From positions 1-64,000 of the forward strand of contig JAJPHM010000052.1 of NCBI GenBank assembly GCA_021325295.1: a stretch of 64,000 nt of DNA, read 5' to 3'. Within the stretch, counting starts at the first letter, position 1. Each line of letters opens with the position of its first letter. Shown here piece by piece: positions 1 through 64,000 of the stretch. The notes under the pieces were generated by a model. It did no database searches, had not been told where the DNA came from, and saw only the letters and a list, made by a program, of their open reading frames with translations. Source of the DNA: Nitrososphaeraceae archaeon. GTDB taxonomy: Archaea; Thermoproteota; Nitrososphaeria; Nitrososphaerales; Nitrososphaeraceae. The translations under genes and the position numbers were made by a program.

Positions 1-151
1 GCAAACCAAAACACCCTAATGCAGCAGTTTTAGCTTTTCACCCGGTTTTTCAGCAGTGTCCAAATACATTATCAATTTAAAATCATGTCACTAAAGTTAC
101 CAGAATCGGCCTCAAATAAGCATAAATACTATAGACATCCAGAGCCCAATA

Positions 152-730
152 TTGGCTCGCAAACGTTCAGCTTCAGCAAATAATAAAAGGAAAGCATCGA
201 GATCAAGATCCAGCTCCAGCTCTTCAGCTGCTTCGAAAGGTCACGCGGTTACCCCTTATTTGACAATTGCAGGCGCTTCTGAAGCCATTAAGTTTTACCG
301 TAATGCATTTGGTGCAAGAGAGTTGGGCAAGACAGCCCTTCCGGACGGAAAAATCCTTCATGCAAGGATCAAGATCGGAGGCTCTATGATAATGCTTTCA
401 GACGAATTCCCAGGATCTCCTCACAAATCCCCTAGTTCTATCGGGACAAGCACAGTTACACTCCATATCCACGCAAAAAATGTGGACAAGTTGTGGCAAC
501 AGGCTATATCAGCCGGTGCCAAGGTCATGATGCCGCTTGATAACCAATTCTGGGGCGAGCGATACGGACAGCTTGCAGACCCATTCGGGCACCACTGGTC
601 GCTTTCGCAGCCTGTCAAAATGTCTCGCAAAGAGATGGAAGAAAAGAGAAGTGCCGTCATGTCCATGTTTTCGCAAGGCCAGCACCTATCTCACGCGGAA
701 GTAACGACAGCTTCGGCTGTAAACCAGTAA
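152..730 (+). CDS. VOC-superfamily protein (PhnB/glyoxalase-like)
   Basis: The 192-residue product has an unusual first 30 residues, rich in Arg, Lys and Ser, followed by one vicinal-oxygen-chelate domain (about residues 33-150). The domain begins with the typical PhnB-like run TPYLTIAGASEAIKFYRNAF and ends with ADPFGHHWSL. These proteins form paired beta-alpha-beta-beta-beta modules that may bind a metal and a small ligand; many have no known reaction, so substrate and function stay open. The start is TTG; no ATG or GTG lies nearby in frame. A TATA-like ATAAATACT sits about 25 bases upstream, which would suit a leaderless transcript. The Ser/Arg-rich leader is probably disordered. Family assignment is secure, function is not. 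Confidence 0.85.
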   Translation: MARKRSASANNKRKASRSRSSSSSSAASKGHAVTPYLTIAGASEAIKFYRNAFGARELGKTALPDGKILHARIKIGGSMIMLSDEFPGSPHKSPSSIGTSTVTLHIHAKNVDKLWQQAISAGAKVMMPLDNQFWGERYGQLADPFGHHWSLSQPVKMSRKEMEEKRSAVMSMFSQGQHLSHAEVTTASAVNQ

Positions 731-781
731 CTTGAGATCGGCATATCAACAATAATAATATGCTAGACTGACACTGGCCAG

Positions 782-1939
782 TCACCCAAAAGTGAAAGTA
801 TAGATCTGGAAGCCTGAGCCAGTGACATCTATTATTAGCCTGTGTTCTCCATAGCCGGCATTGCTCACTACATTGTAAAGCCTCTGGCCGTCAACAGTGA
901 ATTTGCCATCTGTCCCGACATCAGCACCACGGGAATTGTTATTTACAACAGACCCGTCCTCGGACACAGTTCCATAGCCGGTTCCACCGGCTACAATGTT
1001 GACTGATTTGGCAGAATAATCCAACACAATGCGACCAGTTGAACCCTGTAGCTCCATGTTGTCTGGGTTGTTCTTCCAGCTACCCTGCAGGTATATTGTA
1101 TCAGGCTGGATATCTGCTGCAGATGGGATAGTGTATGTCACAGTCTGCCCGGGACTAAAGCCTTCTGGATTGCCAAGCGGCTGGCGTGCATGGCTGTAGC
1201 CAAAATAAAGCTCTGGAGTCCTTATCTGCTCAAAATTGACTGATTGAGCATTGGATGGATTGCTGACCCCGGTGGAATTGAAGTTGACTGCTGACTGCGA
1301 TCCGTTTAGCTGCAGGGCCCGCTCTGCCAGCAAAGACTGTATCACCTTCTCTGTATCGGCATACCCGCCTTCACCGATATGGTCGTACCTGATGTATCCA
1401 TTTGCGTCAATCAGATACTTGTGAGGCCAGTACTGGTTCTGGTATGCATTCCACGTGGCCATGTCGTTGTCCTGAACGACAGGATACTTTATCCCAAATT
1501 TCTGTACAGCAGCCTTGACGTTGTCTGTGTTCTTTTCAAATTCAAATTCAGGTGTGTGGACTCCGACTATGACAAGGCCGTCGCTGGCATATTTTTCGTA
1601 CCAAGAGTTCAGGTATGGTATTGTCCTGATGCAATTGATGCAGCTATAGGTCCAGAAATCCACAATGACTACTTTTCCTTTCAGGTCCGCCAGCGTAATG
1701 GGCGGGGTATTTATGTATCCTGATATGCCTGCAAGCTCGGGGGCCTTTTTGAATGCAGACTCGTCAATGTTCTGAATCTTGACTGCAGTGCCATTTTTTA
1801 TTGCAACTGCAGGTACAAAGCCGCCCTGGCCCGCAGCATGCTTGTTAAGGTCTGGGCTGTTAAAGTATACTGCAAATCCTGCAATAAGCGCAACTACTGC
1901 AATTGCCATCACAATAGCACTGAGATCGTCTCTTTTCAA
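782..1939 (-). CDS. Membrane-anchored DipZ-like thioredoxin-fold protein
   Basis: The protein has 385 residues: an N-terminal membrane anchor (about residues 8-26), a TlpA/redoxin-type thioredoxin domain (about 65-205) with the active pair C100-x-x-C103 in FWTYSCINC, and a C-terminal beta-rich domain (about 235-385) like the one after the thioredoxin domain in mycobacterial DipZ. It should act outside the membrane, passing electrons to substrate disulfides or helping cytochrome and copper-protein maturation. It lies 53 bases downstream of ccdA on the same strand, so the two halves of a DipZ-type system (membrane carrier plus extracytoplasmic redoxin) are separate but adjacent genes. The start is TTG. 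Confidence 0.88.
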   Translation of the reverse strand: MKRDDLSAIVMAIAVVALIAGFAVYFNSPDLNKHAAGQGGFVPAVAIKNGTAVKIQNIDESAFKKAPELAGISGYINTPPITLADLKGKVVIVDFWTYSCINCIRTIPYLNSWYEKYASDGLVIVGVHTPEFEFEKNTDNVKAAVQKFGIKYPVVQDNDMATWNAYQNQYWPHKYLIDANGYIRYDHIGEGGYADTEKVIQSLLAERALQLNGSQSAVNFNSTGVSNPSNAQSVNFEQIRTPELYFGYSHARQPLGNPEGFSPGQTVTYTIPSAADIQPDTIYLQGSWKNNPDNMELQGSTGRIVLDYSAKSVNIVAGGTGYGTVSEDGSVVNNNSRGADVGTDGKFTVDGQRLYNVVSNAGYGEHRLIIDVTGSGFQIYTFTFG

Positions 1940-1992
1940 TTGATTTGATTCACCCTTTCTTCTGCTCCACCTACTACCTGTCCTATCATATC

Positions 1993-2769
1993 CTATCCAA
2001 TATTCAGAAGTTGATTGGCAAGCGGAAAGTTTCCGAGCAGGCTCAGCTGGTTGCTGAAAACCAGTATCCCCAGAATTACAAGCAGTGCACCCATTGCAGG
2101 GTTGAAGTATTTCAGATGCTTTGTCATTTTTCTGATGATGCCTGTGGCCCTTGAGAAAAATGCTGCAGTTACAAGGAATGGGACCCCAAGACCAAGTGAA
2201 TATGCCAGAAGCGAGTTATAGGCGGCTCCAGGTGAGGTAGCCGCCAGCGTAAATGTGCTTCCCAAGATCGGTCCTACACACGGTGTCCAGCCTGAGGCAA
2301 ATGCCGCTCCAAATACAAATGAGGTAAAGTAGCTTGTCTTGAACCTTGGCAGTGTATTCAGCTTCTTTTCGAAATTAAGCACTCTGAGCCGGGTTGACAA
2401 AAATAGGTAAACACCAAAAGCTATAATGACTATGCCTCCTGCCATCTGCAAGGTATGCTGAAAGCTTGGCCCGACCGTTACAAGGACACTGTTGAGTATG
2501 ACGCCCAAGACCGCAAACACAAGTGAAAATCCCAGAACAAAATAGACAGTGTTTAGAAATATGTTGAGCCGCGCTGCTCGGGAGACAGTTGTCGTTGCGC
2601 GGTCGCCGCTGTTGTTCTCATTATTATTATTATTAAGATTGCTCCGAACCTCGTTTAGAGTCGTACCCGATAAATATGAGATGAATGCCGGAAGTATTGG
2701 CAAAATGCATGGCGAGAAAAATGAGCCTGCTCCGGCCAGTGCAGATATCAGGACGCTTGTCTCTACCAT
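1993..2769 (-). CDS. ccdA: Cytochrome c biogenesis protein CcdA (thiol-disulfide electron carrier)
   Basis: The 258-residue protein has about six hydrophobic segments. The paired conserved cysteines of the DsbD/CcdA family are visible: C21 in FFSPCILP and C164 in GWTPCVGP, each followed by proline-rich turns. CcdA proteins carry reducing equivalents from cytoplasmic thioredoxin across the membrane to an external redoxin. The loop after the first membrane segment (about residues 38-66) carries a run of Asn residues encoded by AAT/AAC repeats, which looks like slippage expansion. The downstream redoxin gene is the likely electron acceptor and probable operon partner. The start is ATG. Confidence 0.92.
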   Translation of the reverse strand: MVETSVLISALAGAGSFFSPCILPILPAFISYLSGTTLNEVRSNLNNNNNENNSGDRATTTVSRAARLNIFLNTVYFVLGFSLVFAVLGVILNSVLVTVGPSFQHTLQMAGGIVIIAFGVYLFLSTRLRVLNFEKKLNTLPRFKTSYFTSFVFGAAFASGWTPCVGPILGSTFTLAATSPGAAYNSLLAYSLGLGVPFLVTAAFFSRATGIIRKMTKHLKYFNPAMGALLVILGILVFSNQLSLLGNFPLANQLLNIG

Positions 2770-2938
2770 TGCTATATTTCAGTTTAAAATAAAAATGCCA
2801 CAGAGCGCATTAATACTTTATTCCAGATCTCATCCAGATCCCTCTGGCTTGGTTAACTTGCAGGCAGGCAGCAACGATAACTATGGTTTGTTCTCTTCGG
2901 TCCTTGCTCTTGTGTTCCGTTCTTCTTCTATTCTCGTC

Positions 2939-4195
2939 TCATTCTCTTCTCAGAGCCACGATTGGCGGAAGGCGCGATGCTCTCCATGCAGGATACAGCC
3001 CTGCAATCAGGCTGAGTGATACTGACAGTGCAAATACTGTTGCTAGATCTTTGGGCAGAAATACAGGAGAAAAGCCCAGGCCGCCACCTCCGCCCAGAAA
3101 GCCAACTATAACAAATCCACCTAGCATTCCGAGCCCAAGGCCTGCAAGAGCACCAACTAGACCAATTATCAATGCTTCTGTCAAAAACAGTCCCAGTATA
3201 GACGAGTTCTGTGCCCCTATAGCCTTCATTGTCCCTATCTCTCTTATTCTCTCATTTACCGAAGTGTAGAGCGTAGTTATGATACCCACGCTGCCAACAA
3301 GCAACGATACAAGGGCAATAGCTAGGATAAAAGAAGTAAAGCCTCCAGTAAACTGCTGGATTGTCTGCAGTATCGCCTTTGGAGTTGTAACGCCGATATC
3401 CTGGCCGTAGAGGGTGCGAATCTCTTTCTCTACAGTGTCTACATATGCAGGAGATGCAGCCGATACTAGCAGCGCATCATATTTGTTGGATTTGTGAAGG
3501 AGCGAATTTCCGGCGGCAAGGTTGATCACAATAGCCTTGTCTATTATCTGGTTGCCCGTAGGTTTTTGTATTCCCCTTACTACAAAGCTTTTTGTTTCAA
3601 CCTTGTCCTTCCCGGTCTGCGGGTCGACATAAGAGTATGACACCTTTACTGTCTGTCCAAGTATTGCAAAAGGGGTGTTCTGGCCCGGCGGGCTGGCGAC
3701 ATCATGAGCAAGCAGGATGCTTGAAGTGTCACCCGGCCTGACGCTGGATCCTGGCTCAAACTGAAGTGTAGGCGCAATGACATATAGCTTTGATGGGTCG
3801 ATAGAAAATACTCCGCTGTTTAATGATTTGCCACTAGACACGAGCGTGATCTGAGCTTGATATGTAGGAACCACATCACTGACATACGGAAGCGACTTTA
3901 GTTTAGACACGACGGCGGAGTTTAGCGTTATCTTGGGAGCTGGCGGGGGACCATTGCCTCCAAGCCCAAATCCGGAAGCCGCATTTTGGCTTCCCTGTGC
4001 ACTGCTGACAAACAACACATTTGGCGCCAGCTTGTTGAACTGATCTGAAACAAAATTTGATATTCCGGCGCTCAGGCCGTCAAGGGCCACCATAAGCGAG
4101 CTTCCAACAATAACCATCAGAATAGTAAGTGCGGACCTGACTTTTCTGTCCATGATGGCTTCAAATGAGAGCCGGAAGATCTGTGTAATGTTCAT
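2939..4195 (-). CDS. MacB/FtsX-type ABC transporter permease
   Basis: The 418-residue protein has the MacB topology: one N-terminal membrane helix (about 18-45), a large external domain (about 50-275) and three C-terminal helices (about 285-410) carrying the family phrase INERIREIGTMKAIGA. Such permeases work with a separate ATPase in lipoprotein or peptide export, or as mechanical couplers of cell-wall enzymes. No ATPase gene lies beside it; the neighbour upstream on the same strand is a large secreted S-layer-type protein, a pairing suggesting the two handle the cell surface together. The ATG is preceded by a long purine-rich tract holding several Shine-Dalgarno-like cores. Confidence 0.88.
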   Translation of the reverse strand: MNITQIFRLSFEAIMDRKVRSALTILMVIVGSSLMVALDGLSAGISNFVSDQFNKLAPNVLFVSSAQGSQNAASGFGLGGNGPPPAPKITLNSAVVSKLKSLPYVSDVVPTYQAQITLVSSGKSLNSGVFSIDPSKLYVIAPTLQFEPGSSVRPGDTSSILLAHDVASPPGQNTPFAILGQTVKVSYSYVDPQTGKDKVETKSFVVRGIQKPTGNQIIDKAIVINLAAGNSLLHKSNKYDALLVSAASPAYVDTVEKEIRTLYGQDIGVTTPKAILQTIQQFTGGFTSFILAIALVSLLVGSVGIITTLYTSVNERIREIGTMKAIGAQNSSILGLFLTEALIIGLVGALAGLGLGMLGGFVIVGFLGGGGGLGFSPVFLPKDLATVFALSVSLSLIAGLYPAWRASRLPPIVALRRE

Positions 4196-4210
4196 TTACG
4201 CTGTTTCTAC

Positions 4211-4262
4211 ACTCCTTCTTTCCTTTTCCTTTTCTTTCCTTTCCTTACTTTCCTTTATCCTC
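4211..4262 (-). promoter_or_regulatory. Purine-rich 5' leader with repeated Shine-Dalgarno-like cores
   Basis: Read on the minus strand, these 52 bases upstream of the MacB-like permease ATG are almost only A and G, with repeated AAGGA/AGGAAA units and very few pyrimidine interruptions. The last unit (GAAGGAG) lies about 15 bases before the ATG. The tract could serve as a multi-site ribosome landing region or arise from simple-repeat slippage. Sequence alone does not separate these. Confidence 0.4.
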
Positions 4263-4357
4263 AGGTTATCGATGGTCAGGACAGGGTTGGCTCCTCTATT
4301 CTTCATATTCGTTCCCTCCTATCGATAGAGCCAGCATAATTCATCTACTGCTCCATA

Positions 4358-6274
4358 CTATTTCTTGTCATGGTGCCCCGGTTTTGATGCGGCAGATGAT
4401 TGCGAGGAAGACGCCGGTGTCTTTGTATCAAGCAGCGGATCGATATCCTGACCGTCGCCACCGGCCAAGGCTCTTAATCTTCTATTTGAGTATCTGCGGC
4501 GCCACAGTATTACAAATACAATGATAGCTATAGCAATCGCTACTCCTGCAGCTATTGCTGCGGAGCCGCTGCCTGTGCCTGCAAATGGCCCGCTTGAAGC
4601 ACCTTCTGTTGCAGAGGTCTGGTTTGCCGCAAAGCTTACAGTATTTTTCAGTATAACTTCATGCGGAATCCTGAGGCTGTCTTTGTAGGTTACTTTCAGG
4701 GTTATTGGGTACTGACCCGGTGCAGTAGAATTATTCAGCTGAAGTGGTATAGTAAATGGAAGCGGCGAATTCTGGTCAAGGTCTCCCAGATACTGGGAAG
4801 GAGGAACATTTCCGGAATTTATCAGGCCACCGTCTGTCGGAAGAGCCTCTATCGTAGTAAACATCGCCAGAGTATTTCCCTCATTCAACAGGTTGCCCAC
4901 CAAACTCGGGCTCGAGCCGATATAGTTTATTGCCACGTCGTATGCTCTGACGCTTATTTCACCATCGACATAGACTCCCATATTAAGCGAGGTGGTCTTG
5001 TCTCTGCCTCCAGACACGTATTCTCCGGTCAGTGTAAACGAAGCAGGGTTTCCAACCAAGCTAGTTGCTGCAAAGACTGCTGTGGATAGTTGCCTGCTGG
5101 CGCCTGCGTCAAGCGATTTGAATGCCCACTTGGAATCTCCCAGAATTTTCATTGAATCCGACTGAGAAGCAAGTGAAAGAATCAGGTTGTCAAGGGCTAC
5201 GTTCCCATCGTTTGTGACGGTAAAGTTTAGCTGCTGTATCTTGCCTGCTGTGATTATTGAGCCGCTGTTGTTTGTACTTATGTCGTTGCTAGCTGGAGAA
5301 GAGGATGAGGATGGAGATGGAGAGACACTGAGGACAGATTCAGGAGGGCTCGGAGCTACGACAAAGCCGACGGATATGTTGGATGTTTTTGTACTACCAT
5401 ATGCATCGTTATATGCTACCTGCAGGGCAAGCGTCTGCACTGTGCCGGCTGCAGAGTTGCTTGGATAGATTATAGATGATATCTCGGCAGACCCGTTGTT
5501 TGCGGGAATAGTTCCAATGTCAAAGGTTGTCTGCCCAAGGTTGACTGTAGGTACAGAGCTGGCTGATGGTGCAGATAGCAAAGAAGACGAATTCGATGAG
5601 ATGCTGCCAGATATGCCTGTAATAGTTGCTGTAACACCTGTGGCATCATTGCTGCCCCTGTTAAGTAGCAGTATCTTCGCAGTATTGCTCTGGCCGGGCA
5701 GAAGCTGCTGTGTTTCAGCAACCGCGTCAATGACTACTCTTCCTGGAAGCTTGAAAGGCACTGTGAGAGTAGCTGATCTTGACGACCCGATCTCAAGGAC
5801 GTGTGAGTAGTTCAATGTCATCTGTGTCGAGAACTGGCCTACTCTGGCCTGCTTTGTAACGTAAACATCAAAGAATAAAGTAAAGCTCTGGCCAGCCTTG
5901 ACGATGTTGTTGTAGGTTGCAACGGCAGTTGCAGGCGAAGACGAGGCGCCCGTAGCTATAAACCCCTGTGGAAGGGTAAGGTATCCTGTTATAGCAGTAA
6001 TATCGTAAATGCCCCTGTTGATCACTACTACAACAAGGGTAGAGACTCCATCTCCTGGACCTACCTCTTTTTTCTGAAGCGAACTGGTTGTTGCAGAGCC
6101 ATCTGTCCAGAATGAGTCCTGAAATACCGGGCCACTATAAGTAGGGCCGACAAAATCAGTCTGAGCAACTGCCGCTCTCTCCGCATATGCGGAGCCTAGC
6201 AGCAATAAAGCAATAGCCAGCAATGACCAGACTTTTGCAAAAGGATTCGAATTACGCAAACCAAAAAATGTCAA
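4358..6274 (-). CDS. Secreted, C-terminally anchored S-layer/COG1361-type protein
   Basis: The 638-residue product has a signal peptide (about 12-35, ending near AYA), a long beta-sandwich region with NEW3/COG1361-like repeats (phrases such as VVINRGIYDITAITGYLTLP and TVTNDGNVALDNLILSL), a Ser/Pro linker near residue 310, one C-terminal membrane helix (about 575-595) and a basic, low-complexity cytoplasmic tail. Archaeal proteins of this build are surface proteins, often encoded next to ABC permeases. The MacB-like permease gene follows on the same strand after about 160 bases. The start is TTG, since the upstream ATG frame closes after three codons. Exact ligand unknown. Confidence 0.8.
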   Translation of the reverse strand: MTFFGLRNSNPFAKVWSLLAIALLLLGSAYAERAAVAQTDFVGPTYSGPVFQDSFWTDGSATTSSLQKKEVGPGDGVSTLVVVVINRGIYDITAITGYLTLPQGFIATGASSSPATAVATYNNIVKAGQSFTLFFDVYVTKQARVGQFSTQMTLNYSHVLEIGSSRSATLTVPFKLPGRVVIDAVAETQQLLPGQSNTAKILLLNRGSNDATGVTATITGISGSISSNSSSLLSAPSASSVPTVNLGQTTFDIGTIPANNGSAEISSIIYPSNSAAGTVQTLALQVAYNDAYGSTKTSNISVGFVVAPSPPESVLSVSPSPSSSSSPASNDISTNNSGSIITAGKIQQLNFTVTNDGNVALDNLILSLASQSDSMKILGDSKWAFKSLDAGASRQLSTAVFAATSLVGNPASFTLTGEYVSGGRDKTTSLNMGVYVDGEISVRAYDVAINYIGSSPSLVGNLLNEGNTLAMFTTIEALPTDGGLINSGNVPPSQYLGDLDQNSPLPFTIPLQLNNSTAPGQYPITLKVTYKDSLRIPHEVILKNTVSFAANQTSATEGASSGPFAGTGSGSAAIAAGVAIAIAIIVFVILWRRRYSNRRLRALAGGDGQDIDPLLDTKTPASSSQSSAASKPGHHDKK

Positions 6275-6558
6275 TCGGTCATTTTACACCTCTGCCTTGC
6301 ACATATCCTGAGTAGCAAAAGCAAGTGTCGGCGTCAAAGCCCATCTAGATAAGCGCATCACATCATAACACAAAGCTGAACAGGCAAGATTTATTTTCTT
6401 AATGTTAACCGGACTGTTGACCTGCAACGGGTTCACAACCGCCATTAACATGACGCATATATAGAGTTGATGATAATGTCGATATACATAATGGACAATA
6501 CTGTTTAATAGTTACCGATGTGTTTCTCATGCAGCCGCATTAAGGCCAATGGTGGTAT
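6275..6558. promoter_or_regulatory. Divergent intergenic region
   Basis: This 284-base gap separates two divergent genes and must hold both promoters. It contains a 7-bp inverted repeat (ATGTTAA near 6403, TTAACAT near 6444) and an AT-rich ATATATAGAG stretch around 6457-6466 that could be the TATA element for the regulator. GGTGG lies just before the regulator ATG at 6559. Whether the regulator binds here is unknown. Confidence 0.35.
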
Positions 6559-7524
6559 ATGAGCATGGACAAGCTGGATCTGAAAATCCTTTCCGCACTT
6601 GGAAATTACTCTAGAATATCTTACAGGAAAATTGGCGAAAAAACGGGCATCACCACCAAAAGTGTCAAGGCCCGCGTCGACAAAATGATTGCTTCTGGAG
6701 TAATTGAAAGGTTTCTGGTGAAGGTCAACCCGGCGATTTTTGGTTACGGAAATGTATGCATGCTGCAGGTCAGGCCTTCCCAAGCTAGCCAAGATATTGC
6801 CAACCAACTCAGCCTTTTAGGCGATATAGTGGTTCAGTGCCAGTGTGTCGGCGGAATCTCCATATTTGTTGTTGCAATTAAAGATGGCAGCGAAGAAAAA
6901 GTCAAACTGCTAGTTGATTCGCTCAGGCCGGCAATAATGAAATACAGGCTCGTCAGGCAGTCATACAATAGCACCGAAAAACTGAACAGGACGGACTTTG
7001 GTGTAATAAAGTGCCTGCTCAAGGACCCCCGGATGAAAATATCCGATATTGCTGTCCAGGTGGACGCATCTGCCAAAACTGTCTCAAGGAGGCTTGCGAA
7101 ACTTGTGAAGAACCAAGTGCTCGAGTTTTCTTTTATATGCAACCCATCTGCAATGAAAGGATACATCCAGTTTGTAGCTGCCATCAGCGTTGAAAGGGCA
7201 CGCTATGGCGAGATACTCGAGCATGTTTACAATGACTTTAAAGACTATTTCTTTCTGCCTCCCCCGGCAATAAACCAAGATGACATGATAGTCCTTATCC
7301 TTGCCTGTGAGAACATATACACCGTGGATTCTATACTGAGCAGGATAGAATCTTATCATGGCGTTCTTGCGGCTGAAACCTTGTTTATGAGCAAGATTGT
7401 TTCAAACAGCGATTGGATAGCAAGAGAGATAGATAGAATTATTCTACCAAGCCGCAGAGCTGTAGTGCCCAGCAGGCGGCCGCAGGCAGATTCCAAATTA
7501 GTTGCTGCAAGAAAGCCTGCTTGA
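6559..7524 (+). CDS. Lrp/AsnC-family regulator with two helix-turn-helix units
   Basis: The protein has 321 residues, about twice the usual Lrp length, and contains two consecutive winged-helix units: LDLKILSALGNYSRISYRKI (from about residue 5) and TDFGVIKCLLKDPRMKISDI (from about 145). Each is followed by a region resembling a divergent RAM effector domain (about 60-130 and 205-290). This duplicated form is common in ammonia-oxidising archaea, and the protein may bind DNA as a pseudo-dimer. It is a single-gene unit divergent from the S-layer-type gene, with its own ATG and GGTGG upstream. The target genes cannot be read from sequence. Confidence 0.85.
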   Translation: MSMDKLDLKILSALGNYSRISYRKIGEKTGITTKSVKARVDKMIASGVIERFLVKVNPAIFGYGNVCMLQVRPSQASQDIANQLSLLGDIVVQCQCVGGISIFVVAIKDGSEEKVKLLVDSLRPAIMKYRLVRQSYNSTEKLNRTDFGVIKCLLKDPRMKISDIAVQVDASAKTVSRRLAKLVKNQVLEFSFICNPSAMKGYIQFVAAISVERARYGEILEHVYNDFKDYFFLPPPAINQDDMIVLILACENIYTVDSILSRIESYHGVLAAETLFMSKIVSNSDWIAREIDRIILPSRRAVVPSRRPQADSKLVAARKPA

Positions 7525-7663
7525 TCCTACCAGAGGCAACAGTCAGCCAAAACAACGTCAGTAGTCTAATATTTACATTATTTTGCCCATTCAATACAAA
7601 GATTAATATGAGTTTCATATATGATTTTCAACTAAGGCATTAGTAGCCTGGAGGTTTTACATC

Positions 7664-7867
7664 GTGTCATACAAGCAGCATTGCAGAGCATGTGGATCGT
7701 ACCTTACTCCCACGTCAGTTTGCACCATATGCAAAGAGTATGTGTCTTGGATTTGCAACAGGTGTCTGAAGATGGAAGATATTACTCACGCCCATCCGCA
7801 TGAGCATCGCGCCGAGAGCCTCAAGAGAGAAAGGTTGACTGCAGAGATAAGAAACGCTACATCATGA
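7664..7867 (+). CDS. Small zinc-finger protein
   Basis: This 67-residue protein carries three CxxC-type pairs: CRAC near residue 8, CTIC near 20 and CNRC near 31, followed by a His-rich segment (THAHPHEHRAES). The spacing suits a zinc ribbon or B-box-like knuckle with one or two bound zincs. A strong Shine-Dalgarno GGAGGT (7650-7655) lies eight bases before the GTG start, which supports this as a real translated gene. It may be a nucleic-acid or protein adaptor; no function is assigned. Confidence 0.75.
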   Translation: MSYKQHCRACGSYLTPTSVCTICKEYVSWICNRCLKMEDITHAHPHEHRAESLKRERLTAEIRNATS

Positions 7868-7961
7868 CGGTCGATTAGTTGAATGAACAGGGGAATGGGA
7901 TAGAATAGGATAAAATAGCGCCCCTTCCCATAAGCGCTTCTGTACATAGTACGTCCATCCA

Positions 7962-8615
7962 TTACCTCTTCAGGATTTTGGCAAATGGCCTGAACAGCAC
8001 TTCTATTGTTTTGCTGATGCTGATAAAGATAAACGTCGTTCCAACGCCAAGCAATATTCCTCCCACTACATCCAGTGGATAGTGACCGCCTACATATACT
8101 CTGGAAATACACACAAGGGCCGCTTCTACGGCAAGTGCCAAAGATATAGCGACCTTGCTGCGTGAGTCTCTGAAAATTGCCAAAAGGGAGGCAGCGCCAG
8201 CAGAGACAATTACTGCATGTCCTGACGGGAAAGAGTAATCGCTGTCTGCTGCAAGCAAAAAGTCGCTTTGCGGTACTGCAGGTCTTGGCCTCTCTACCAC
8301 ATCCTTTGCCAAGGTACCCACTGGTATTAGCACTAGCATGGATATTGCCATAATAATTGCCGCTTTTCTTCCACTCCAGCCTCCAAAAATGAAAATAAGG
8401 ACGCCGGAGGCTATCCACACAACCTCTCTGCCATATTCTGTGAGAAGTATCATAAGCTGGCTGAGAGGCGCATAGTGAGAGTTGTCTATTGCGAGAAATG
8501 CCAACCGGTCACTCTGGACCAGAGGAGAATTGCCGGCCGTTTTTGGCGAAACCAGAAATGCGGTTATGACAAAAGATATCAGAAGGGCAAAAGCAAGTGC
8601 AAGGTACCTGTTCAA
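7962..8615 (-). CDS. PAP2-family membrane phosphatase
   Basis: The 217-residue protein has six predicted membrane segments. The three-part catalytic signature of the acid phosphatase/PAP2 superfamily is intact: KDVVERPRP (KxxxxxxRP), PSGHA (PSGH) and SRVYVGGHYPLD (SRxxxxxHxxxD). Members remove phosphate from polyprenyl or phospholipid pyrophosphates at the outer membrane face. Here that would fit recycling of dolichyl or archaeal lipid phosphates for glycosylation; this is inferred from family and location. The start is TTG. Confidence 0.92.
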   Translation of the reverse strand: MNRYLALAFALLISFVITAFLVSPKTAGNSPLVQSDRLAFLAIDNSHYAPLSQLMILLTEYGREVVWIASGVLIFIFGGWSGRKAAIIMAISMLVLIPVGTLAKDVVERPRPAVPQSDFLLAADSDYSFPSGHAVIVSAGAASLLAIFRDSRSKVAISLALAVEAALVCISRVYVGGHYPLDVVGGILLGVGTTFIFISISKTIEVLFRPFAKILKR

Positions 8616-8786
8616 TGTCGCACAAGTATAGTCTTGCCGCCGTTATAACGATAACCATTGAAAGCATCTAGACAACCCGACCCAGAAGACAAAGTGCGCT
8701 CGCTATTTGCAGGCATGTCTTACCGATATATCATGAGCATTGCAGAAATGGATTCTATCTGGAGTTAGCCGTATAGGTTTCATAAG

Positions 8787-9107
8787 TCAGCTACCTTTCA
8801 GATGATAGGCATCAATCGGCACTTCTCCTTCCCGATATGTTACCACCAGCACATCGCCAATGTTGTACTGGCAGTTTGGAATTTCTCGTGGATGGTCAGG
8901 AGTATCTACTACACATATTCCGTCCTTGGTCTTTAGGATCACTTTTGCATCCTGTGTTACTTGCTTGGGAAACAGGTCTTTTAGCGGAAAGCCGGCAAGC
9001 ACCTGTATGAACATTATTGCTCCGAATATGGCCAGAAGGGCAAAGATCAAGAGTCTTTTGGTAGAAATTCCATCAAGAGGCGATGAACCGAACTCGTCGG
9101 AGCCCAT
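8787..9107 (-). CDS. Conserved-looking single-pass membrane protein
   Basis: The 106-residue protein has a short polar N-terminus, one membrane helix (about 19-40) and a compact C-terminal domain (about 53-106) with two cysteines (CVV and NCQY) that could form a disulfide if the domain is outside. The tail ends in a beta-strand pattern (GDVLVVTYREGEVPIDAYHL) recalling a small OB/SH3-like barrel. No family is recognised. Coding is supported by the ATG start and a clean domain layout. It is on the same strand as the PAP2 gene, about 170 bases upstream of it. Confidence 0.65.
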   Translation of the reverse strand: MGSDEFGSSPLDGISTKRLLIFALLAIFGAIMFIQVLAGFPLKDLFPKQVTQDAKVILKTKDGICVVDTPDHPREIPNCQYNIGDVLVVTYREGEVPIDAYHLKGS

Positions 9108-9243
9108 AATGGTCCAATTGATCTTTGCTCATGGATCAATAAATATGGTGGCTATGATGGTTCTCTACCATAGCAGCCAAAAATAAGAGCGGATGTTAGC
9201 TTGCGGTTACCGATTTGGCTACTGTAGCTTACTTCTATTGTGC

Positions 9244-9780
9244 TTACAGAGGCAGAGCCTTTGTCTTCCTTGCAACAACCAAGACGGTGACCATAATGGC
9301 TGCCATTACCCCTATAGCTGTTCCAGCAGGGAACTCTGGCGTCACTTGGATGGGAAATGTCGCATCCTCACCTGTTGGCACCTCTGGAAGCCCTGTGCCT
9401 TCAAGGAAGACATCGATCTGGTATTTGCCCTGACCGTTAAAGCTATAAGGTATACCGTTTGCAGTGCCTCCTACAAGATGCAGTATTTGCTGATCACCAG
9501 TTGATTTTGCAAGGCTATACACCTGATTGCCATCTTTCATTATTCTAAAGTCATAATATACATGCTGGATAGGCTGCTGGGTCTTGGCATCCAAAAAGTG
9601 GATTGTAAACTTGGTTGGATTGCTGCTCCAGTCAGGCTCGATAACCACGACAGCGGTACCTTTACTTGTGGTTGCAGTCATTTGCCCCGAGGTCTGGGCA
9701 TATGCAGAGGATAGGCCACCCACCGCAGATATTGATGCAAAAATGATGGCGAGAGTGATGTAACTTGACAAATTTGCCAT
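9244..9780 (-). CDS. Secreted protein with PEF-type C-terminal sorting tail
   Basis: The 178-residue protein has a cleavable signal peptide (about 6-29, ending AYA), a beta-rich external domain (about 40-145) and a C-terminus with PEF followed by a hydrophobic helix and a short basic end (PEFPAGTAIGVM...RKTK). This tripartite tail matches the architecture of archaeosortase-processed PEF/PEFG-CTERM proteins. The body (FTIHFLDAKTQQPIQHVYYD) resembles small secreted thaumarchaeal domains; no enzyme motif is seen. The same tail type occurs on the large protein at 21482-23665. Confidence 0.75.
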   Translation of the reverse strand: MANLSSYITLAIIFASISAVGGLSSAYAQTSGQMTATTSKGTAVVVIEPDWSSNPTKFTIHFLDAKTQQPIQHVYYDFRIMKDGNQVYSLAKSTGDQQILHLVGGTANGIPYSFNGQGKYQIDVFLEGTGLPEVPTGEDATFPIQVTPEFPAGTAIGVMAAIMVTVLVVARKTKALPL

Positions 9781-9943
9781 TACAATCTACCTACCTGCCT
9801 TTCTCATAGCGCAATATTAAAAATTATCTCCGGCTACCCTAGCCGAGTTGATATAAAGGAAATAGTGTTACATGGTTTTCTGATAGCCTATCTGCCTTTT
9901 CAGCGGGAATTGACTGATGCATGATGTGTTATGTCGCTGGAAT

Positions 9944-10474
9944 TTATGGCGATACGGTGAAAGTAACTTGGGCCACCAAGTTTTGTGCAGACGAGGTTGA
10001 AGTATGCACCGTTGCAACATAGTTGCCAGAGCTTACCTGGTTTCCGTTGTTGTCCTGTTGCTTCCATGTTATAGTTTTGGACTGTCCGGGGTCGAGAGGA
10101 GTCAGGGTCTGATCTGAAACTACTCCGTAGATCTGTCCGGTATCGACATTTTTGATTGCCAGGCCCATTGAAGAGTCAGGAAAGATCAGAGTCTTGTCGC
10201 CGTTATTTTTCACAGTTATCAGTACCGGCTCTGCCTTGCTGTAGACTGTCTTGTCGGTATTTACAGTCAGGATTGAGGTATTGATGACGCTTGTAGTGAC
10301 ATTTGCCGCTTTATTTTCGATATACTGTTTGGCTTCCAGTGTAGCGTTCTTGACAGTTGGGTTCTGGCCTATTATTGAGGCTCCTTTCATGATGCCTGAA
10401 AAGAAGACGCCTGCCCCAAGACCTATAATGGCAAGTATAACGACTGCCACAACAATCCAAGTCAGAAGACCCAT
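9944..10474 (-). CDS. Membrane-anchored BsuPI-like beta-sandwich protein
   Basis: The 176-residue protein has an N-terminal membrane anchor (about 4-27) and an external domain (about 70-176) with the pattern of the intracellular-proteinase-inhibitor BsuPI/CARDB-like fold: VLITVKNNGDKTLIFPDSS, then LTPLDPGQSKTITWKQQDNN and SGNYVATVHTS. Such domains mediate protein contacts at the cell surface. Whether this one inhibits a protease is unknown. ATG start. Confidence 0.65.
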   Translation of the reverse strand: MGLLTWIVVAVVILAIIGLGAGVFFSGIMKGASIIGQNPTVKNATLEAKQYIENKAANVTTSVINTSILTVNTDKTVYSKAEPVLITVKNNGDKTLIFPDSSMGLAIKNVDTGQIYGVVSDQTLTPLDPGQSKTITWKQQDNNGNQVSSGNYVATVHTSTSSAQNLVAQVTFTVSP

Positions 10475-10615
10475 GGCTAAGGCTAGAGGGCAACAGTCTT
10501 AATTGTTGTGAAGTTCTCCTCCGGAAGAATAAACTAGAAGAAGGAAATATTTCGATGCTTCCTCTGATGGATACGGGTTTTTTCTGCTGATATGCAGCAC
10601 TGGCTATTTCAGGCG

Positions 10616-10627
10616 AATATATTTATT
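10616..10627 (+). promoter_or_regulatory. Probable TATA box of the small-protein/Lhr unit
   Basis: AATATATTTATT is centred about 31 bases before the ATG at 10653. Archaeal transcription normally starts about 25 bases downstream of the TATA centre, so a leaderless message beginning near 10650 is expected. This supports the inner ATG rather than the TTG at 10626. Confidence 0.45.
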
Positions 10628-10652
10628 GGTGGAATGGCAATCGGCTCTGTCA

Positions 10653-10811
10653 ATGGTAGCTGAAGCAATTACAAATTACGATTCTTATGCATGGGTTGCA
10701 GTTGGTCTTTTTATCACAGGATTATTTGCAATAATGGTTTATGAGAGGTCAAGCTCAAAGGCAAAGCGTCAACAGCAGAGGCCTGGTACGTCTACGGAAG
10801 TAAATGAATAA
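10653..10811 (+). CDS. Small single-pass membrane protein upstream of lhr
   Basis: The 52-residue protein has one membrane helix (about 12-32, YAWVAVGLFITGLFAIMVY) and a polar, Gln/Arg-rich tail. The frame opens earlier (TTG at 10626, GTG at 10629), but the TATA position favours ATG 10653. Its stop codon overlaps the start of the Lhr helicase gene (ATG at 10804, TAA at 10809-10811), so the two are translationally coupled. Function unknown. Confidence 0.6.
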   Translation: MVAEAITNYDSYAWVAVGLFITGLFAIMVYERSSSKAKRQQQRPGTSTEVNE

Positions 10812-13626
10812 CTGGCTTCTGGAGACAGGCAAGCGGGAACAAAATGAGCTGTCTGTTATTTCAAAGTTCAAAAAAGAGGGCTTTCAATCTCTAACCACCA
10901 TCCAAGAGAAGGCACTTCCTGTAATTGTAAGAAGGATTAACTGCCTTCTTGTTGCCCCCACTGGCTCTGGGAAAACAGAGGCTGCGGTGCTGCCTGTGTT
11001 TACAATGCTTTCTACCGCAGGCGCACATACAAGTAATGAGCATGTGACCTTTGAGGCTGAACAGAAGAGTAACCCTACTGGTGGCACAGGTAGAATAAGT
11101 GCAATCTATGTGACGCCCTTGCGGGCTCTTAACAACGACGTGCTGCGGCGGATCGTCAACTATGCCCATTCGGAGAATCTGAGGGTTGAGATTCGCCATG
11201 GCGATACTACGACAAGTGCTAGGAAAAAAATTATGCAAAATCCACCTGATGTCCTTATCACTACTCCGGAATCACTTGCGGTAATACTTGCAAGCGACAA
11301 GATGCTTGAGGCACTAAAAGGCCTTGAATGGATCATTGTCGACGAAGTCCATGAGCTTCTTTCAAATGAACGGGGGGCACACCTGTCTATCAGCTTGGAA
11401 AGGCTTGAAGCTGCAAGCGAACAAAAGGTGACCCGGATAGGCCTCTCAGCAACTGTTGGCAGGCCAGATGAGGCTGCAAGATTTATCTCCGGCTCAGCAA
11501 GGCGGCATGCGGTTCTTGTAGATAGTGCAAAGCGAGGATATGATATCAGGGTAGAGTTTGTGAAAGGCTCGCTTAACAATGTCGCGCATTTTGTGGTCAA
11601 GTATGTCAAGGAAAACAACGTTGAAGGTTCTATCCTGCTCTTTACCAATACCAGAGATGAGGCAGAGTATCTCGGGACAGTTCTGAGAAATCAAGACGAG
11701 GTCAAAGTCGACATACACCATGGATCGCTTTCAAGAGAAATGCGTGAAGAGACAGAGCAGACCCTTAGAGTCGGCTCTGCAGGAATTGTGGTCTGCACAT
11801 CGTCACTTGAGCTTGGGCTTGACATTGGTTCAGTAGATCTAGTTATTCATTATGGGTCTCCAAGGCAGGTTTCAAAGCTGATGCAGAGAATAGGCAGAAG
11901 CAGGCACAGGCACAGAAGCTATGCAAAGGGGCTGATTGTAACCAATAACCCAGACGACGAAGTTGAAGCACTTGCCATAATTCGCAGGATGAAGAAAGGC
12001 TCAATTGAAGATCAGAATATCCACACCAAAGCTCTTGATGTTGTGGCCCACCACCTTGTAGGGCTTGCTCTCCAGACAAGGCAGCCAATCAGCATAGCAG
12101 ATGCCTTTAGCCTTGTAACAAAGGCGTATCCTTTCCAGCATGTCAGCATCTTTGACATTAAAAGCTGCCTCGAAATACTGGCCTCAAGCGGCATAATAAG
12201 ATACGATGGCGAAAGTGAAACTTTTAGCAGAAGGATCAAAGCATACAAGTACTACTTTGAAAATTTATCGATGATCCCCCATGTGCTCAAGTTTGAAGTG
12301 ATTGATTCTATCAGCAAACGAAGGATTGGCACTCTGGACCAGCAGTTTGTGGGCGATTATGGAGAAAAGGGAAATGTGTTTGTGCTAAAAGGTTCGCAGT
12401 GGCGAGTTCTTGCGATAGACGAGAAGAGGATGGTGGTAAATGTCGAACCTCTGCGTGGTGCTGCAATAAACATCCCGTACTGGGTCGGCGAAATGATACC
12501 GGTAGATTTCAAGACAGCCAGCGAAGTCGGAACGATACGCAATCAGGTGGCAGAGGACAAGCTAGAGATGGCAACTAAAGCAATGCATGACTCCCTAAAG
12601 TCACTTGGAATTGTGCCTGATTCTGCCCACATGGTGGTGGAAAGCTCTACTGCCAGAAACACTGTAGTTATCCACAGCACATTTGGGTCAAAAGTAAACA
12701 ACACCATCGCCACGCTGCTCTCTACAATACTTTCATCTCAGCTTGGTTATACCGTCGAGTCAAGGTCAGACGCCTACAGAATCATGTTGACTTCAACTGC
12801 CCGGGTCGGAAAGGGCCATGTTCAGGCAGCCCTAATAGACAACTATGATCTGGAGCCGGTGATAATCGCTTCATTAACAGGAACTCATGCTATAAACTGG
12901 AAAGTCTGGACTGTTGCGAAAAGGTTTGGGATGGTAAGCAGGGAGGCACTCTATGACAAAAAAGTGGCGCGCATGATATACGACAGGTATGCCAAGACAC
13001 CCATCAGCTCCGAATCGATAAGGGAGCTTGTACATGACAAGTACGATATTACCAAAACCCAAGAGGTTTTGCAGCAGATAAGAGAAGGCAAAATCAGCCT
13101 GCACTGGCTTGACATCTCCGAGTTTTCTGACCTGGCCAAGCCGATACTTGAGCACTCGACCAAATTTGCAGCCATGCCACTCAGTATAGAAAAAGGAGTT
13201 ATCGAGCTTGTAAAGGAAAGGCTGGAAAAAACAAAGCACAGGCTAGTCTGCATCAGATGCGGCAAGTGGGAGCGGGTCATGGAAACCCGGGAAGCTCCGG
13301 AAACATTGTCGTGTCCATATTGCAGATCCAAGTTGATCACTGCAACATTCTGGGGTGATAATGATCTTGCCAGAATAACAAGAGAAAAGCTAGCTGGGAA
13401 ACCTATCTCTGAAGATGAGAGCCACAAATTTGACAGGGCATGGAAAGTAGCTTCGCTTATCAACAACTTTGGCAGAAAGGCGTTGCTTGTTCTTGCAGGT
13501 CATGGGATAGGAGCAGACACAGCAGCAAGGCTTTTGCGAAACTACGTTGGAGACGAAGAGCTGTACCGAAGTATATACGAGGCAGAGAGGCAGTATGTAA
13601 TGACCCGGGGATTCTGGAATGATTGA
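10804..13626 (+). CDS. lhr: Lhr-type superfamily 2 helicase
   Basis: The 940-residue protein has a DExH helicase core: Walker A APTGSGKTEA (about 50-59), the box VDEVHELL (about 180), motif III SATVG, and motifs V/VI in the second RecA lobe (TSSLELGLDIG, QRIGRSRHR). A winged-helix and DEAD/H-associated domain follow, then a late zinc ribbon with CIRCGKW...CPYC pairs (about 817-845). Lhr proteins unwind DNA or RNA:DNA hybrids in repair and stress responses. The start overlaps the small membrane gene by eight bases. The C-terminal ribbon sets it apart from the shortest Lhr forms; the exact subgroup is not resolved. Confidence 0.93.
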   Translation: MNNWLLETGKREQNELSVISKFKKEGFQSLTTIQEKALPVIVRRINCLLVAPTGSGKTEAAVLPVFTMLSTAGAHTSNEHVTFEAEQKSNPTGGTGRISAIYVTPLRALNNDVLRRIVNYAHSENLRVEIRHGDTTTSARKKIMQNPPDVLITTPESLAVILASDKMLEALKGLEWIIVDEVHELLSNERGAHLSISLERLEAASEQKVTRIGLSATVGRPDEAARFISGSARRHAVLVDSAKRGYDIRVEFVKGSLNNVAHFVVKYVKENNVEGSILLFTNTRDEAEYLGTVLRNQDEVKVDIHHGSLSREMREETEQTLRVGSAGIVVCTSSLELGLDIGSVDLVIHYGSPRQVSKLMQRIGRSRHRHRSYAKGLIVTNNPDDEVEALAIIRRMKKGSIEDQNIHTKALDVVAHHLVGLALQTRQPISIADAFSLVTKAYPFQHVSIFDIKSCLEILASSGIIRYDGESETFSRRIKAYKYYFENLSMIPHVLKFEVIDSISKRRIGTLDQQFVGDYGEKGNVFVLKGSQWRVLAIDEKRMVVNVEPLRGAAINIPYWVGEMIPVDFKTASEVGTIRNQVAEDKLEMATKAMHDSLKSLGIVPDSAHMVVESSTARNTVVIHSTFGSKVNNTIATLLSTILSSQLGYTVESRSDAYRIMLTSTARVGKGHVQAALIDNYDLEPVIIASLTGTHAINWKVWTVAKRFGMVSREALYDKKVARMIYDRYAKTPISSESIRELVHDKYDITKTQEVLQQIREGKISLHWLDISEFSDLAKPILEHSTKFAAMPLSIEKGVIELVKERLEKTKHRLVCIRCGKWERVMETREAPETLSCPYCRSKLITATFWGDNDLARITREKLAGKPISEDESHKFDRAWKVASLINNFGRKALLVLAGHGIGADTAARLLRNYVGDEELYRSIYEAERQYVMTRGFWND

Positions 13627-13730
13627 CAGCATACTATAGAAAAAAGGAAACTAATTTGAAATATTGCAAGTTTAGGTCAAGAACTAACAAACGTCAATAT
13701 TGTATTATATTGTCGACTTTTTTCAATCAA

Positions 13731-14114
13731 TCACATTGCGATTAGCCGCACCTGATCCATCTTTCTGTTTGCCCTGAACTTTTTGGTCATTTCCGTAACT
13801 TCTTTTGCATCTCCTTTTAGCAAAAAGATCTCGAGGCACTTGTTTCGGTCTATCTTGTTGTGTATGTGCGTACCGATAAGCTTATCATAGGCATGCCCCA
13901 TTTCTGTTACCTCATAGTCAGAATCTTCATCGTGAATTGCAAGCAAAAGTGCGTAAATGTTCCCGCTCAGATTACGCTTATCCCTTTCTTCAGCTGCAAG
14001 CTGCCTGATTCCGGCTCGCATGATCTCGGACCTTCCAGAAAAGCCAAGCTCGTGCTGCAGCTTGTCCATTTCTCTGATAATATCATCATTTAGCGAGACA
14101 CTTACTATTGGCAT
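13731..14114 (-). CDS. NikR-like ribbon-helix-helix metal regulator
   Basis: The 127-residue protein has an N-terminal ribbon-helix-helix domain (VSVSLNDDIIREMDKL, SGRSEIMRAGIRQL) and a C-terminal ACT-like metal domain. The His/Cys ligand pattern of NikR is kept: H74, then H83-x-H85 and C93 in THIHNKIDRNKCLEIFLLKG. This points to square-planar Ni or another transition metal as effector. The gene diverges from a znuACB-type metal uptake operon with about 150 bases between the starts, so it most likely represses that operon, which makes nickel (for example for urease) as plausible a substrate as zinc. Confidence 0.85.
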   Translation of the reverse strand: MPIVSVSLNDDIIREMDKLQHELGFSGRSEIMRAGIRQLAAEERDKRNLSGNIYALLLAIHDEDSDYEVTEMGHAYDKLIGTHIHNKIDRNKCLEIFLLKGDAKEVTEMTKKFRANRKMDQVRLIAM

Positions 14115-14155
14115 TTATGATATATTTTAACAGGCTTCTTATAAAGAAATAGTAT

Positions 14156-14170
14156 TAATTATGGTAATTA
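14156..14170. promoter_or_regulatory. Candidate operator between regulator and metal-uptake operon
   Basis: TAATTA-TGG-TAATTA forms a small symmetrical element in the middle of the divergent region. About 15 bases further right, AGTTAAT-ATT-ATTAAACT (14183-14200) is a second, imperfect dyad. Either could bind the divergently encoded NikR-like repressor and overlap the promoters of both units. AT-rich sequence makes chance dyads likely, so confidence is low. Confidence 0.3.
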
Positions 14171-14266
14171 GCCCTTTATAGAAGTTAATATTATTAAACT
14201 GTAGCGTCAATCCTTATTAGGAGTTATTAACGAAAGTATATATCATTCATAAGCTGATCGTATGAC

Positions 14267-15244
14267 GTGAATCGAACTGTTATCATAGGCATAGCCGTTG
14301 CAGCTGCTACAGCGATCGCAATAGGGTCATATGCCGCATTTTCAGGTTCTTCTTCTACCTCTGCTCATTCCTTGATTGCCTCCTCATCTAATGTGACATC
14401 AAATTCCAGTACTGCTGGAGGCAACGAAAAGATACAAGTAGTTGCTGCTGAAAACTTTTGGGGAAGCCTTGTATCTCAACTTGGTGGCACACGGATCGAG
14501 GTGTTGAGCATTGTTTCAGACCCAAATGCTGATCCCCATGAATATGAAAGCAACAATGCAGATGCCAGAGCCATTGCAAATGCTGGCTTGGTAATTGTCA
14601 ACGGAGCAGGGTATGATGACTGGGCCCTGAAGCTAATTTCAGCCGGCAACAACCCAGATCAAAGAGTCCTGAACGTAGCACAACTGCTGGGTAAGAAAGA
14701 AGGCGACAATCCTCATTTCTGGTATAGCCCTGCATATGTAAACCAGACTGTTCACCAGATGTATTCTAACCTTATTGCTATTGACCCAAGTTATACGTCC
14801 TATTACAAGCAGCAATATGCAAACCTCAATGCAACACTTGGCCAATATAATAGCAGGATAGCAGAAATCAGGCATCAGTTTGCTGGCACGCGTGTAGCAG
14901 CTACAGAAGATATCTTTGATTATCTGGCAAATGCCACAGGCCTTGACCTTGTCTCCCCTCCAGAGTTTATGCAGGCTGTTGCCGAAGGAAACGACCCGCC
15001 AGCGCAAAGTATTACGCAGTTTCAACAGGTGCTTCAAAACGGAAATGTGAATATACTGGTCTATAATCAGCAGACCGTGACGCCGCTGACTGAAAACATA
15101 AAGGCGTTGGCAGCTCAAAAAAATATTCCTGTTGTAGGCATCAGTGAGACTATACAGCCAGCAGATCTTTCATTTCAGGACTGGATGGGCGCAGAACTTG
15201 TCTCTATCCAAAATGCACTAAATGCAAGGGCACAGGATCATTAA
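14267..15244 (+). CDS. znuA: Metal ABC transporter substrate-binding protein (ZnuA/cluster A-I)
   Basis: The 325-residue protein has an N-terminal membrane anchor (about 4-24), a Ser/Thr linker and two Rossmann-like lobes joined by a long helix, as in TroA/ZnuA. Ligand His91 (DPHEY) and His150 (NPHFW) are in place. At the third position the usual His is replaced by Glu214 (AATEDIFDYL), a variant that may change metal choice. No His-rich loop is present. It leads an operon with an ATPase and permease. The start is GTG. Confidence 0.88.
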   Translation: MNRTVIIGIAVAAATAIAIGSYAAFSGSSSTSAHSLIASSSNVTSNSSTAGGNEKIQVVAAENFWGSLVSQLGGTRIEVLSIVSDPNADPHEYESNNADARAIANAGLVIVNGAGYDDWALKLISAGNNPDQRVLNVAQLLGKKEGDNPHFWYSPAYVNQTVHQMYSNLIAIDPSYTSYYKQQYANLNATLGQYNSRIAEIRHQFAGTRVAATEDIFDYLANATGLDLVSPPEFMQAVAEGNDPPAQSITQFQQVLQNGNVNILVYNQQTVTPLTENIKALAAQKNIPVVGISETIQPADLSFQDWMGAELVSIQNALNARAQDH

Positions 15245-15275
15245 AGCAGCTATGTAGCATGGTGTATACATACAT

Positions 15276-16082
15276 ATGAGCTTGACACAGAAATCCGAAA
15301 TAATTCAGGCTGAAAACCTGGCGGCAGGTTATCAGGGCAACGTTGTCTGGCAGAACGCCAGTTTTTCAATTGACCGGGGCGAGTTTGTAGCCATCATCGG
15401 GCCAAATGGCGCAGGCAAGACAACTCTATTTCGCATGCTCTTGGGGTTGCAGCCGCCGGTTGGTGGTCAAGTCAAGATATTTGGCCAGCTGCCCAGCAAG
15501 GGCAATCCCAAGATCGGCTATGTGCCTCAACGCCATTCAGTTGACAGCGAAATGACCATCGAGTCGCTTGAGCTTGTGAGACTTGGATTTTCCGGCAAAC
15601 GGTGGGGCTTTGGGCTATTTTCGCAAAAAAATGCCGATAGAAAAGCAGCGCTTGAGGCGCTGCAGGCAGTATGGGCGGAAGAACTTGCTCAGCGACCCCT
15701 TGGCGTTTTGTCAGGAGGCGAGCTGCAGAGGGTGTTTCTGGCAGAGGCTCTGGTAAGCAATCCGGAGGTATTGTTGCTTGATGAGCCCCTGTCAAACCTT
15801 GACATAAGGCGAGAAAAGGAGCTGCTGCAGCTTGTAAATAATATAGTGCGCTCACGCAAGGTGACTGCTCTGCTGATAGCTCATAATATCAATCCTATTT
15901 TGCCCTATCTTGACAAAGTTATCTATATTGCAAATGGCAAGGTGGCAACCGGCAGACCTGATGAGGTCATAACGTCAGAGAGGCTCAGTGCGCTGTATGG
16001 AGTACATATCGAGGTGCTGCACGACTCTAGGGGAAATATTGCGATAATTGGTGTCGAAGACTACCACCCTGACTCGGAATGA
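15276..16082 (+). CDS. znuC: Metal ABC transporter ATP-binding protein
   Basis: The 268-residue ABC ATPase has Walker A GPNGAGKTTL (about 43-52), Q-loop near VPQRHSV, signature LSGGELQRVFLAEAL (about 148), Walker B VLLLDEPLSNLD (about 168) and switch His in IAHNI. It belongs to the Zn/Mn/Fe importer group by neighbourhood and by its short single-domain form. It sits 31 bases after the binding-protein gene and is followed by the permease gene, so the three are one transcription unit. Confidence 0.92.
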   Translation: MSLTQKSEIIQAENLAAGYQGNVVWQNASFSIDRGEFVAIIGPNGAGKTTLFRMLLGLQPPVGGQVKIFGQLPSKGNPKIGYVPQRHSVDSEMTIESLELVRLGFSGKRWGFGLFSQKNADRKAALEALQAVWAEELAQRPLGVLSGGELQRVFLAEALVSNPEVLLLDEPLSNLDIRREKELLQLVNNIVRSRKVTALLIAHNINPILPYLDKVIYIANGKVATGRPDEVITSERLSALYGVHIEVLHDSRGNIAIIGVEDYHPDSE

Positions 16083-16136
16083 CTGAATGAATTAATGATT
16101 AATTGATTAATTGATTGATGGCCATGTGATTTGTCA

Positions 16137-17033
16137 ATGAGACACGATATCAATTTTGACATCAATATATTCGCCGACTTGCAGCAGATGTTTCAGTACG
16201 GCTTTATGCAGCATGCATTTGAAGCCGGGACTGTAGTTGCAATCATTGCCGGCATAGTTGGATACTTTGTTGTGTTGCGCCGATCATCCTTTGCAGCCCA
16301 TGCTCTCTCTCACATCGGCTTTGCGGGAGCGGCCGGTGCAGTCCTTATCGGTGTCAGCCCAGTCTTTGGTCTTCTTTTGTTTACCAGCGTCGGCGGCACA
16401 ACGATGGCCACACTTGGCCGCCGCGCCGCGCATCGTGATGTGCATATAGGCATAGTCCTGGCATTTTTGCTTGGGCTGGGCGTGTTATTTATCAGCCTGT
16501 ATACAGGGTATGCCACAGAGGCTTACTCTATCCTCTTTGGAGAAATCCTCGGCATAAGTGCAAGCGATGTTGTCCTGACTTTGGTTGCAGGTCTGATAAT
16601 TCTGTGTGCAATCGCTGCAGTCTACAGACCGCTTTTATTTTCATCACTTGACGAAGATGTCGCAGAAGCAAAGGGCATGCCGGTGCTTTTGCTTGGGGTC
16701 ATTTTTATGCTGCTGGTCGCAGTAGCAGTATCGATTGCTGTGCAGGTTGTAGGAGTTCTTCTCATATTCTCGCTTATGGTAACGCCGGCTGCAACTGCAC
16801 AGCGGCTGGCAAGGCGACCACAACGAATCATAATAATCTCTGTAATTATCTCGCTTCTGGCGACATGGTCAGGCCTTTTCATATCTTTTTACGAGCCTTA
16901 CCCGGTAAGCTTTTTCATAACAACCATAGTGTTTGCGTTTTACCTTTTCGTCAGATTTGCATATCAGAGGATCGGGAGTAAGGAATCAGACAGACATGTA
17001 AAGGAGGCAGGACAGCATACCAGCCTGCCTTGA
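16137..17033 (+). CDS. znuB: Metal ABC transporter permease (ABC-3 family)
   Basis: The 298-residue protein is very hydrophobic, with about eight membrane segments, and shows the ABC-3 permease features: FVVLRRSSFAAHALSHIGFA near residue 45 and VQVVGVLLIFSLMVTPAATA near residue 208. It forms the membrane channel for the znuACB-type importer. ATG 16137 is chosen over TTG 16131. The spacer after znuC contains a short tandem repeat of ATTGATTA. It ends about 100 bases before the convergent RPA gene. Confidence 0.9.
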   Translation: MRHDINFDINIFADLQQMFQYGFMQHAFEAGTVVAIIAGIVGYFVVLRRSSFAAHALSHIGFAGAAGAVLIGVSPVFGLLLFTSVGGTTMATLGRRAAHRDVHIGIVLAFLLGLGVLFISLYTGYATEAYSILFGEILGISASDVVLTLVAGLIILCAIAAVYRPLLFSSLDEDVAEAKGMPVLLLGVIFMLLVAVAVSIAVQVVGVLLIFSLMVTPAATAQRLARRPQRIIIISVIISLLATWSGLFISFYEPYPVSFFITTIVFAFYLFVRFAYQRIGSKESDRHVKEAGQHTSLP

Positions 17034-17125
17034 CACGCTGTCTAGTGTTTCCGTTACGTTACGTTATATTTCATTCCATTCCACTACACTTTCACTTCTC
17101 GTAGCTCTCCAAGGCGTCAGTTTAG

Positions 17126-17145
17126 TTAGTTAGCTGGCTAACTAA
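17126..17145. terminator. Palindrome at the convergent znuB/RPA junction
   Basis: TTAGTTAGC-TG-GCTAACTAA is a perfect 9-bp inverted repeat with a two-base centre. It covers the stop codon of the RPA gene and lies about 90 bases after znuB. It could end znuB transcription or be a protein-binding dyad. No clear T-run follows on either strand. Confidence 0.35.
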
Positions 17146-18628
17146 TCTTGATAATAGACGAGTGCGACTTGAGGGTAAGCTCTGACCTGCCGTTATCTCT
17201 TCCGGCAGTTGCATATGCGCCTATTACCTTAATTCTATCTCCTACAGTCAGCCTGCTGACAGGTGTGCTCTGCGTTCGCCATCCGACAAGCTTGATCTCT
17301 CCCGTATCATCCCCAAGCAGCGTGCTTGAGACACTTACAAGCTCGCCTGTCTTTGTATTTATGTCGGTAGAATCAGGAGCCTGCAGCACTATTGCCTCCA
17401 CAATATACGGATTCTGTGAAGGCTGGATATCCTTTATCTTTGATTCAAACTTTGACAGACCCGGAAATGACTGATCTTCGTCCACTATTCTTACGTACGA
17501 GTCTTCTTTTGAGAGGATCATTGAGGTGCCAAAAATTCTGCTTGGAACGCACTCTATTATTGTGCCAGCGCTGGCTTTTTCGCCGGCTAAAAGCTCGTTA
17601 TCGATGGTGAGGGCAAAAGTCCTTCCCGACCTATCGACTGCGAGGCAGTTGATGCTGCCCCTTCCAGTTTCTTCGCCTACTGAAATTATTCTAAGTGGCA
17701 TGACATCAATCTCTTGCTGCTGCGAGTCAAACTCTAGTAATGTCCCTTCGTCGCCGTGAATTTCAAAGTCTCCGTTGCCGTATTGTTCACTGCCCTGCTT
17801 TATCCTGACACCCACAAGGCGCACTTTGGAGCCGGGGTTGAATACTTTGGGTATCCTGTCCGGCTCTATATTCCAGATAACTGCCCTCAAAGTCCGAGTG
17901 TTGGCGTCGTTTGAGATCTGGAGTTGCAGCGATTTGCACAGCTCGCCACGCTGATTTGTAAAATCTGACACTCGTGGATTGGAGTTAACAACCCCTTTTA
18001 CAACTGCATTTTCCAGAGGGCTTTTCACATCGTCAACTGTAATTGTGATAGAGTCGATAGGTGGAATAGAGCCGTCGTCTCTTGCGACTTCGACAGTGCT
18101 AAATGACCCCAGGTTTATCACGGGCTTGCCGTCAAGACCTGCCTTGACATATCCTTTAGAGATTTTGATAATGTCCCCTTGCCGCAGATTCATTCTATCT
18201 GGAACGTTGACATAGTCATCCCAGAGTCTGACCTTTACTCTGGCGTCCTTGTCGTAAATTGTCAACGTTCTGGTAGCAGACTGCTCTCCGGTTTCCTTTC
18301 TTGTGAACTTGCGCACAGGGTAGATGTTCATTATGCGCCCAACCGCGGTTACCTCTTTTGCGCCGATGTAAAGGTCCTTGAGACCGGATTGCAGTTTTGG
18401 CGTATGGTCAAAAGAAACACCAAGGTCTGCAGCAACCAAAAAAAGAGCACCTTGATCTGTTAGGTACCCGGCGCCGACACGGCGCTTTTTTTCGTCTATC
18501 ATGTCCCTTACCTGCTCTGCATTTATCTCGGGTTTTTGCTGGAGCAGAAGTTCAATCATCCTTTTGAAATCAGCAGACAACTTGTTCTCGCGCTCCTTTC
18601 GACCTGAAGGTGTCAATACAACATACAA
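17138..18628 (-). CDS. Replication protein A, multi-OB single-stranded-DNA-binding protein
   Basis: The 496-residue protein shows a helical N-terminal part (about 17-70) and three to four OB-fold modules (about 72-170, 190-290, 300-375 and 395-490) with repeated RPA-type phrases such as VKVRLWDDYVNVPDRMNLRQ, LRAVIWNIEPDRI and GEIKLVGWRT. It would coat single-stranded DNA in replication and repair. No cysteine zinc ribbon is seen, unlike some euryarchaeal RPAs. The frame starts at TTG 18628; a later TTG (residue 17) or ATG (residue 24) would equally keep all domains, so the exact start is uncertain. Confidence 0.88.
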   Translation of the reverse strand: MYVVLTPSGRKERENKLSADFKRMIELLLQQKPEINAEQVRDMIDEKKRRVGAGYLTDQGALFLVAADLGVSFDHTPKLQSGLKDLYIGAKEVTAVGRIMNIYPVRKFTRKETGEQSATRTLTIYDKDARVKVRLWDDYVNVPDRMNLRQGDIIKISKGYVKAGLDGKPVINLGSFSTVEVARDDGSIPPIDSITITVDDVKSPLENAVVKGVVNSNPRVSDFTNQRGELCKSLQLQISNDANTRTLRAVIWNIEPDRIPKVFNPGSKVRLVGVRIKQGSEQYGNGDFEIHGDEGTLLEFDSQQQEIDVMPLRIISVGEETGRGSINCLAVDRSGRTFALTIDNELLAGEKASAGTIIECVPSRIFGTSMILSKEDSYVRIVDEDQSFPGLSKFESKIKDIQPSQNPYIVEAIVLQAPDSTDINTKTGELVSVSSTLLGDDTGEIKLVGWRTQSTPVSRLTVGDRIKVIGAYATAGRDNGRSELTLKSHSSIIKIS

Positions 18629-18909
18629 TAGTCACAATATAACTGAAATTCGCTATCCCGGACACTTAAAATTACGGCACGGGCTCGCCTATATATTTTG
18701 AGTTAGTAGTTGTGTGGCTCCATTTTCATAGAGTTGGAGTTTTACCGGTCTGACTCTTCTATACTAAAACAGGAAGCATTGACTATCTTGAATGAGAACA
18801 AATTGCAAAATACCTTACAAGTATTACTTTTTACAATAAGCTAAGGTATTTTCTGGGTCAGATTTAAATAGTAAATTGCTTCGATTACTCTGAAAGGAAC
18901 TCACAATCT

Positions 18910-19332
18910 ATGGCTGGCACTGTCAACAAGAACGTGAAGAAAAGGTTGCTCATAATTGACGATGAGGCAGATACAACAGCCTCGCTTGCCTTTACACTGG
19001 GTGGCTTGTTTGCAGTCGATACATGCAATGAGCCTATGCAGGTCCTTGCCACTTTCAAACCGCTCATGTATGACTTGGTCCTCATCGACTTCCGTATGTC
19101 GCAGATGAATGGAATTGAGCTGCTGGAGATAATCAGAAAGACCGACCCAAAAGTAAAGATTCTAATCATGACCTCATATGAAATTGCTTTTCTCCACAAA
19201 GGATGTCAAAACAGCGCTACACTAGAATATCTGATAGCTCAGGATCAGATTATCAGAAAACCATTTGGCAAGAGCGAGCTTTTAGCAAAGCTAAACAAGG
19301 TATTGGAAGTGGCTCTTGTACCCAAGCAATAG
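18910..19332 (+). CDS. Single-domain response regulator (CheY-like)
   Basis: The 140-residue protein is one receiver domain. The acidic pair D17-D18, phosphoacceptor D60 (LIDFRM), T88 (IMTSY) and K117 (IRKPF) are all present, so it should be phosphorylated by a histidine kinase. There is no output domain. It has no kinase neighbour; the histidine kinase at 40644-42380 is a possible partner among many. The region before it (18629-18909) is non-coding and holds an AT-rich TTTAAATAGTA element about 45 bases upstream of the ATG. Confidence 0.9.
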   Translation: MAGTVNKNVKKRLLIIDDEADTTASLAFTLGGLFAVDTCNEPMQVLATFKPLMYDLVLIDFRMSQMNGIELLEIIRKTDPKVKILIMTSYEIAFLHKGCQNSATLEYLIAQDQIIRKPFGKSELLAKLNKVLEVALVPKQ

Positions 19333-19473
19333 CTACCAGCTAGTTCGTTTTCCTGTTATCTGCGTATAAACGCAAAGAGGATTTCAATCCTTGTTTTAAT
19401 GGATTTGACTTTCAGACTTGTATGCCCTTTATTAAACCGGGCAATTGTAGAAGTGTACAAGCTGACTTGACAG

Positions 19474-20505
19474 TTGGGCCAACCCGGACAGAAATACCAC
19501 TCGCATCAACAAGACAACGATACACCGGATCATGACTATTGCATCAGTGTCTCCAACTTTAGCCAAAGCTACGGGCATTTGCAAGCGGTGAATGGCATTT
19601 CCTTCAATGTCGAATACGGACAGGTCTTTGGATTTCTCGGACCAAATGGCGCAGGCAAGACAACTACAATCAAGGTGCTCACAACGCTGCTACATCCGTC
19701 ATCAGGAAATATCAGAGTATTTGGCCAAGACATTGTAAAACATTCCAAAGAAATAAGGAAAAAGATAGGTGTTGTCCTGCAGGAGCCAAGCTTTGAAGCA
19801 AACCTCACAGTCGAGCGTGCTCTTGACCTCTACGGGATGCTCTGGGGCCTGCCAAAGAAAGACAGGCAAGAGAGGATTGAAGAGCTTGTAGACAGGTTTG
19901 ATATGCGGCAGTTTATGCACATGAAAAATGACGAACTGTCCATAGGTCAGCGCCGACGTGTGCAGGTTGCCAGAGAGTTTATGCATGACATGGACCTCAT
20001 ATTCCTCGACGAGCCGACAGTCGGTCTTGACCCGTCTGCAAGGAGGGCAATTCTTGATTATATCAAAAAATATGTTCAAGGAGGCCTTACCGTGTTCTTT
20101 ACGACCCACATAATGGAGGAGGCGGAGTACCTCTGTGACCAGATAGCTATAATCAACAGAGGCGAGATAATTGCAATAGACACTCCTGCCGGCCTCAAAA
20201 AAAGATACGGAGGTGTTGAGTCTGTTGAAATAAAGTTTGCAGATGGGGGCACGGGTATGGGCATGAGCACGGGTGCAAACCTGCAGGATGTACTTGCAGC
20301 TATCCGAGACGTGTTGGCAGATGGCTCCAGTGCCGAAATGCCTGACACAAACACTGTGCGTATAAGCTCAGCAGGGGCTCAAGAGGAGCTTGTAAAAATA
20401 ATAGGCCTGCTTGCAAAGGCCAAGGTACAGGTAGAGAGCATCTCTATAAACCCGCCGACTCTGGAAGATGTTTTCATTGCAGCCATAGAGAAGAGCAAGC
20501 CTTAA
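19474..20505 (+). CDS. ABC exporter ATPase (DrrA/ABC-2 type)
   Basis: The 343-residue ATPase has Walker A GPNGAGKTTT (about 53-62), signature LSIGQRRRVQVARE (about 154), Walker B LIFLDEPTVGLD (about 170) and the H-loop TTHIMEEAE, followed by the C-terminal extension of DrrA-type drug/lipid exporters (about 255-343). Its natural partner is the ABC-2 permease that ends only 30 bases away, but that gene is on the opposite strand. The first 25 residues before the ABC fold are polar and unlike the family; the start is TTG. Confidence 0.9.
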   Translation: MGQPGQKYHSHQQDNDTPDHDYCISVSNFSQSYGHLQAVNGISFNVEYGQVFGFLGPNGAGKTTTIKVLTTLLHPSSGNIRVFGQDIVKHSKEIRKKIGVVLQEPSFEANLTVERALDLYGMLWGLPKKDRQERIEELVDRFDMRQFMHMKNDELSIGQRRRVQVAREFMHDMDLIFLDEPTVGLDPSARRAILDYIKKYVQGGLTVFFTTHIMEEAEYLCDQIAIINRGEIIAIDTPAGLKKRYGGVESVEIKFADGGTGMGMSTGANLQDVLAAIRDVLADGSSAEMPDTNTVRISSAGAQEELVKIIGLLAKAKVQVESISINPPTLEDVFIAAIEKSKP

Positions 20506-20534
20506 GTCGCTTGTTTTCTTTCTTTCTTGCTTGC

Positions 20535-21305
20535 CTAGACTTTTACCCTCATCATTGACATTACTGCCAGAAGAAATGCACCTGCAGAAGCGGCAGATAT
20601 CACTATAACTTCTGTGTTTGTTGCAGCAGCCAACTGGTTGAAAATTCCTGCCCTTGTGATATCTACAACGTAGGTCAGCGGATTAACATAGAAGGCGGTG
20701 CGAAGGGAGTCAGGAACACCCTGTGCAGGGTAAAATGCCGAGCTTGCAAATGAAAAGAAAAGAAACACGCTGTTGACAATCACATTAAAGCCTTCGCTGC
20801 TCTTGAGCCTTGTCGAGATTATTATTGTAACAGAGCCGAAAAATAGCGAGCCGGCAAACAGGCCATAGATCACATATGCTATGCCAGCAGGCGTGATATC
20901 TGCATTGCCAAGCATTGTGGGAATCCCGGCAAGAACAATAAGCGAAGCGCTGGCAAAGCCCATCAGCATGATGGTAAGAACATTGCTAATGATGTATTCC
21001 ACTCTGGTAAATGGCATAACAAGTATCTGCTGGAACATGCCGTTGCGCCGATCATTCCAGATAATGCTTCCTGCTACAGTGCTGCTGTTCATTACATTGA
21101 AGCCTATCATCCCTGCAGACAGGTAAGCCGGGTAAGTGACCAATGCCTCTCCGACCCTGACACCATGTCCTCCCAGAAGTGCCGAGTACGAGTATCCAGC
21201 AATAAAGATATAGATTATAGGAAAGACTATCTGCCACACAAAAAAGATCTTGTCTACGGACGCTACCAAGTTTCTGTAGACAAGAAGGATAATAGACCTG
21301 TTCAA
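20535..21305 (-). CDS. ABC-2 type exporter permease
   Basis: The 256-residue protein has six hydrophobic segments and the ABC-2 family pattern, including a central ERF-like stretch (NDRRNGMFQQILVMPFTRVE, about 84-103) and VNPLTYVVDITRAGI near residue 210. It would form the membrane part of the exporter whose ATPase is the convergent gene at 19474-20505. The two ends are 30 bases apart and tail to tail, so the subunits must be transcribed separately. The start is TTG. Confidence 0.88.
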   Translation of the reverse strand: MNRSIILLVYRNLVASVDKIFFVWQIVFPIIYIFIAGYSYSALLGGHGVRVGEALVTYPAYLSAGMIGFNVMNSSTVAGSIIWNDRRNGMFQQILVMPFTRVEYIISNVLTIMLMGFASASLIVLAGIPTMLGNADITPAGIAYVIYGLFAGSLFFGSVTIIISTRLKSSEGFNVIVNSVFLFFSFASSAFYPAQGVPDSLRTAFYVNPLTYVVDITRAGIFNQLAAATNTEVIVISAASAGAFLLAVMSMMRVKV

Positions 21306-21481
21306 TTCAATTCATTCAGCCTTTGAGCAGGTATGCTCTAGCGGAATTTATAAAGCCAGCAGAAGGGACACCAAGAAAGCAATGGTTACGCTGGCTGGAC
21401 TGAGCTGAACAGAGGCAAGAATAACAATCAACCAGAAGATTGTAAGGCCTCGCTTATAACGGTAGATCGGCGAGTCTACGC

Positions 21482-23665
21482 GTGAAATCCAGGGCTCTGG
21501 GGAGACTAGCGGTAGCATTGGTGCTAGCATCAATAACCATGCTATCAGCTATGGTCGTTCTGTCGCCTGGTGTAACGAGTGCCCAGGTTAATTCTGCAGG
21601 AGAAAAGGCACCTATTAAGGATGCATTTGTTGTTCTGGTAAAGCATGACGACCTTGTATCAAGGTCTATCCTTCAAGACAGCGGGTCTCCTTACCATGTC
21701 AAAAGAATACTTGACCTGATGCACAGCCTTCTGTCAGTCTCTGACCCATATACGATGGCAAATTCCACAGGTCAGTTTCAGCTCGATTCACCACTTGGCT
21801 CGGGATTTTATAATGTCACAGCATTTTCACCCGGATACGTCGCAGATAATGCAGCGACAGTTATAGTGAATGAAAATGGCACCACTTCTGCGGCAAATCT
21901 GACCGTTGCCATGAGGCCATCTGCTGTAATATCAGGAATAGTGACAGACGAGCAGGGTCGCCCTGTTCCCGGCGTAGTGGTCTCCGTCGGCAGTCCGTAC
22001 AATGCCGCCAACTATGATGTCACGATGGACGATGGGGTCTTTACGCTTGACACAGGGCTCAAATCTGGAACTTATCAGGTCTATGCGTACAAGCCAGAGA
22101 TAGATATATCCAAGCTCGCATTTGGCCAGAACACAGGTTCAGACCTGATAGGGCTCGCATCTGCCTCTACGACAGGCATTCCAGCGCTGTCTAAAAATAC
22201 TACAGGACTAGTATCAGCCAATGTAAGCGCATCACTTGAGGATGGCAAGCTCACAACTCTCAATATCAAGATGTCAAGGTCAGACACTATCTCCGGCACA
22301 GTAACCGATGCCAAAGGAAATCCGCTGCAGGGTGTTGCCGTATTTGCGTTCAGGGATAGCGGAGGCAGGCTGGAAATGGTGAACGCTATGGCTATTACCG
22401 ATAGCGCCGGGCATTACTTGATTGATAATGACATTTCTCCGGGCAATTATGCTCTCGTAGTCCCTTGGACTTTTAGCAAAGGATACACTGCAGGGCAGAC
22501 AATAGTAGATGTTCCCTTCGGTAGCACGGGCATTCAAGTACATGCAGGAAAAATTACATTGCAAAATTCTGGCTCAATCACAGGAAAGGTAGTCGACGAA
22601 AATGGCAACGCAGTCGTAAATGCCACGGTGATAGCTATTCCAAAGGGTCTGTGGAGAAATGGCAGTGCCTCGGTGAGCAGTCTGACATCATACCAGTTCC
22701 TTGCAGTAGGTCAGGCATCAGGGCAGACCGACGCGGATGGAAAATTCCGGCTCAGTGGCGGCATAGGCACTGGAGAATATGTTGTATACGCTTCTTTTGG
22801 GGATATTATCCCTGCAGGCAATTCTATTATTGTCAATGTTCAGAGCAACAATTCTACTGTCAATACGCCAGATATTGTGCTAGGATTTGGAGTGGTGGTA
22901 AGCATAAAGGGCAAGGTAGTGTCGGCTGATGGCACGCCGGTGGAAAATGCCATGGTGATGCCAAGCTTTGCCAAAGTCATATCAGGAGCGCAGCTGCTTG
23001 CCCCAAGGACAGGGCCTGATGGAACGTTTTTAATGACTGTTCCGCTAAAAGAGCATACTGAAGCTTCTAGGTCTCTTTTCAATGAAATTATAGCCTCGGC
23101 TGATGGCTACAGTACACAGACAATACGCATATCAGATGGACAACCTGTACAGATTACTCTGAAAAAAGCACCTCAGGTAAGCATAAGCGGTATTGTGGTT
23201 GCTGAGGCTGGCAAGCCGGGGTCGCCGGCAATTGAAACTGTGCTCACAAAGAAAGGAACACTGACTTTTGAAGAGGCAAACAGAACATACAGTATTGGAC
23301 TGCAGACAAATTCACACATACTCAATGCAACCTTCAACCAGAATGACAGGCAGATAGATGTACTAGTGGAAGGTGTAGCTGGATCAGCTGGGCTTTCTCA
23401 ATTTGTAATTCCCAAGTCTTTTCTTGAAGGCCCGTTTACCGTAAAGCTGGACAACCAGACGTTGTCTGGTAGCGCCGTCACAGTAAAAGATAACCAAACT
23501 GCAACTGTTGTCACCATAAAATACCAGCACAGCATGCATACAATCACAATTGAGCAGCCAACACAGACACAATCCTCTCCAGAGTTTCCCGTTCCTGCCG
23601 TAGCTGGGGCTGCAGCTGTACTTGGTATTGTGCTATTCTGGCGGCTCAAACCAAGAAAGATTTAG
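21482..23665 (+). CDS. Large surface protein with carboxypeptidase-regulatory-like repeats and PEF tail
   Basis: The 727-residue protein has a signal peptide (about 8-34), then at least four carboxypeptidase-regulatory-like beta-sandwich modules (about 95-200, 255-360, 362-465, 473-560), each starting with phrases like ISGIVTDEQGRPVPGVVVSV, ISGTVTDAKGNPLQGVAVFA and ITGKVVDENGNAVVNATVIA. A C-terminal PEF motif, hydrophobic helix and basic end (PEFPVPAV...RLKPRK) follow. It should be exported and anchored, perhaps by archaeosortase. Repeated beta-sandwiches suggest a stalk or adhesion role. GTG start. Confidence 0.85.
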   Translation: MKSRALGRLAVALVLASITMLSAMVVLSPGVTSAQVNSAGEKAPIKDAFVVLVKHDDLVSRSILQDSGSPYHVKRILDLMHSLLSVSDPYTMANSTGQFQLDSPLGSGFYNVTAFSPGYVADNAATVIVNENGTTSAANLTVAMRPSAVISGIVTDEQGRPVPGVVVSVGSPYNAANYDVTMDDGVFTLDTGLKSGTYQVYAYKPEIDISKLAFGQNTGSDLIGLASASTTGIPALSKNTTGLVSANVSASLEDGKLTTLNIKMSRSDTISGTVTDAKGNPLQGVAVFAFRDSGGRLEMVNAMAITDSAGHYLIDNDISPGNYALVVPWTFSKGYTAGQTIVDVPFGSTGIQVHAGKITLQNSGSITGKVVDENGNAVVNATVIAIPKGLWRNGSASVSSLTSYQFLAVGQASGQTDADGKFRLSGGIGTGEYVVYASFGDIIPAGNSIIVNVQSNNSTVNTPDIVLGFGVVVSIKGKVVSADGTPVENAMVMPSFAKVISGAQLLAPRTGPDGTFLMTVPLKEHTEASRSLFNEIIASADGYSTQTIRISDGQPVQITLKKAPQVSISGIVVAEAGKPGSPAIETVLTKKGTLTFEEANRTYSIGLQTNSHILNATFNQNDRQIDVLVEGVAGSAGLSQFVIPKSFLEGPFTVKLDNQTLSGSAVTVKDNQTATVVTIKYQHSMHTITIEQPTQTQSSPEFPVPAVAGAAAVLGIVLFWRLKPRKI

Positions 23666-23826
23666 AAGCTGAACCCCAACTAGAACTCAGTGTACTAGTC
23701 TAGTTCGTCATCCATGACTCACTAGGCGGCAATTGCCACTTTTGATGTAATGCAAATTATTTGCAAGAGTAAACTATTAGGAATCCAGCATAATTCATCG
23801 GCTCTGGTTCCTGATCCGATAATAAT

Positions 23827-25434
23827 ATGACTTTTAAGCCACATTGGCGCAGTGTAGCTGTGTTTGAAAACGAACATACCCTGCGCAGCTTTCTGGTTGA
23901 AAAAGCTGAGGGTCAATTTCATGATAAATACGAACAGGCTATTGCTGACGTCAGGCAGGAATTTGGAAAAAAATACTCGATGGTGATCGGTGGTAGAGAA
24001 GTAAGGACTTCTGAAACATTCACTCACACTTCTCCAATAGATACAAGGATCGTGCTTGGTTATCTTCCAAGTGGGAATGCAACCCATGTCCAGCAGGCGA
24101 TCAAGGCTGCCGCAAAGGCATTTGAAAATTGGAGCCAAACCCCTTACCAAGAGAGGGTGCGCATATGCAGAGCGGCAGCCGATATTATGAGCAGGCGCAA
24201 GTTTGAGCTTGCGGCATGGGTTTCCTATGAGAACGGAAAGAACAGATATGAGGCCATAGGCGACGTAGACGAGGCAATTGACTTTATCAGATACTACTCC
24301 GAAGAGATGGAGCGCAACAACGGCTTTGAAGTAGAAACAAAGAGCGCTCAGCCCGGTGAAAAAAGCAAAAGCGTCATGAAACCTTTTGGAGTCTGGGGCG
24401 TGATTGCCCCGTTTAACTTTCCTGCTGCAATACTTGTGGGTATGACAATAGGTGCAGTAATCACAGGCAACACCGTTGTCCTCAAGCCGTCAAGTGATGC
24501 CCCAATAATTGCAATCAAATTTGCAGAGATTATGAAGCAGGCAGGGCTCCCTGATGGAGTCATTAACCTTGTGGTAGGCTCCGGAAGCCGGGTGGGTCAG
24601 CCTATGGTTGAAAGCAAAGAGCTTGCAGGGATAGTCTTTACGGGATCCGTTGAAGTAGGCTACAATATGTCAAGGCAGTTCAGTGCATCGCGTCCAAGGC
24701 CTGTAATAGCAGAGCTTGGCGGCAAGAACCCGGCAATTGTGGCAGAAAGCGCTGACCTTGACAGAGCAATTGATGGGGTGCTCAAAGCTGCCTTTGGATA
24801 TTCTGGCCAGAAATGCAGCGCCTGCTCTAGAGTCTATGTGCACAAGGACATCAGAAAGCAGTTTCTTGACAGGCTGGTGCAAAAGACCAAAAGCTTGCCT
24901 GTCGGCAACCCCCTTGACATTCATTCATTCATGGGTCCTCTCATTAACGAATCTGCATACAAGAACTACCAGAAATATGTAAGGATTGCATCAAGATCAA
25001 AGTCAGGCAGGATACTGGCAGGAGGTCAGGTAAAGAAGAATGGTGACTTGAAATATGGCTATTATGTCGAGCCTACTATAGTCTGGGGCCTGCCCAAAGA
25101 TCACAAGCTTTTCAAAGAAGAGCTCTTTGTGCCTATACTGTGCGTGGCAGAATATGACAAATTCTCTGACGCTATGCGGTTGTGCAACGATTCTAGATAT
25201 GGGCTGACAGCAGGCATTTTCAGCAAAGACGAAAGCGAAGTCAAAGAGTTTCTGGATAAGATACAGGCAGGGGTGGTTTATGTCAACAGGGCTGCAAGTG
25301 CAACCACAGGCGCAATGGTGGGATGCCAGCCATTTGGAGGATGGAAAGACTCTGGAACAACAGGCAAAGGAACAGGAAGCCGCTATTACCTTATGCAGTT
25401 TATGAGAGAGCAGAGCCAGACAGTTGTTGAATAA
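23827..25434 (+). CDS. pruA: 1-Pyrroline-5-carboxylate (glutamate semialdehyde) dehydrogenase
   Basis: The 535-residue aldehyde dehydrogenase has the NAD-binding phrase APFNFPAAILVGM, catalytic Glu296 in AELGGKNP and catalytic Cys330 in SGQKCSAC. The long N-terminus and the QKCSACSR signature fit the P5CDH (PutA C-terminal/RocA) branch, which oxidises glutamate-5-semialdehyde to glutamate. The pathway's first enzyme, proline dehydrogenase, is encoded on the other strand at 33079-33939; together they would let the cell use proline as a carbon or nitrogen source or manage stress. ATG start. Confidence 0.92.
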   Translation: MTFKPHWRSVAVFENEHTLRSFLVEKAEGQFHDKYEQAIADVRQEFGKKYSMVIGGREVRTSETFTHTSPIDTRIVLGYLPSGNATHVQQAIKAAAKAFENWSQTPYQERVRICRAAADIMSRRKFELAAWVSYENGKNRYEAIGDVDEAIDFIRYYSEEMERNNGFEVETKSAQPGEKSKSVMKPFGVWGVIAPFNFPAAILVGMTIGAVITGNTVVLKPSSDAPIIAIKFAEIMKQAGLPDGVINLVVGSGSRVGQPMVESKELAGIVFTGSVEVGYNMSRQFSASRPRPVIAELGGKNPAIVAESADLDRAIDGVLKAAFGYSGQKCSACSRVYVHKDIRKQFLDRLVQKTKSLPVGNPLDIHSFMGPLINESAYKNYQKYVRIASRSKSGRILAGGQVKKNGDLKYGYYVEPTIVWGLPKDHKLFKEELFVPILCVAEYDKFSDAMRLCNDSRYGLTAGIFSKDESEVKEFLDKIQAGVVYVNRAASATTGAMVGCQPFGGWKDSGTTGKGTGSRYYLMQFMREQSQTVVE

Positions 25435-25623
25435 TGAACGTACAAGTATAACAGTTCACTATTAATTGATCGCAAAATATTGTTGAGCTGGCGAGATGTT
25501 TGTAGCCAAACTACGCGGGTCTTTAGTTTGGAAAAGCCAAGCAAAGAGATATCCTGCTATTAGAGTTGCTACTACTCCAATATTTACCAGAACTCTTAAT
25601 ACCTTAAGGGTCGCCTTTGCCTT

Positions 25624-26022
25624 ATGCAAGGCGATCTAATTTTTGATGAAAAAGGTAGAATTACAGGAAGAAGAGTACTAGATGCGACGACGATGGAGGT
25701 ATCATTTGAAGCAAGAACAAAGGTGAAAGGGACGACAGAAGGGGTGAACATTGGTACATACACCACTACAATGATGCCTGATGGCTCAATGTATGGTCAG
25801 GGACAGGGATTTGTCATGACAAATGATGGGCAGATGATTTCTTGGAAAGGGAACGGAATTGGCAAGTTTGTTTCGCAGGACAAGATTAGATACACAGGAG
25901 CAATCTTTCTGAGCACTCAGTCTAAAGGATCTCTGGCATCGCTGAACAATGTTGTTGTAATTTTTGAACATGAAGGCGATATGGAAGGCAATATAAGCTC
26001 TAAAGGATGGGAATGGAAGTAG
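25624..26022 (+). CDS. Hypothetical beta-rich protein
   Basis: The 132-residue protein has no signal peptide or membrane segment. It reads as alternating beta strands and turns (GTYTTTMMPDGSMYGQGQGF, then NDGQMISWKGNGIGKF), compatible with a small lipocalin or allene-oxide-cyclase-like barrel. The strand pattern TRMRYTGAIF-like (KIRYTGAIFLSTQSKGSLA) in the last third is typical of such barrels. No family is confidently recognised. The ATG is preceded by an AT-rich stretch consistent with a leaderless promoter. Confidence 0.65.
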   Translation: MQGDLIFDEKGRITGRRVLDATTMEVSFEARTKVKGTTEGVNIGTYTTTMMPDGSMYGQGQGFVMTNDGQMISWKGNGIGKFVSQDKIRYTGAIFLSTQSKGSLASLNNVVVIFEHEGDMEGNISSKGWEWK

Positions 26023-26294
26023 ACCTCCAAGCTGCTGAGAGTTTCAGTTATTACATAGTACCCTTTTTTGCGCTCTTGTAAAATGCTTTACATGTACTCT
26101 TGTGCCTACCCTATATGTTATTGTCACACTGGCTTTATCCTATCATAAATAGCACAGCATTAGGTGTCCTTGACGATAGCAAGTGTTAGACAACCATGGA
26201 GACAATTGCAAAATTGTTTCTTGTGCTTCCTTTACTGATACCTTGCAGCGAAAAAAAGATGGGAGATTGTATCTGTGATGATGTCTACAATTAG

Positions 26295-27041
26295 CTAGGT
26301 GTTTATATTCAAAAACGCTTGTCCAAAATCTCTTTTCGCAGTTGCAACCCAATTCTTGGTTGTGCCTACTGCTATCTCGTATTCATTATTCTTCAGACCT
26401 TCGGTTACAGCCTTTGCAACTTCAGAAGCGCTGACACTTATTTCACTTTTCTGTACTGGCCTGCCCTTGAGCTCAGTATCATGCACCATAGGCGGCACAA
26501 CTTCAAAGACCTTTACTGGTGTATCCTTTAGCTGGTGCCTCAACGACATGCTAAACGAATGTATGGCAGCCTTTGTTGCGCAGTAAACAGGATAGATTGC
26601 AAGCGGAACAAAAGCAAGACCGGAAGACACGTTTACGATCGCAGCTTCGTCTTTATTTTTTATTAAAAGAGGTATAAACTGGGCTGCCAGCTGTACCTGC
26701 GCCTTGAAATTTATAACGATCTCATCATCTTTGCCCTTCAAGTCTGTCATACCTTTTTTGAAGTCTATTTGCCTCTGTATTCCGGCATTATTGACTAGAA
26801 TATCCAGTTGTTTGAAATTCTTGATAACGCGCCTGTAAAGCAATCTGCGATCTTGATCTTTTGATATATCACACCTTATAGTATGAATATTTGTGAGTTT
26901 TTTCTTTGCCTCATCTAACTTGCTCTTCCTTCTTCCGCAAATTATCACTTCATTTCCCAGACGGACAAATGACTCTGCCAATGCAAATCCTATTCCTGTG
27001 GCTCCGCCAGTAATTAGAATTACATTACCGGTTAATTTCAC
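26295..27041 (-). CDS. Short-chain dehydrogenase/reductase (DltE-like)
   Basis: The 248-residue Rossmann enzyme has the cofactor motif ITGGATGIGFALAESF (about 10-25; TGxxxGxG), the structural NNAG motif (about 87-90), and the catalytic Ser and Tyr-x-x-x-Lys in SSGLAFVPLAIYPVYCATK (about 138-156). It reduces or oxidises an unknown carbonyl or alcohol with NAD(P). RxxK after the second strand (GRRKSK) points to NADPH. The C-terminus resembles the DltE subgroup. The start is GTG. No linked pathway genes are adjacent. Confidence 0.9.
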   Translation of the reverse strand: MKLTGNVILITGGATGIGFALAESFVRLGNEVIICGRRKSKLDEAKKKLTNIHTIRCDISKDQDRRLLYRRVIKNFKQLDILVNNAGIQRQIDFKKGMTDLKGKDDEIVINFKAQVQLAAQFIPLLIKNKDEAAIVNVSSGLAFVPLAIYPVYCATKAAIHSFSMSLRHQLKDTPVKVFEVVPPMVHDTELKGRPVQKSEISVSASEVAKAVTEGLKNNEYEIAVGTTKNWVATAKRDFGQAFLNINT

Positions 27042-27180
27042 TCAGGTACCATGAACAAGATGTAACAAATACCTATTGATAGCTTTTCAATTACAAGAAA
27101 GCCTACGGGGAGCCAGACGAGTTGCAGTTGGAGGCATCCATCCTGCCACGCGCTTGTATTTCTTCAGGTAACTAACCATA

Positions 27181-27636
27181 TCACCCTGCTATTGAAGAAC
27201 ATTTGCTATACGGGTTTGAAGTTTCGGTCACGGCAGGATTTGTAGTAACGCAGTAGACCTTGGAATTGATTACTACAATGTAAACTTTGGTAGGAGGAAC
27301 CTTGTCTCCAGCTCGGTTTATCATATTACCGCCCAGAGTGCCTGTAAGAAGGTATGCAGAAGTGCCATTTGCATTTACATATTTTTCTGCCTGCATAGAG
27401 GGTATGTAAGGACAATTGATTCCCGCTCCTGTCACAGTACCTAAGATAGGACAGACCTGCTGTGGTATACTGCCATACAGAGTCTCATTCCCTGCGTAAC
27501 GCCAAGAATCTCCTATTATGGCCCCCCGCTCGGATTCCACAACCACCAGCTCAGGTGTTCTCTGAATCATTATAATTGCCGCAATAGCCGCGACACCTAT
27601 AGTTATTGCAATCGCAATTATGATTGGAGTTTGCAA
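27181..27636 (-). CDS. Membrane-anchored secreted protein, shares a domain with 51902-52741
   Basis: The 151-residue protein has an N-terminal membrane helix (about 4-25) and an external domain (about 40-150) with four cysteines. The domain phrases GDSWRYAGNETLYG, AEKYVNANGTSAYLLTG and VINSKVYCVTTNP recur as GPSWHYAGNETISG, ANKYVNDKNDTTALLVT and LVNSSVYCVRTNL in the C-terminal half of the 279-residue protein at 51902-52741, and both end in a KC-S motif. They are therefore paralogous domains, probably disulfide-bonded and exposed. No function is known. TTG start. Confidence 0.7.
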   Translation of the reverse strand: MQTPIIIAIAITIGVAAIAAIIMIQRTPELVVVESERGAIIGDSWRYAGNETLYGSIPQQVCPILGTVTGAGINCPYIPSMQAEKYVNANGTSAYLLTGTLGGNMINRAGDKVPPTKVYIVVINSKVYCVTTNPAVTETSNPYSKCSSIAG

Positions 27637-27738
27637 TTACTTGTACTACTTACCAGCTCCTATCACAGTATGCCATTAAAGATTATCTGTAACGCATGCA
27701 TCGCGACCGATTCCTGTATTACTCTACTCCGAATCCAA

Positions 27739-28083
27739 TCAGGTTTGCTTTTCGTACAACACCTTAAAGTCCTGCGCGATATTGTAAGCTAGAATCTGGA
27801 TCTTTTGCACTTCATTTAGGGTCTTGTGATTTGCTATCATTCTCATCAGGTTCATGCATTTCAGGACTTCGCCGTCTTCAACCTCTTTCAAAGAAAGATC
27901 ATTGAAGCATTTGTCTATATCAAAGCAAAACAGCAGAATCTTGTTTTCCCAGTCTTGGCCAGAAGTTGGATAGCCGATATCTTGGGCTATTTGCTTGAGT
28001 TCGTTACCCTTTGTCCGAAGCAAAATCTCAAAAGCCCTATTTGCTCGCTCTCTGTCATATTGTACAGGAAATGCTTTAGCCAA
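27739..28083 (-). CDS. Hypothetical helical protein
   Basis: The 114-residue protein is predicted to be helical throughout and soluble. It begins AKAFPVQYDRERANRAFEIL and ends with a helix KIQILAYNIAQDFKVLYEKQ. No family is recognised. It lies head to head with the sensor gene at 28242, with about 160 bases between the starts. TTG is the only start that keeps the whole helical domain. Coding is supported by the even amphipathic pattern and lack of rival frames. Confidence 0.55.
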   Translation of the reverse strand: MAKAFPVQYDRERANRAFEILLRTKGNELKQIAQDIGYPTSGQDWENKILLFCFDIDKCFNDLSLKEVEDGEVLKCMNLMRMIANHKTLNEVQKIQILAYNIAQDFKVLYEKQT

Positions 28084-28241
28084 TGTTGCCTGTCTACTTG
28101 TATTTTTGTTTCAACCAATATTAGGTTTTATCTTATCTTTTTGACATAAAGTTTCTTTAGTCATTGATAAGAGCTAAACCTATTACGTAGTGGATAATCA
28201 GCAATTCTTATAGCGAAATGAAAGTAGAGTAAAGTGATACA

Positions 28242-29309
28242 ATGCCCTCTGAAGAGATTGAGATCATTGAACAGCACGAGCCAATAGAAGCAATCTCTGA
28301 TTTTATCTCCAAGGTAAAGAAAAGCATTGTATGTTATCTTGACCCAAAAGATGTTGATCTCCTTGTTCAGGTAATTTCTGCAAATAGATCGAAGATTATG
28401 TCTCTTAAAAGTGCAGGCAGCGAAAGGCTAAAGTGCATAACTGAAATCACCTGGGAAAATCTTTCGCAATGCAAAGACATAATGAAAGCCTTTGAGCTTT
28501 TTCATGCTGCATCGATAACTGGAAGCTTTCTGATTTCAGACAATCAGTCATACCTCGGTTTTCTTGTGTCAGCAGAAGGCGAGCAAAAATTACTTCGGAT
28601 TTCGAATAAATCGTTTGTCAGCACCCAAAGAATGCTTGTCGACATTTTGTTCAAAAATGCACTCCCTGCCAACAAGAGAATAACAGAGATTGGCAAAAGA
28701 ACAAAGGAGGAATTCATCGAGACAATCAAGAGCCCTGTTAGAGTCAAGTCCCTGATCCAAGAGTTACTGCAATCTGCGCTCTTTGAAGTTTCAATCCTCT
28801 TCTCTACCAGAAATTCATTTCTCCTAGCAGAAAAAGAAGGAATACTGGAGCAGATTAGAAGTATTTCTTTACACAGTGTAAAGGTCAGAATACTCGTGAT
28901 GCATGAGGAACAGGAAAATGAAAGGGTAAAAGAGATAGCGCAGAAAAAGCTCAAGATGCCGGAACTTGATGTTCAGATAAACTACCTGCAACAGTTGCTA
29001 CCAACGAGAATTACCACATTCATTGTAGACCAAGCAAAGACCCTGACTATTGAAATCAATCATGATACCAAAGATCGCTTCGAGGAAGCGATAGGGCTAA
29101 GCACCTACTCTAACAGCGAGTCAACAGTTTTTTCCAATGCGTCAATATTCGAGTCCCTGTGGGTACAGGCCGAGCTAGATAAGCAGACCAAGGCAAGGCA
29201 GGCATACTTCAATCTGTTTAAAGGGTTAAAACTCAAAGACGAACTTTATAACCGACGCTGGTCAAACCAGAGCCAGAAGGATGAAAAATCTCAGAAAGTA
29301 AAAGAATAA
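28242..29309 (+). CDS. Stand-alone sensor domain protein lacking a kinase
   Basis: The 355-residue protein aligns by eye over most of its length with the N-terminal 340 residues of the histidine kinase at 40644-42380: ITEITWENLSQCKDIMKAFE versus ITEVTRENIRYCNEVIKFAE, then GSFLISDNQSY versus GNFSISDGRDY, then LSTYSNSESTVFSNASIFES versus IATYSNAHSIVSSYTSILES. It stops where the kinase would begin the dimerisation helix and H-box. The fold resembles the TrmB/MEDS-like sensory modules of archaeal kinases. It opens a same-strand cluster with a MinD/ParA ATPase and a KaiC/cyclase-like protein, so it may pass an input signal to these instead of to a phosphorelay. Confidence 0.8.
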   Translation: MPSEEIEIIEQHEPIEAISDFISKVKKSIVCYLDPKDVDLLVQVISANRSKIMSLKSAGSERLKCITEITWENLSQCKDIMKAFELFHAASITGSFLISDNQSYLGFLVSAEGEQKLLRISNKSFVSTQRMLVDILFKNALPANKRITEIGKRTKEEFIETIKSPVRVKSLIQELLQSALFEVSILFSTRNSFLLAEKEGILEQIRSISLHSVKVRILVMHEEQENERVKEIAQKKLKMPELDVQINYLQQLLPTRITTFIVDQAKTLTIEINHDTKDRFEEAIGLSTYSNSESTVFSNASIFESLWVQAELDKQTKARQAYFNLFKGLKLKDELYNRRWSNQSQKDEKSQKVKE

Positions 29310-29366
29310 GTGTTAGAGTGAATTAATGCTCTGGAAGCAATGACAGCAATCCTTATGAGAGGAACA

Positions 29367-29376
29367 CTATATCTAC
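29367..29376 (+). promoter_or_regulatory. Candidate TATA box before the MinD-like gene
   Basis: ACTATATCTA is centred about 24 bases before ATG 29395, the spacing expected of a leaderless archaeal promoter. If real, the ATPase gene can be transcribed apart from the sensor gene. Confidence 0.35.
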
Positions 29377-29394
29377 TCCTAGACTTGTAATCCT

Positions 29395-30285
29395 ATGACC
29401 CTCAAATGCTTTGCCTTCCATTCGTACAAGGGTGGTACTGGCAAGACAACTTTGGCGTCAAATTGCGCAGCCCTTATGGCCAAGAGAGGATTCAAAGTTG
29501 CATTACTTGACATGGATGTTTATGCTCCAAGCCTTTTGGCATATTTTGAAAAAGAACCAAAGCGCTGGTTAAACGATTATCTCCTCGGTGAAGCAGAAAT
29601 CGAAGACGTGATGACACCTGTTACCGAAATTGTTCAGAACTATTCCAAAGTCCATGATCCCAGTTCAGATGTAAAGGGAGCTTTATGGATTGGATTTTGC
29701 AGTGCAAAGAAGGAAGAGATTTACAAAATCGAGTCAGGAACATCAGATAACCCAAAGTCACAGCTGAGAAGATTTATCATTTTGAAGCAAAGTCTAATCC
29801 GCGATTATAATCTAGATTACATGATTATTGACACAAGTCCGGGGATCAGATACTGGTCGTTAAATGCCTTGGCCGTTGCCGACACTCTTCTTCTCACCCT
29901 GAAGATGGGTGATATTGATATTGTAGGCACAAAAAGACTCGCGTCTGAGATTTATGGTTCTTTAACAAAATACGGAACAAGATCGTATCTTTTGTTCAAC
30001 AGAGTTGCAGGCTATTGTGTCCCAAGTCACCTAAAGCCTGATGCAGAAGAACAGATGAAAGAAGCAGATACCTTTACCCTGGCGGATGGAGGAAATGGTC
30101 GTGAGGCAGATTACACTGAAGAGACTCTAGCAAAGGAAACAAAACTGGATGTCATTTCTGCTGTTCCTTGCTATTGCGATATTCAGTTTAGCAAAAAGGA
30201 ATTCCTGACAGCTCTCCGATATCCAAATCATCCTTTCGCGAAGCAGATGGAACAACTTATCAATACCATGACTGCAAAGATGTAG
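29395..30285 (+). CDS. MinD/ParA-family (deviant Walker) ATPase
   Basis: The 296-residue protein starts with the deviant Walker A KGGTGKTT (residues 12-19, with signature Lys12), has DMDVYAPS after strand 2 (about 39-46) and the Walker B-like MIIDTSPGIRYW (about 142-153). These ATPases dimerise on ATP and place or segregate proteins or DNA, or deliver metals. There is no C-terminal amphipathic MinD helix obvious and no CxxC of Mrp scaffolds. It lies 85 bases after the sensor and 136 before the KaiC/cyclase-like gene. In bacteria, related ATPases are paired with CpaE-type receivers; here the partners suggest signal-controlled positioning. Confidence 0.85.
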   Translation: MTLKCFAFHSYKGGTGKTTLASNCAALMAKRGFKVALLDMDVYAPSLLAYFEKEPKRWLNDYLLGEAEIEDVMTPVTEIVQNYSKVHDPSSDVKGALWIGFCSAKKEEIYKIESGTSDNPKSQLRRFIILKQSLIRDYNLDYMIIDTSPGIRYWSLNALAVADTLLLTLKMGDIDIVGTKRLASEIYGSLTKYGTRSYLLFNRVAGYCVPSHLKPDAEEQMKEADTFTLADGGNGREADYTEETLAKETKLDVISAVPCYCDIQFSKKEFLTALRYPNHPFAKQMEQLINTMTAKM

Positions 30286-30421
30286 CTAGACAGATGATAG
30301 TTAAAAGAAGGGTAAGTAATGATTGTTTGAAGAGATATTTTATTTATGTCTTCTATAGATGAATTGACAAACAAACAGGTGCAAGGATAGGTAGTAGTAG
30401 GTAGATGGATCGATAGCCAAC

Positions 30422-31870
30422 ATGGTTGAAAATAAACAGATGTTGCTTCCCGGACAGAAAGAACTTTTCGCAGGACATGAATTCCAAAAGTCCGCTGTGT
30501 TTTTGTTGGTCGGACCTGCCGGATCTGGTAAGACAGCCTACAGCATACAATTCTTGCGAGATGCAATTTTGTCTGGACAAACCTATTGCCTTTTTGTAAA
30601 TTGTAATAGGGCACTGACTCGGGATCGATTCAATTCTTACTTTAGCAAAGCAGAAACCATTCCAGAGTTTGTTGACCTGTTCAGCAATGAGTGCCTGCAG
30701 AATAACAATTTAATGTCCTTATTTGAGGATATCAAAAGCCGGCTTGATCAGCCAAGAGCTGCAAATAGGAATGATATCGATAATTTTCCATGCAGCAGAG
30801 CAGTCATTGACTCCCTCACGGATCTGCTTGCTAGATTTACAAATGACGAGGTACAGAAATTTGCAGCAAAGATATATGATCTCTTTACAATAAACAAAGT
30901 ATCAGCCCTAATCCCAATTACTGCATCAAGCCCTTTGGCAACGCCTGCAGATACATTCGGCTCACTGGTCGATGGAATTGTACAATTAAAGATAGACGAC
31001 TCTGGTGACAGGTTACAACGAAGCGCAAGACTGTTTTCCGTAAAGCATGCATCCAACGCACCAAAATGGGTAAAATTCAACATAGAAGATGGCCATAATC
31101 TGCGGTTTGAACAGCAAGCTGCCCATAAGAATGAACTTGTCTGCAAATTATGTGATGGGCCCATCATCGGAGAGGCTGCGTATGCGGAAGGCGAATCTTC
31201 GACATTCCATCCACTATGTCTTGATACATACAAAAAGCTCGGTGAGATGTATGGTTCGCACATTCTTTACGCGCTGCAACCTAGTGTTGTGAATACAAAC
31301 TTTTTCTTTATCGATATCGTTGGCCTTTCCAATCCTCTCCTTTCTGTGGAAAGGCAGATTGGAAAAATAGAAGCTTTGAATTCCCTTATCCAGCAATGTG
31401 AAGCATACAGCAGGGTTCCAAACGATAAGAAAATAGTTCTCCCAACTGGTGATGGAATGGCCATAGGGTTTTTATTAAATCCTGAACTCCCCCTGCAACT
31501 CAGCATACAGCTGCATCGGAAACTGCATGAATTCAATTCAAGAGTAAGTTCGGATAAAGTCATAAAAGTTAGAATCGGGCTTGGCTCTGGCCCAGTATTT
31601 GTCGTCACTGACATAAAGAACAATCAAAATGTCTGGGGACCTGGAATCATTCTTGCAAGGAGAGTTATGGACCTAGGAGATGACGGTCATATTTTGCTTG
31701 CAGGAAACATTGCAGAAGAGCTCATTAATCTCAAAGATGAATATCGAAAGGTAATCCGGCTGATAGGAACAGGATACAGGACAAAACACGGCCAACTGCT
31801 AAAACTATACTCTGCCTACTCGGAGGAAGTAGGTTTTGGTAATCCGGCTATTCCAACCAAGGTAGAGTGA
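30422..31870 (+). CDS. KaiC-like ATPase / zinc-binding / class III cyclase-like fusion
   Basis: The 482-residue protein joins three parts. Residues 1-230 are a RecA/KaiC-like ATPase with Walker A GPAGSGKT (31-38) and Walker B-like AVIDSLTD (D130). Residues 241-266 hold Cys241, Cys244, His263 and Cys266, a probable zinc site. Residues 290-470 resemble a class III nucleotide cyclase: metal Asp298 (FFIDIVGLS), Asp344 (LPTGDGMAIGF), and the strand-helix NVWGPGIILARRVMDLGDDG. There the catalytic Asn of active cyclases is Ile, though Arg is kept. It may bind rather than make a cyclic nucleotide. It ends a three-gene run with a sensor and a MinD-like ATPase. Confidence 0.78.
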   Translation: MVENKQMLLPGQKELFAGHEFQKSAVFLLVGPAGSGKTAYSIQFLRDAILSGQTYCLFVNCNRALTRDRFNSYFSKAETIPEFVDLFSNECLQNNNLMSLFEDIKSRLDQPRAANRNDIDNFPCSRAVIDSLTDLLARFTNDEVQKFAAKIYDLFTINKVSALIPITASSPLATPADTFGSLVDGIVQLKIDDSGDRLQRSARLFSVKHASNAPKWVKFNIEDGHNLRFEQQAAHKNELVCKLCDGPIIGEAAYAEGESSTFHPLCLDTYKKLGEMYGSHILYALQPSVVNTNFFFIDIVGLSNPLLSVERQIGKIEALNSLIQQCEAYSRVPNDKKIVLPTGDGMAIGFLLNPELPLQLSIQLHRKLHEFNSRVSSDKVIKVRIGLGSGPVFVVTDIKNNQNVWGPGIILARRVMDLGDDGHILLAGNIAEELINLKDEYRKVIRLIGTGYRTKHGQLLKLYSAYSEEVGFGNPAIPTKVE

Positions 31871-31886
31871 TAGACTAATGGATAAA

Positions 31887-32093
31887 TCAGGCCAAGAGTT
31901 TTCTGAGAAAAGTTTCGCCATGAATAACGTTCAGTTTCTTGAAGGTTAGCATACATTCCGGTGAATCAAAAAGATATGCCGATCTGCTGGAAATTTCACT
32001 GTCCTTAACTATGCCAGATTTTGAAACCCTTTTTCCACACACCTGACATATTGCGACCCTTTTTTTAAGTGACCTTTTCTTTTTTGTGGTCAT
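31887..32093 (-). CDS. Small basic zinc-finger protein
   Basis: The 68-residue protein begins with a Lys/Arg-rich stretch (MTTKKKRSLKKR), then CQVCG near residue 16 and a downstream SPECM cysteine near 46. The layout recalls MYM/TRASH-type treble-clef knuckles (CxxC...C with DSPEC), which bind zinc or sense metals. A nucleic-acid or protein-binding role is likely, but no family is firmly assigned. It converges on the KaiC/cyclase-like gene with 16 bases between the stops. ATG start. Confidence 0.65.
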   Translation of the reverse strand: MTTKKKRSLKKRVAICQVCGKRVSKSGIVKDSEISSRSAYLFDSPECMLTFKKLNVIHGETFLRKLLA

Positions 32094-32170
32094 TAATTAC
32101 AACAATAGGTATTGTTCACCAAAGTAGTAATTAAACAAATCCAGGACTTTATGTGATGATAATTTCTTGC

Positions 32171-32434
32171 TTACTTTGCCTGTTCTATCTTGAAGGCATC
32201 ATTTACAATGTTAGTGACTTCGGTGATCCACTCACACTCGATATTTACCTTCTTGTGATGTTTTTCAACTGCATCCAGGTCTGGAGCATGAAGAAGACAG
32301 AAACAGACGCTGGATTCTTTGTTATAAAATAGATTTACATGGGAAACTCCAAACTCGTCGGGAGGAGATTTGCACAGCTCCCTCAGGTTGTCTTCGCTAA
32401 AGGGCACTTTGTGGACGTCGAGAAATATTGGCAT
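32171..32434 (-). CDS. DUF4242-like small alpha-beta protein
   Basis: The 87-residue protein matches the compact ferredoxin-like layout of DUF4242/nickel-binding SCO4226-type proteins: FLDVHKVPFSEDNLRELC, then VSHVNLFYNKESSVCFCLLH and APDLDAVEKHHKKVN. The phrase KxxxxxCFCLLxAPDxxAVxxHH is characteristic. Its biochemical role is unknown; metal binding is reported for a distant member. It stands as an independent short gene with ATG start. Confidence 0.75.
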   Translation of the reverse strand: MPIFLDVHKVPFSEDNLRELCKSPPDEFGVSHVNLFYNKESSVCFCLLHAPDLDAVEKHHKKVNIECEWITEVTNIVNDAFKIEQAK

Positions 32435-32590
32435 CTTGAGACAAAGACATAACAGGGAACAAATTATTAATGTTTTTCCAAATTGCTTTTATTGATATTC
32501 CAAAAGCTAACTTACTTTATTCTTAGATAATTAGTTATTATCACTAGGTAATGCAAAAGAAGAAGATCAATTGATTGCTCGCCAGCTAAA

Positions 32591-32788
32591 CTAATCAATG
32601 ACCTTAAGGGCACCGGATGGACATTGACTCACAACCTGTCTTACTCTTGCTTCAGGGGCACCTTCTGGTACAATTACAAATTTGCCATCTCTTAACTGAA
32701 AAACCGATGGAAGATTCTTTACGCAGAGACCGGCTTGTATGCACAGTTTATCATCCCATGTGACCTTGACCACAATACACAACAACAT
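32591..32788 (-). CDS. Single-cluster ferredoxin-like protein
   Basis: The 65-residue protein matches the Fer4_19-type mono-cluster ferredoxins: CIQAGLCVKNLPSVFQL supplies Cys16 and Cys22, and VSQCPSGAL near the end supplies the third Cys. It likely carries one [3Fe-4S] or [4Fe-4S] cluster and moves single electrons. The family is often paired with cytochromes P450 or other oxidoreductases, none of which is adjacent. ATG start. Confidence 0.8.
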   Translation of the reverse strand: MLLCIVVKVTWDDKLCIQAGLCVKNLPSVFQLRDGKFVIVPEGAPEARVRQVVSQCPSGALKVID

Positions 32789-32933
32789 TAGAACTAGATA
32801 AGTATATCGTCATTTGGCTAAGATTTCTATCCAGATGACTTTGAGATGGCATTTCTTGTAATGTCACGAAAATATTCTTATATTAAGTATAACTAACCCG
32901 ACATAATCATTGACACTAAAACCGCTTTCGAGC

Positions 32934-33029
32934 ATGCGTTGCAAGAGATGCAATAGAAGGTATCCACTTTCCTTTACACAGTGCAACGTATGCAATCAGA
33001 ATCTAGAGCTTCACGAGTACAGAGATTGA
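32934..33029 (+). CDS. Zinc-finger mini-protein (31 residues)
   Basis: ATG 32934 opens a 31-residue frame with two CxxC knuckles (MRCKRCNRRY and QCNVCNQNLE) separated by ten residues, then an acidic tail ending at TGA 33027-33029. The CxxC-x(10)-CxxC spacing is that of a minimal zinc ribbon. It lies in an otherwise empty gap between the ferredoxin and proline dehydrogenase genes. Short length leaves some doubt, but the cysteine pattern is unlikely by chance. Confidence 0.55.
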   Translation: MRCKRCNRRYPLSFTQCNVCNQNLELHEYRD

Positions 33030-33078
33030 ACTGAAGCTGGTTTTTTATGTTTGACCTGCAAGTGCTCAAATGTCTAAG

Positions 33079-33939
33079 CTAAACAAGCGACCTTGCAAGC
33101 AAAAGCAGGTTCCTTTTCCTTTCCCGTATTCTGCGCACAGAGTATGGAAGCCACTGGCTTCCGTAAGGGATGTATTCGGAGACCTTGAACTTTCTTGCGA
33201 CGAGTGATTGTTTTAGCTCATCCCGGATTCCCATCAGGAATTGGAATTCAAATTCCATATCAGTGTCTGCCTTTTTCCTCTTGTCAGATAACCTGACTGC
33301 TTCCTCAACAAGTTCAGAATCATGGGTGGCGATAGCAAAAAAACTAGCACCTTCAAATAGCATCTTCATCAGCTTTGAATAATTACTATTAACGTCCTCC
33401 CTTGAGGTGAAGGCATGTTCTTCGTTTTCGTGGTATGCGCCCTTGACCAGCCTGACCTTTCCACCGCCCCCTGGCTGCTCTAGAATGTGCAAAAGGTCAC
33501 TTGCACTTCTTTTAAGGTAAGCCTGTATAGCGACGCCAGTCTCTTTGTACTCTTTGAAAATTTCAAGGTAGATCGATATGGTATTCTCTGTAAATTTTAT
33601 AGACTCCATGTCAATCCAGAGGAAAATGCCCAAGCTCTTTGCTTTCTTGGCAAGCTCCTTAAAGTTACGCAAGCACAGGTCATAGTCTACTGCAAGCCCA
33701 ACCTGTGTAGGCTTGACTGATATACAACCATCAGTCTTTTGGACGCGCAAAAGATCCATCAAATTGCTGTATTCCTTTACTGTCTCATTCACAATTTCTT
33801 CGGAGGTGGTATCCTCTCCGAGGAAATTCAGAATTGCCTGCATGCCGCTTGCATTGGAATTGTGAGCTGCAGCGATAGCGTCTGATATATTATAACCAGC
33901 AACCCACTTTTTTGCTACCTTGAACAGAAGCCTTTCCAT
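33079..33939 (-). CDS. Proline dehydrogenase
   Basis: The protein is a PRODH-type FAD TIM barrel of about 286 residues. Family marks are SVKPTQVGLAVDYDLCLRNF (substrate/flavin strand), WIDMES, RLVKGAYHE and ATHDSELVEEA, and the C-terminal YGSQWLPYSVRRIRER with the paired arginines that bind proline carboxylate. It oxidises proline to pyrroline-5-carboxylate and feeds the P5C dehydrogenase at 23827-25434. The frame extends upstream to a TTG at 34035, but those 32 residues are Ser-rich and unlike the family, so ATG 33939 (MERLLFKVAKKWVAG) is preferred. Confidence 0.9.
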   Translation of the reverse strand: MERLLFKVAKKWVAGYNISDAIAAAHNSNASGMQAILNFLGEDTTSEEIVNETVKEYSNLMDLLRVQKTDGCISVKPTQVGLAVDYDLCLRNFKELAKKAKSLGIFLWIDMESIKFTENTISIYLEIFKEYKETGVAIQAYLKRSASDLLHILEQPGGGGKVRLVKGAYHENEEHAFTSREDVNSNYSKLMKMLFEGASFFAIATHDSELVEEAVRLSDKRKKADTDMEFEFQFLMGIRDELKQSLVARKFKVSEYIPYGSQWLPYSVRRIRERKRNLLLLARSLV

Positions 33940-34035
33940 CAAGCCATGATCATAATTTTGTGAATGCGTTGATGATATGCCAGAGGAAGAAGGAGAGATG
34001 TCTACTTGATGGAACTTCGGGTCAGGCGCCGACAA

Positions 34036-34319
34036 TCTCTAACATACTATATTATCACAATCGGTTGATTTGAATCTTCACACAACTGCGCTGGCTAGCT
34101 TGGTAGTTAGTTAGTAGTAAAGTAACCTGAAACTGGAAAATAGATGGCAGAACAATAGCACCGACGAAAAGACAGGCTACAGCCAGAGAAGCATGCAGCA
34201 ATATTCTAATTTTTTCCTCTAGAGGCACCACGCTAATGAAAATTCTATCTTATTGTTATAGCCGCCGGACTCGCTATCCTGTAAATAGTTTACGCAAATA
34301 TTGTATGTGAAATTAGACA
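34036..34319. promoter_or_regulatory. Intergenic region, divergent promoters
   Basis: No ORF or RNA gene is seen in this 284-base stretch between the proline dehydrogenase and the giant YVTN gene. A GTAGTTAGTTAGTAG simple-repeat patch lies near 34100-34120. Promoters for both genes should lie here, but no element stands out clearly. Confidence 0.3.
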
Positions 34320-37300
34320 ATGATCTACCCTGAGAATAGAAGGGAAAGAGGAGATAAAGACAAGCGATCGAGTATTCGTCCGCTGCCAAGAAAATATCTG
34401 GCGCCTCTGGCTATTGCGGCACTTGTTGCTGCAATGACACCGCTTTCTGCTTTGCTAACGGTTCAGAATTCTTATGCTATGGGTCCTCCTGGCACCGCCT
34501 GCACTAACAGGTATGATGGTACCATAACCTCGCTTATCGTCAATAATGGCACAAAATCTTATGACATCATAAACGACCACGTTACAGGTTTTGATGCTCG
34601 GACAAGCAAAGGTTACACCGCAACTGTCAAGATCCACTTCCCCGCAACAAGTTCCCAGAACAATACCAATCCCGGACAGTACTGGTTCTGGAGTGATGCC
34701 TACGGCGTCCGGCAGGGCTCGTGCAATGATGGCGCGACTGCCAATTCTGATACAGTATTGAATCTGCCAAATATCAAGGATGCTTTTATCACTGACGACC
34801 TACAATACCATCAAGGGATCCAGCAAGTCCAGTACTATGCTCACTGGTCTGCGTTGGCCGGCGATGTTGATGCCCAGTACAGTGTCCAGTGGATAAATGA
34901 CACAGGATCCGGATCAGGGTCGGGGTCGGGATCCACAACCGTTTCCAGTTCTAACAGCACATCCAGCCAACCTCAGCAGCCTCCAAGCTCTACTGGCAGC
35001 TCTCCCAATCAGCCAACTCTGCCAATAAATCCAATATTTTCTACGATTGGAGTTGGCCTGAAGCCGGGAGCAATAGCGGTCAACTCTGCTATGGACAAGG
35101 TCTATGTTTCAAATGGCGGCTCCTCTACAGTCTCTGTTATTGACGGCTCCTCTGACAGAGTAGTAGCGACTGTTCCTACAGGGAATAATACTTCGGGAAT
35201 TGCCGCAAACCCTAATACAAACAAGGTCTATGTCGCCAATTCAGGTGCAGTTTCCGTTATCGATGGTTCATCTAACATGGTCATCAAGTCGATCAAAGGA
35301 GTAGGAGCTCAGCCGTCTTTTGTTGCTGTCAACGCGCAGACAAACAAGATCTATGTTACAGGCCAAGATATTCCAGCCAAGTTATATGTGATCGATGGAC
35401 AGGCCGACAATGTTACAGGCAGCATTGCACTAGCAGCAGGAGGAGCAGTTGCAGTCAACCAGAATACAAACACAATTTATGCCTTCAATGGCGTAAATGC
35501 CCAAGGGCAGCCTGTAATCTCGGCTATAGATGGTAATTCTAAATCTATAACTGCCAATATTACGTTATCCGGCCAGTCAGTCGGATTTCCTATTGCTGTC
35601 GATGAAAAGGCAAACAGAATATACGTTGCCGATACGGCTCACAATTCTGCCTACATTATAGATGGCTCTACCAATAAAGTGGTGGCTACTGTTCCTATAA
35701 GCGGCATTGCTCCCGTCATAGCATCTAATTCTGTTGCAGGGAGAGCATATGCTGCCAACTCTACAGGAGTTGTGGGAATAGACGGTTCTAGCGGTAGCGT
35801 AACTAACTTCATTCCATTACAATATGCGCCGACAGCCATTGCAGCAAACACAGTTACAAGCAAGGTGTATGTCGCTGCACAAAAAGGATCATGTGACTAT
35901 GGCGCGGGCATTGTTTATGTGTTGAATGCAACTGCCCTCAACTCGCCGACTCTAGTCACCGGTCCTCCACCACTACCACTAGAGGACTGCTCACAGCTCC
36001 AAGTCTTTACCGACTACAATGGCTCCTCATTTAATGGGGCAAACGTTTCCCTTTCTCAGGGCGGCGTCATAGTACATTCGTCAATCTCGTCTCCCGCGAC
36101 GTTTGCTCTCCATAATGGCGAACAATACACGCTTTCCGTCCGAAGCAAAGCCGGCAACAATTATGTATTTGACCATTGGAATGACGGAACCTCAAGTGCC
36201 ACCAGAAGCATCTCAATACAGGGAGCGACCACTATCCATGCCATATACAAACTGGCGGCCAGCTCTTCGTCAACAGGATCTATATCAACAACAATATCGC
36301 AGTCAGGGTCAGGATCAGGATCGACATCAGGTTCTGGCTCCGGGTCTAGCTCATTACAGCCCCCAACGCAACCCCCTTCCTCAAATCCGGAGCCCCAGCC
36401 TCCATCTGAGCCGCAGCTACCCTCTGCTGGATCAGGCAACACATCATTGAACCCGCTGCAATCTAGTAATCCTCAATCTCAGACACCCTCATCTCCCTCT
36501 AACTCTTCACCTACAACGACAGCTTCGTCGGGGACAAACGCCACTACCATAACGGTCCATGCCATGAGAATCCCTTCACAATACTGGGCTCCCACTTTTG
36601 TCGAAGCAGGAGCGCAGATGTACTTTTACTTGGAAAATTCTACAGGAGCATTTCTGCAATCCGTATTTGCCGATGAGAGAGGGTACACATTTACAGGCTT
36701 GCAGCCTGGACAGAACTACTTTTTGGTTGCTAACGACTGCTATCACTGCCATGGCGGTCAGCACATAGTCCACTTTGTGCACTGGGAAGATGGCACAACA
36801 AACAGGGTGAGGGAGTTGACTACTGGTGCAAACACCTCTGCTTACTTTGAGTTTATTCCGCCGCCAGAAGCAGCCGCTCCAACTACTAGCATTTCTGCAA
36901 GCAGCGGTGCAGGCTCATCACAGCCCTTTGCTGGCAGCGGACCAGGATCAACCACTCAATCAGGCAGCACACAGCAAACAAACTCTGCCAACAATAACGC
37001 AACTAGTAACATCAATTTCGATCAGCTATTGAGCCAGCTGGAAGCACTTGGCAATGTCACTTCTGCAAACCAGACAGGAACAACCCAGACTGCATCTATT
37101 ATAGCCAAGCAGGTTGCAACGCAGTCCAATCCGCCACCGGCGATTCCGGGAATATTCAAGTACGTGCCTCCTGCTACGCTGATCTCTGGCGGGATCTCAC
37201 ATAACGCCACAACACTGACTGCAATCCAGGGACTGGAGGTGATTCCAAATCCACAGGCAAATGTTCCGGCTACAGAATCGACAACTCTGCATAATGGCAC

Positions 37301-37601
37301 CGTGGTAAACTTGCTCTTCTTTGGTGATCAGCCAGAGAGCAGCATTTTGGCAGCACAGAGGATAAACAGTAGTAATGGCGCTGGTGCTGGCAACATCAGC
37401 CTAGCAAGCACTGATGCCAATTCTTCAAGCTCCGATTCAGCCTATACCACGCTCTTTGACAACATGTGCAAGCCATACGACCAGCTGTGCCAGAACGCAT
37501 ACAAAGTGAACGCCTCCGCAGGGGACTATCTGCTTCTCATAAGCAGCCACCACATGAATTACAATGCCTACTATGTGCTTAAGGTTAGGGTGGATGGATA
37601 G
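34320..37601 (+). CDS. Giant secreted YVTN beta-propeller surface protein
   Basis: The 1093-residue protein has a signal peptide (about 25-52), an N-terminal domain (about 53-200), a GSGSGS/Ser-Pro linker, a seven-bladed YVTN propeller (about 238-545; blades marked by VYVSNGGSSTVSVIDG, VYVANSGAVSVIDG, IYVTGQ), then divergent InlB-like modules with the HWxDGT motif (FDHWNDGTSSATRSI near 620, FVHWEDGTTNRVREL near 820), separated by further Ser/Pro/Gln linkers, and a C-terminal domain with four Cys. It should be exported to the cell surface for contact or adhesion. The protein at 46498-48465 uses the same two module types. Confidence 0.85.
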   Translation: MIYPENRRERGDKDKRSSIRPLPRKYLAPLAIAALVAAMTPLSALLTVQNSYAMGPPGTACTNRYDGTITSLIVNNGTKSYDIINDHVTGFDARTSKGYTATVKIHFPATSSQNNTNPGQYWFWSDAYGVRQGSCNDGATANSDTVLNLPNIKDAFITDDLQYHQGIQQVQYYAHWSALAGDVDAQYSVQWINDTGSGSGSGSGSTTVSSSNSTSSQPQQPPSSTGSSPNQPTLPINPIFSTIGVGLKPGAIAVNSAMDKVYVSNGGSSTVSVIDGSSDRVVATVPTGNNTSGIAANPNTNKVYVANSGAVSVIDGSSNMVIKSIKGVGAQPSFVAVNAQTNKIYVTGQDIPAKLYVIDGQADNVTGSIALAAGGAVAVNQNTNTIYAFNGVNAQGQPVISAIDGNSKSITANITLSGQSVGFPIAVDEKANRIYVADTAHNSAYIIDGSTNKVVATVPISGIAPVIASNSVAGRAYAANSTGVVGIDGSSGSVTNFIPLQYAPTAIAANTVTSKVYVAAQKGSCDYGAGIVYVLNATALNSPTLVTGPPPLPLEDCSQLQVFTDYNGSSFNGANVSLSQGGVIVHSSISSPATFALHNGEQYTLSVRSKAGNNYVFDHWNDGTSSATRSISIQGATTIHAIYKLAASSSSTGSISTTISQSGSGSGSTSGSGSGSSSLQPPTQPPSSNPEPQPPSEPQLPSAGSGNTSLNPLQSSNPQSQTPSSPSNSSPTTTASSGTNATTITVHAMRIPSQYWAPTFVEAGAQMYFYLENSTGAFLQSVFADERGYTFTGLQPGQNYFLVANDCYHCHGGQHIVHFVHWEDGTTNRVRELTTGANTSAYFEFIPPPEAAAPTTSISASSGAGSSQPFAGSGPGSTTQSGSTQQTNSANNNATSNINFDQLLSQLEALGNVTSANQTGTTQTASIIAKQVATQSNPPPAIPGIFKYVPPATLISGGISHNATTLTAIQGLEVIPNPQANVPATESTTLHNGTVVNLLFFGDQPESSILAAQRINSSNGAGAGNISLASTDANSSSSDSAYTTLFDNMCKPYDQLCQNAYKVNASAGDYLLLISSHHMNYNAYYVLKVRVDG

Positions 37602-37726
37602 CAGCGATCTGGTGTAATGTAATTCAAAGCGGCGCTACAAAGCAAAGGCAGTAATGAAAATTCCGGAGCATTGATTGATTTTTATTATAATGCCTGCTGA
37701 AGATGTACCGGTAGAGCAACAAAGGC

Positions 37727-38542
37727 GTGGTAATAGTAGTCGATGTTTTGAAGGAGGCTTGCCAGCAGGTGCTTGCCCAGACAAGAGGCCTTGCTGGGAC
37801 TGCAAAGGGCAAAAGAAAGTTTGGCAGAGGTGCGGGAGGCGACTTGTCCACAAAAATCGATCTTGTTGCCGAACAAGCCGTCATCGAGACAGTCAGGTCA
37901 AGTGGCATGAACCCGACGATAATAGGCGAAGAATGCGGCATGTTAAGGCCGGCCGGCCGCGAAGGCAAGCAAACAGGATATTTGATAATGGATGGCGTGG
38001 ACGGCACAACAAATGCCGGCAGGGGAATTCCATTCTTTTGCTGTTCGCTTGCATATGCTACTGACTTTAAGCTCAGCTCTGTAATTGATTCTGCCATTAT
38101 TGATCTGGTCAGTGGCGATCTGTACTACGCTTCGAAAGGTCATGGGGCGTTTCTAAATGGCAAAAGGATCTCGGTAAAGCATAACGTTGGGCGGGATCTG
38201 GTCGTAGGGATGAATATTTCTGCCGCAGGACAGGAAGCTATAAGGCGCGTTATGCCTTTAATGCTCAAGGCAGGCCACATACGGAATTTTGGGGCAAATG
38301 CCTTGGAATTGTGCCTCTTTGCCAGAGGGCTGATGGATGCATATGTAGACTTTAGAGGCAAGATCCGTGCCACAGATATGGCTGGCGCCTATTTGATTGT
38401 CAAAGAGGCAGGCGGCTTGCTATATTCTGCAGATGGCTCTGAGCTTGATTCCGATCTTGGGGTGCAGACCAGGATGTCGTTTTTGGCTGTGCCAGATGAA
38501 AAGATGTTTAGGCGTCTTGCACCGAATTTGGGCCTGAATTGA
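37727..38542 (+). CDS. Inositol monophosphatase/fructose-1,6-bisphosphatase family protein
   Basis: The 271-residue protein has the metal-binding signatures of the family: IIGEECG (motif GEE), MDGVDGTTN (motif DPIDGT, with Gly instead of Pro) and RATDMAGAYL (motif WDxAA). It should remove phosphate from inositol phosphate or from fructose-1,6-bisphosphate using Mg; archaeal members often do both. The GTG start is dictated by a stop codon eight codons upstream in the same frame. It ends just before the CRISPR leader. Confidence 0.88.
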   Translation: MVIVVDVLKEACQQVLAQTRGLAGTAKGKRKFGRGAGGDLSTKIDLVAEQAVIETVRSSGMNPTIIGEECGMLRPAGREGKQTGYLIMDGVDGTTNAGRGIPFFCCSLAYATDFKLSSVIDSAIIDLVSGDLYYASKGHGAFLNGKRISVKHNVGRDLVVGMNISAAGQEAIRRVMPLMLKAGHIRNFGANALELCLFARGLMDAYVDFRGKIRATDMAGAYLIVKEAGGLLYSADGSELDSDLGVQTRMSFLAVPDEKMFRRLAPNLGLN

Positions 38543-38714
38543 TGCATAGTAATAGATGGAATGTGTTTTGCAGAGGGGATAGGTATGGTATTTAAGAAAT
38601 TGGTTTATTCTTTTAATTTGGGGTCAGCCTTTATAAATAAATAGCAGCATCGCAGGTTGACCCCAAAATATTGATATACTAACTGTATAGGAGAGAGAAT
38701 GGAAAAGGTAGGGG
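38543..38714 (+). promoter_or_regulatory. CRISPR leader with TATA box inside an inverted repeat
   Basis: This AT-rich stretch precedes the first repeat. TTTGGGGTCAGCC (38617-38629) and GGTTGACCCCAAA (38655-38667) are inverted copies matching at 12 of 13 positions, with 25 bases between them. The gap starts with TTTATAAATA (38630-38639), a good archaeal TATA box. A transcript from it would begin near 38660, inside the right arm, about 55 bases before the first repeat. The dyad may be an operator controlling array transcription or a leader motif used in spacer acquisition. Confidence 0.65.
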
Positions 38715-39668
38715 GTTTGAATCGAACTATGATAGGATTGAAAGACGTGAGCATTTCCGTTCCTGCTGTCAGTGAGCAAAGTTTGAATCGAACTATGATA
38801 GGATTGAAAGCTGATTCACTGCGCTGGAATGTACAAAGTTGGGTTTGTTTGAATCGAACTATGATAGGATTGAAAGTGCACTAATATACTAATAAACTTT
38901 TGTAAGCTTTTTGTTTGAATCGAACTATGATAGGATTGAAAGGCGGCTAACAGGTAGGTAACTACCTCAGCGACGTCTGTTTGAATCGAACTATGATAGG
39001 ATTGAAAGAGAATTGCAAGCAAAGCCAGAATTGCGATAAATGTAGTTTGAATCGAACTATGATAGGATTGAAAGCCGTCTCATGTTGATGGAGTATTCTG
39101 GGGGCCGAATGTTTGAATCGAACTATGATAGGATTGAAAGGAAAACTATACGGTCCTTTATTAGCCAGGCATTTTGTTTGAATCGAACTATGATAGGATT
39201 GAAAGGAGGCGGCCAATGCATTGAAGAGCCAGATCTCTAATGTTTGAATCGAACTATGATAGGATTGAAAGTAGTATACTATTGATGGCTAAACCGAAGG
39301 TTAAAGTGTTTGAATCGAACTATGATAGGATTGAAAGGAGAGATAGCATGGCAGATCTACTACAGGCTGCAACGTTTGAATCGAACTATGATAGGATTGA
39401 AAGAGACTGAACAGATCGCACATTTTTTCGTTCAAATAGGTTTGAATCGAACTATGATAGGATTGAAAGTTGATTACAGGATATTTGTCAAGCTTGACGC
39501 GGCAGGTTTGAATCGAACTATGATAGGATTGAAAGGACGTCGAACTATGCTTGTGATTTGGAAGTACAAAGGTTTGAATCGAACTATGATAGGATTGAAA
39601 GTGCTCCGGGTTCCACTGGAAGCGCATATATAAATATAATTTCAATCGGATTATTGAAGAATTGAAAG
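38715..39668 (+). CRISPR. CRISPR array: 14 identical repeats, one degenerate end repeat, 14 spacers
   Basis: The 30-bp repeat begins GTTTGAATCG and ends GGATTGAAAG. Identical copies start at 38715, 38781, 38847, 38913, 38979, 39045, 39111, 39176, 39242, 39308, 39374, 39440, 39506 and 39572. A degenerate copy (22 of 30 matches) at 39639-39668 marks the old end. Spacers are 36 bp except one of 35 (spacer 7) and one of 37 (spacer 14). The GAAAG repeat end would give the usual eight-base crRNA 5' handle and sets transcription left to right, consistent with the leader on the left. No cas gene lies in the window, so processing must use Cas proteins encoded elsewhere. Confidence 0.97.
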
Positions 39669-39740
39669 CCAGTCTCCACAGAGACACCTTGGGACAGCCA
39701 ATTGTCTACGGCAACCTTAAAAATCTCTTACAGCAACCTT

Positions 39741-40493
39741 TCAGGACATAGACGAGCTTGCTGATGTACCTACAGTAGCATTTGCGTTTCCGACAGTTAT
39801 TGTCGGTTTCAGGGTCGCCATGTCTATGTTTACCGGTTTGAACAGATCCTGCGAATTCATAGTCGTCTGTCCGCATTCAGTTGCGCCTGACGAGACAGAC
39901 CCGCATACATCGATTTTCTGAGTCTGAACAGCTGCAGGTACGATAACTGTTGCTGAGATATACTGTGTGATGTTGGCCAAGCTTTCCTCGAACATATCGA
40001 CAGAGCGGATCGTATTACCCGCACCTGACGAGTGATTGAAAACAGCACCAATTATTTTTCCCTGACTGTCATCATCTACTGTGGAGGTGCTGTTTGCACT
40101 TTTGCCACTCGTGCCACTTAGATCCATCACTAACAAAATAGGTTTGCATGCTTCTGACGCATTATGAACTGACGCGCAAAAGCTCAGGTCAGTTGCATTC
40201 GCCGGTATCTGAGAAGTTACATTTAGCCTTGCGACAGTGTAGTCTTTTATTATCTTGATGCCAACGGTGACAATCTTGCTGCTTGGGCCCATATGTGGCG
40301 GGGACAATGCAGTATCAGTTGCGTTCCCTAATTTGACCGTGAACTTGATTTTACCAGAAGTGGAAGTAGATTGTTTAGCATTATTGCCGCCAGTTTCAGC
40401 ACTGACAGCAGACATTGAACTTGCCAGCGCTGCAACAAGTATTGTTCCTATCAGCAATGTTGTAAGCGCCATTACGACTAGCCGGCTTTGCAT
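39741..40493 (-). CDS. Secreted protein of unknown function
   Basis: The 250-residue protein has a signal peptide (about 6-32, ending VSA), a Thr/Ser-rich stretch and a beta-rich body with many potential N-glycosylation sites (NAT, NVT, NST, NHS, NIT) and four cysteines that could make two disulfides (CASVHNASEAC, CGSVSSGATEC). The paired CASVHNASEAC/CGSVSSGATEC units look like an internal duplication. No family is recognised. It ends about 70 bases from the old end of the CRISPR array and converges on it. ATG start. Confidence 0.7.
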   Translation of the reverse strand: MQSRLVVMALTTLLIGTILVAALASSMSAVSAETGGNNAKQSTSTSGKIKFTVKLGNATDTALSPPHMGPSSKIVTVGIKIIKDYTVARLNVTSQIPANATDLSFCASVHNASEACKPILLVMDLSGTSGKSANSTSTVDDDSQGKIIGAVFNHSSGAGNTIRSVDMFEESLANITQYISATVIVPAAVQTQKIDVCGSVSSGATECGQTTMNSQDLFKPVNIDMATLKPTITVGNANATVGTSASSSMS

Positions 40494-40643
40494 AGAGCAA
40501 GACGGGACACTATTGCTTTTAACATGAGTATCTGAAATATCACTGAAAATCTACCCTACTTGCTTAGGCGCTCAAGGCAAGGTTATTCATTTAACGCAAT
40601 TGTTTAACCTGACTCTAGAAAATTCCTTCATACTATTTTATTA

Positions 40644-42380
40644 ATGGATATACATCTTGATTTCTACGTCAAGCATTGCTGTTTGATATCCCAAGCACAA
40701 GGCGAAACTGAAACAGAGACTACCAAGGTAATCTATGGTGCGGATAAAATTATGCAGTTTGCCCTTGAAGGGCTGTCAAGGCTAAAGTTGTCTCATAACG
40801 TATGCCTCGACTCTCAGGGCATATCAGTGATTGTTTCAGTTCCGCCAGTAAAGGATGCATACTCTGACCTTGGCAAAAGAGGAGTCAGGGTTCGCATCAT
40901 TACCGAAGTTACAAGAGAAAACATCCGCTATTGCAATGAAGTAATCAAGTTTGCTGAATTGCGCCACCTCGATGGCATAAGAGGAAACTTTTCCATAAGT
41001 GACGGCAGGGACTACACTGCCATCGCAACAGTGGAGGAAGCAAGACCGCTAGAGCAGCTAATCTACAGCAATGTAAGAGCAGTAGCAAAACAGCAGCAGT
41101 ATTTCTTTGAGACTTTATGGAGCAAGGCAACGCCGGCAGAACACAGGATCAAAGAGGTGATGGATGGCGTCGAAGCCTCCAAGATCGAGGTTATTGAAGA
41201 TCCAAGAGAATCTATTGACAGGGCTTGGAAAGTTGTAGGTTCTGCCAGAAATGAAGTCTTGCTGATGTTCTCCTCAGTAAAAGGCTTTAGGCGACAGCTC
41301 AGAATGGGAGGGCTGGGCATAGTCCAGAGGGCATCAGAAAATGGCGCAAATGTGCGTATACTGGTGCCAACTGAAGAACTGGTTGAAGACATCGGTCAAA
41401 TGCTTGCAATTACATCAGAAGCGAGGCCAAAGACAGCAGCTAAAGTTGAAATAAGAACCATAGACAAGAGCTTGGAATCAAGGCTCACGATGCTAGTTGC
41501 TGATAGAAAGGAATTGATGATATTTGAGCTAAAAGACGACAACGCCGCCAATTCGTATGACGCGGCCGGAATAGCTACATATTCCAATGCTCATTCAATA
41601 GTATCGTCATACACTTCTATACTTGAGAGCTTTTGGAAACAATCAGAGCTGTATGAGAAGCTTAAGGTTCACGATAGGATGCAGAGGGAGTTTATCAATA
41701 TAGCGGCCCATGAGCTCAGGACTCCAATTCAGCCAATACTTGCCCTGTCTGGCATGCTCGAGTCGGATTCAACAAAGCTTGACGATAACAGAATTGCAAT
41801 TGATGTAGAAGATATGCAAATGATTATCCGGAATGCAAGGAGGCTAGAAAGGCTTGCTACTGACATACTGGAAGTGGCAAGAATTGAAAGTCAGGGCATA
41901 TCTCTTTGTTTGGAAGAATTTAACCTCAAAGATATTCTGTCCATAGCTGTTAAGGATATTCAAGGCCAGATGGCAGAAAGTAAGGCGAATATCAAGCTGG
42001 TTTACAATCCTCAGGATATACTGCTTTTGGCTGACAAAGGCAGGCTGCTTGAAGTTTTATCCAACCTGTTGAGCAATGCAGCCAAATTTACCAAGGAAGG
42101 CAGTATTGTTATCAGGGCAGATATTGTGAATGATGACAGCAGAAAAGCAGTTACTGTATCTGTACAAGACAGTGGCACAGGCATCAAACCTGAAATATTT
42201 TCCAGACTATTTTCAAAGTTTGTGACCAGCTCTATGAATGGCACAGGGCTTGGCCTCTATATATCAAAAAAGATTGTCGAGGCACATGGTGGAACGATAT
42301 TCGGATACAATAATCAAAATGGACACGGAGCTACTTTCAGGGTCATATTGCCGCTGCATAAGGAAATACAAAAAGGATAA
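40644..42380 (+). CDS. Sensor histidine kinase
   Basis: The 578-residue soluble kinase has an N-terminal sensor region (about 25-335) shared with the stand-alone protein at 28242-29309, then a HisKA dimerisation domain with phospho-acceptor His356 (IAAHELRTPIQPIL) and an HATPase domain with N-box LLSNAAKF (about 472), G1 DSGTGI (about 513) and G2 GTGLGLYISKKI (about 535). No membrane segment is seen, so it senses a cytoplasmic signal. No response-regulator gene is adjacent; the CheY-like protein at 18910 is one candidate target. ATG start, with TTTATTAATGG just before it. Confidence 0.93.
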   Translation: MDIHLDFYVKHCCLISQAQGETETETTKVIYGADKIMQFALEGLSRLKLSHNVCLDSQGISVIVSVPPVKDAYSDLGKRGVRVRIITEVTRENIRYCNEVIKFAELRHLDGIRGNFSISDGRDYTAIATVEEARPLEQLIYSNVRAVAKQQQYFFETLWSKATPAEHRIKEVMDGVEASKIEVIEDPRESIDRAWKVVGSARNEVLLMFSSVKGFRRQLRMGGLGIVQRASENGANVRILVPTEELVEDIGQMLAITSEARPKTAAKVEIRTIDKSLESRLTMLVADRKELMIFELKDDNAANSYDAAGIATYSNAHSIVSSYTSILESFWKQSELYEKLKVHDRMQREFINIAAHELRTPIQPILALSGMLESDSTKLDDNRIAIDVEDMQMIIRNARRLERLATDILEVARIESQGISLCLEEFNLKDILSIAVKDIQGQMAESKANIKLVYNPQDILLLADKGRLLEVLSNLLSNAAKFTKEGSIVIRADIVNDDSRKAVTVSVQDSGTGIKPEIFSRLFSKFVTSSMNGTGLGLYISKKIVEAHGGTIFGYNNQNGHGATFRVILPLHKEIQKG

Positions 42381-42683
42381 AGAAAAAGGGATCTGATAAT
42401 TATTATTGCTTTCAATAGACTGTCACAAGCTAGTTATTGTCTCTTCCAGCTATCACGGTATCGAACTCATTTGTTGTACCATCCTGCCATAGTATAATAC
42501 CCATAGATTTGGTTGCCTGAAACCGTGTTTCAATAGACTTTATAGCAAGCCAAAAGTTACCAAAATGATACTTGGCATTGGCACAATTGCTTATTCGACA
42601 ACAGCATGAGCGGATGACGTTACAATGCCAGAAAATGGAATGTTTATTCCCAAGCGTTACCATAATAGTGGATAGCGAAAAGA
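42381..42683. other. Gene-poor gap
   Basis: No supported gene is seen here. A minus-strand frame (42430-42696) encodes a C-terminal phrase LWQDGTTNEF resembling the WxDGTTN motif of the InlB-like modules, but its upstream part is Cys/Arg-rich and non-protein-like. It may be a remnant. Confidence 0.3.
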
Positions 42684-42899
42684 ATGCCCGGTTCATCTGC
42701 TAATCTTGAGAACAAAATTCGAGCTATAAAATTAGAACCCCAATCCAAGAAGCAGGCCATCGCTAACATCAAACAAATGAAAAGAGATCTCGGTTTGGAG
42801 GGCATTAAAAATGACAAGGGCCGCATACGAGATATATTGAAGAAGTCCGGCTCCCTCACTGAAGAATTGTTGGCAATGAGGGAACAAGAAAGACAATGA
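42684..42899 (+). CDS. Probable VapB-type antitoxin
   Basis: The 71-residue protein is charged and helical (LENKIRAIKLEPQSKKQAIA, then LLAMREQERQ at the end). Its stop overlaps the start of a PIN-domain frame by the ATGA arrangement (ATG 42896, TGA 42897-42899) that is typical of vapBC operons. It is thus best read as the antitoxin half. Its DNA-binding fold is not clear from sequence. The downstream toxin is broken, so the pair is probably inactive. Confidence 0.5.
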   Translation: MPGSSANLENKIRAIKLEPQSKKQAIANIKQMKRDLGLEGIKNDKGRIRDILKKSGSLTEELLAMREQERQ

Positions 42900-43285
42900 T
42901 AAGAAGTGAAGGCTCTTTTTTCCTTGATACGTCCGCATTCATAAAACTCGTCATTCAAGAATACCATGCATTTTGGCCCAATTTAAGATACTTCTGCAAG
43001 CTTATGTGAATTATAATCTGCCAGAAATAATGCAATAGCTACGTCATCAACACATCTTGGCATAGTCACCTTATGCATTGCCGACTATCATCTCCTGTGA
43101 AAACACTTGCAGCATTAGAGTATGAAGGAGCTATGCGCAGAATATTCTCATTTGGAAGCGGCTCACCAACAAATATAGCATATAGCAAAGCTTCTGGTAA
43201 CAATTCTTTCTTCTTCCTTTTACTAGATCTAGCAATTACCTTTTTCTTCTTGATGAAAGAGGTAGGTGTTACTCTAAGAAAATGA
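42896..43285 (+). pseudogene. Broken VapC-like PIN-domain toxin
   Basis: From ATG 42896 the frame encodes a good PIN-domain start (SFFLDTSAFIKLVIQEYHAF, with the first acidic residue Asp11) and then hits TGA after 37 codons and a TAA soon after. Further on, in the same frame, SSPVKTLAALEYEGAMRRIF (from about 43088) restores the second PIN acidic segment (LxxLEYEGAMRR). The remaining PIN core is missing and the frame runs into low-complexity Phe/Leu. Two in-frame stops and loss of the C-terminus make this a decayed toxin gene. Confidence 0.45.
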
Positions 43286-43331
43286 AGGTGTTTACTTTGA
43301 TAGTGGGATCAATCACTACCAATGGGATCAT

Positions 43332-43868
43332 TTATTCTGCATTCTTTGCTCCCTGCATTACCTCGTAAAGGAACCATTTGCGACGCTCTGTCTTGTCGAG
43401 AATGTCTTGTAACTGGTTGCTTGTAGCAGAATCCCGATTCTCATCGCAAACCTCGATTGCATCACGAATCATCTTTGCCATATGACTATTGTCTTCCATC
43501 AAAATTCTGACCATATCTCCAGCCGGCACCATGCTACTGTTGTCATCCTTTATGGTTTGGAGCTGACCTATGTGACTTATGCTGCGTATTGTAGTGCCGC
43601 CTACTCTTCTTATGCGCTCGGCCATTGTATCGATAGACTCCAGTATAGATTCAGCTTGCTCATCAAATAGCTCGTGATAGTCCCTGAAATGAGATCCATA
43701 TAAGTGCCAATGGAAGTTTTTTGTCTTGACGTAAAGTGCAAAAGCATCTGCAACAAGCGGATTGACTGCCTCTGTTATAGCCTTGACCTCTTGTGGCGTA
43801 AGGTCAGTCTTTGTGGCAAGCTGGGTCGGTGGGGGAAAAGACTCTATTTTGGATTTTGTTGATTGCAT
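43332..43868 (-). CDS. dps: Dps/ferritin-like iron-storage protein
   Basis: The 178-residue four-helix protein carries the Dps ferroxidase signature NFHWHLYGSHFRDYHELFDE (about 51-70): the His, Asp and Glu residues at the dimer interface are all kept. A second conserved part is EQAESILESIDTMAERIRRV. Dps dodecamers oxidise and store iron, consume hydrogen peroxide and may protect DNA. It is the last intact gene before the presumed island. ATG start. Confidence 0.93.
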   Translation of the reverse strand: MQSTKSKIESFPPPTQLATKTDLTPQEVKAITEAVNPLVADAFALYVKTKNFHWHLYGSHFRDYHELFDEQAESILESIDTMAERIRRVGGTTIRSISHIGQLQTIKDDNSSMVPAGDMVRILMEDNSHMAKMIRDAIEVCDENRDSATSNQLQDILDKTERRKWFLYEVMQGAKNAE

Positions 43869-44156
43869 ACCTCTGAGCCTCGTATCATCTATGTCTCGTG
43901 TCTATTGCTTAATACGGTTTCTACTGCCTTGGTCTCCGTTAACAGTAGGTCAAAATTTGCCCATCTCGCAGATGGTTCTCAGGCAGGTCAGCAAGTTAAG
44001 TGATTTTGGTATGGTCGGATTTTACCTGTACCTGTATAGTTGTATATGGCTTCGCTACCTACCACACAATTTGCCTTGCTGACGACTTTTAAGCCGAGTG
44101 AACTGATACTACTGCGGGGGTTCTTTGAACTTAGGCCATGGTGCACCAAAACAAGT

Positions 44157-44174
44157 ATAGAGCGCCCGGGCCGG
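44157..44174 (-). repeat. 18-bp direct repeat of the tRNA-Asp 3' end (candidate att site, distal copy)
   Basis: ATAGAGCGCCCGGGCCGG is identical to 53450-53467, which covers the last four T-stem bases, the acceptor strand and discriminator of tRNA-Asp (minus strand) and six flanking bases. Both copies have the same orientation. The copy here has no tRNA body attached. It lies on the side of the tRNA 3' end, where the far copy is expected after integration into a tRNA gene. Confidence 0.6.
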
Positions 44175-44193
44175 CTAGCCTCTTGGCTGGCCG
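44172..44193. terminator. Strong 9-bp hairpin next to the tRNA-end copy
   Basis: CGGCTAGCC-TCTT-GGCTGGCCG forms a nine-pair stem (one G-T) with a four-base loop. It may stop transcription or mark the element end. The plus strand continues into CTTAAAA and lacks a U-run. Confidence 0.45.
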
Positions 44194-44289
44194 CTTAAAA
44201 TGTGATGGTAACTGATATCTATATACAGAAAAGCTAAGCAACCATCGCAAATTAATTGCCGCTTTTAATTCAGCTATGGATCCACAGCA

Positions 44290-44718
44290 GTGGCAACACT
44301 GGTCATAGTGCTGCTGTCTGGTGCAATACATCCATCAAATGCTGAAGCAACCAACTATAAGGGAATCAAGAGAGTTCTGGATGTTCAATGACAGAGTAAA
44401 CAGATTTAGCGATACAAAAGTTGGAATCCCCGGTGACAAGTTCAGCCTTTCCAGCATAACGGTAAAGAAAGGAGACACGGTGGTAATTCACTTTTACAAT
44501 ATTGAAGATAAAGGAGGAGATAACCACTCATTTACAATATATCAAAAGCCATACAATAACATCAATACCGTTGTGCAGCCAAGCACAAACCAGACTATTA
44601 CGTTTACTGCTAAAGCACCGGGGCCTTTCCATATGTCTGCATGTTCCATCAACCTTCAATGAGGGGCGAGCTGATAGTAGAGCTACCGACACGAGATGAT
44701 GTGGTAGCTCAGCAGTAA
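44290..44718 (+). pseudogene. Cupredoxin (plastocyanin-like) gene broken by two frameshifts
   Basis: Three frames together spell a secreted blue-copper protein. GTG 44290 opens a signal peptide (ATLVIVLLSGAIHPSNAEA) that stops early. A second frame from about 44360 gives REFWMFNDRVNRF and ITVKKGDTVVIHFYNIE with copper ligand His in GDNHSF. After the GGGG near 44620 a third frame supplies AFPYVCMFHQPSMRGELIVE, with Cys, His and Met ligands, to TAA 44716. Adding one G in the GGGG run would join the last two frames. All four ligands (His, Cys, His, Met) survive, so the decay is recent, or the reads contain indel errors. The longest single frame (44321-44662) is cut just before the Cys ligand. 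Confidence 0.7.
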
Positions 44719-44955
44719 TAGTAGTGGCAACCTAATCCAAAGGAAAAGAAAGGTAATATTCGATTCCCAATCTTTTCTGGTTGGTATAGTGAAGAGCAAA
44801 AAAAGACGCTTCACATTACCGACCGCTTCTTTATCTTTATAGGAGCATATTGTGTGTACTATTTTGTCAGTTACTCTTGGTTTACCAGATACCGCCAATA
44901 TCTTCTGCCTCTAGCATACCCATAATATCGTACAGGGAGCTTGGTTAAGGACAGA

Positions 44956-45870
44956 ATGCAGCCTCTCAAGATTATTACCTCTGTGGCTCCCTACGTAACT
45001 TTTGCTAACGCCCTGCAGGCTACTCAATTAGCTCACGAAGATGGTTTTTCAGGCATCGAGCTAGCCGAAGACCATCTTTACCAACTAGTGCGGGCAAAGC
45101 CAAATTCCTTGAACCTCATAAGAGAATACTCCAAAGACAGGCGGATGATCAATTCTATCCACAAGACACTTCATCTGCCCAGCATTGATTCGCCAAATCC
45201 CGCTGCAAGAAAAAAAGCGGTCGAATACACGTTACAAACGCTCGACAGTATGCAAGCCGCAGGAATCTCAAGAATGGTTATGCATAGCTTTAGCGATCTA
45301 CCCGCGTTCTTTGAGTTGAGGCAAGAGCGCGCCAACAGGATAGGTTATTTTCTCGGCTCCAATGTTGTGAAGATTTACGGGATTTTAGCCCCAGCGCTGA
45401 AGGCATACAGGATGTCACAAAAAGAAAAGTTTCAACAAAGCTTTATGCGCTCGCTTTCAGAGATTGCAAAGTATGCCGCAGATAAGAAAGTAAATGGCTT
45501 GCCGATAGAAATTGTGTTTGAAGAGCATTTTTCTGATGCGATTGATTATGACAGCATCTTCTGCGGCAGAGGAAATCTGACCAACGTAATACGCGGTATC
45601 GACACTGCTCATCACATGATAAGGACAGGAAATGATACGGACCTATCCGACATATCCGAACCAATTCACTTCCATGCAGTTGACACCAACGGAATAATAG
45701 ACGATCATAGGACAATTGGCAAAGGAAAAGTAAGATTTGAAAATACGCTATCTGATATCATCAGGAAGAAATTGGCGGACACTGCCGTCATAGAGGATGG
45801 CACAAGAAAAAGTGCGCTAAAATCCAAAGATGTGCTAATGTCGATAATGAAGCACCTCCTACATCACTAG
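44956..45870 (+). CDS. Xylose-isomerase-like TIM-barrel protein
   Basis: The protein (304 residues from ATG 44956; frame opens at TTG 44941) has the layout of AP endonuclease 2/sugar-phosphate isomerase-type TIM barrels: ITSVAPYVTFANALQATQLA, GFSGIELAEDHL, SIHKTLHLPS, MVMHSFSDLP, IEIVFEEHFS, IHFHAVDTNGIIDDHRTIGK. The usual metal ligands are represented by His, Glu and the late HAVDTNG...DHR set. Substrate unknown. An AAGGA core lies just before ATG 44956, favouring that start. Confidence 0.75.
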   Translation: MQPLKIITSVAPYVTFANALQATQLAHEDGFSGIELAEDHLYQLVRAKPNSLNLIREYSKDRRMINSIHKTLHLPSIDSPNPAARKKAVEYTLQTLDSMQAAGISRMVMHSFSDLPAFFELRQERANRIGYFLGSNVVKIYGILAPALKAYRMSQKEKFQQSFMRSLSEIAKYAADKKVNGLPIEIVFEEHFSDAIDYDSIFCGRGNLTNVIRGIDTAHHMIRTGNDTDLSDISEPIHFHAVDTNGIIDDHRTIGKGKVRFENTLSDIIRKKLADTAVIEDGTRKSALKSKDVLMSIMKHLLHH

Positions 45871-45929
45871 ATTTAGATTTGCTCCGCTACTTGGGAAAAA
45901 AATCCCATATCAATTATTATATTATGTGA

Positions 45930-46247
45930 CAGGAAATCGCAAACACTCTGGTACAGTTCAAGTCACATAGTACAAGCTGTAACTGTGACCCAAGTCCATA
46001 TGTAGGAGAACTAGATAGTGGTGGCCATACGCTGTCACAAGGCTTTACACCGTATTCAATTGGATTGCCAGTCAATCAACAAGTGACAGTAGATTTTGAC
46101 AATGGAGGTTCCTATACAATATCAAGCGCAACTACAAACACAAACCAAGTATCCTTCAACACATACTCATGGGGCGCACAGCAAGTAATCACTATGAGCA
46201 ATACAGGAGGAGGCTCAAGCTACTACGACCAAGGTAACTATTCGTAA
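45930..46247 (+). pseudogene. 5'-truncated gene fragment, extracellular-type
   Basis: After a TGA near 45927 the plus-strand frame stays open for about 105 codons to TAA at 46245-46247 and reads like a secreted beta-rich protein (FKSHSTSCNCDPSPYVGELD, then VTVDFDNGGSYTISSATTN, ending GGGSSYYDQGNYS). No ATG, GTG or TTG occurs before codon 46, and the TTG at 46065 falls in mid-domain. It is best seen as a fragment that lost its signal peptide. Confidence 0.5.
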
Positions 46248-46497
46248 TTGAAGATATAAGCAAAAAGGTTATACTCACCATTTCCTTTTTTATTTTTCAG
46301 ATTAACGTTGCTGAATTAATTGTCGTATTTGGAAGAGATTTGCATTAGATAAGTATTACTAGCTCTAAATCCCGTGGTGTGGATGAATCATTGTTTCTCA
46401 CTGATATCTCTCAAAGAACATGACTTCGATTACAATAAATCTATTTTATGACTTGGAAGAGGAATAAAAAATTGAGGATTGGCAACAATAATTATTG

Positions 46498-48465
46498 TTA
46501 CCTGTAAACTGCCGTAAGTTGTGTTGTTGTCCCTGTTCCAGTAGTTACTGTATGGAACCTATTTGTAGTACCATCAGACCAATGGTCAAAGACATAATTG
46601 CCATAGTCTGCAACAGCTACTTGATATGTCTGGCTATTGCTGACTGTGAAAGAAGCTGGAGAGAAGCCTGATTGTATTTGCTGGCTATTTTGCCACAAAG
46701 TGGTATAGTAGCCTGTGATTTGGTTGCCTGCAGAATCTGTTGTGGTTACTGAGATTGAGGAGCTGGATCCACCGCTGACAACTGTACCGCCTCCGCCACC
46801 ATTATTGTTAGTTGATGGACTGGTAGAATATACTGCTGTAAACGTCTGCCCCGAAGATGTAGCTGTAAATGTCTTGTCTCTGTTTGTTGTACCGTCACTC
46901 CAGTGGTTGAAATAGTATCCACCATAGTCCTGTACTTCAACTGTGTATGTTTGCCCTGCTGTTGTAGAGAATGTAGCAGGTGTAAAGCCGGTATTTTGTA
47001 CAGCTCCATTCTGGTACAAGACTGTATAGTATCCGGATATTGGATTATTATTCGAATCTAGCGATTGCACAGTAACAGATGACTGTTGATTGCATGTACT
47101 GCATGGTGGAGGTGTTGGTGGTGGTTGGTTTACATTTCTATAGACAGCCATTATCTGAGTATCTGACGATATTGAGATTGACCTGTCTCTATTCGTGCTT
47201 CCAGTGTCAGCCCAATAATCAAATGTATACTGCCCATAATCCTGCACTTCAACGGTATATTGTTGGTTGTTGTTTAAAGTAAAGGTAGCAGGTGTAAAGC
47301 CGGTATTTTGTACAGCTCCATTCTGGTACAAGACTGTGTAATAGCCGTAAAGTGGGTTATTGGAAGTATCCTGAGAGTTGACAGTTAACTGCGATGTGGT
47401 GCCTGAACTGCTACTGCTGCCAGCATTTACAACTGCAACAAGCCCACTGTTACTATTGTTTGGGTCTGCGCCGGCTACATATACAATATTGCTAGATGGA
47501 TTTACAGCAACTCCACGAAATGCCCCATACTCGTTAAGCGGTGTGCGCGATGCTATGGTATTTGAAGAACCATCAATTGTAACCATGTCGTCTGGAGAGT
47601 TGCCAGTTGAAGTGTAGATTTTGTTGGTGTTAGGATTTACCGATACCTCAGCTGGGTCAATGCCAGTGTCTATCTGCGTCACTATTTTGTTCGTCGATCC
47701 ATCTATAACTACTACATACTGCTCGACGTCAAAGCCTCGCTCTCCAACATAGACTGTGTTTGTGTTTGGATTTAAATCAACACCCCATGGGCCGACGTTA
47801 TTGATTTGAATTGTAGCCGCAAGGCTGTTAGTGTTTAGATTCCAGACATCTATTGTAGAACAATCAACTCCATAGAGCATGTTGGTGACAGGGTTGATGG
47901 CCATTCCAGAAAGAGTACAGCTTCCAGCAGGGCTTATAGAGCCGGTCACCGAGTTGGTAGACCCATCAATTATGGAAATTGACGTGGCGCCGGTCCTGAA
48001 ATTAGCATTATCTACATATGCTTTGTTTGTAGCTGGATTTACCGCTACAGCTCCTGCCCAGACAGACGAAGAGGAGTTAAGAGTTATAGTAGCTGCCACA
48101 GTATTTGTAGAACCATCAATTACAGTGAGAGTATCTGATGATTGTGTGCTTGCAACATAGATTTTGTTTGTATTTGGGTTTACCGCTATTGCACCACTGC
48201 CTGTAGGAATGGAAATTGTAGAAGTCACTTTATTTGTAGAACCATCAATTACAGTGACAGAGTTTGAGCCTGTTGCAACATAGACTTTGTTAGTTGAGGG
48301 ATTGACAGCAATAAATGAGGCGACGCCTGATGGCGTATTGACATAGGTGACGACGGTTTCAGCAAAGGCTGCGGTTCCAAGAACTGAACCTATCGTAGAG
48401 AGAAGTAGCACTGAAGAGATAATTACGGCGAGTGTTTTGGTGTTGGTTGAGAAAAGTGGTTTCAT
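46498..48465 (-). CDS. Secreted YVTN-propeller protein with three InlB-like repeats
   Basis: The protein (655 residues from ATG 48465; the frame opens at TTG 48477) has a signal peptide (about 8-34), a YVTN propeller (about 35-345; VYVATGSNSVTVIDGSTNKV, IYVASTQSSDTLTVIDGSTN) and three copies of a module reading GYYTVLYQNG...FTPATF...VEVQDYG..F..W.DGTTNRD (about 365-440, 460-545, 565-655). Two of the repeats share an exact 53-bp DNA stretch. It should be exported and act at the cell surface, like the larger protein at 34320-37601. The ATG gives a standard signal peptide start (MKPLFSTNTK). Confidence 0.82.
   Translation of the reverse strand: MKPLFSTNTKTLAVIISSVLLLSTIGSVLGTAAFAETVVTYVNTPSGVASFIAVNPSTNKVYVATGSNSVTVIDGSTNKVTSTISIPTGSGAIAVNPNTNKIYVASTQSSDTLTVIDGSTNTVAATITLNSSSSVWAGAVAVNPATNKAYVDNANFRTGATSISIIDGSTNSVTGSISPAGSCTLSGMAINPVTNMLYGVDCSTIDVWNLNTNSLAATIQINNVGPWGVDLNPNTNTVYVGERGFDVEQYVVVIDGSTNKIVTQIDTGIDPAEVSVNPNTNKIYTSTGNSPDDMVTIDGSSNTIASRTPLNEYGAFRGVAVNPSSNIVYVAGADPNNSNSGLVAVVNAGSSSSSGTTSQLTVNSQDTSNNPLYGYYTVLYQNGAVQNTGFTPATFTLNNNQQYTVEVQDYGQYTFDYWADTGSTNRDRSISISSDTQIMAVYRNVNQPPPTPPPCSTCNQQSSVTVQSLDSNNNPISGYYTVLYQNGAVQNTGFTPATFSTTAGQTYTVEVQDYGGYYFNHWSDGTTNRDKTFTATSSGQTFTAVYSTSPSTNNNGGGGGTVVSGGSSSSISVTTTDSAGNQITGYYTTLWQNSQQIQSGFSPASFTVSNSQTYQVAVADYGNYVFDHWSDGTTNRFHTVTTGTGTTTQLTAVYR
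46973..47025. repeat. 53-bp exact intragenic repeat, copy 1
   Basis: Begins GTAGCAGGTGTAAAGCC and ends GGTACAAGACTGT; identical to 47285-47337. It encodes the LYQNGAVQNTGFTPAT segment of an InlB-like module. Confidence 0.85.
47285..47337. repeat. 53-bp exact intragenic repeat, copy 2
   Basis: Identical to 46973-47025. Neighbouring sequence in the two modules differs, so the exact match suggests recent duplication or gene conversion. Confidence 0.85.
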
Positions 48466-48662
48466 GTCAATCGTCAATCAAAGAAAAAAGAACAGAGTAT
48501 TTAGGAAGTAGCGAGGCAGACCACTTTAACAATTGGATAGAAAAAACGACTTTATTGCGTCTCCATAAGGCTGACAGCTATGTCTGGTTATCGCTTATCT
48601 CATACGTTCATCTGGAGCCTCATTTTAGGAATAGCTGAATTAGTCTAAACGAAGCATCACCA

Positions 48663-48848
48663 TTATTCATCAGGAGTAAAATCAGCACTTATAGTCATAT
48701 TCTGATTATTTGCTAACGTTTCATTTGCTATGTAGATAAACGCAGTATAGCCATCTGGATCTGTTATTTCGATGACATCTGCAAACGGGATTGGTTGATG
48801 AGCAGTATTTACCAAGATGTACTTTCGATGAAGTAAGAATAAACATCA
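48663..48848 (-). pseudogene. Fragment of a secreted-protein gene
   Basis: On the minus strand this stretch reads KYILVNTAHQPIPFADVIEI, then TDPDGYTAFIYIANETL and ends TISADFTPDE before TAA (48663-48665). The text is clearly protein-like (beta-rich, N-glycosylation sites) but the frame is closed upstream by TGA and has no proper start. It is the C-terminal remnant of a lost gene. Parent family not recognised. Confidence 0.5.
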
Positions 48849-48972
48849 ATGCAGGGTTAGACTGAAAAAACATGCTACATACCTTACAGGTAAACTCTGA
48901 TTCTTTTGTTGAATTTCTGCTAAATGGAAATTTCATTGTAAAAGCCCGGTTTGCAAAAGGCAATCTAAATCA

Positions 48973-49245
48973 ATGGTAGTTACCACGATAGACAACCCCT
49001 ATTTCTCGGAATCCTTTATACCCTGGAGTTGGAATATTTCCTCTATGTCAGAAATATACATATGGCTTCTACTGGCACTTTTGCCAGTATTTCTTGGATT
49101 TGCTCTGTTATACTATGCAAGACAAATAAGATCTAGCAATGGTCATAGAATACTTTACTTTTCATTTTTGTTTGCAGGTGCTGTCTCAATTTTAGCAAGT
49201 GGCATAGGAATATTTTCTATCTTTGCTGAATATCCATCATATTGA
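48973..49245 (+). CDS. Small two-pass membrane protein
   Basis: The 90-residue protein has two membrane helices (about 29-47, IYIWLLLALLPVFLGFALLY, and about 62-84, ILYFSFLFAGAVSILASGIG) joined by a short basic loop (ARQIRSSNGHR). The amphipathic N-terminus has several aromatic residues. No family is recognised. ATG start. The following 280 bases (49246-49527) hold only short open stretches and no gene. Confidence 0.6.
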   Translation: MVVTTIDNPYFSESFIPWSWNISSMSEIYIWLLLALLPVFLGFALLYYARQIRSSNGHRILYFSFLFAGAVSILASGIGIFSIFAEYPSY

Positions 49246-49527
49246 GCTTATAACGCTGGGAAGAGAGAATTTTAGATGAACCGCTGTTTGAGTAGAGGAT
49301 TTTTGACCTATATTCATGAAATGAAAGCTATTGAATATGGTAGTGATGATGAACTGATAAAGGATCCACTGTTGAGTTAACACTTGCTGGAAAAAATACT
49401 ACAGCAACTTGTATGGCAAAATTGTCATCGAGAAGCGATTGAAACGCTACATTACAGGAACATCAGAGCCGCTATTCAAGGAAGTAAGAGTTATAGTATG
49501 TTTATCAAGTGATCAATTTACTAAAGA

Positions 49528-50814
49528 TTGTTGCGTCTACCTGCCCTGTGTTCCATAGCCTTCCTGCCTCTATCACTGACCTTTCTTGGTATTCCCAGTT
49601 ATGTTTCTGCTTCTTCTGGGCCTGTGGTCAAAGACCCAAATTTTGTGGTGCAAACATACGTCACTGGCATCTGCTGCAACCCCACCACTATGGCATTTGT
49701 AGGAAACTCTAGCGACATCCTTGTACTTTCAAAAAACTCAGGTGAAGTTCACCTAATAAGAGATGGCCAACTTCAACCAGCACCAGTTCTTACCGAAAGT
49801 GTTCGGAGTGCGGGCGAGCAAGGAATGCTCACAATTGCTACGCAAGGAAATAAAACATATCTGTATTTTACGGAAGCAATATCTTCTGGCAATCCTCCTC
49901 TTGCAAAGCGCGTCTATAGCTATGACTGGAACGGCGAGAGGCTTGTAAATAAGACACTGGTAAAGGAAATGCCGCGGGCATATTATACTGGCGGGGCCAT
50001 GACATTTGACAAAAATGGGACATTGTATATCGCGGCAGGCGGTGCTGGAAGGTATGGCAAGCTTCAACATTTTCCCGAAGGCGAGTATGACGGTATCAGT
50101 GCCATCCATCAACTGGCGCCACCCGGACCAGACTATGCTATCGGTATTCGAAACAGCTTTGGGTTGACGACAGATCCTGTCACAGGAGCTCTCTGGGATT
50201 CAGATAATGGTGACGCATGCTGCGACGAAATCAATATGGTCACACCAAAGTTCAACGGCGGATGGGATGTGATAATGGGCCCTGCAAGCAATACTCAGTT
50301 AGCAATGCTGCCAAAGTCAGATTATGTGTATCATGATCCAAAGTTTACTTGGGAGACGGAGGTTGTCCCAACAGGTCTTGCGTTTGGCCCTAATACAGGA
50401 GCATTTGCAAAATATAATAGCAGTCTGTTTGTTGCTAGCTTTATCAACGGCAACCTCTACCGGTTTGAGCTAAATAGCCAGCGCAATGGATTTGTATTTA
50501 ACTCGCCACAATTCAAAGGTAATTCTCCTGAGGTCCGTACTGGAGATTCAATGGATGAGATAATTTGGGGAACAGGATTTGTTGGCATTACTGATGTTAA
50601 GTTTGGACCAGATGGATTTCTCTACTTGGTTTCACTTCCGCAAGGAATTATTTACAGAATAGTTCCTGCGACCGTTTCAAGTCATGATGATATTCTTCCT
50701 CAGACGATAGCAAATAATTACGGTTATCTTGTAATAGCTGCATTAGGTGGTACTGGAATAGCCGTTGCCTATGTTATCAAGGGATTCAGGGTCAAAAAAA
50801 TAAGGCTATGCTGA
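49528..50814 (+). CDS. PQQ-dependent sugar (sorbosone) dehydrogenase-like protein, membrane anchored
   Basis: The 428-residue protein has a signal peptide (about 5-28), a six-bladed propeller of the glucose/sorbosone dehydrogenase type (about 35-385) and a C-terminal membrane helix (about 400-420) with a basic end. Family phrases are TGICCNPTTMAFVGNSSDIL, EQGMLTIA, LYFTEA, AIGIRNSFGLTTDPVTGALW, WDSDNGDACCDEINMV and VKFGPDGFLYLV. Soluble members oxidise sugars with PQQ and calcium; many archaeal and bacterial homologues have no proven substrate, and thaumarchaea are not known to make PQQ, so the role is uncertain. The start is TTG. Confidence 0.85.
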   Translation: MLRLPALCSIAFLPLSLTFLGIPSYVSASSGPVVKDPNFVVQTYVTGICCNPTTMAFVGNSSDILVLSKNSGEVHLIRDGQLQPAPVLTESVRSAGEQGMLTIATQGNKTYLYFTEAISSGNPPLAKRVYSYDWNGERLVNKTLVKEMPRAYYTGGAMTFDKNGTLYIAAGGAGRYGKLQHFPEGEYDGISAIHQLAPPGPDYAIGIRNSFGLTTDPVTGALWDSDNGDACCDEINMVTPKFNGGWDVIMGPASNTQLAMLPKSDYVYHDPKFTWETEVVPTGLAFGPNTGAFAKYNSSLFVASFINGNLYRFELNSQRNGFVFNSPQFKGNSPEVRTGDSMDEIIWGTGFVGITDVKFGPDGFLYLVSLPQGIIYRIVPATVSSHDDILPQTIANNYGYLVIAALGGTGIAVAYVIKGFRVKKIRLC

Positions 50815-50996
50815 TACTATAACATTATTTTGTATATTTGTCATAATTGGCACCAAGTTGTTAGAAAAAAGTAAGAGATCAATATTGACTACAATCTGTT
50901 TAGTAGCAAGTATCTTTCTTATTTTGGATTCTGCATTACAATCAGAAAATACACACTTTTTGGGCGAGTAATAATTGTTCACAGTAAGTATGGTCT

Positions 50997-51332
50997 CTAG
51001 CTTTTGTAAATTTTAGTCACAGGATTTCTGATATAATCAAAGACATACAGTATAGAACCACCAAATACCAATGTCAACCCAACAAATAGATAGGAAAACC
51101 AAAAGTTACACAAAATCGGTTGGACGATGGTACCTCCACTTCCAGAAATGCAATTGCGCAAACCATGAGGAATTTGCGGACATTGTTGGGTAGATTCTGT
51201 AGAATAATTTTGAGGCTCATAAGTTCCCCAACAATTATCACCAAAGAAGGCATTTATCACCAATAGCATGATGCCAAATAATCCAATCGCAATTCCCAGA
51301 TAGGAAATCCAAGACTTGCGCACATTCACCAT
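50997..51332 (-). CDS. Small two-pass membrane protein
   Basis: The 111-residue protein has membrane helices at about 9-28 (YLGIAIGLFGIMLLVINAF) and 78-97, with an external loop holding four cysteines (DNCWG, QQCPQIP, RNCISG, ILCNF) that could form two disulfides. It is encoded 73 bases downstream of another two-helix gene on the same strand and may be co-transcribed with it. No family is recognised. ATG start. Confidence 0.6.
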   Translation of the reverse strand: MVNVRKSWISYLGIAIGLFGIMLLVINAFFGDNCWGTYEPQNYSTESTQQCPQIPHGLRNCISGSGGTIVQPILCNFWFSYLFVGLTLVFGGSILYVFDYIRNPVTKIYKS

Positions 51333-51405
51333 TCTCTAAAATCGTATTTATGACTAAGTCTAGAACAGTCAGATTTACCAGTTACTTAGACAGATAGTTA
51401 CATAG

Positions 51406-51708
51406 TCACCGCAAAAGCACACCTTCACTGAATATAGGATACTGTATGCGAGGCTTTGTCTCCCAAACCATCTTTTTCAGTCCATATACAAATACAAATC
51501 CACCCAATATGTTTATGATAATTCCTCCTTCTATCTGCCATGTGATATAGTCAGAGTAGGCAGGTGGTCTTGGTGGCCCTCCCATATAATTACGCGGATC
51601 TGAAACATATGGCATTGATTTTTCAGGTGTCCACTCTTTAACAGCTTTTTGCCAGTCATAGTAAGAAGATATGCCAGCAAATAGCGTAAGAAACCCGACA
51701 AATAGCAA
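51406..51708 (-). CDS. Small two-pass membrane protein
   Basis: The 100-residue protein has an N-terminal helix (the frame remains open and hydrophobic upstream of TTG 51708 as NSGALIIGSV, so the true start may be earlier), a Pro-rich external loop (MGGPPRPPAYSDY) and a second helix (about 62-80, GGIIINILGGFVFVYGL). No family is recognised. Probably co-transcribed with the gene at 50997-51332. Confidence 0.5.
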   Translation of the reverse strand: MLFVGFLTLFAGISSYYDWQKAVKEWTPEKSMPYVSDPRNYMGGPPRPPAYSDYITWQIEGGIIINILGGFVFVYGLKKMVWETKPRIQYPIFSEGVLLR

Positions 51709-51901
51709 TACCGACCCTATAATAATGAGAGCACCAGAATTCGTATAAAAGAATAGGCAGAAATGCTATATCATATTTTCGGAATATCTGATTTGCTCTT
51801 TTGGTTTCTCCTTGGCTAAATTGGTATTGTATTATTTATACTGGTTAATAATCAGCGTAGGAATATTTGTAAAAAGGAAAATGCATAACAGATGATGGTA
51901 T

Positions 51902-52741
51902 TTGTCATTCCCTAAAGTTATACTTGTAATCATAGTAGTAGGTGCAGCATTTATCATCTCGATTGCAGTTTCACTTTATCTATTACATCCACCATTGCAA
52001 GAGGTACCTATCAGTATAGAAATTTCAGGACTAAAAGACACCTACAAGGCAGGTGAACCAATCAACTTCAATGTTACCATAATAGGAGAATGCTTTGTCT
52101 ATCCTCAGTTTGTTATGATAAAGGACCTGCGGAATGGAAAAACAGTATGGCTATTCAATGGTACCATACTAGACCTTAGAATAATGGGAGCGCCTCCTTG
52201 TAGTGCAATATCTGGGGAAACTTATAGTACAGAAGAAGGGATATGGAACAATGGTTACTGGATAAAGTCACCAATTATCATAAACAAGACAGGAGATTAT
52301 GATGCAATAGCAAAATACGCCAATGCAGAAGAAGAACAGGAATTTTACGTAACCAGCAATGATATAAACCATAATACTACACCATCTCAAACCAATCTGT
52401 CAGTTCAAGCACCTATTTTTGGTCCCTCTTGGCATTATGCAGGAAATGAAACTATAAGTGGAGATTTAGCAATGAGACTTTGCAGTATACCACCAACACC
52501 GTGTGCAGAAAAACCAGCATTTACAGCCAATAAATATGTCAATGATAAAAATGATACAACCGCACTTTTAGTTACAAGATGGGAAGGACATACAGACCAG
52601 AATAGCAATATTATCAGAGTAGATGAGTATGATACGGTATTAGTCAATTCTAGCGTGTATTGTGTTAGGACGAATTTAACAGATACATCAAACCAGCTAT
52701 GGACATTACAGTATGCTAAATGTCCGTCGTTAATCAATTAA
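51902..52741 (+). CDS. Membrane-anchored secreted protein with two domains
   Basis: The 279-residue protein has an N-terminal membrane helix (about 7-28), a beta-sandwich domain (about 35-155; ISGLKDTYKAGEPINFNVTI, a CARDB/BsuPI-like layout) and a C-terminal domain (about 175-279) paralogous to the protein at 27181-27636 (GPSWHYAGNET, ANKYVN, VNSSVYCVRTN, KCPS). The fold is exported and Cys-containing. It lies inside the presumed island and is the only intact gene between the sorbosone-dehydrogenase-like gene and the tRNA on this strand. The start is TTG. Confidence 0.65.
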   Translation: MSFPKVILVIIVVGAAFIISIAVSLYLLHPPLQEVPISIEISGLKDTYKAGEPINFNVTIIGECFVYPQFVMIKDLRNGKTVWLFNGTILDLRIMGAPPCSAISGETYSTEEGIWNNGYWIKSPIIINKTGDYDAIAKYANAEEEQEFYVTSNDINHNTTPSQTNLSVQAPIFGPSWHYAGNETISGDLAMRLCSIPPTPCAEKPAFTANKYVNDKNDTTALLVTRWEGHTDQNSNIIRVDEYDTVLVNSSVYCVRTNLTDTSNQLWTLQYAKCPSLIN

Positions 52742-52842
52742 CTCGCTAGCATTACTTTGCACCAAATTCCATCAAGACAAAACTGTCTATGGATAGTAGC
52801 ATTTTCACTGTGGAATCACTATCTTTTATTCTGTAAGGAATG

Positions 52843-53177
52843 TTACTTGTATCGCACTAAAGTTAACCTAACTCCATCTATACTCTTTATCTTTTCATTT
52901 AGCTCCTCTAGTTTTTTCTCATTCTCCGCCGTTACGTTAGCTACAAAATGATACCATCTGGTGTTGTTATTTGTTCAATACTGGTGACCCCATTGAGATT
53001 TTGTACTTTTTGCTTTACATCTGGAATTTGGGTTACTGTGCATTTGACAGACATACGCAGTAATTGGCATGTAGTATTTGTTAGTCTGTTGGTCAAGTTG
53101 ATGATAAAAGTATCATTAATCGGAAAATAGTCATATAGATGGTGTTTATCAAAATTGCATCGCCAATCTAATGGCAA
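52843..53177 (-). pseudogene. Frameshifted RAM/Lrp-effector-like gene
   Basis: The frame from 53177 reads MSVKCTVTQIPDVKQKVQNL and NGVTSIEQITTPDG, then stops at TAG (about 52941). One base over, the next frame carries on without a break as YHFVANVTAENEKKLEEL and ends KSIDGVRLTLVRYK at TAA 52843-52845. Joined, this is an alpha-beta RAM-like (ferredoxin-fold) domain as in Lrp/AsnC effectors: strand, helix PDVKQKVQNL, strand, helix, strand. A single lost base in GATGGTATCAT would explain the break. The preceding 40 residues are less clear. Confidence 0.5.
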
Positions 53178-53356
53178 TTGTGATAAGTATCAGTGGATTT
53201 GTTGTCCTTGAAATAGGAATAGTAATACTTGCCAGTACAGATAAAATACTACTATTAATGCGATATTATTAGTTATTCAAAAGGGATTTAGTGAGCATAC
53301 ATCATTAGTCAGGCAGACCTCTGTTAATGAAAAATGGATTCTGTGTAGAAGGAGAG

Positions 53357-53399
53357 CGTTACTGCTAATGGTAACGGCGTTACTACCTGTAGCAACGCC
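53357..53399. other. Tandem stem-loops beside the tRNA end
   Basis: CGTTAC-N8-GTAACG (53357-53376) is followed at once by GGCGTT-N12-AACGCC (53376-53399), whose inner part adds CTA/TAG pairs. The pair lies about 50 bases from the tRNA-Asp 3' end. They may be terminators or recombination-site structure. Confidence 0.4.
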
Positions 53400-53449
53400 A
53401 GTTCTCTCATAAATAGCGAATTCCGTAAAAATCTACCTTGTTAAGCGTA

Positions 53450-53467
53450 ATAGAGCGCCCGGGCCGG
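53450..53467 (-). repeat. 18-bp direct repeat, copy within tRNA-Asp (candidate att site)
   Basis: Identical to 44157-44174. It covers T-stem, acceptor and discriminator bases of tRNA-Asp plus six flanking bases. Confidence 0.6.
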
Positions 53468-53588
53468 GATATTCGTGTGCTTTTAGAGCACATTTCGAAC
53501 CCGGGTCGAAGGAGTGACAGTCCCCCATACTAGACCGGACTATACAATGCTGGTCTTGATTACCAGAACATCTCTATACTACCCGGGC
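53456..53588 (-). tRNA. tRNA-Asp (GTC) with insertions in the D-loop and T-loop
   Basis: Minus strand: acceptor GCCCGGG (53588-53582) pairs perfectly with CCCGGGC (53463-53457), discriminator G at 53456. Anticodon loop CTGTCAC gives GTC (53518-53516). T-stem CCGGG/CCCGG is perfect. Two extra segments break the normal layout. One of 34 bases lies in the D-loop between two copies of GTATAG (53579-53574 and 53545-53540) and contains a CTGGT/ACCAG hairpin. One of about 24 bases lies in the T-loop after TTCGAA and contains a TGTGCT/AGCACA hairpin. Removing both leaves a 75-base tRNA with normal D-, anticodon and T-arms, with GG in the D-loop and TTC in the T-loop. They are therefore probably non-canonical introns; the exact splice sites are not fixed. 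Confidence 0.88.
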
Positions 53589-53721
53589 GCACGTAACCAA
53601 GACTTTTGAGGAAACCAATTAAAATGTTTTGTTATCATCTAGCCAAGATGGATAGGTAGATTCATTCTGAAAATGCAGCAAGACAGCAAACTGCAATTCA
53701 AAACCTATTCTGCCATCTACA

Positions 53722-55332
53722 TTACAATGCTTTGCGTATTATTGCCGAGCCCGGGTCCATGCTCTGCCACATTACGCTATATCCAAGCTTTGAGACAAGG
53801 TCGGCATGGGAGTCTTCAGGAATTCCATTCTTTGACAAAAGCACGCAGGCTTCGGCGAACTTGTTAACCCCTTCAAGCACAGTTCTCAACTTGTCTGCTT
53901 TGGATTTAGATATCAGGTACATTCCTGCCCTGACAAACCTATCATTTTTTGATGCAACTTTGGACACAAGCTCTTCTGGAACGCCGTTTTTTCTAGCCAA
54001 TTCATTAATCGAGATTATCTCTGCCTCTGGGTCCAGTTCTATCCTGAATTCAGGATCTGCAACTTTTCTTTCTATGAATTCCCTGTCTATGCTTTTCAGA
54101 TAATCAAGGATGGGTTTGATAGGTACGCTGTCGTCTTTGTACAAGATGAGCCTCTCCTTTGATATCAGAGAAGACAGCTTGGAGCATCCAAGCTCTTCAT
54201 TCACAGCCACGAATAGCTCTATTTTGCCACTTTCTGCAACGTCTAGCATCTTGCCTACTTTCCTCTCAAGATACTCTTTGGTCCAGAACCCTATGATCTC
54301 AAGGTATACTCTTCTGTTGTATTTTTCAAACATAAAATCAGGGATCAGAGCCTTCCCGCCAGATACTACGATTGGATCCGGTTCTCTTATCAACTGCCAG
54401 CCGGTTGCCGATTTTTCAAACCTTGACGCAAATTTTTCTTCAACCGCGCTATCAAACATCTCATGAACTCTAGAATATGGATCGGTTAGCAATTTTGGGA
54501 CATCTGCATCTGATATCTTGAACTGGTAAATCTTTCTGCCAGCCATCGTTTTTCTTACAATCCAAGAATCAATGTACCATTTTTTCGAAGATACAATAGA
54601 TGGAAGCAGCTTTGCAATTGATGTCCCGTACCTGTCAGTTAGCTTGAAAAGGCTCATCGGTCCGTCAAGGGAGCATACAATCTCTTTCTCTCCAGTCCTC
54701 CCATCTGAATTGCCTTCTGGCCTCTGCTGCAGATTATACATCAGCCCAAGCCTCTTTACATTTCTCAGCACGTCTTTCCAGCTGGTTCCTCCGCTTACAT
54801 AAAAGTCAAGTTTTGTACAGTTGAAAAGCAGAGTCTGCATAAGCGACAGGTTGTACCATCCCACAAGCGTTCTCTCATCCACAGGCTCAAAATGGTCAAG
54901 CACAAGGTTCTCTTCTAGATCGCCCCACATTGACTGCAGGACTTCCTTAGCAGAAATACCCAGCTTTGCCGCAACTGCACTAACTATCTCATTTCTTTCC
55001 AGATCTGTGAGTGCAAAACCCCGCCTTGCAGATTCTTCAAATAACGCTTTTCTAACAGAAAACGGGTCAGCTGCTATCCCCGTGGCCATATTAAACTCGC
55101 ATCTTCTTTCCAAAAGAGCATAGAACCCCCTGACAAGCTTGTAATCATCGTATTGCGATTCTATTGCGGCAATCCTTTTTTCCAGCAAGCCTTTTCTTTC
55201 TTTTTTCCTGTGCGACTCTTCAAACGCTTTTATCATTCTGCTGGCAAGATCCAGATCTTCAGCGTCTACACAGAACAGTGGAGTAATGCTTCCCCCTCTT
55301 GTCCTGATTCGCAAGAGCTGCAGTGGAAGCAT
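53722..55332 (-). CDS. bax1: Bax1-type nuclease, XPB partner (DUF790)
   Basis: The 536-residue protein matches the DUF790/Bax1 family: N-terminal LRIRTRGGSITPLF, a central helical region and a C-terminal nuclease-like part with LIPDFMFEKYNRRVYLEIIG (about 380-400), the PD-(D/E)xK-type core Asp...Glu. Bax1 binds XPB and cuts DNA next to the bubble opened by it, as an archaeal version of the XPB-XPG repair step. Its ATG overlaps the XPB stop by one base (TAATG), so translation is coupled. Confidence 0.9.
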   Translation of the reverse strand: MLPLQLLRIRTRGGSITPLFCVDAEDLDLASRMIKAFEESHRKKERKGLLEKRIAAIESQYDDYKLVRGFYALLERRCEFNMATGIAADPFSVRKALFEESARRGFALTDLERNEIVSAVAAKLGISAKEVLQSMWGDLEENLVLDHFEPVDERTLVGWYNLSLMQTLLFNCTKLDFYVSGGTSWKDVLRNVKRLGLMYNLQQRPEGNSDGRTGEKEIVCSLDGPMSLFKLTDRYGTSIAKLLPSIVSSKKWYIDSWIVRKTMAGRKIYQFKISDADVPKLLTDPYSRVHEMFDSAVEEKFASRFEKSATGWQLIREPDPIVVSGGKALIPDFMFEKYNRRVYLEIIGFWTKEYLERKVGKMLDVAESGKIELFVAVNEELGCSKLSSLISKERLILYKDDSVPIKPILDYLKSIDREFIERKVADPEFRIELDPEAEIISINELARKNGVPEELVSKVASKNDRFVRAGMYLISKSKADKLRTVLEGVNKFAEACVLLSKNGIPEDSHADLVSKLGYSVMWQSMDPGSAIIRKAL

Positions 55333-56834
55333 TAGTTTTTACTGCCTCCTTCTTCCAGGCTATCAATAGGGTCAGCTGGGCTTGTGTCGTCAGTGTCAAT
55401 GTCAGTGCCAGTACTGGTACCAGTTGCCTTGTATTCGTCTCCATCTCTGCTCTCACCTTCTCCTTCAGACTGGCGCAAAGCTTTCCTTCTCTTTGCACTT
55501 GTGCCTGTTTCCCTTGTCTCAGCTGATACAATTTCAATCAGTTTTGCTTTTTTTCCCTCAACCGGCTTTGGCCTCAGCAGTCTCCCCAGCCTCTGTATAA
55601 ACTCCCTTGCACTTCCAGTTCCGCTGACAATTATCCCAAGTTCTGCATCCGGAACGTCGACTCCTTCATCCAGAACTTTTGAAGTGACGATAGCGCTATA
55701 CCGGCCTTCCCTGAATCCCTTGAGAACATCCTGCCTCTCTTCTCTGCCGGTCCTGTGGGTTATGAACGGGATGAAAAACCTATCAGAAATTGCATATACT
55801 AGGCCATTATGCTGCGTAAATATTATCGTCTTTGTACCCCTGTTTTCAGCAAGGATCTCTTGGAGCTCGTCTACCTTGGCTCTGCTGTTGAGAGCTATAT
55901 CCAGAGCCTTATTCCTTGCAAGCAGAGCTTCTCTTGCCAGCTTGCTTCTTGCTGATGCCATAACCAGCTTTTGAAACGAGCCGGGATAGTTCATGTTAAA
56001 TCCCAACTTTTTGAGGCAGAGCTGATATCTTGCAAAATTACCCTTGTACTGGTCAACTTCGTCTGGCAGCATATCGACTCTTCTTCTTTCAATTTCGTAC
56101 GGCGCAAGGTGTTTTCTTTTGGCAAGGTCTTCAGGGTAAGACTGGAAAACTATGCCGCCAACAAGTCTCGGAAAGTCCTTGTGTAGGTTGTCCTCCCTTT
56201 CAATAGTAGCAGTCAGCCCAAGCCGGTAGGGAGAAGCCATCTGCTCTGCTATGGATCTGTATCCAGGCGCCGCCAGGTGATGGACTTCGTCAAAGACCAG
56301 CAGGGAGAACTTGTTGCCAATGGAAGATGCCCGTATGTACGCTGAATCATAGGTAGATACTGTGATTGGTTGTATGTCATCAATACCGCCTCCTATATTG
56401 CCTATCTTTATGGAAGGGAAATACCTTGACAGCACTGTCGTCCACTGATCCATAAGATCAAGTGTTGGAACCATGATAAGCGCAGAAGAATTTACTTTTG
56501 CAATTGCGCTAACTCCAATTAGCGTCTTGCCAGAGCCTGTAGGAAGGACTACACACCCTCTTTTACCTGCTTTATCCCAGTTGTCAAGTGCCTTTTGTTG
56601 GTAGTCTCGTAGTGAAACTCCCGGATCAAGCTCGATGAAAGGTGACGGTATTGTATCCATGACTCTGTCGTCATATTCTATTCCACTTTGCTGGACATAT
56701 CTGAGGATATCAGGATAATTTAGGGCTGGTGCCCTCAGTACGTTTGTTCTTGGATCTAACGTAGCAAATGGAACATGAGCAAGACCGCGGATCAGTATAG
56801 TGCCGCTGTCATACGTTAGCGACGCTTTAAGCAC
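55332..56834 (-). CDS. xpb: XPB/Rad25-family DNA helicase
   Basis: The 500-residue SF2 helicase has an N-terminal damage-recognition-like domain (about 1-70), Walker A LPTGSGKTLIG (about 96-106), box FDEVHHL (about 184), the XPB-specific RED motif TIEREDN (about 211-217), a thumb-like insert (about 245-310) and the second lobe with TKTIIFTQHNG, DEGVDVPDAELGI and QRLGRLLRPK. A charged low-complexity tail (about 440-500) follows, rich in Glu, Asp and Thr. It opens DNA for nucleotide excision repair together with Bax1. The start is GTG. It diverges from the ahcY gene. Confidence 0.94.
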   Translation of the reverse strand: MLKASLTYDSGTILIRGLAHVPFATLDPRTNVLRAPALNYPDILRYVQQSGIEYDDRVMDTIPSPFIELDPGVSLRDYQQKALDNWDKAGKRGCVVLPTGSGKTLIGVSAIAKVNSSALIMVPTLDLMDQWTTVLSRYFPSIKIGNIGGGIDDIQPITVSTYDSAYIRASSIGNKFSLLVFDEVHHLAAPGYRSIAEQMASPYRLGLTATIEREDNLHKDFPRLVGGIVFQSYPEDLAKRKHLAPYEIERRRVDMLPDEVDQYKGNFARYQLCLKKLGFNMNYPGSFQKLVMASARSKLAREALLARNKALDIALNSRAKVDELQEILAENRGTKTIIFTQHNGLVYAISDRFFIPFITHRTGREERQDVLKGFREGRYSAIVTSKVLDEGVDVPDAELGIIVSGTGSAREFIQRLGRLLRPKPVEGKKAKLIEIVSAETRETGTSAKRRKALRQSEGEGESRDGDEYKATGTSTGTDIDTDDTSPADPIDSLEEGGSKN

Positions 56835-56900
56835 TTGGAAAAATTTGGATAAAAAGCGTTAAAAGTCTTGCCCTTTATTGGTTGAACCTGAGATAACAAG

Positions 56901-58142
56901 TTGAGCCGCAGGCTGCAAACAAATCCTATTTCTGATCCAAAGCTTGCAGAACAGGGCAGGCGCTTATATGAATGGGCTGCAAATCGCATGACCATCCTTG
57001 AAAAATTTGCAGCCAAGAATCGCACAAAAAAACCGCTCGCAGGGTTCAAACTGGGATTGTGCCTTCACGTCACAAAGGAAACATCTGTTCTTGCCATGGC
57101 AGCAAAGAGTTTAGGCGCAGAGATAGCAATATGTTCTGCAAACCCACTTTCCGTTCAGAACGATGTTGCTGCTTTTCTATCTTCACAGGGTATCCGTACA
57201 TTTGCCTGGCGCGGAGAAACTAAAGAAGAATATGATCAATGCATAAGCTCTGTCCTTGACACCAAGCCCGATATTGTGACAGATGACGGAGGGGATCTGC
57301 ATACCGCCGCTCACAAATCTAGGACAAAGAGCATAGTCGGAGGAACAGAGGAAACAACCTCTGGCGTAAAGAGATTGCAATCTATGCAGCGTCATGGCAA
57401 GCTGGCATATCCTGTGATCGCAGTCAATAATGCGCATACAAAGCACCTGTTTGACAATCGCTATGGCACAGGCCAGAGCACTATAGATGGGATACAGAGG
57501 TCCGCTGGAGTATTGTTTGCCGGCAAGCATATGGTGGTGTCAGGCTATGGATGGGTTGGAAAAGGAGTTGCGGCAAGGGCAAAAGGCATGGGCGCAAACG
57601 TAACAATCACTGAAGTTGATCCAGTGAAAGCACTTGAGGCTCGGATGGATGGCTTTGATGTCATGAAGTTGTCTGAGGTAGCACCCTATGGAGATATTTT
57701 TGTAACCTGCACTGGCCAGACTAGCATAATAAGAAAGGAACATTTTGTAAAAATGAAAAATGGAGCAATTCTGGCAAATGCTGGTCACTTTGATGTAGAA
57801 ATCAATATTCAAGATCTACATTCTGTAGCAGATGCGCAGCCACAAACAGTAAGGCAGGATGTGGAAGAATTTCTAGTCAGAGGCAGAAAGATCTACTTGC
57901 TGGCAAAAGGTAGAGTAGTCAACCTAGTTGCGGCCAGTGGCAACCCTTCAGAGATAATGGCACTGTCATTTGCAAACCAGCTGCTCTCTATACTCCATAT
58001 TGCCGAAAATCATGACATGATGGAGCTGAAACTGTATGATGTGCCAGAAGAGATTGACGTAGCTGTAGCTCGATATGCTCTTGAAGCAATGGGAATAAAG
58101 ATCGACAGGCAGACAGAGAAGCAAAAGAAATACCAGTCTTGA
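56901..58142 (+). CDS. ahcY: S-adenosylhomocysteine hydrolase
   Basis: The 413-residue enzyme has the family marks LCLHVTKETSVLAMAAKSLG, DIVTDDGGDLHTAAH, the substrate segment RYGTGQSTIDGIQR and the NAD fold VVSGYGWVGKGVAARAKGMG, with the C-terminal YxLxxGRVVNL-like ILLAKGRVVNL. It splits S-adenosylhomocysteine into adenosine and homocysteine, removing the inhibitor made by methyltransferases. Homocysteine can then be methylated by the enzyme at 62832-63788. The start is TTG; the start region lies about 65 bases from the divergent XPB gene. Confidence 0.95.
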   Translation: MSRRLQTNPISDPKLAEQGRRLYEWAANRMTILEKFAAKNRTKKPLAGFKLGLCLHVTKETSVLAMAAKSLGAEIAICSANPLSVQNDVAAFLSSQGIRTFAWRGETKEEYDQCISSVLDTKPDIVTDDGGDLHTAAHKSRTKSIVGGTEETTSGVKRLQSMQRHGKLAYPVIAVNNAHTKHLFDNRYGTGQSTIDGIQRSAGVLFAGKHMVVSGYGWVGKGVAARAKGMGANVTITEVDPVKALEARMDGFDVMKLSEVAPYGDIFVTCTGQTSIIRKEHFVKMKNGAILANAGHFDVEINIQDLHSVADAQPQTVRQDVEEFLVRGRKIYLLAKGRVVNLVAASGNPSEIMALSFANQLLSILHIAENHDMMELKLYDVPEEIDVAVARYALEAMGIKIDRQTEKQKKYQS

Positions 58143-58257
58143 TTAATACAGGAAAGACCTTCCTTTTCTTTCAGTTTTTCATTCAGTGATAAATGCGCAT
58201 ACGGACCATGACTCTTTCTTACCAGTACCTTAAAATCGTCCGCGCGCAAGGAAGGAA

Positions 58258-59985
58258 ATGCGGATGCCGGAAAATAAAGGGTCGGAACTGATCAAAGATA
58301 ACAGCGGTAACACAACAAAACATGAAAACAGCGCAGTGATAACTAGCGCCCTTCCGTATGCAAATGGAGAGATACACCTTGGCCACATCGCTTCCACATA
58401 CCTTCCGGCAGATATCTTTACGAGGTTTCTGAGGCTTGACGGGACAAAGGCATTTCATATCTGCGCCACAGACGATTTTGGCACCCCTATCCTTATCAGG
58501 GCAGAAAAGGAAAAGAAAACGCCATCCGAATACGTGGATTTTTGGAATAGACGCGATTATGAGGATTTCAAGTCTTTGGGAATTTCATTTGATTTCTTTT
58601 CCAAGACAAGCTCGCGTGAAAATATCGAGTTCGTACAATACGTATTCAAAAAACTTTATGAAAATGGCCACATATACGAACAGAACGTTATCCAGTTCTT
58701 CTGCACATTTGATAACAAATTTCTGCCCGATCGATACGTTGTAGGTAAATGCCCTTACTGTGGAGCAGAGAACCAGTATTCTGACCTGTGTGAAAAGTGT
58801 GGCAGAGTACCGGAGAAGATACTTGACCCAAAGTGTGCTATATGTGGCAGGGAGCCTATCAAGCAGGAAAGCAAGCATTACTTTTTCCGGCTATCCGCTT
58901 TTTCTGATAGGCTCAAGAGATGGCTCTCAGAGAACCAGAACCTGCAGCCTGATGTAAAGAACTATGTGATCAACTGGATAAATGAGGGACTTCAGGATTG
59001 GGATATCACAAGGGACCTGTCATGGGGAGTCCCTGTCCCAATGCCGGATGCGGCAGAGAAGGTCTTTTACGGCTGGTTTGACAACCATCTCTGCTACATA
59101 TCATCACTTGTCAAGTTTATTGAAGACAGAGGAGGAGACGGCAAAAGATTCTGGAATCAATCACGTGTCTACCACTTTATCGGCAAAGACATAGTTTACC
59201 ACCACTACCTTTTCCTGCCTGCCATGCGCATGGGGATCAATGAGGAGTTCAAGTTGCCTGACTATATCCCCACGAGAGGACACCTTATGCTCCAGAATCA
59301 AAAGATATCAAAAAGTAGAAACTGGTATATCGGCCTGATGGAATTCACCTCCACATTCAACCCCGACTACCTGCGGTTTTACATTGCATCGATAACATCA
59401 TACACACAGACAGACCTCAACTTTGACTGGGATTCGTTTTATGAAAGGATAAACAACGAGCTTATTGCAAACATTGGCAATTTTGTAAACAGAGCGCTTT
59501 CTTTTACTCATAAAGCATTCACCGGCAGAGTCCCGGAGCCAGCTGGGAGTGCAGAGCTGACTGCCGATGACCGCGCCAGCATCCAAGAAATAGAGAAGGC
59601 CCCTCAAGAAGTCGGACTGTTACTTTCTCAAAACGAGCTTGACAAGGCCCTCAAGAGAATCCTGCAATTTACCACTCATTTCAACCAATATTTCCAGAAA
59701 AAGGAGCCCTGGAGCAATAAAACAACTGCCAATACCACACTTTACATTGCTGTAAATGCTGTGAGGACTACTGCCATCATGCTGGAGCCCTTCTTGCCAT
59801 TTTCTTCAGAGAAGGTATGGAGCCAGCTCGGGTTGAGCGGAAGCGTACATGAACAGCAGTGGAATTCTGCATGTGAACTCAGGGTTCCAGCTGGCCATGC
59901 ACTTGGAAAGGTAGAGCCAATCTTTCGCAAGATAGAGCGAGCTGAAATTGAAAAGCAAAAGGCAAAGCTGGGAAAAAGAGAATGA
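58258..59985 (+). CDS. metG: Methionyl-tRNA synthetase
   Basis: The 575-residue class I synthetase has the HIGH-type motif GEIHLGHIAS (about 40-49), the zinc-knuckle insert CPYC...CEKC...CAIC (about 165-205), the FHFIGKD-type phrase YHFIGKDIVYHH, and the KMSKS-type motif KISKSR (about 345). It ends near residue 575 without a C-terminal tRNA-binding (EMAP-like) domain. It charges tRNA with methionine. nadM starts 15 bases after its stop, so the two are likely in one operon. ATG start. Confidence 0.95.
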   Translation: MRMPENKGSELIKDNSGNTTKHENSAVITSALPYANGEIHLGHIASTYLPADIFTRFLRLDGTKAFHICATDDFGTPILIRAEKEKKTPSEYVDFWNRRDYEDFKSLGISFDFFSKTSSRENIEFVQYVFKKLYENGHIYEQNVIQFFCTFDNKFLPDRYVVGKCPYCGAENQYSDLCEKCGRVPEKILDPKCAICGREPIKQESKHYFFRLSAFSDRLKRWLSENQNLQPDVKNYVINWINEGLQDWDITRDLSWGVPVPMPDAAEKVFYGWFDNHLCYISSLVKFIEDRGGDGKRFWNQSRVYHFIGKDIVYHHYLFLPAMRMGINEEFKLPDYIPTRGHLMLQNQKISKSRNWYIGLMEFTSTFNPDYLRFYIASITSYTQTDLNFDWDSFYERINNELIANIGNFVNRALSFTHKAFTGRVPEPAGSAELTADDRASIQEIEKAPQEVGLLLSQNELDKALKRILQFTTHFNQYFQKKEPWSNKTTANTTLYIAVNAVRTTAIMLEPFLPFSSEKVWSQLGLSGSVHEQQWNSACELRVPAGHALGKVEPIFRKIERAEIEKQKAKLGKRE

Positions 59986-59999
59986 GAATGAATCTGTAA

Positions 60000-60623
60000 A
60001 TGAGCAGATACGGACGGGCAACAAGAAAACAAGCAGGAAGAGGCAGTCACATCCGTCGTCATACAGCGTCAGCTAAAGCGCATAACACCCGCGGGCTTAT
60101 GCTTGGACGCTTTCAGCCTTTTCACAACGGACACCTTGTTCTTGCCAAGCAGATCCTCAATGAATGCGAAGAGCTTGTAGTAGCAATAGGCAGTGCGCAG
60201 TTCAACTATATTGAGAAAGATCCATTTACTGCCGGCGAGAGGGTACTAATGATACACAGAACTTTTTCTTCCGAAAAAATTGACCTAGCCAGATGCTATA
60301 TCATACCTGTGGTAAATTATGAAAACAATGCAGGATGGCTGGCACACTTGAGGTCGATTATGCCACCTTTTGATATCCTATACTCTGGCAATGAATTTGT
60401 CGGCCACCTAGCGCTATACCAAGATCCAGAACTAAAGATAGCTGCCCCGGAATTTATAAAGAGAGAAGAATATAATGCGACAGGCATACGCAGGCTAATT
60501 GCAGAAGGCAGGCCATGGGAGCATTTGGTTCCACCTGCCGTAGCTTCAACAATTCATGAAATAGGCGGGGTAGAAAGGATAAAGATGCTTTCGAGGTCTG
60601 ACAGCGACCCTCTGAGGTGGTAA
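60000..60623 (+). CDS. nadM: Nicotinamide-nucleotide adenylyltransferase
   Basis: The 207-residue nucleotidyltransferase has GRFQPFHNGHL (HxGH type motif, about 37-47) and the late YNATGIRRLI (IS/TxxxR type motif, about 159-168). It makes NAD from NMN and ATP. The first 30 residues (RYGRATRKQAGRGSHIRRHT) are basic and not typical of the family; a later start is possible, although no good ATG follows before the domain (GLMLGRF). It follows metG by 15 bases. Confidence 0.9.
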   Translation: MSRYGRATRKQAGRGSHIRRHTASAKAHNTRGLMLGRFQPFHNGHLVLAKQILNECEELVVAIGSAQFNYIEKDPFTAGERVLMIHRTFSSEKIDLARCYIIPVVNYENNAGWLAHLRSIMPPFDILYSGNEFVGHLALYQDPELKIAAPEFIKREEYNATGIRRLIAEGRPWEHLVPPAVASTIHEIGGVERIKMLSRSDSDPLRW

Positions 60624-60627
60624 TGGC

Positions 60628-60756
60628 GTGGCAAAGGGTCTGAGGGCCTGCCCTGTCTGTCCGCAATGTAGCTCAAAGAAATTCAAGGTAATTGAAAACA
60701 GAAACTCGATAACGATAGTTCAGTGCCTGCAATGTGCCAAGAGAATCTCGATCTAA
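60628..60756 (+). CDS. Small zinc-ribbon protein (42 residues)
   Basis: GTG 60628 opens a frame coding 42 residues to TAA 60754-60756, five bases after nadM. It has CPVCPQC (Cys8, 11, 14) and CLQC (Cys33, 36), separated by a basic and hydrophobic stretch (KKFKVIENRNSITIVQ), the standard layout of a zinc ribbon of transcription- or RNA-binding type. The position suggests the metG-nadM transcript includes it. Confidence 0.65.
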   Translation: MAKGLRACPVCPQCSSKKFKVIENRNSITIVQCLQCAKRISI

Positions 60757-60843
60757 GCTGGTATAGTGTAACAGTTTTTCTTTACTTGTTAGAACTTTTC
60801 AAGCTAATATCTTTAACTGAACATAGACAGCTGAGCTGTCGAT

Positions 60844-61512
60844 ATGTCGCTTGACCTGACGTCATACATACCACTCATGAGTATTGTTTTCAGCTCAATG
60901 GGCATTTCGCTTGTTTTCAAAGATTATATCGCCGATCTCATTGCCACGACTGTGATAAAAAGAACAAAAGACATCAAGGTGGGTAGCAGGATCAAGATCA
61001 TGGAATCAGGCAAGGTGACAAAAGGTGACATAATGGAAACTGGGATATTGAGAACTACAATAATGGAGGTAGGTGATGGGGAGAGGCTTCCCTCGATACG
61101 CACAGGTAGGCTGATCAAGGTGCCTAACCATATGCTGATAAATAATCCTGTAATGATTTATGGCGACACAATCATCGACGAGGTAGTGGCATTTGTACCC
61201 AGACCCTACCCTGACTCGCAGCTTTTGCTTGATAGCATGAAGGAAGCCATAATGAAAAGTGGCCATGGCCTCATAGATGTGGGCCTGTACCAGAAGGACA
61301 ATAACCTTGTTATCCATGGAGTATTTGAGGTCAAGACTGCCGAGATGGCAGATGAGAGAAGCAAAATACTAAAGCATTTTCTGACAAGTACAAATCAGAC
61401 CGTTCCTGCAAATATGGTCGCAGGAGCAAATATGGTGAATGCAGATGCTAATGCTGATCAGGTCGAGATAGGCAAGATTTCGCTGCCGCTCCAGAATATA
61501 GAGCGCACCTAG
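60844..61512 (+). CDS. MscS-family mechanosensitive channel-like protein
   Basis: The 222-residue protein starts with a hydrophobic pore-lining-type helix (about 8-30) ending in FKDYIADLIATTVI, followed by the MscS beta domain (IKVGSRIKIMESGKVTKGDI, ILRTTIMEVGDG, RLIKVPNHMLINNPV) and a C-terminal alpha-beta domain. It is short for MscS because TM1 and TM2 are missing; with only one or two helices it could act as a subunit or in a larger oligomer. It would release solutes on osmotic downshock. ATG start. Confidence 0.85.
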   Translation: MSLDLTSYIPLMSIVFSSMGISLVFKDYIADLIATTVIKRTKDIKVGSRIKIMESGKVTKGDIMETGILRTTIMEVGDGERLPSIRTGRLIKVPNHMLINNPVMIYGDTIIDEVVAFVPRPYPDSQLLLDSMKEAIMKSGHGLIDVGLYQKDNNLVIHGVFEVKTAEMADERSKILKHFLTSTNQTVPANMVAGANMVNADANADQVEIGKISLPLQNIERT

Positions 61513-61661
61513 GAAAGAGACCTGTAGATTGCAATTCTCTCTTTCAATAGCCCAATTTCGCTATCTTTTGACCGTAACTGATTCCTGAGCCTTGCTATCT
61601 CTGCTATCAGCTGGCTTTTACTCATGCTTGCATATCGATTTACGTTGCTCGATAAGCTCAT
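61509..61661 (-). CDS. Short coiled-coil protein (50 residues)
   Basis: ATG 61661 opens a 50-residue frame ending in TAG 61509-61511, overlapping the MscS-like stop by three bases. The product is one long amphipathic helix (KSQLIAEIARLRNQLRSKDS, then EIGLLKERIAIYRSLS) with a clear heptad pattern of Leu/Ile, so it may form a two-helix coiled coil. Arg/Lys-rich ends might bind nucleic acid. The rest of the gap (61662-61838) shows no gene. Confidence 0.5.
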   Translation of the reverse strand: MSLSSNVNRYASMSKSQLIAEIARLRNQLRSKDSEIGLLKERIAIYRSLS

Positions 61662-61838
61662 TTACCCATCAGCCCTTCTGTCAATTGCGTTCTACAGTTA
61701 TCGAATTAATAGAAAACATCCATAGTATTCGCACGTTTACCAAGTGCTTTACAGGAATTAGCTAATTTGAAATACTTGGTAATTCTTTGATGTTGACCTA
61801 TTTATGGCAGATATCAATTATTCTCTTCTTTCAATCCC

Positions 61839-62750
61839 TCACTCTGCTTCCTTCTTTTTCCCTTTCTTCCTGTTCTTTCCATCCTGTTCTAGATAAGACA
61901 TGAGAGATTTAACCATCGGTCCCATCTTGTATACCTCTGGCATAACGTCCGCTCTGACACCATTTTTTTCCAATGCCTCTCTTGTAGAAGGTCCTACTGC
62001 AACTACAATGATATTTTCGTCAAGCATTTTACGAACTAAATCTTCAAGGGAATGAGTAGTAGCAATCCAAAAAAGGCCGGCAACAGCAGGCGGACTGGTA
62101 AATGTTATTGCCTGTACAAGCCCGGAACGCATGCCATCAATCAGCTTTAGTACAGCAGCTTCACTTGGAGAGACATAGTTAAAGCCCATTTCCTTCAGGA
62201 TTTCAGCACCGCCTTTTGAAAGGCTTTGAGAATACCTGTACGTTGAAAACTCTAACACCTCTGCCCCTTCTATCTTGAGGCTTTCTGTCAAAGTTGGCAG
62301 TTGGGAACCATGCCAGAGGATGGCAATTCTTTTGCCGGATATTCCACCAGCTTTGAGGACTTGAGCTATTCCCTCAGCAGTATTGTTATCTGGCACAATA
62401 TCTGTCTTGATCCCAAACTGGGCCAGGACAGCCTTGGGCTTGGCGCTTCTTGCAACGACAACAGAGTGTGAAAGTGCCTCGATCAATTCTCTATCTCTTC
62501 CCATTTTCTTTGATGCAGAGATCAGAGAGAATGCCCCGGGGCCAGTCATAAAGACAACATAGTCCATTTTGGACTTCAAAAAAGCCTCGACAGTATTGCG
62601 GGCCTCTGTAGATGCAGAGATCTCGCCACTTGTATCAAGGCCAACTGTAGGTGCAATATATGGAACTCCTCCAAAATTCTCTATCAGCCGAGCTAACTCG
62701 TGCGCTCTTCTGCTGGCCGTTATGGCAACAGTGAGACCTGTCAGAGACAT
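61839..62750 (-). CDS. hemD: Uroporphyrinogen-III synthase
   Basis: The 303-residue protein has the two-lobed HemD layout: GLTVAITASRRAHELARLIE and the tail VVAVGPSTREALEKNGVRAD, with the hinge-region phrases DYVVFMTGPGAF and AITFTSPPAVAGLF. It closes hydroxymethylbilane to uroporphyrinogen III, the branchpoint for heme, siroheme and cobalamin. No other tetrapyrrole gene is adjacent. The C-terminus has a lysine-rich extension (GKNRKKGKKKEAE). It follows the homocysteine methyltransferase gene by 81 bases. Confidence 0.88.
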   Translation of the reverse strand: MSLTGLTVAITASRRAHELARLIENFGGVPYIAPTVGLDTSGEISASTEARNTVEAFLKSKMDYVVFMTGPGAFSLISASKKMGRDRELIEALSHSVVVARSAKPKAVLAQFGIKTDIVPDNNTAEGIAQVLKAGGISGKRIAILWHGSQLPTLTESLKIEGAEVLEFSTYRYSQSLSKGGAEILKEMGFNYVSPSEAAVLKLIDGMRSGLVQAITFTSPPAVAGLFWIATTHSLEDLVRKMLDENIIVVAVGPSTREALEKNGVRADVMPEVYKMGPMVKSLMSYLEQDGKNRKKGKKKEAE

Positions 62751-62831
62751 CTTATCTTGGCTTCCTGTCCTTTTCTATCTATGGTTCGCTACTATCTTTA
62801 TTTTTTGCCTAATGGTTGTTTTTGCAGTTCA

Positions 62832-63788
62832 TTAGCTGACTGTATGCTTATCCAGCATCTTACGCAACTCTTCAATATGCTTCGAGTTCGTGCCGCAGCA
62901 GCCACCTATCATGCGAACCTTCTTGTATCTGCTTACAAAATCGCCTAAAACTCGGGCCATTTCATCTGGGGCCATCTTGTATACTGCTCTGCCTGCCTCG
63001 TTTTGAGGCATGCCTGCGTTAGGCATCACCAGAATAGGCAGGTCTTCCTGCTCGCTTAGCCACCTGACGCTTGGAGACATCTCGACAGGTCCAGTAGAGC
63101 AGTTCAAGCCAAAGGCAGTAATTTTCATGTCTGATACTGTAGTATATGCTGCCTGTATGTTTGTTCCAAGCAGCATCTTGCCATACTGATCCAGCGTGAC
63201 ATTGGCAATTATAGGAACAGCCTTGGCGACTTTTGTCATTGCTGCGTGGCAAGCTTCTATTGCAAGTTTTACTTCGAGAATATCTTGGCTTGTTTCAATC
63301 AGCAATGCATCTGCTCCACCCAGTACAAGCCCCTCAGCTTGAGCTGCAAATGCTTCCCTTATTTCTCCAAGGGGCTTTTGCCCAAGGTCAGGATCATTTG
63401 AGCTTGGCAGATAGCCAGATGGTCCCATTGATCCAATCACATATAGTGGCTTGCCGTTAGATTCAAATTCTTTGCAAACTTGGACCGCAAGCTCTGCTGC
63501 CTTTTTGTTAAACTCGACTGTTTTATCCCCAAAGCCATACTCTGCAAGCTTGAGCTTGTTTGACCCGAAGGTATTTGTTTCGATGCAGTCTGCCCCTGCT
63601 TGCAAATAACTTCTATGAATCTGCTTTATCCACTCCGGCCTTGATATATTCAAGCCGTCGTTGAAGCCATCTTTGCCGTCAGGAAAATCTTGAGGTTGGG
63701 GCGAGAGCTTCTGTATCTCTGTGCCCATAGCTCCATCAAACAAAAGGATCCTGTGCTGCAGCGCCTCGACAAAAGGCTCTTTTGCCAT
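62832..63788 (-). CDS. Homocysteine S-methyltransferase (stand-alone MetH Hcy-domain)
   Basis: The 318-residue protein is the homocysteine-binding barrel: ILLFDGAMGTEIQKL at the start, ETNTFGSN, the first zinc Cys in FGLNCSTGP and the pair of Cys in MIGGCCGTNSKHI near the end. It matches the N-terminal module of cobalamin-dependent methionine synthase rather than the S-methylmethionine enzyme. It moves a methyl group to homocysteine to make methionine; B12- and folate-binding modules must come from other genes. The methionine cycle is thus spread over this window with ahcY and metG. Confidence 0.9.
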   Translation of the reverse strand: MAKEPFVEALQHRILLFDGAMGTEIQKLSPQPQDFPDGKDGFNDGLNISRPEWIKQIHRSYLQAGADCIETNTFGSNKLKLAEYGFGDKTVEFNKKAAELAVQVCKEFESNGKPLYVIGSMGPSGYLPSSNDPDLGQKPLGEIREAFAAQAEGLVLGGADALLIETSQDILEVKLAIEACHAAMTKVAKAVPIIANVTLDQYGKMLLGTNIQAAYTTVSDMKITAFGLNCSTGPVEMSPSVRWLSEQEDLPILVMPNAGMPQNEAGRAVYKMAPDEMARVLGDFVSRYKKVRMIGGCCGTNSKHIEELRKMLDKHTVS

Positions 63789-63857
63789 CTGATATTTGTC
63801 CGGGCATACTGCAGATATTAAAAGTATTAAGGTTACCTAGTAATCAGCAGCCGTGAT

Positions 63858-64000
63858 CTATGGCGATACTCTAGACATTGTTCTTGGAAAGAGAACTGTG
63901 TCCTTGATGTCCTCAACATTTGTTATCCACCGCATTAGCCGCTCAATCCCCAATCCAAAGCCGCCGTGCGGAACAGAGCCATACTTTCTCAAATCAAGGT
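63858..64000 (-). CDS. asnS: Asparaginyl-type tRNA synthetase, C-terminal end (cut by window)
   Basis: The last 46 codons of a class II synthetase run off the right edge. Motif 3 is visible: [16 protein letters not shown] (GxGxGxER type), followed by [20 protein letters not shown], as in AsnRS/AspRS. The [13 protein letters not shown] version fits asparaginyl enzymes and the ending FPRT fits both. AspRS remains possible. The stop is TAG at 63858-63860. Confidence 0.8.

Follow-up and report, generated by a model that had tools for sequence, protein, structure and literature searches.

A tRNA-Asp(GUC) gene with predicted bulge-helix-bulge introns in both the D-loop and the T-loop in a Nitrososphaeraceae archaeon

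Introduction

The closest described systems are the non-canonical introns of archaeal tRNA genes (the class of Marck and Grosjean, 2003), whose junctions form a bulge-helix-bulge (BHB) or its relaxed version (HBh'), according to two reviews (PMC4090602, PMC6379350). The reviews also credit the Thaumarchaeota with (alpha-beta)2 splicing endonucleases, a type that is lenient about such motifs, and PMC6379350 and PMC12397907 link this enzyme type to introns with a relaxed BHB, whose known locations include D- and T-loops. Scale is given by the tRNAscan-SE 2.0 paper, which counts 107 non-canonical tRNA introns in Thaumarchaeota genomes and notes multiple introns per gene (PMC8450103). In the neighboring Caldiarchaeum lineage, introns occur in the D-, V- and T-arms, and three tRNAs of Caldiarchaeum subterraneum (reported as Leu, Glu and Thr) carry more than one (PMC3293823). 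A D-arm and a T-arm intron are combined in a single gene in the red alga Cyanidioschyzon merolae, whose tRNA-Ile(UAU) has an additional anticodon-arm intron, making three in total (PMC9602550).

Here we describe a tRNA-Asp locus in a 64,000-nucleotide stretch (the window; contig JAJPHM010000052.1, positions 1 to 64,000) of the Nitrososphaeraceae genome GCA_021325295.1. Its junctions are of the same BHB and HBh' kinds, and it shares the D-arm plus T-arm combination with the algal gene; unlike the latter it has no third intron, and unlike the C. subterraneum genes it encodes tRNA-Asp and belongs to another lineage. One of its intron positions, 59/60, is among the non-canonical positions listed in PMC4090602, whereas the other, 15/16, is absent from the printed position examples of the archaeal intron review, a list that ends in "etc." (PMC4090602, PMC6379350). 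In the open-access literature, we found no account of a D-loop intron of tRNA-Asp that is fixed throughout a family.

Results

An interrupted tRNA-Asp gene on the minus strand

The initial annotation, made from the sequence alone, had placed a tRNA-Asp at 53456-53588, without giving a strand. These coordinates are exact; the gene is encoded by the minus strand and has the following features:

53456..53588, minus strand: tRNA-Asp(GUC) precursor gene, 133 nt, from direct reading and a covariance model (G1 at 53588, discriminator G73 at 53456; CCA not encoded)
53574..53588, minus strand: exon 1, tRNA positions 1-15 (acceptor 5' strand, U8 A9, D-stem 5' strand GUAU, A14 G15), identical or nearly so in relatives
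53540..53573, minus strand: D-loop intron, 34 nt at 15/16, with a relaxed BHB (HBh') and a position shared throughout the family
53494..53539, minus strand: exon 2, U16 to T-loop A59, spanning the anticodon arm and the variable loop
53516..53518, minus strand: anticodon GTC (GUC) in an uninterrupted loop CUGUCAC, from direct reading
53470..53493, minus strand: T-loop intron, 24 nt at 59/60, strict 3-4-3 BHB, seen in the unconstrained sense-strand minimum free energy fold
53456..53469, minus strand: exon 3 (U60, T-stem 3' strand, acceptor 3' strand, G73)
53615..53630, minus strand: AAAACATTTTAATTGG, probable BRE/TATA promoter element, 27-42 nt upstream of G1

In gene order, the 133 nt read GCCCGGGTAGTATAG, the 34-nt insert, TCCGGTCTAGTATGGGGGACTGTCACTCCTTCGACCCGGGTTCGAA, the 24-nt insert and TCCCGGCCCGGGCG. 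The perfect acceptor stem (GCCCGGG/CCCGGGC), the T-stem (CCGGG/CCCGG) and the GTC anticodon that had been claimed can all be read directly, as can the two inserts, each with its own hairpin. Taking both out (133 - 58) leaves, as predicted, a 75-nt mature tRNA-Asp(GUC) with all stems present, and this form matches the tRNA-Asp of relatives, including the intronless genes of G041 and G050, which read ...GTATAGTCCGG... The interruptions thus fall at 15/16 and 59/60 and not at 37/38, and the anticodon loop (CTGTCAC) is intact, in agreement with the earlier statement that it holds no intron. Upstream, a TTTTAAT-type box is probably the promoter of the gene; 40 of 45 tRNA-Asp loci have a similar, TTTAA-type motif at a distance of 31-40 nt upstream.

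The locus was missed by ARAGORN and, at the gathering threshold, by Rfam, as is expected given inserts of this kind. A covariance model (R1), built from mature tRNA-Asp sequences that included the exon sequence of this gene, recognized it despite the presence of both inserts (69.0 bits, E = 2.5e-12 in 119 kb).

Several other features of the window were recorded. A double-hairpin element (53351-53406; about -23 kcal/mol on either strand) lies some 50 nt beyond the 3' end of the tRNA gene, and no second copy of it was found within the window. A DUF790 gene adjoins an XPB-like helicase gene at 53722-56834, an arrangement consistent with the archaeal XPB-Bax1 pair. A lone Rfam CRISPR-DR7 match, on the minus strand at 19381-19417, is not accompanied by a repeat array.

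Bulge-helix-bulge motifs at both junctions

The initial annotation had considered the inserts to be two non-canonical archaeal introns, a reading supported by the BHB motifs and by the relatives described below. The motif is strict at the T-loop and relaxed at the D-loop. At the T-loop, the T-stem (CCGGG/CCCGG) is followed by a central helix in which exon UUCG (54-57) pairs with intron CGAA, by the bulges AA|A and UA|U, and by an inner helix of UGUGC/GCACA plus one pair. The predicted structure is a textbook strict 3-4-3 BHB and places the cut at 59/60. When the T insert was shuffled, the probability of forming the central and inner helices as well as the real insert does was 1.5e-5.

At the D-loop, exon GUAU (10-13) pairs with an intron GUAU (U-A, A-U and two G-U pairs), the bulges are AG|A and AG|U, and the inner helix consists of GAUG/CAUU followed by CUGGU/ACCAG. 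This motif was classed as relaxed (HBh') because the exon-side helix is absent, A9 standing against C17. The probability that a shuffled D insert equals the real BHB helices was 1.75e-4, and the free fold of the region favors a slightly shifted UAUA/UAUA pairing. An arrangement with GATG/CATT pairing directly beside the exon was dropped, as relatives show GTAT (10-13) paired with the intron end.

The hexamer GTATAG does flank the D insert twice, as had been noted, and this repeat arises because GUAU pairs with itself in the splice motif. The accompanying claim that the cut sites of this insert are ambiguous did not hold; at the T-loop the site is 59/60. The BHB geometry selects 15/16, the same site as in relatives, and since some of the relatives' introns end in A or T, no other cut would keep both G15 and U16.

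The two introns in related genomes

For comparison we combined a DNA search of 61 genomes, a pattern search of named genomes, and model searches of 70 genomes of the family and 400 of the class. A tRNA-Asp match was obtained in 49 of the 70 Nitrososphaeraceae genomes, and all 49 are consistent with an intron at 15/16, most having been read as sequence and the remainder inferred from match length. G074, whose match length had implied an intronless gene, was rejected as such; its locus (L193) carries a 31-nt D intron.

In the other 21 family genomes, all drafts, tRNA-Asp was not detected, and searches with an anticodon-arm pattern and with the 3' part of the gene were empty; a relaxed model search in 8 of the 21 revealed no tRNA-Asp interrupted elsewhere. 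These comprise nine of the 12 genomes of genus g5 (G004, G014, G027, G033, G087, G088, G089, G091 and G092) and 12 others of f1, and several are more than 90% complete. Loss during binning is the likely cause, and the gene may be more fragmented in these genomes; they neither strengthen nor weaken the case.

Beyond the family, the D intron was found in three other families of the order (f2, f7 and f14), and f5 (G040, locus L194) combines a 15/16 intron with an apparent second insert in the 3' acceptor strand. It is absent from several further families of the order (for example in G041 and G050), and the 59/60 intron occurs without it in f3, f4 and f17. The pair was found in this window, in G079, G081 and G082 (genus g12; Nitrososphaera/Nitrososphaeraceae) and in L096 and L105 (Nitrososphaerales). 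The pair had been called rare: it is indeed uncommon, yet it recurs in at least five other genomes, and its D-loop member is present in every tRNA-Asp recovered from the family. In L096 and L105 the D-loop introns that accompany the 59/60 intron are very short (~18 and ~16 nt); over all records, D introns span 16-42 nt and T introns 20-34 nt. Separately, an Asgard tRNA-Asp (L082, Hermodarchaeota, JAEOTB010000037.1) has a 30-nt D-loop insert that fits the 15/16 BHB form, with three central pairs and a 9-bp inner helix; it may be of independent origin or of great age.

Across 45 distinct tRNA-Asp loci, the exons are almost constant and the introns widely divergent. Pairs 1-3 of the inner helix are nevertheless kept in 51, 50 and 45 of the 51 distinct D introns, by way of G-C, A-U and G-U exchanges. 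None of 10,000 shuffles conserved this helix as well, a count that does not translate into a probability because the shuffles ignore shared ancestry. In 30 of the 51 relatives' D introns, base 10 stands opposite an A, leaving only three central pairs. Among the T introns (n = 10), base 57 is G with an intron C in six, A with an intron U in two, and mismatched in two.

In a tree of methionyl-tRNA synthetase (MetRS), the genome of the window and the g12 clade are sister groups (support 95/89), and the distribution of the T intron inside g12 is patchy. This pattern is compatible with a gain in the common ancestor followed by several losses and equally with repeated gain. The MetRS gene of the window lies at 58258-59985, about 5 kb from tRNA-Asp. 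In several g12 genomes the same contig carries both genes, at a distance of 7-26 kb, which suggests synteny of the tRNA locus.

A second gene copy, processing enzymes and competing readings

A second, uninterrupted tRNA-Asp gene, named beforehand as the observation that would count against the locus, was searched for in the genome, and neither it nor any other GTC tRNA was found in this 99.73%-complete assembly; the two other strong matches to the tRNA-Asp model are tRNA-Glu and tRNA-Gly. This result bears on the possibility that the locus is a pseudogene in decay that has received two insertions, while a working copy lies elsewhere. Standard finders do miss the locus, and with 79 contigs a small piece of the genome could be absent. 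However, every stem is kept in the exons, the exons match those of relatives, and the insert site is constant across the family, with compensatory changes. We consider a pseudogene very improbable.

We give as little credence to a recent mobile origin of the D-loop insert, in which GTATAG would be the target-site duplication. The hexamer stands at both ends of the insert, and integration at these genes is among the proposed causes of tRNA disruption (PMC3293823), but the intron is family-wide, and the repeat follows from the splice motif. In relatives the second hexamer reads GTACAG, GTAAAG, ATACAT, ATAAAA and so on, so that pairing to positions 10-13 is kept and the repeat is not. That the inserts are permanent extra loops of an unusual mature tRNA has the stable hairpins in its favor and nothing further, and its probability is close to nil, as the inserts break up the bases that make the D/T elbow, vary in length among relatives, are missing from intronless relatives and occur in a genome that encodes splicing enzymes.

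As to these enzymes, the genome has two EndA-family genes, one for a catalytic-type alpha subunit and one for a divergent second subunit. The alpha homolog matches Aeropyrum pernix EndA (3p1z) at 3.8e-44 and keeps the Lys-Pro-Lys (Lys-Pro-basic motif) of the Crenarchaea-specific loop. Judged from these sequences, the genome encodes a two-subunit (alpha-beta)2 endonuclease of broad specificity, predicted to be able to cut relaxed BHBs. An RtcB ligase gene is also present (PF01139, 587 bits, C69:16094-17404).

Two further tRNA genes of the same genome, both read by eye, are missed or garbled by ARAGORN: tRNA-Arg(CCT) (L038, G000 C35:49740-50050), with an apparent D-loop intron at 15/16, and tRNA-Gln(TTG) (L039, G000 C14:150040-150350), with an apparent intron near the start of the D-arm.

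Discussion

The locus is almost certainly the functional tRNA-Asp(GUC) gene of this genome, with two BHB introns in it. Every sequence test that we applied indicates a functional gene, and the kind of structure is already known. The precursor would be transcribed, probably from the conserved TTTTAAT-type box upstream. The end of the first intron would then pair with exon positions 10-13 and that of the second with positions 54-57, so that each intron offers a BHB to the (alpha-beta)2 endonuclease. Cutting is expected between bases 2 and 3 of each bulge (15|i1 and i34|16; 59|i1 and i24|60), after which RtcB would join the exons into the 75-nt tRNA, with CCA addition and then charging presumably following. 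Because intron pairing occupies the 5' strand of the D-stem and the elbow bases of the T-loop, the mature D-arm and elbow would form only once both introns have been removed.

Unless intron-aware archaeal settings are used, common tRNA finders overlook this gene and the genome would seem to lack aspartate decoding; the finding corrects the annotation. The family also offers a natural series for the evolution of splice motifs, with one intron fixed at 15/16 and a second, at 59/60, intermittent. Many of its members are moderate-temperature soil archaea, while the best-studied multi-intron tRNAs are those of hyperthermophiles. We can also envisage, as a speculative and rather unlikely extension, that selection keeps the 15/16 intron of tRNA-Asp in the Nitrososphaeraceae and that it acts together with the T-loop intron as a checkpoint for folding and modification. 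If so, elbow pairs and D- and T-loop modifications would have to wait until both loops had been cut by the endonuclease, and it would matter which cut came first.
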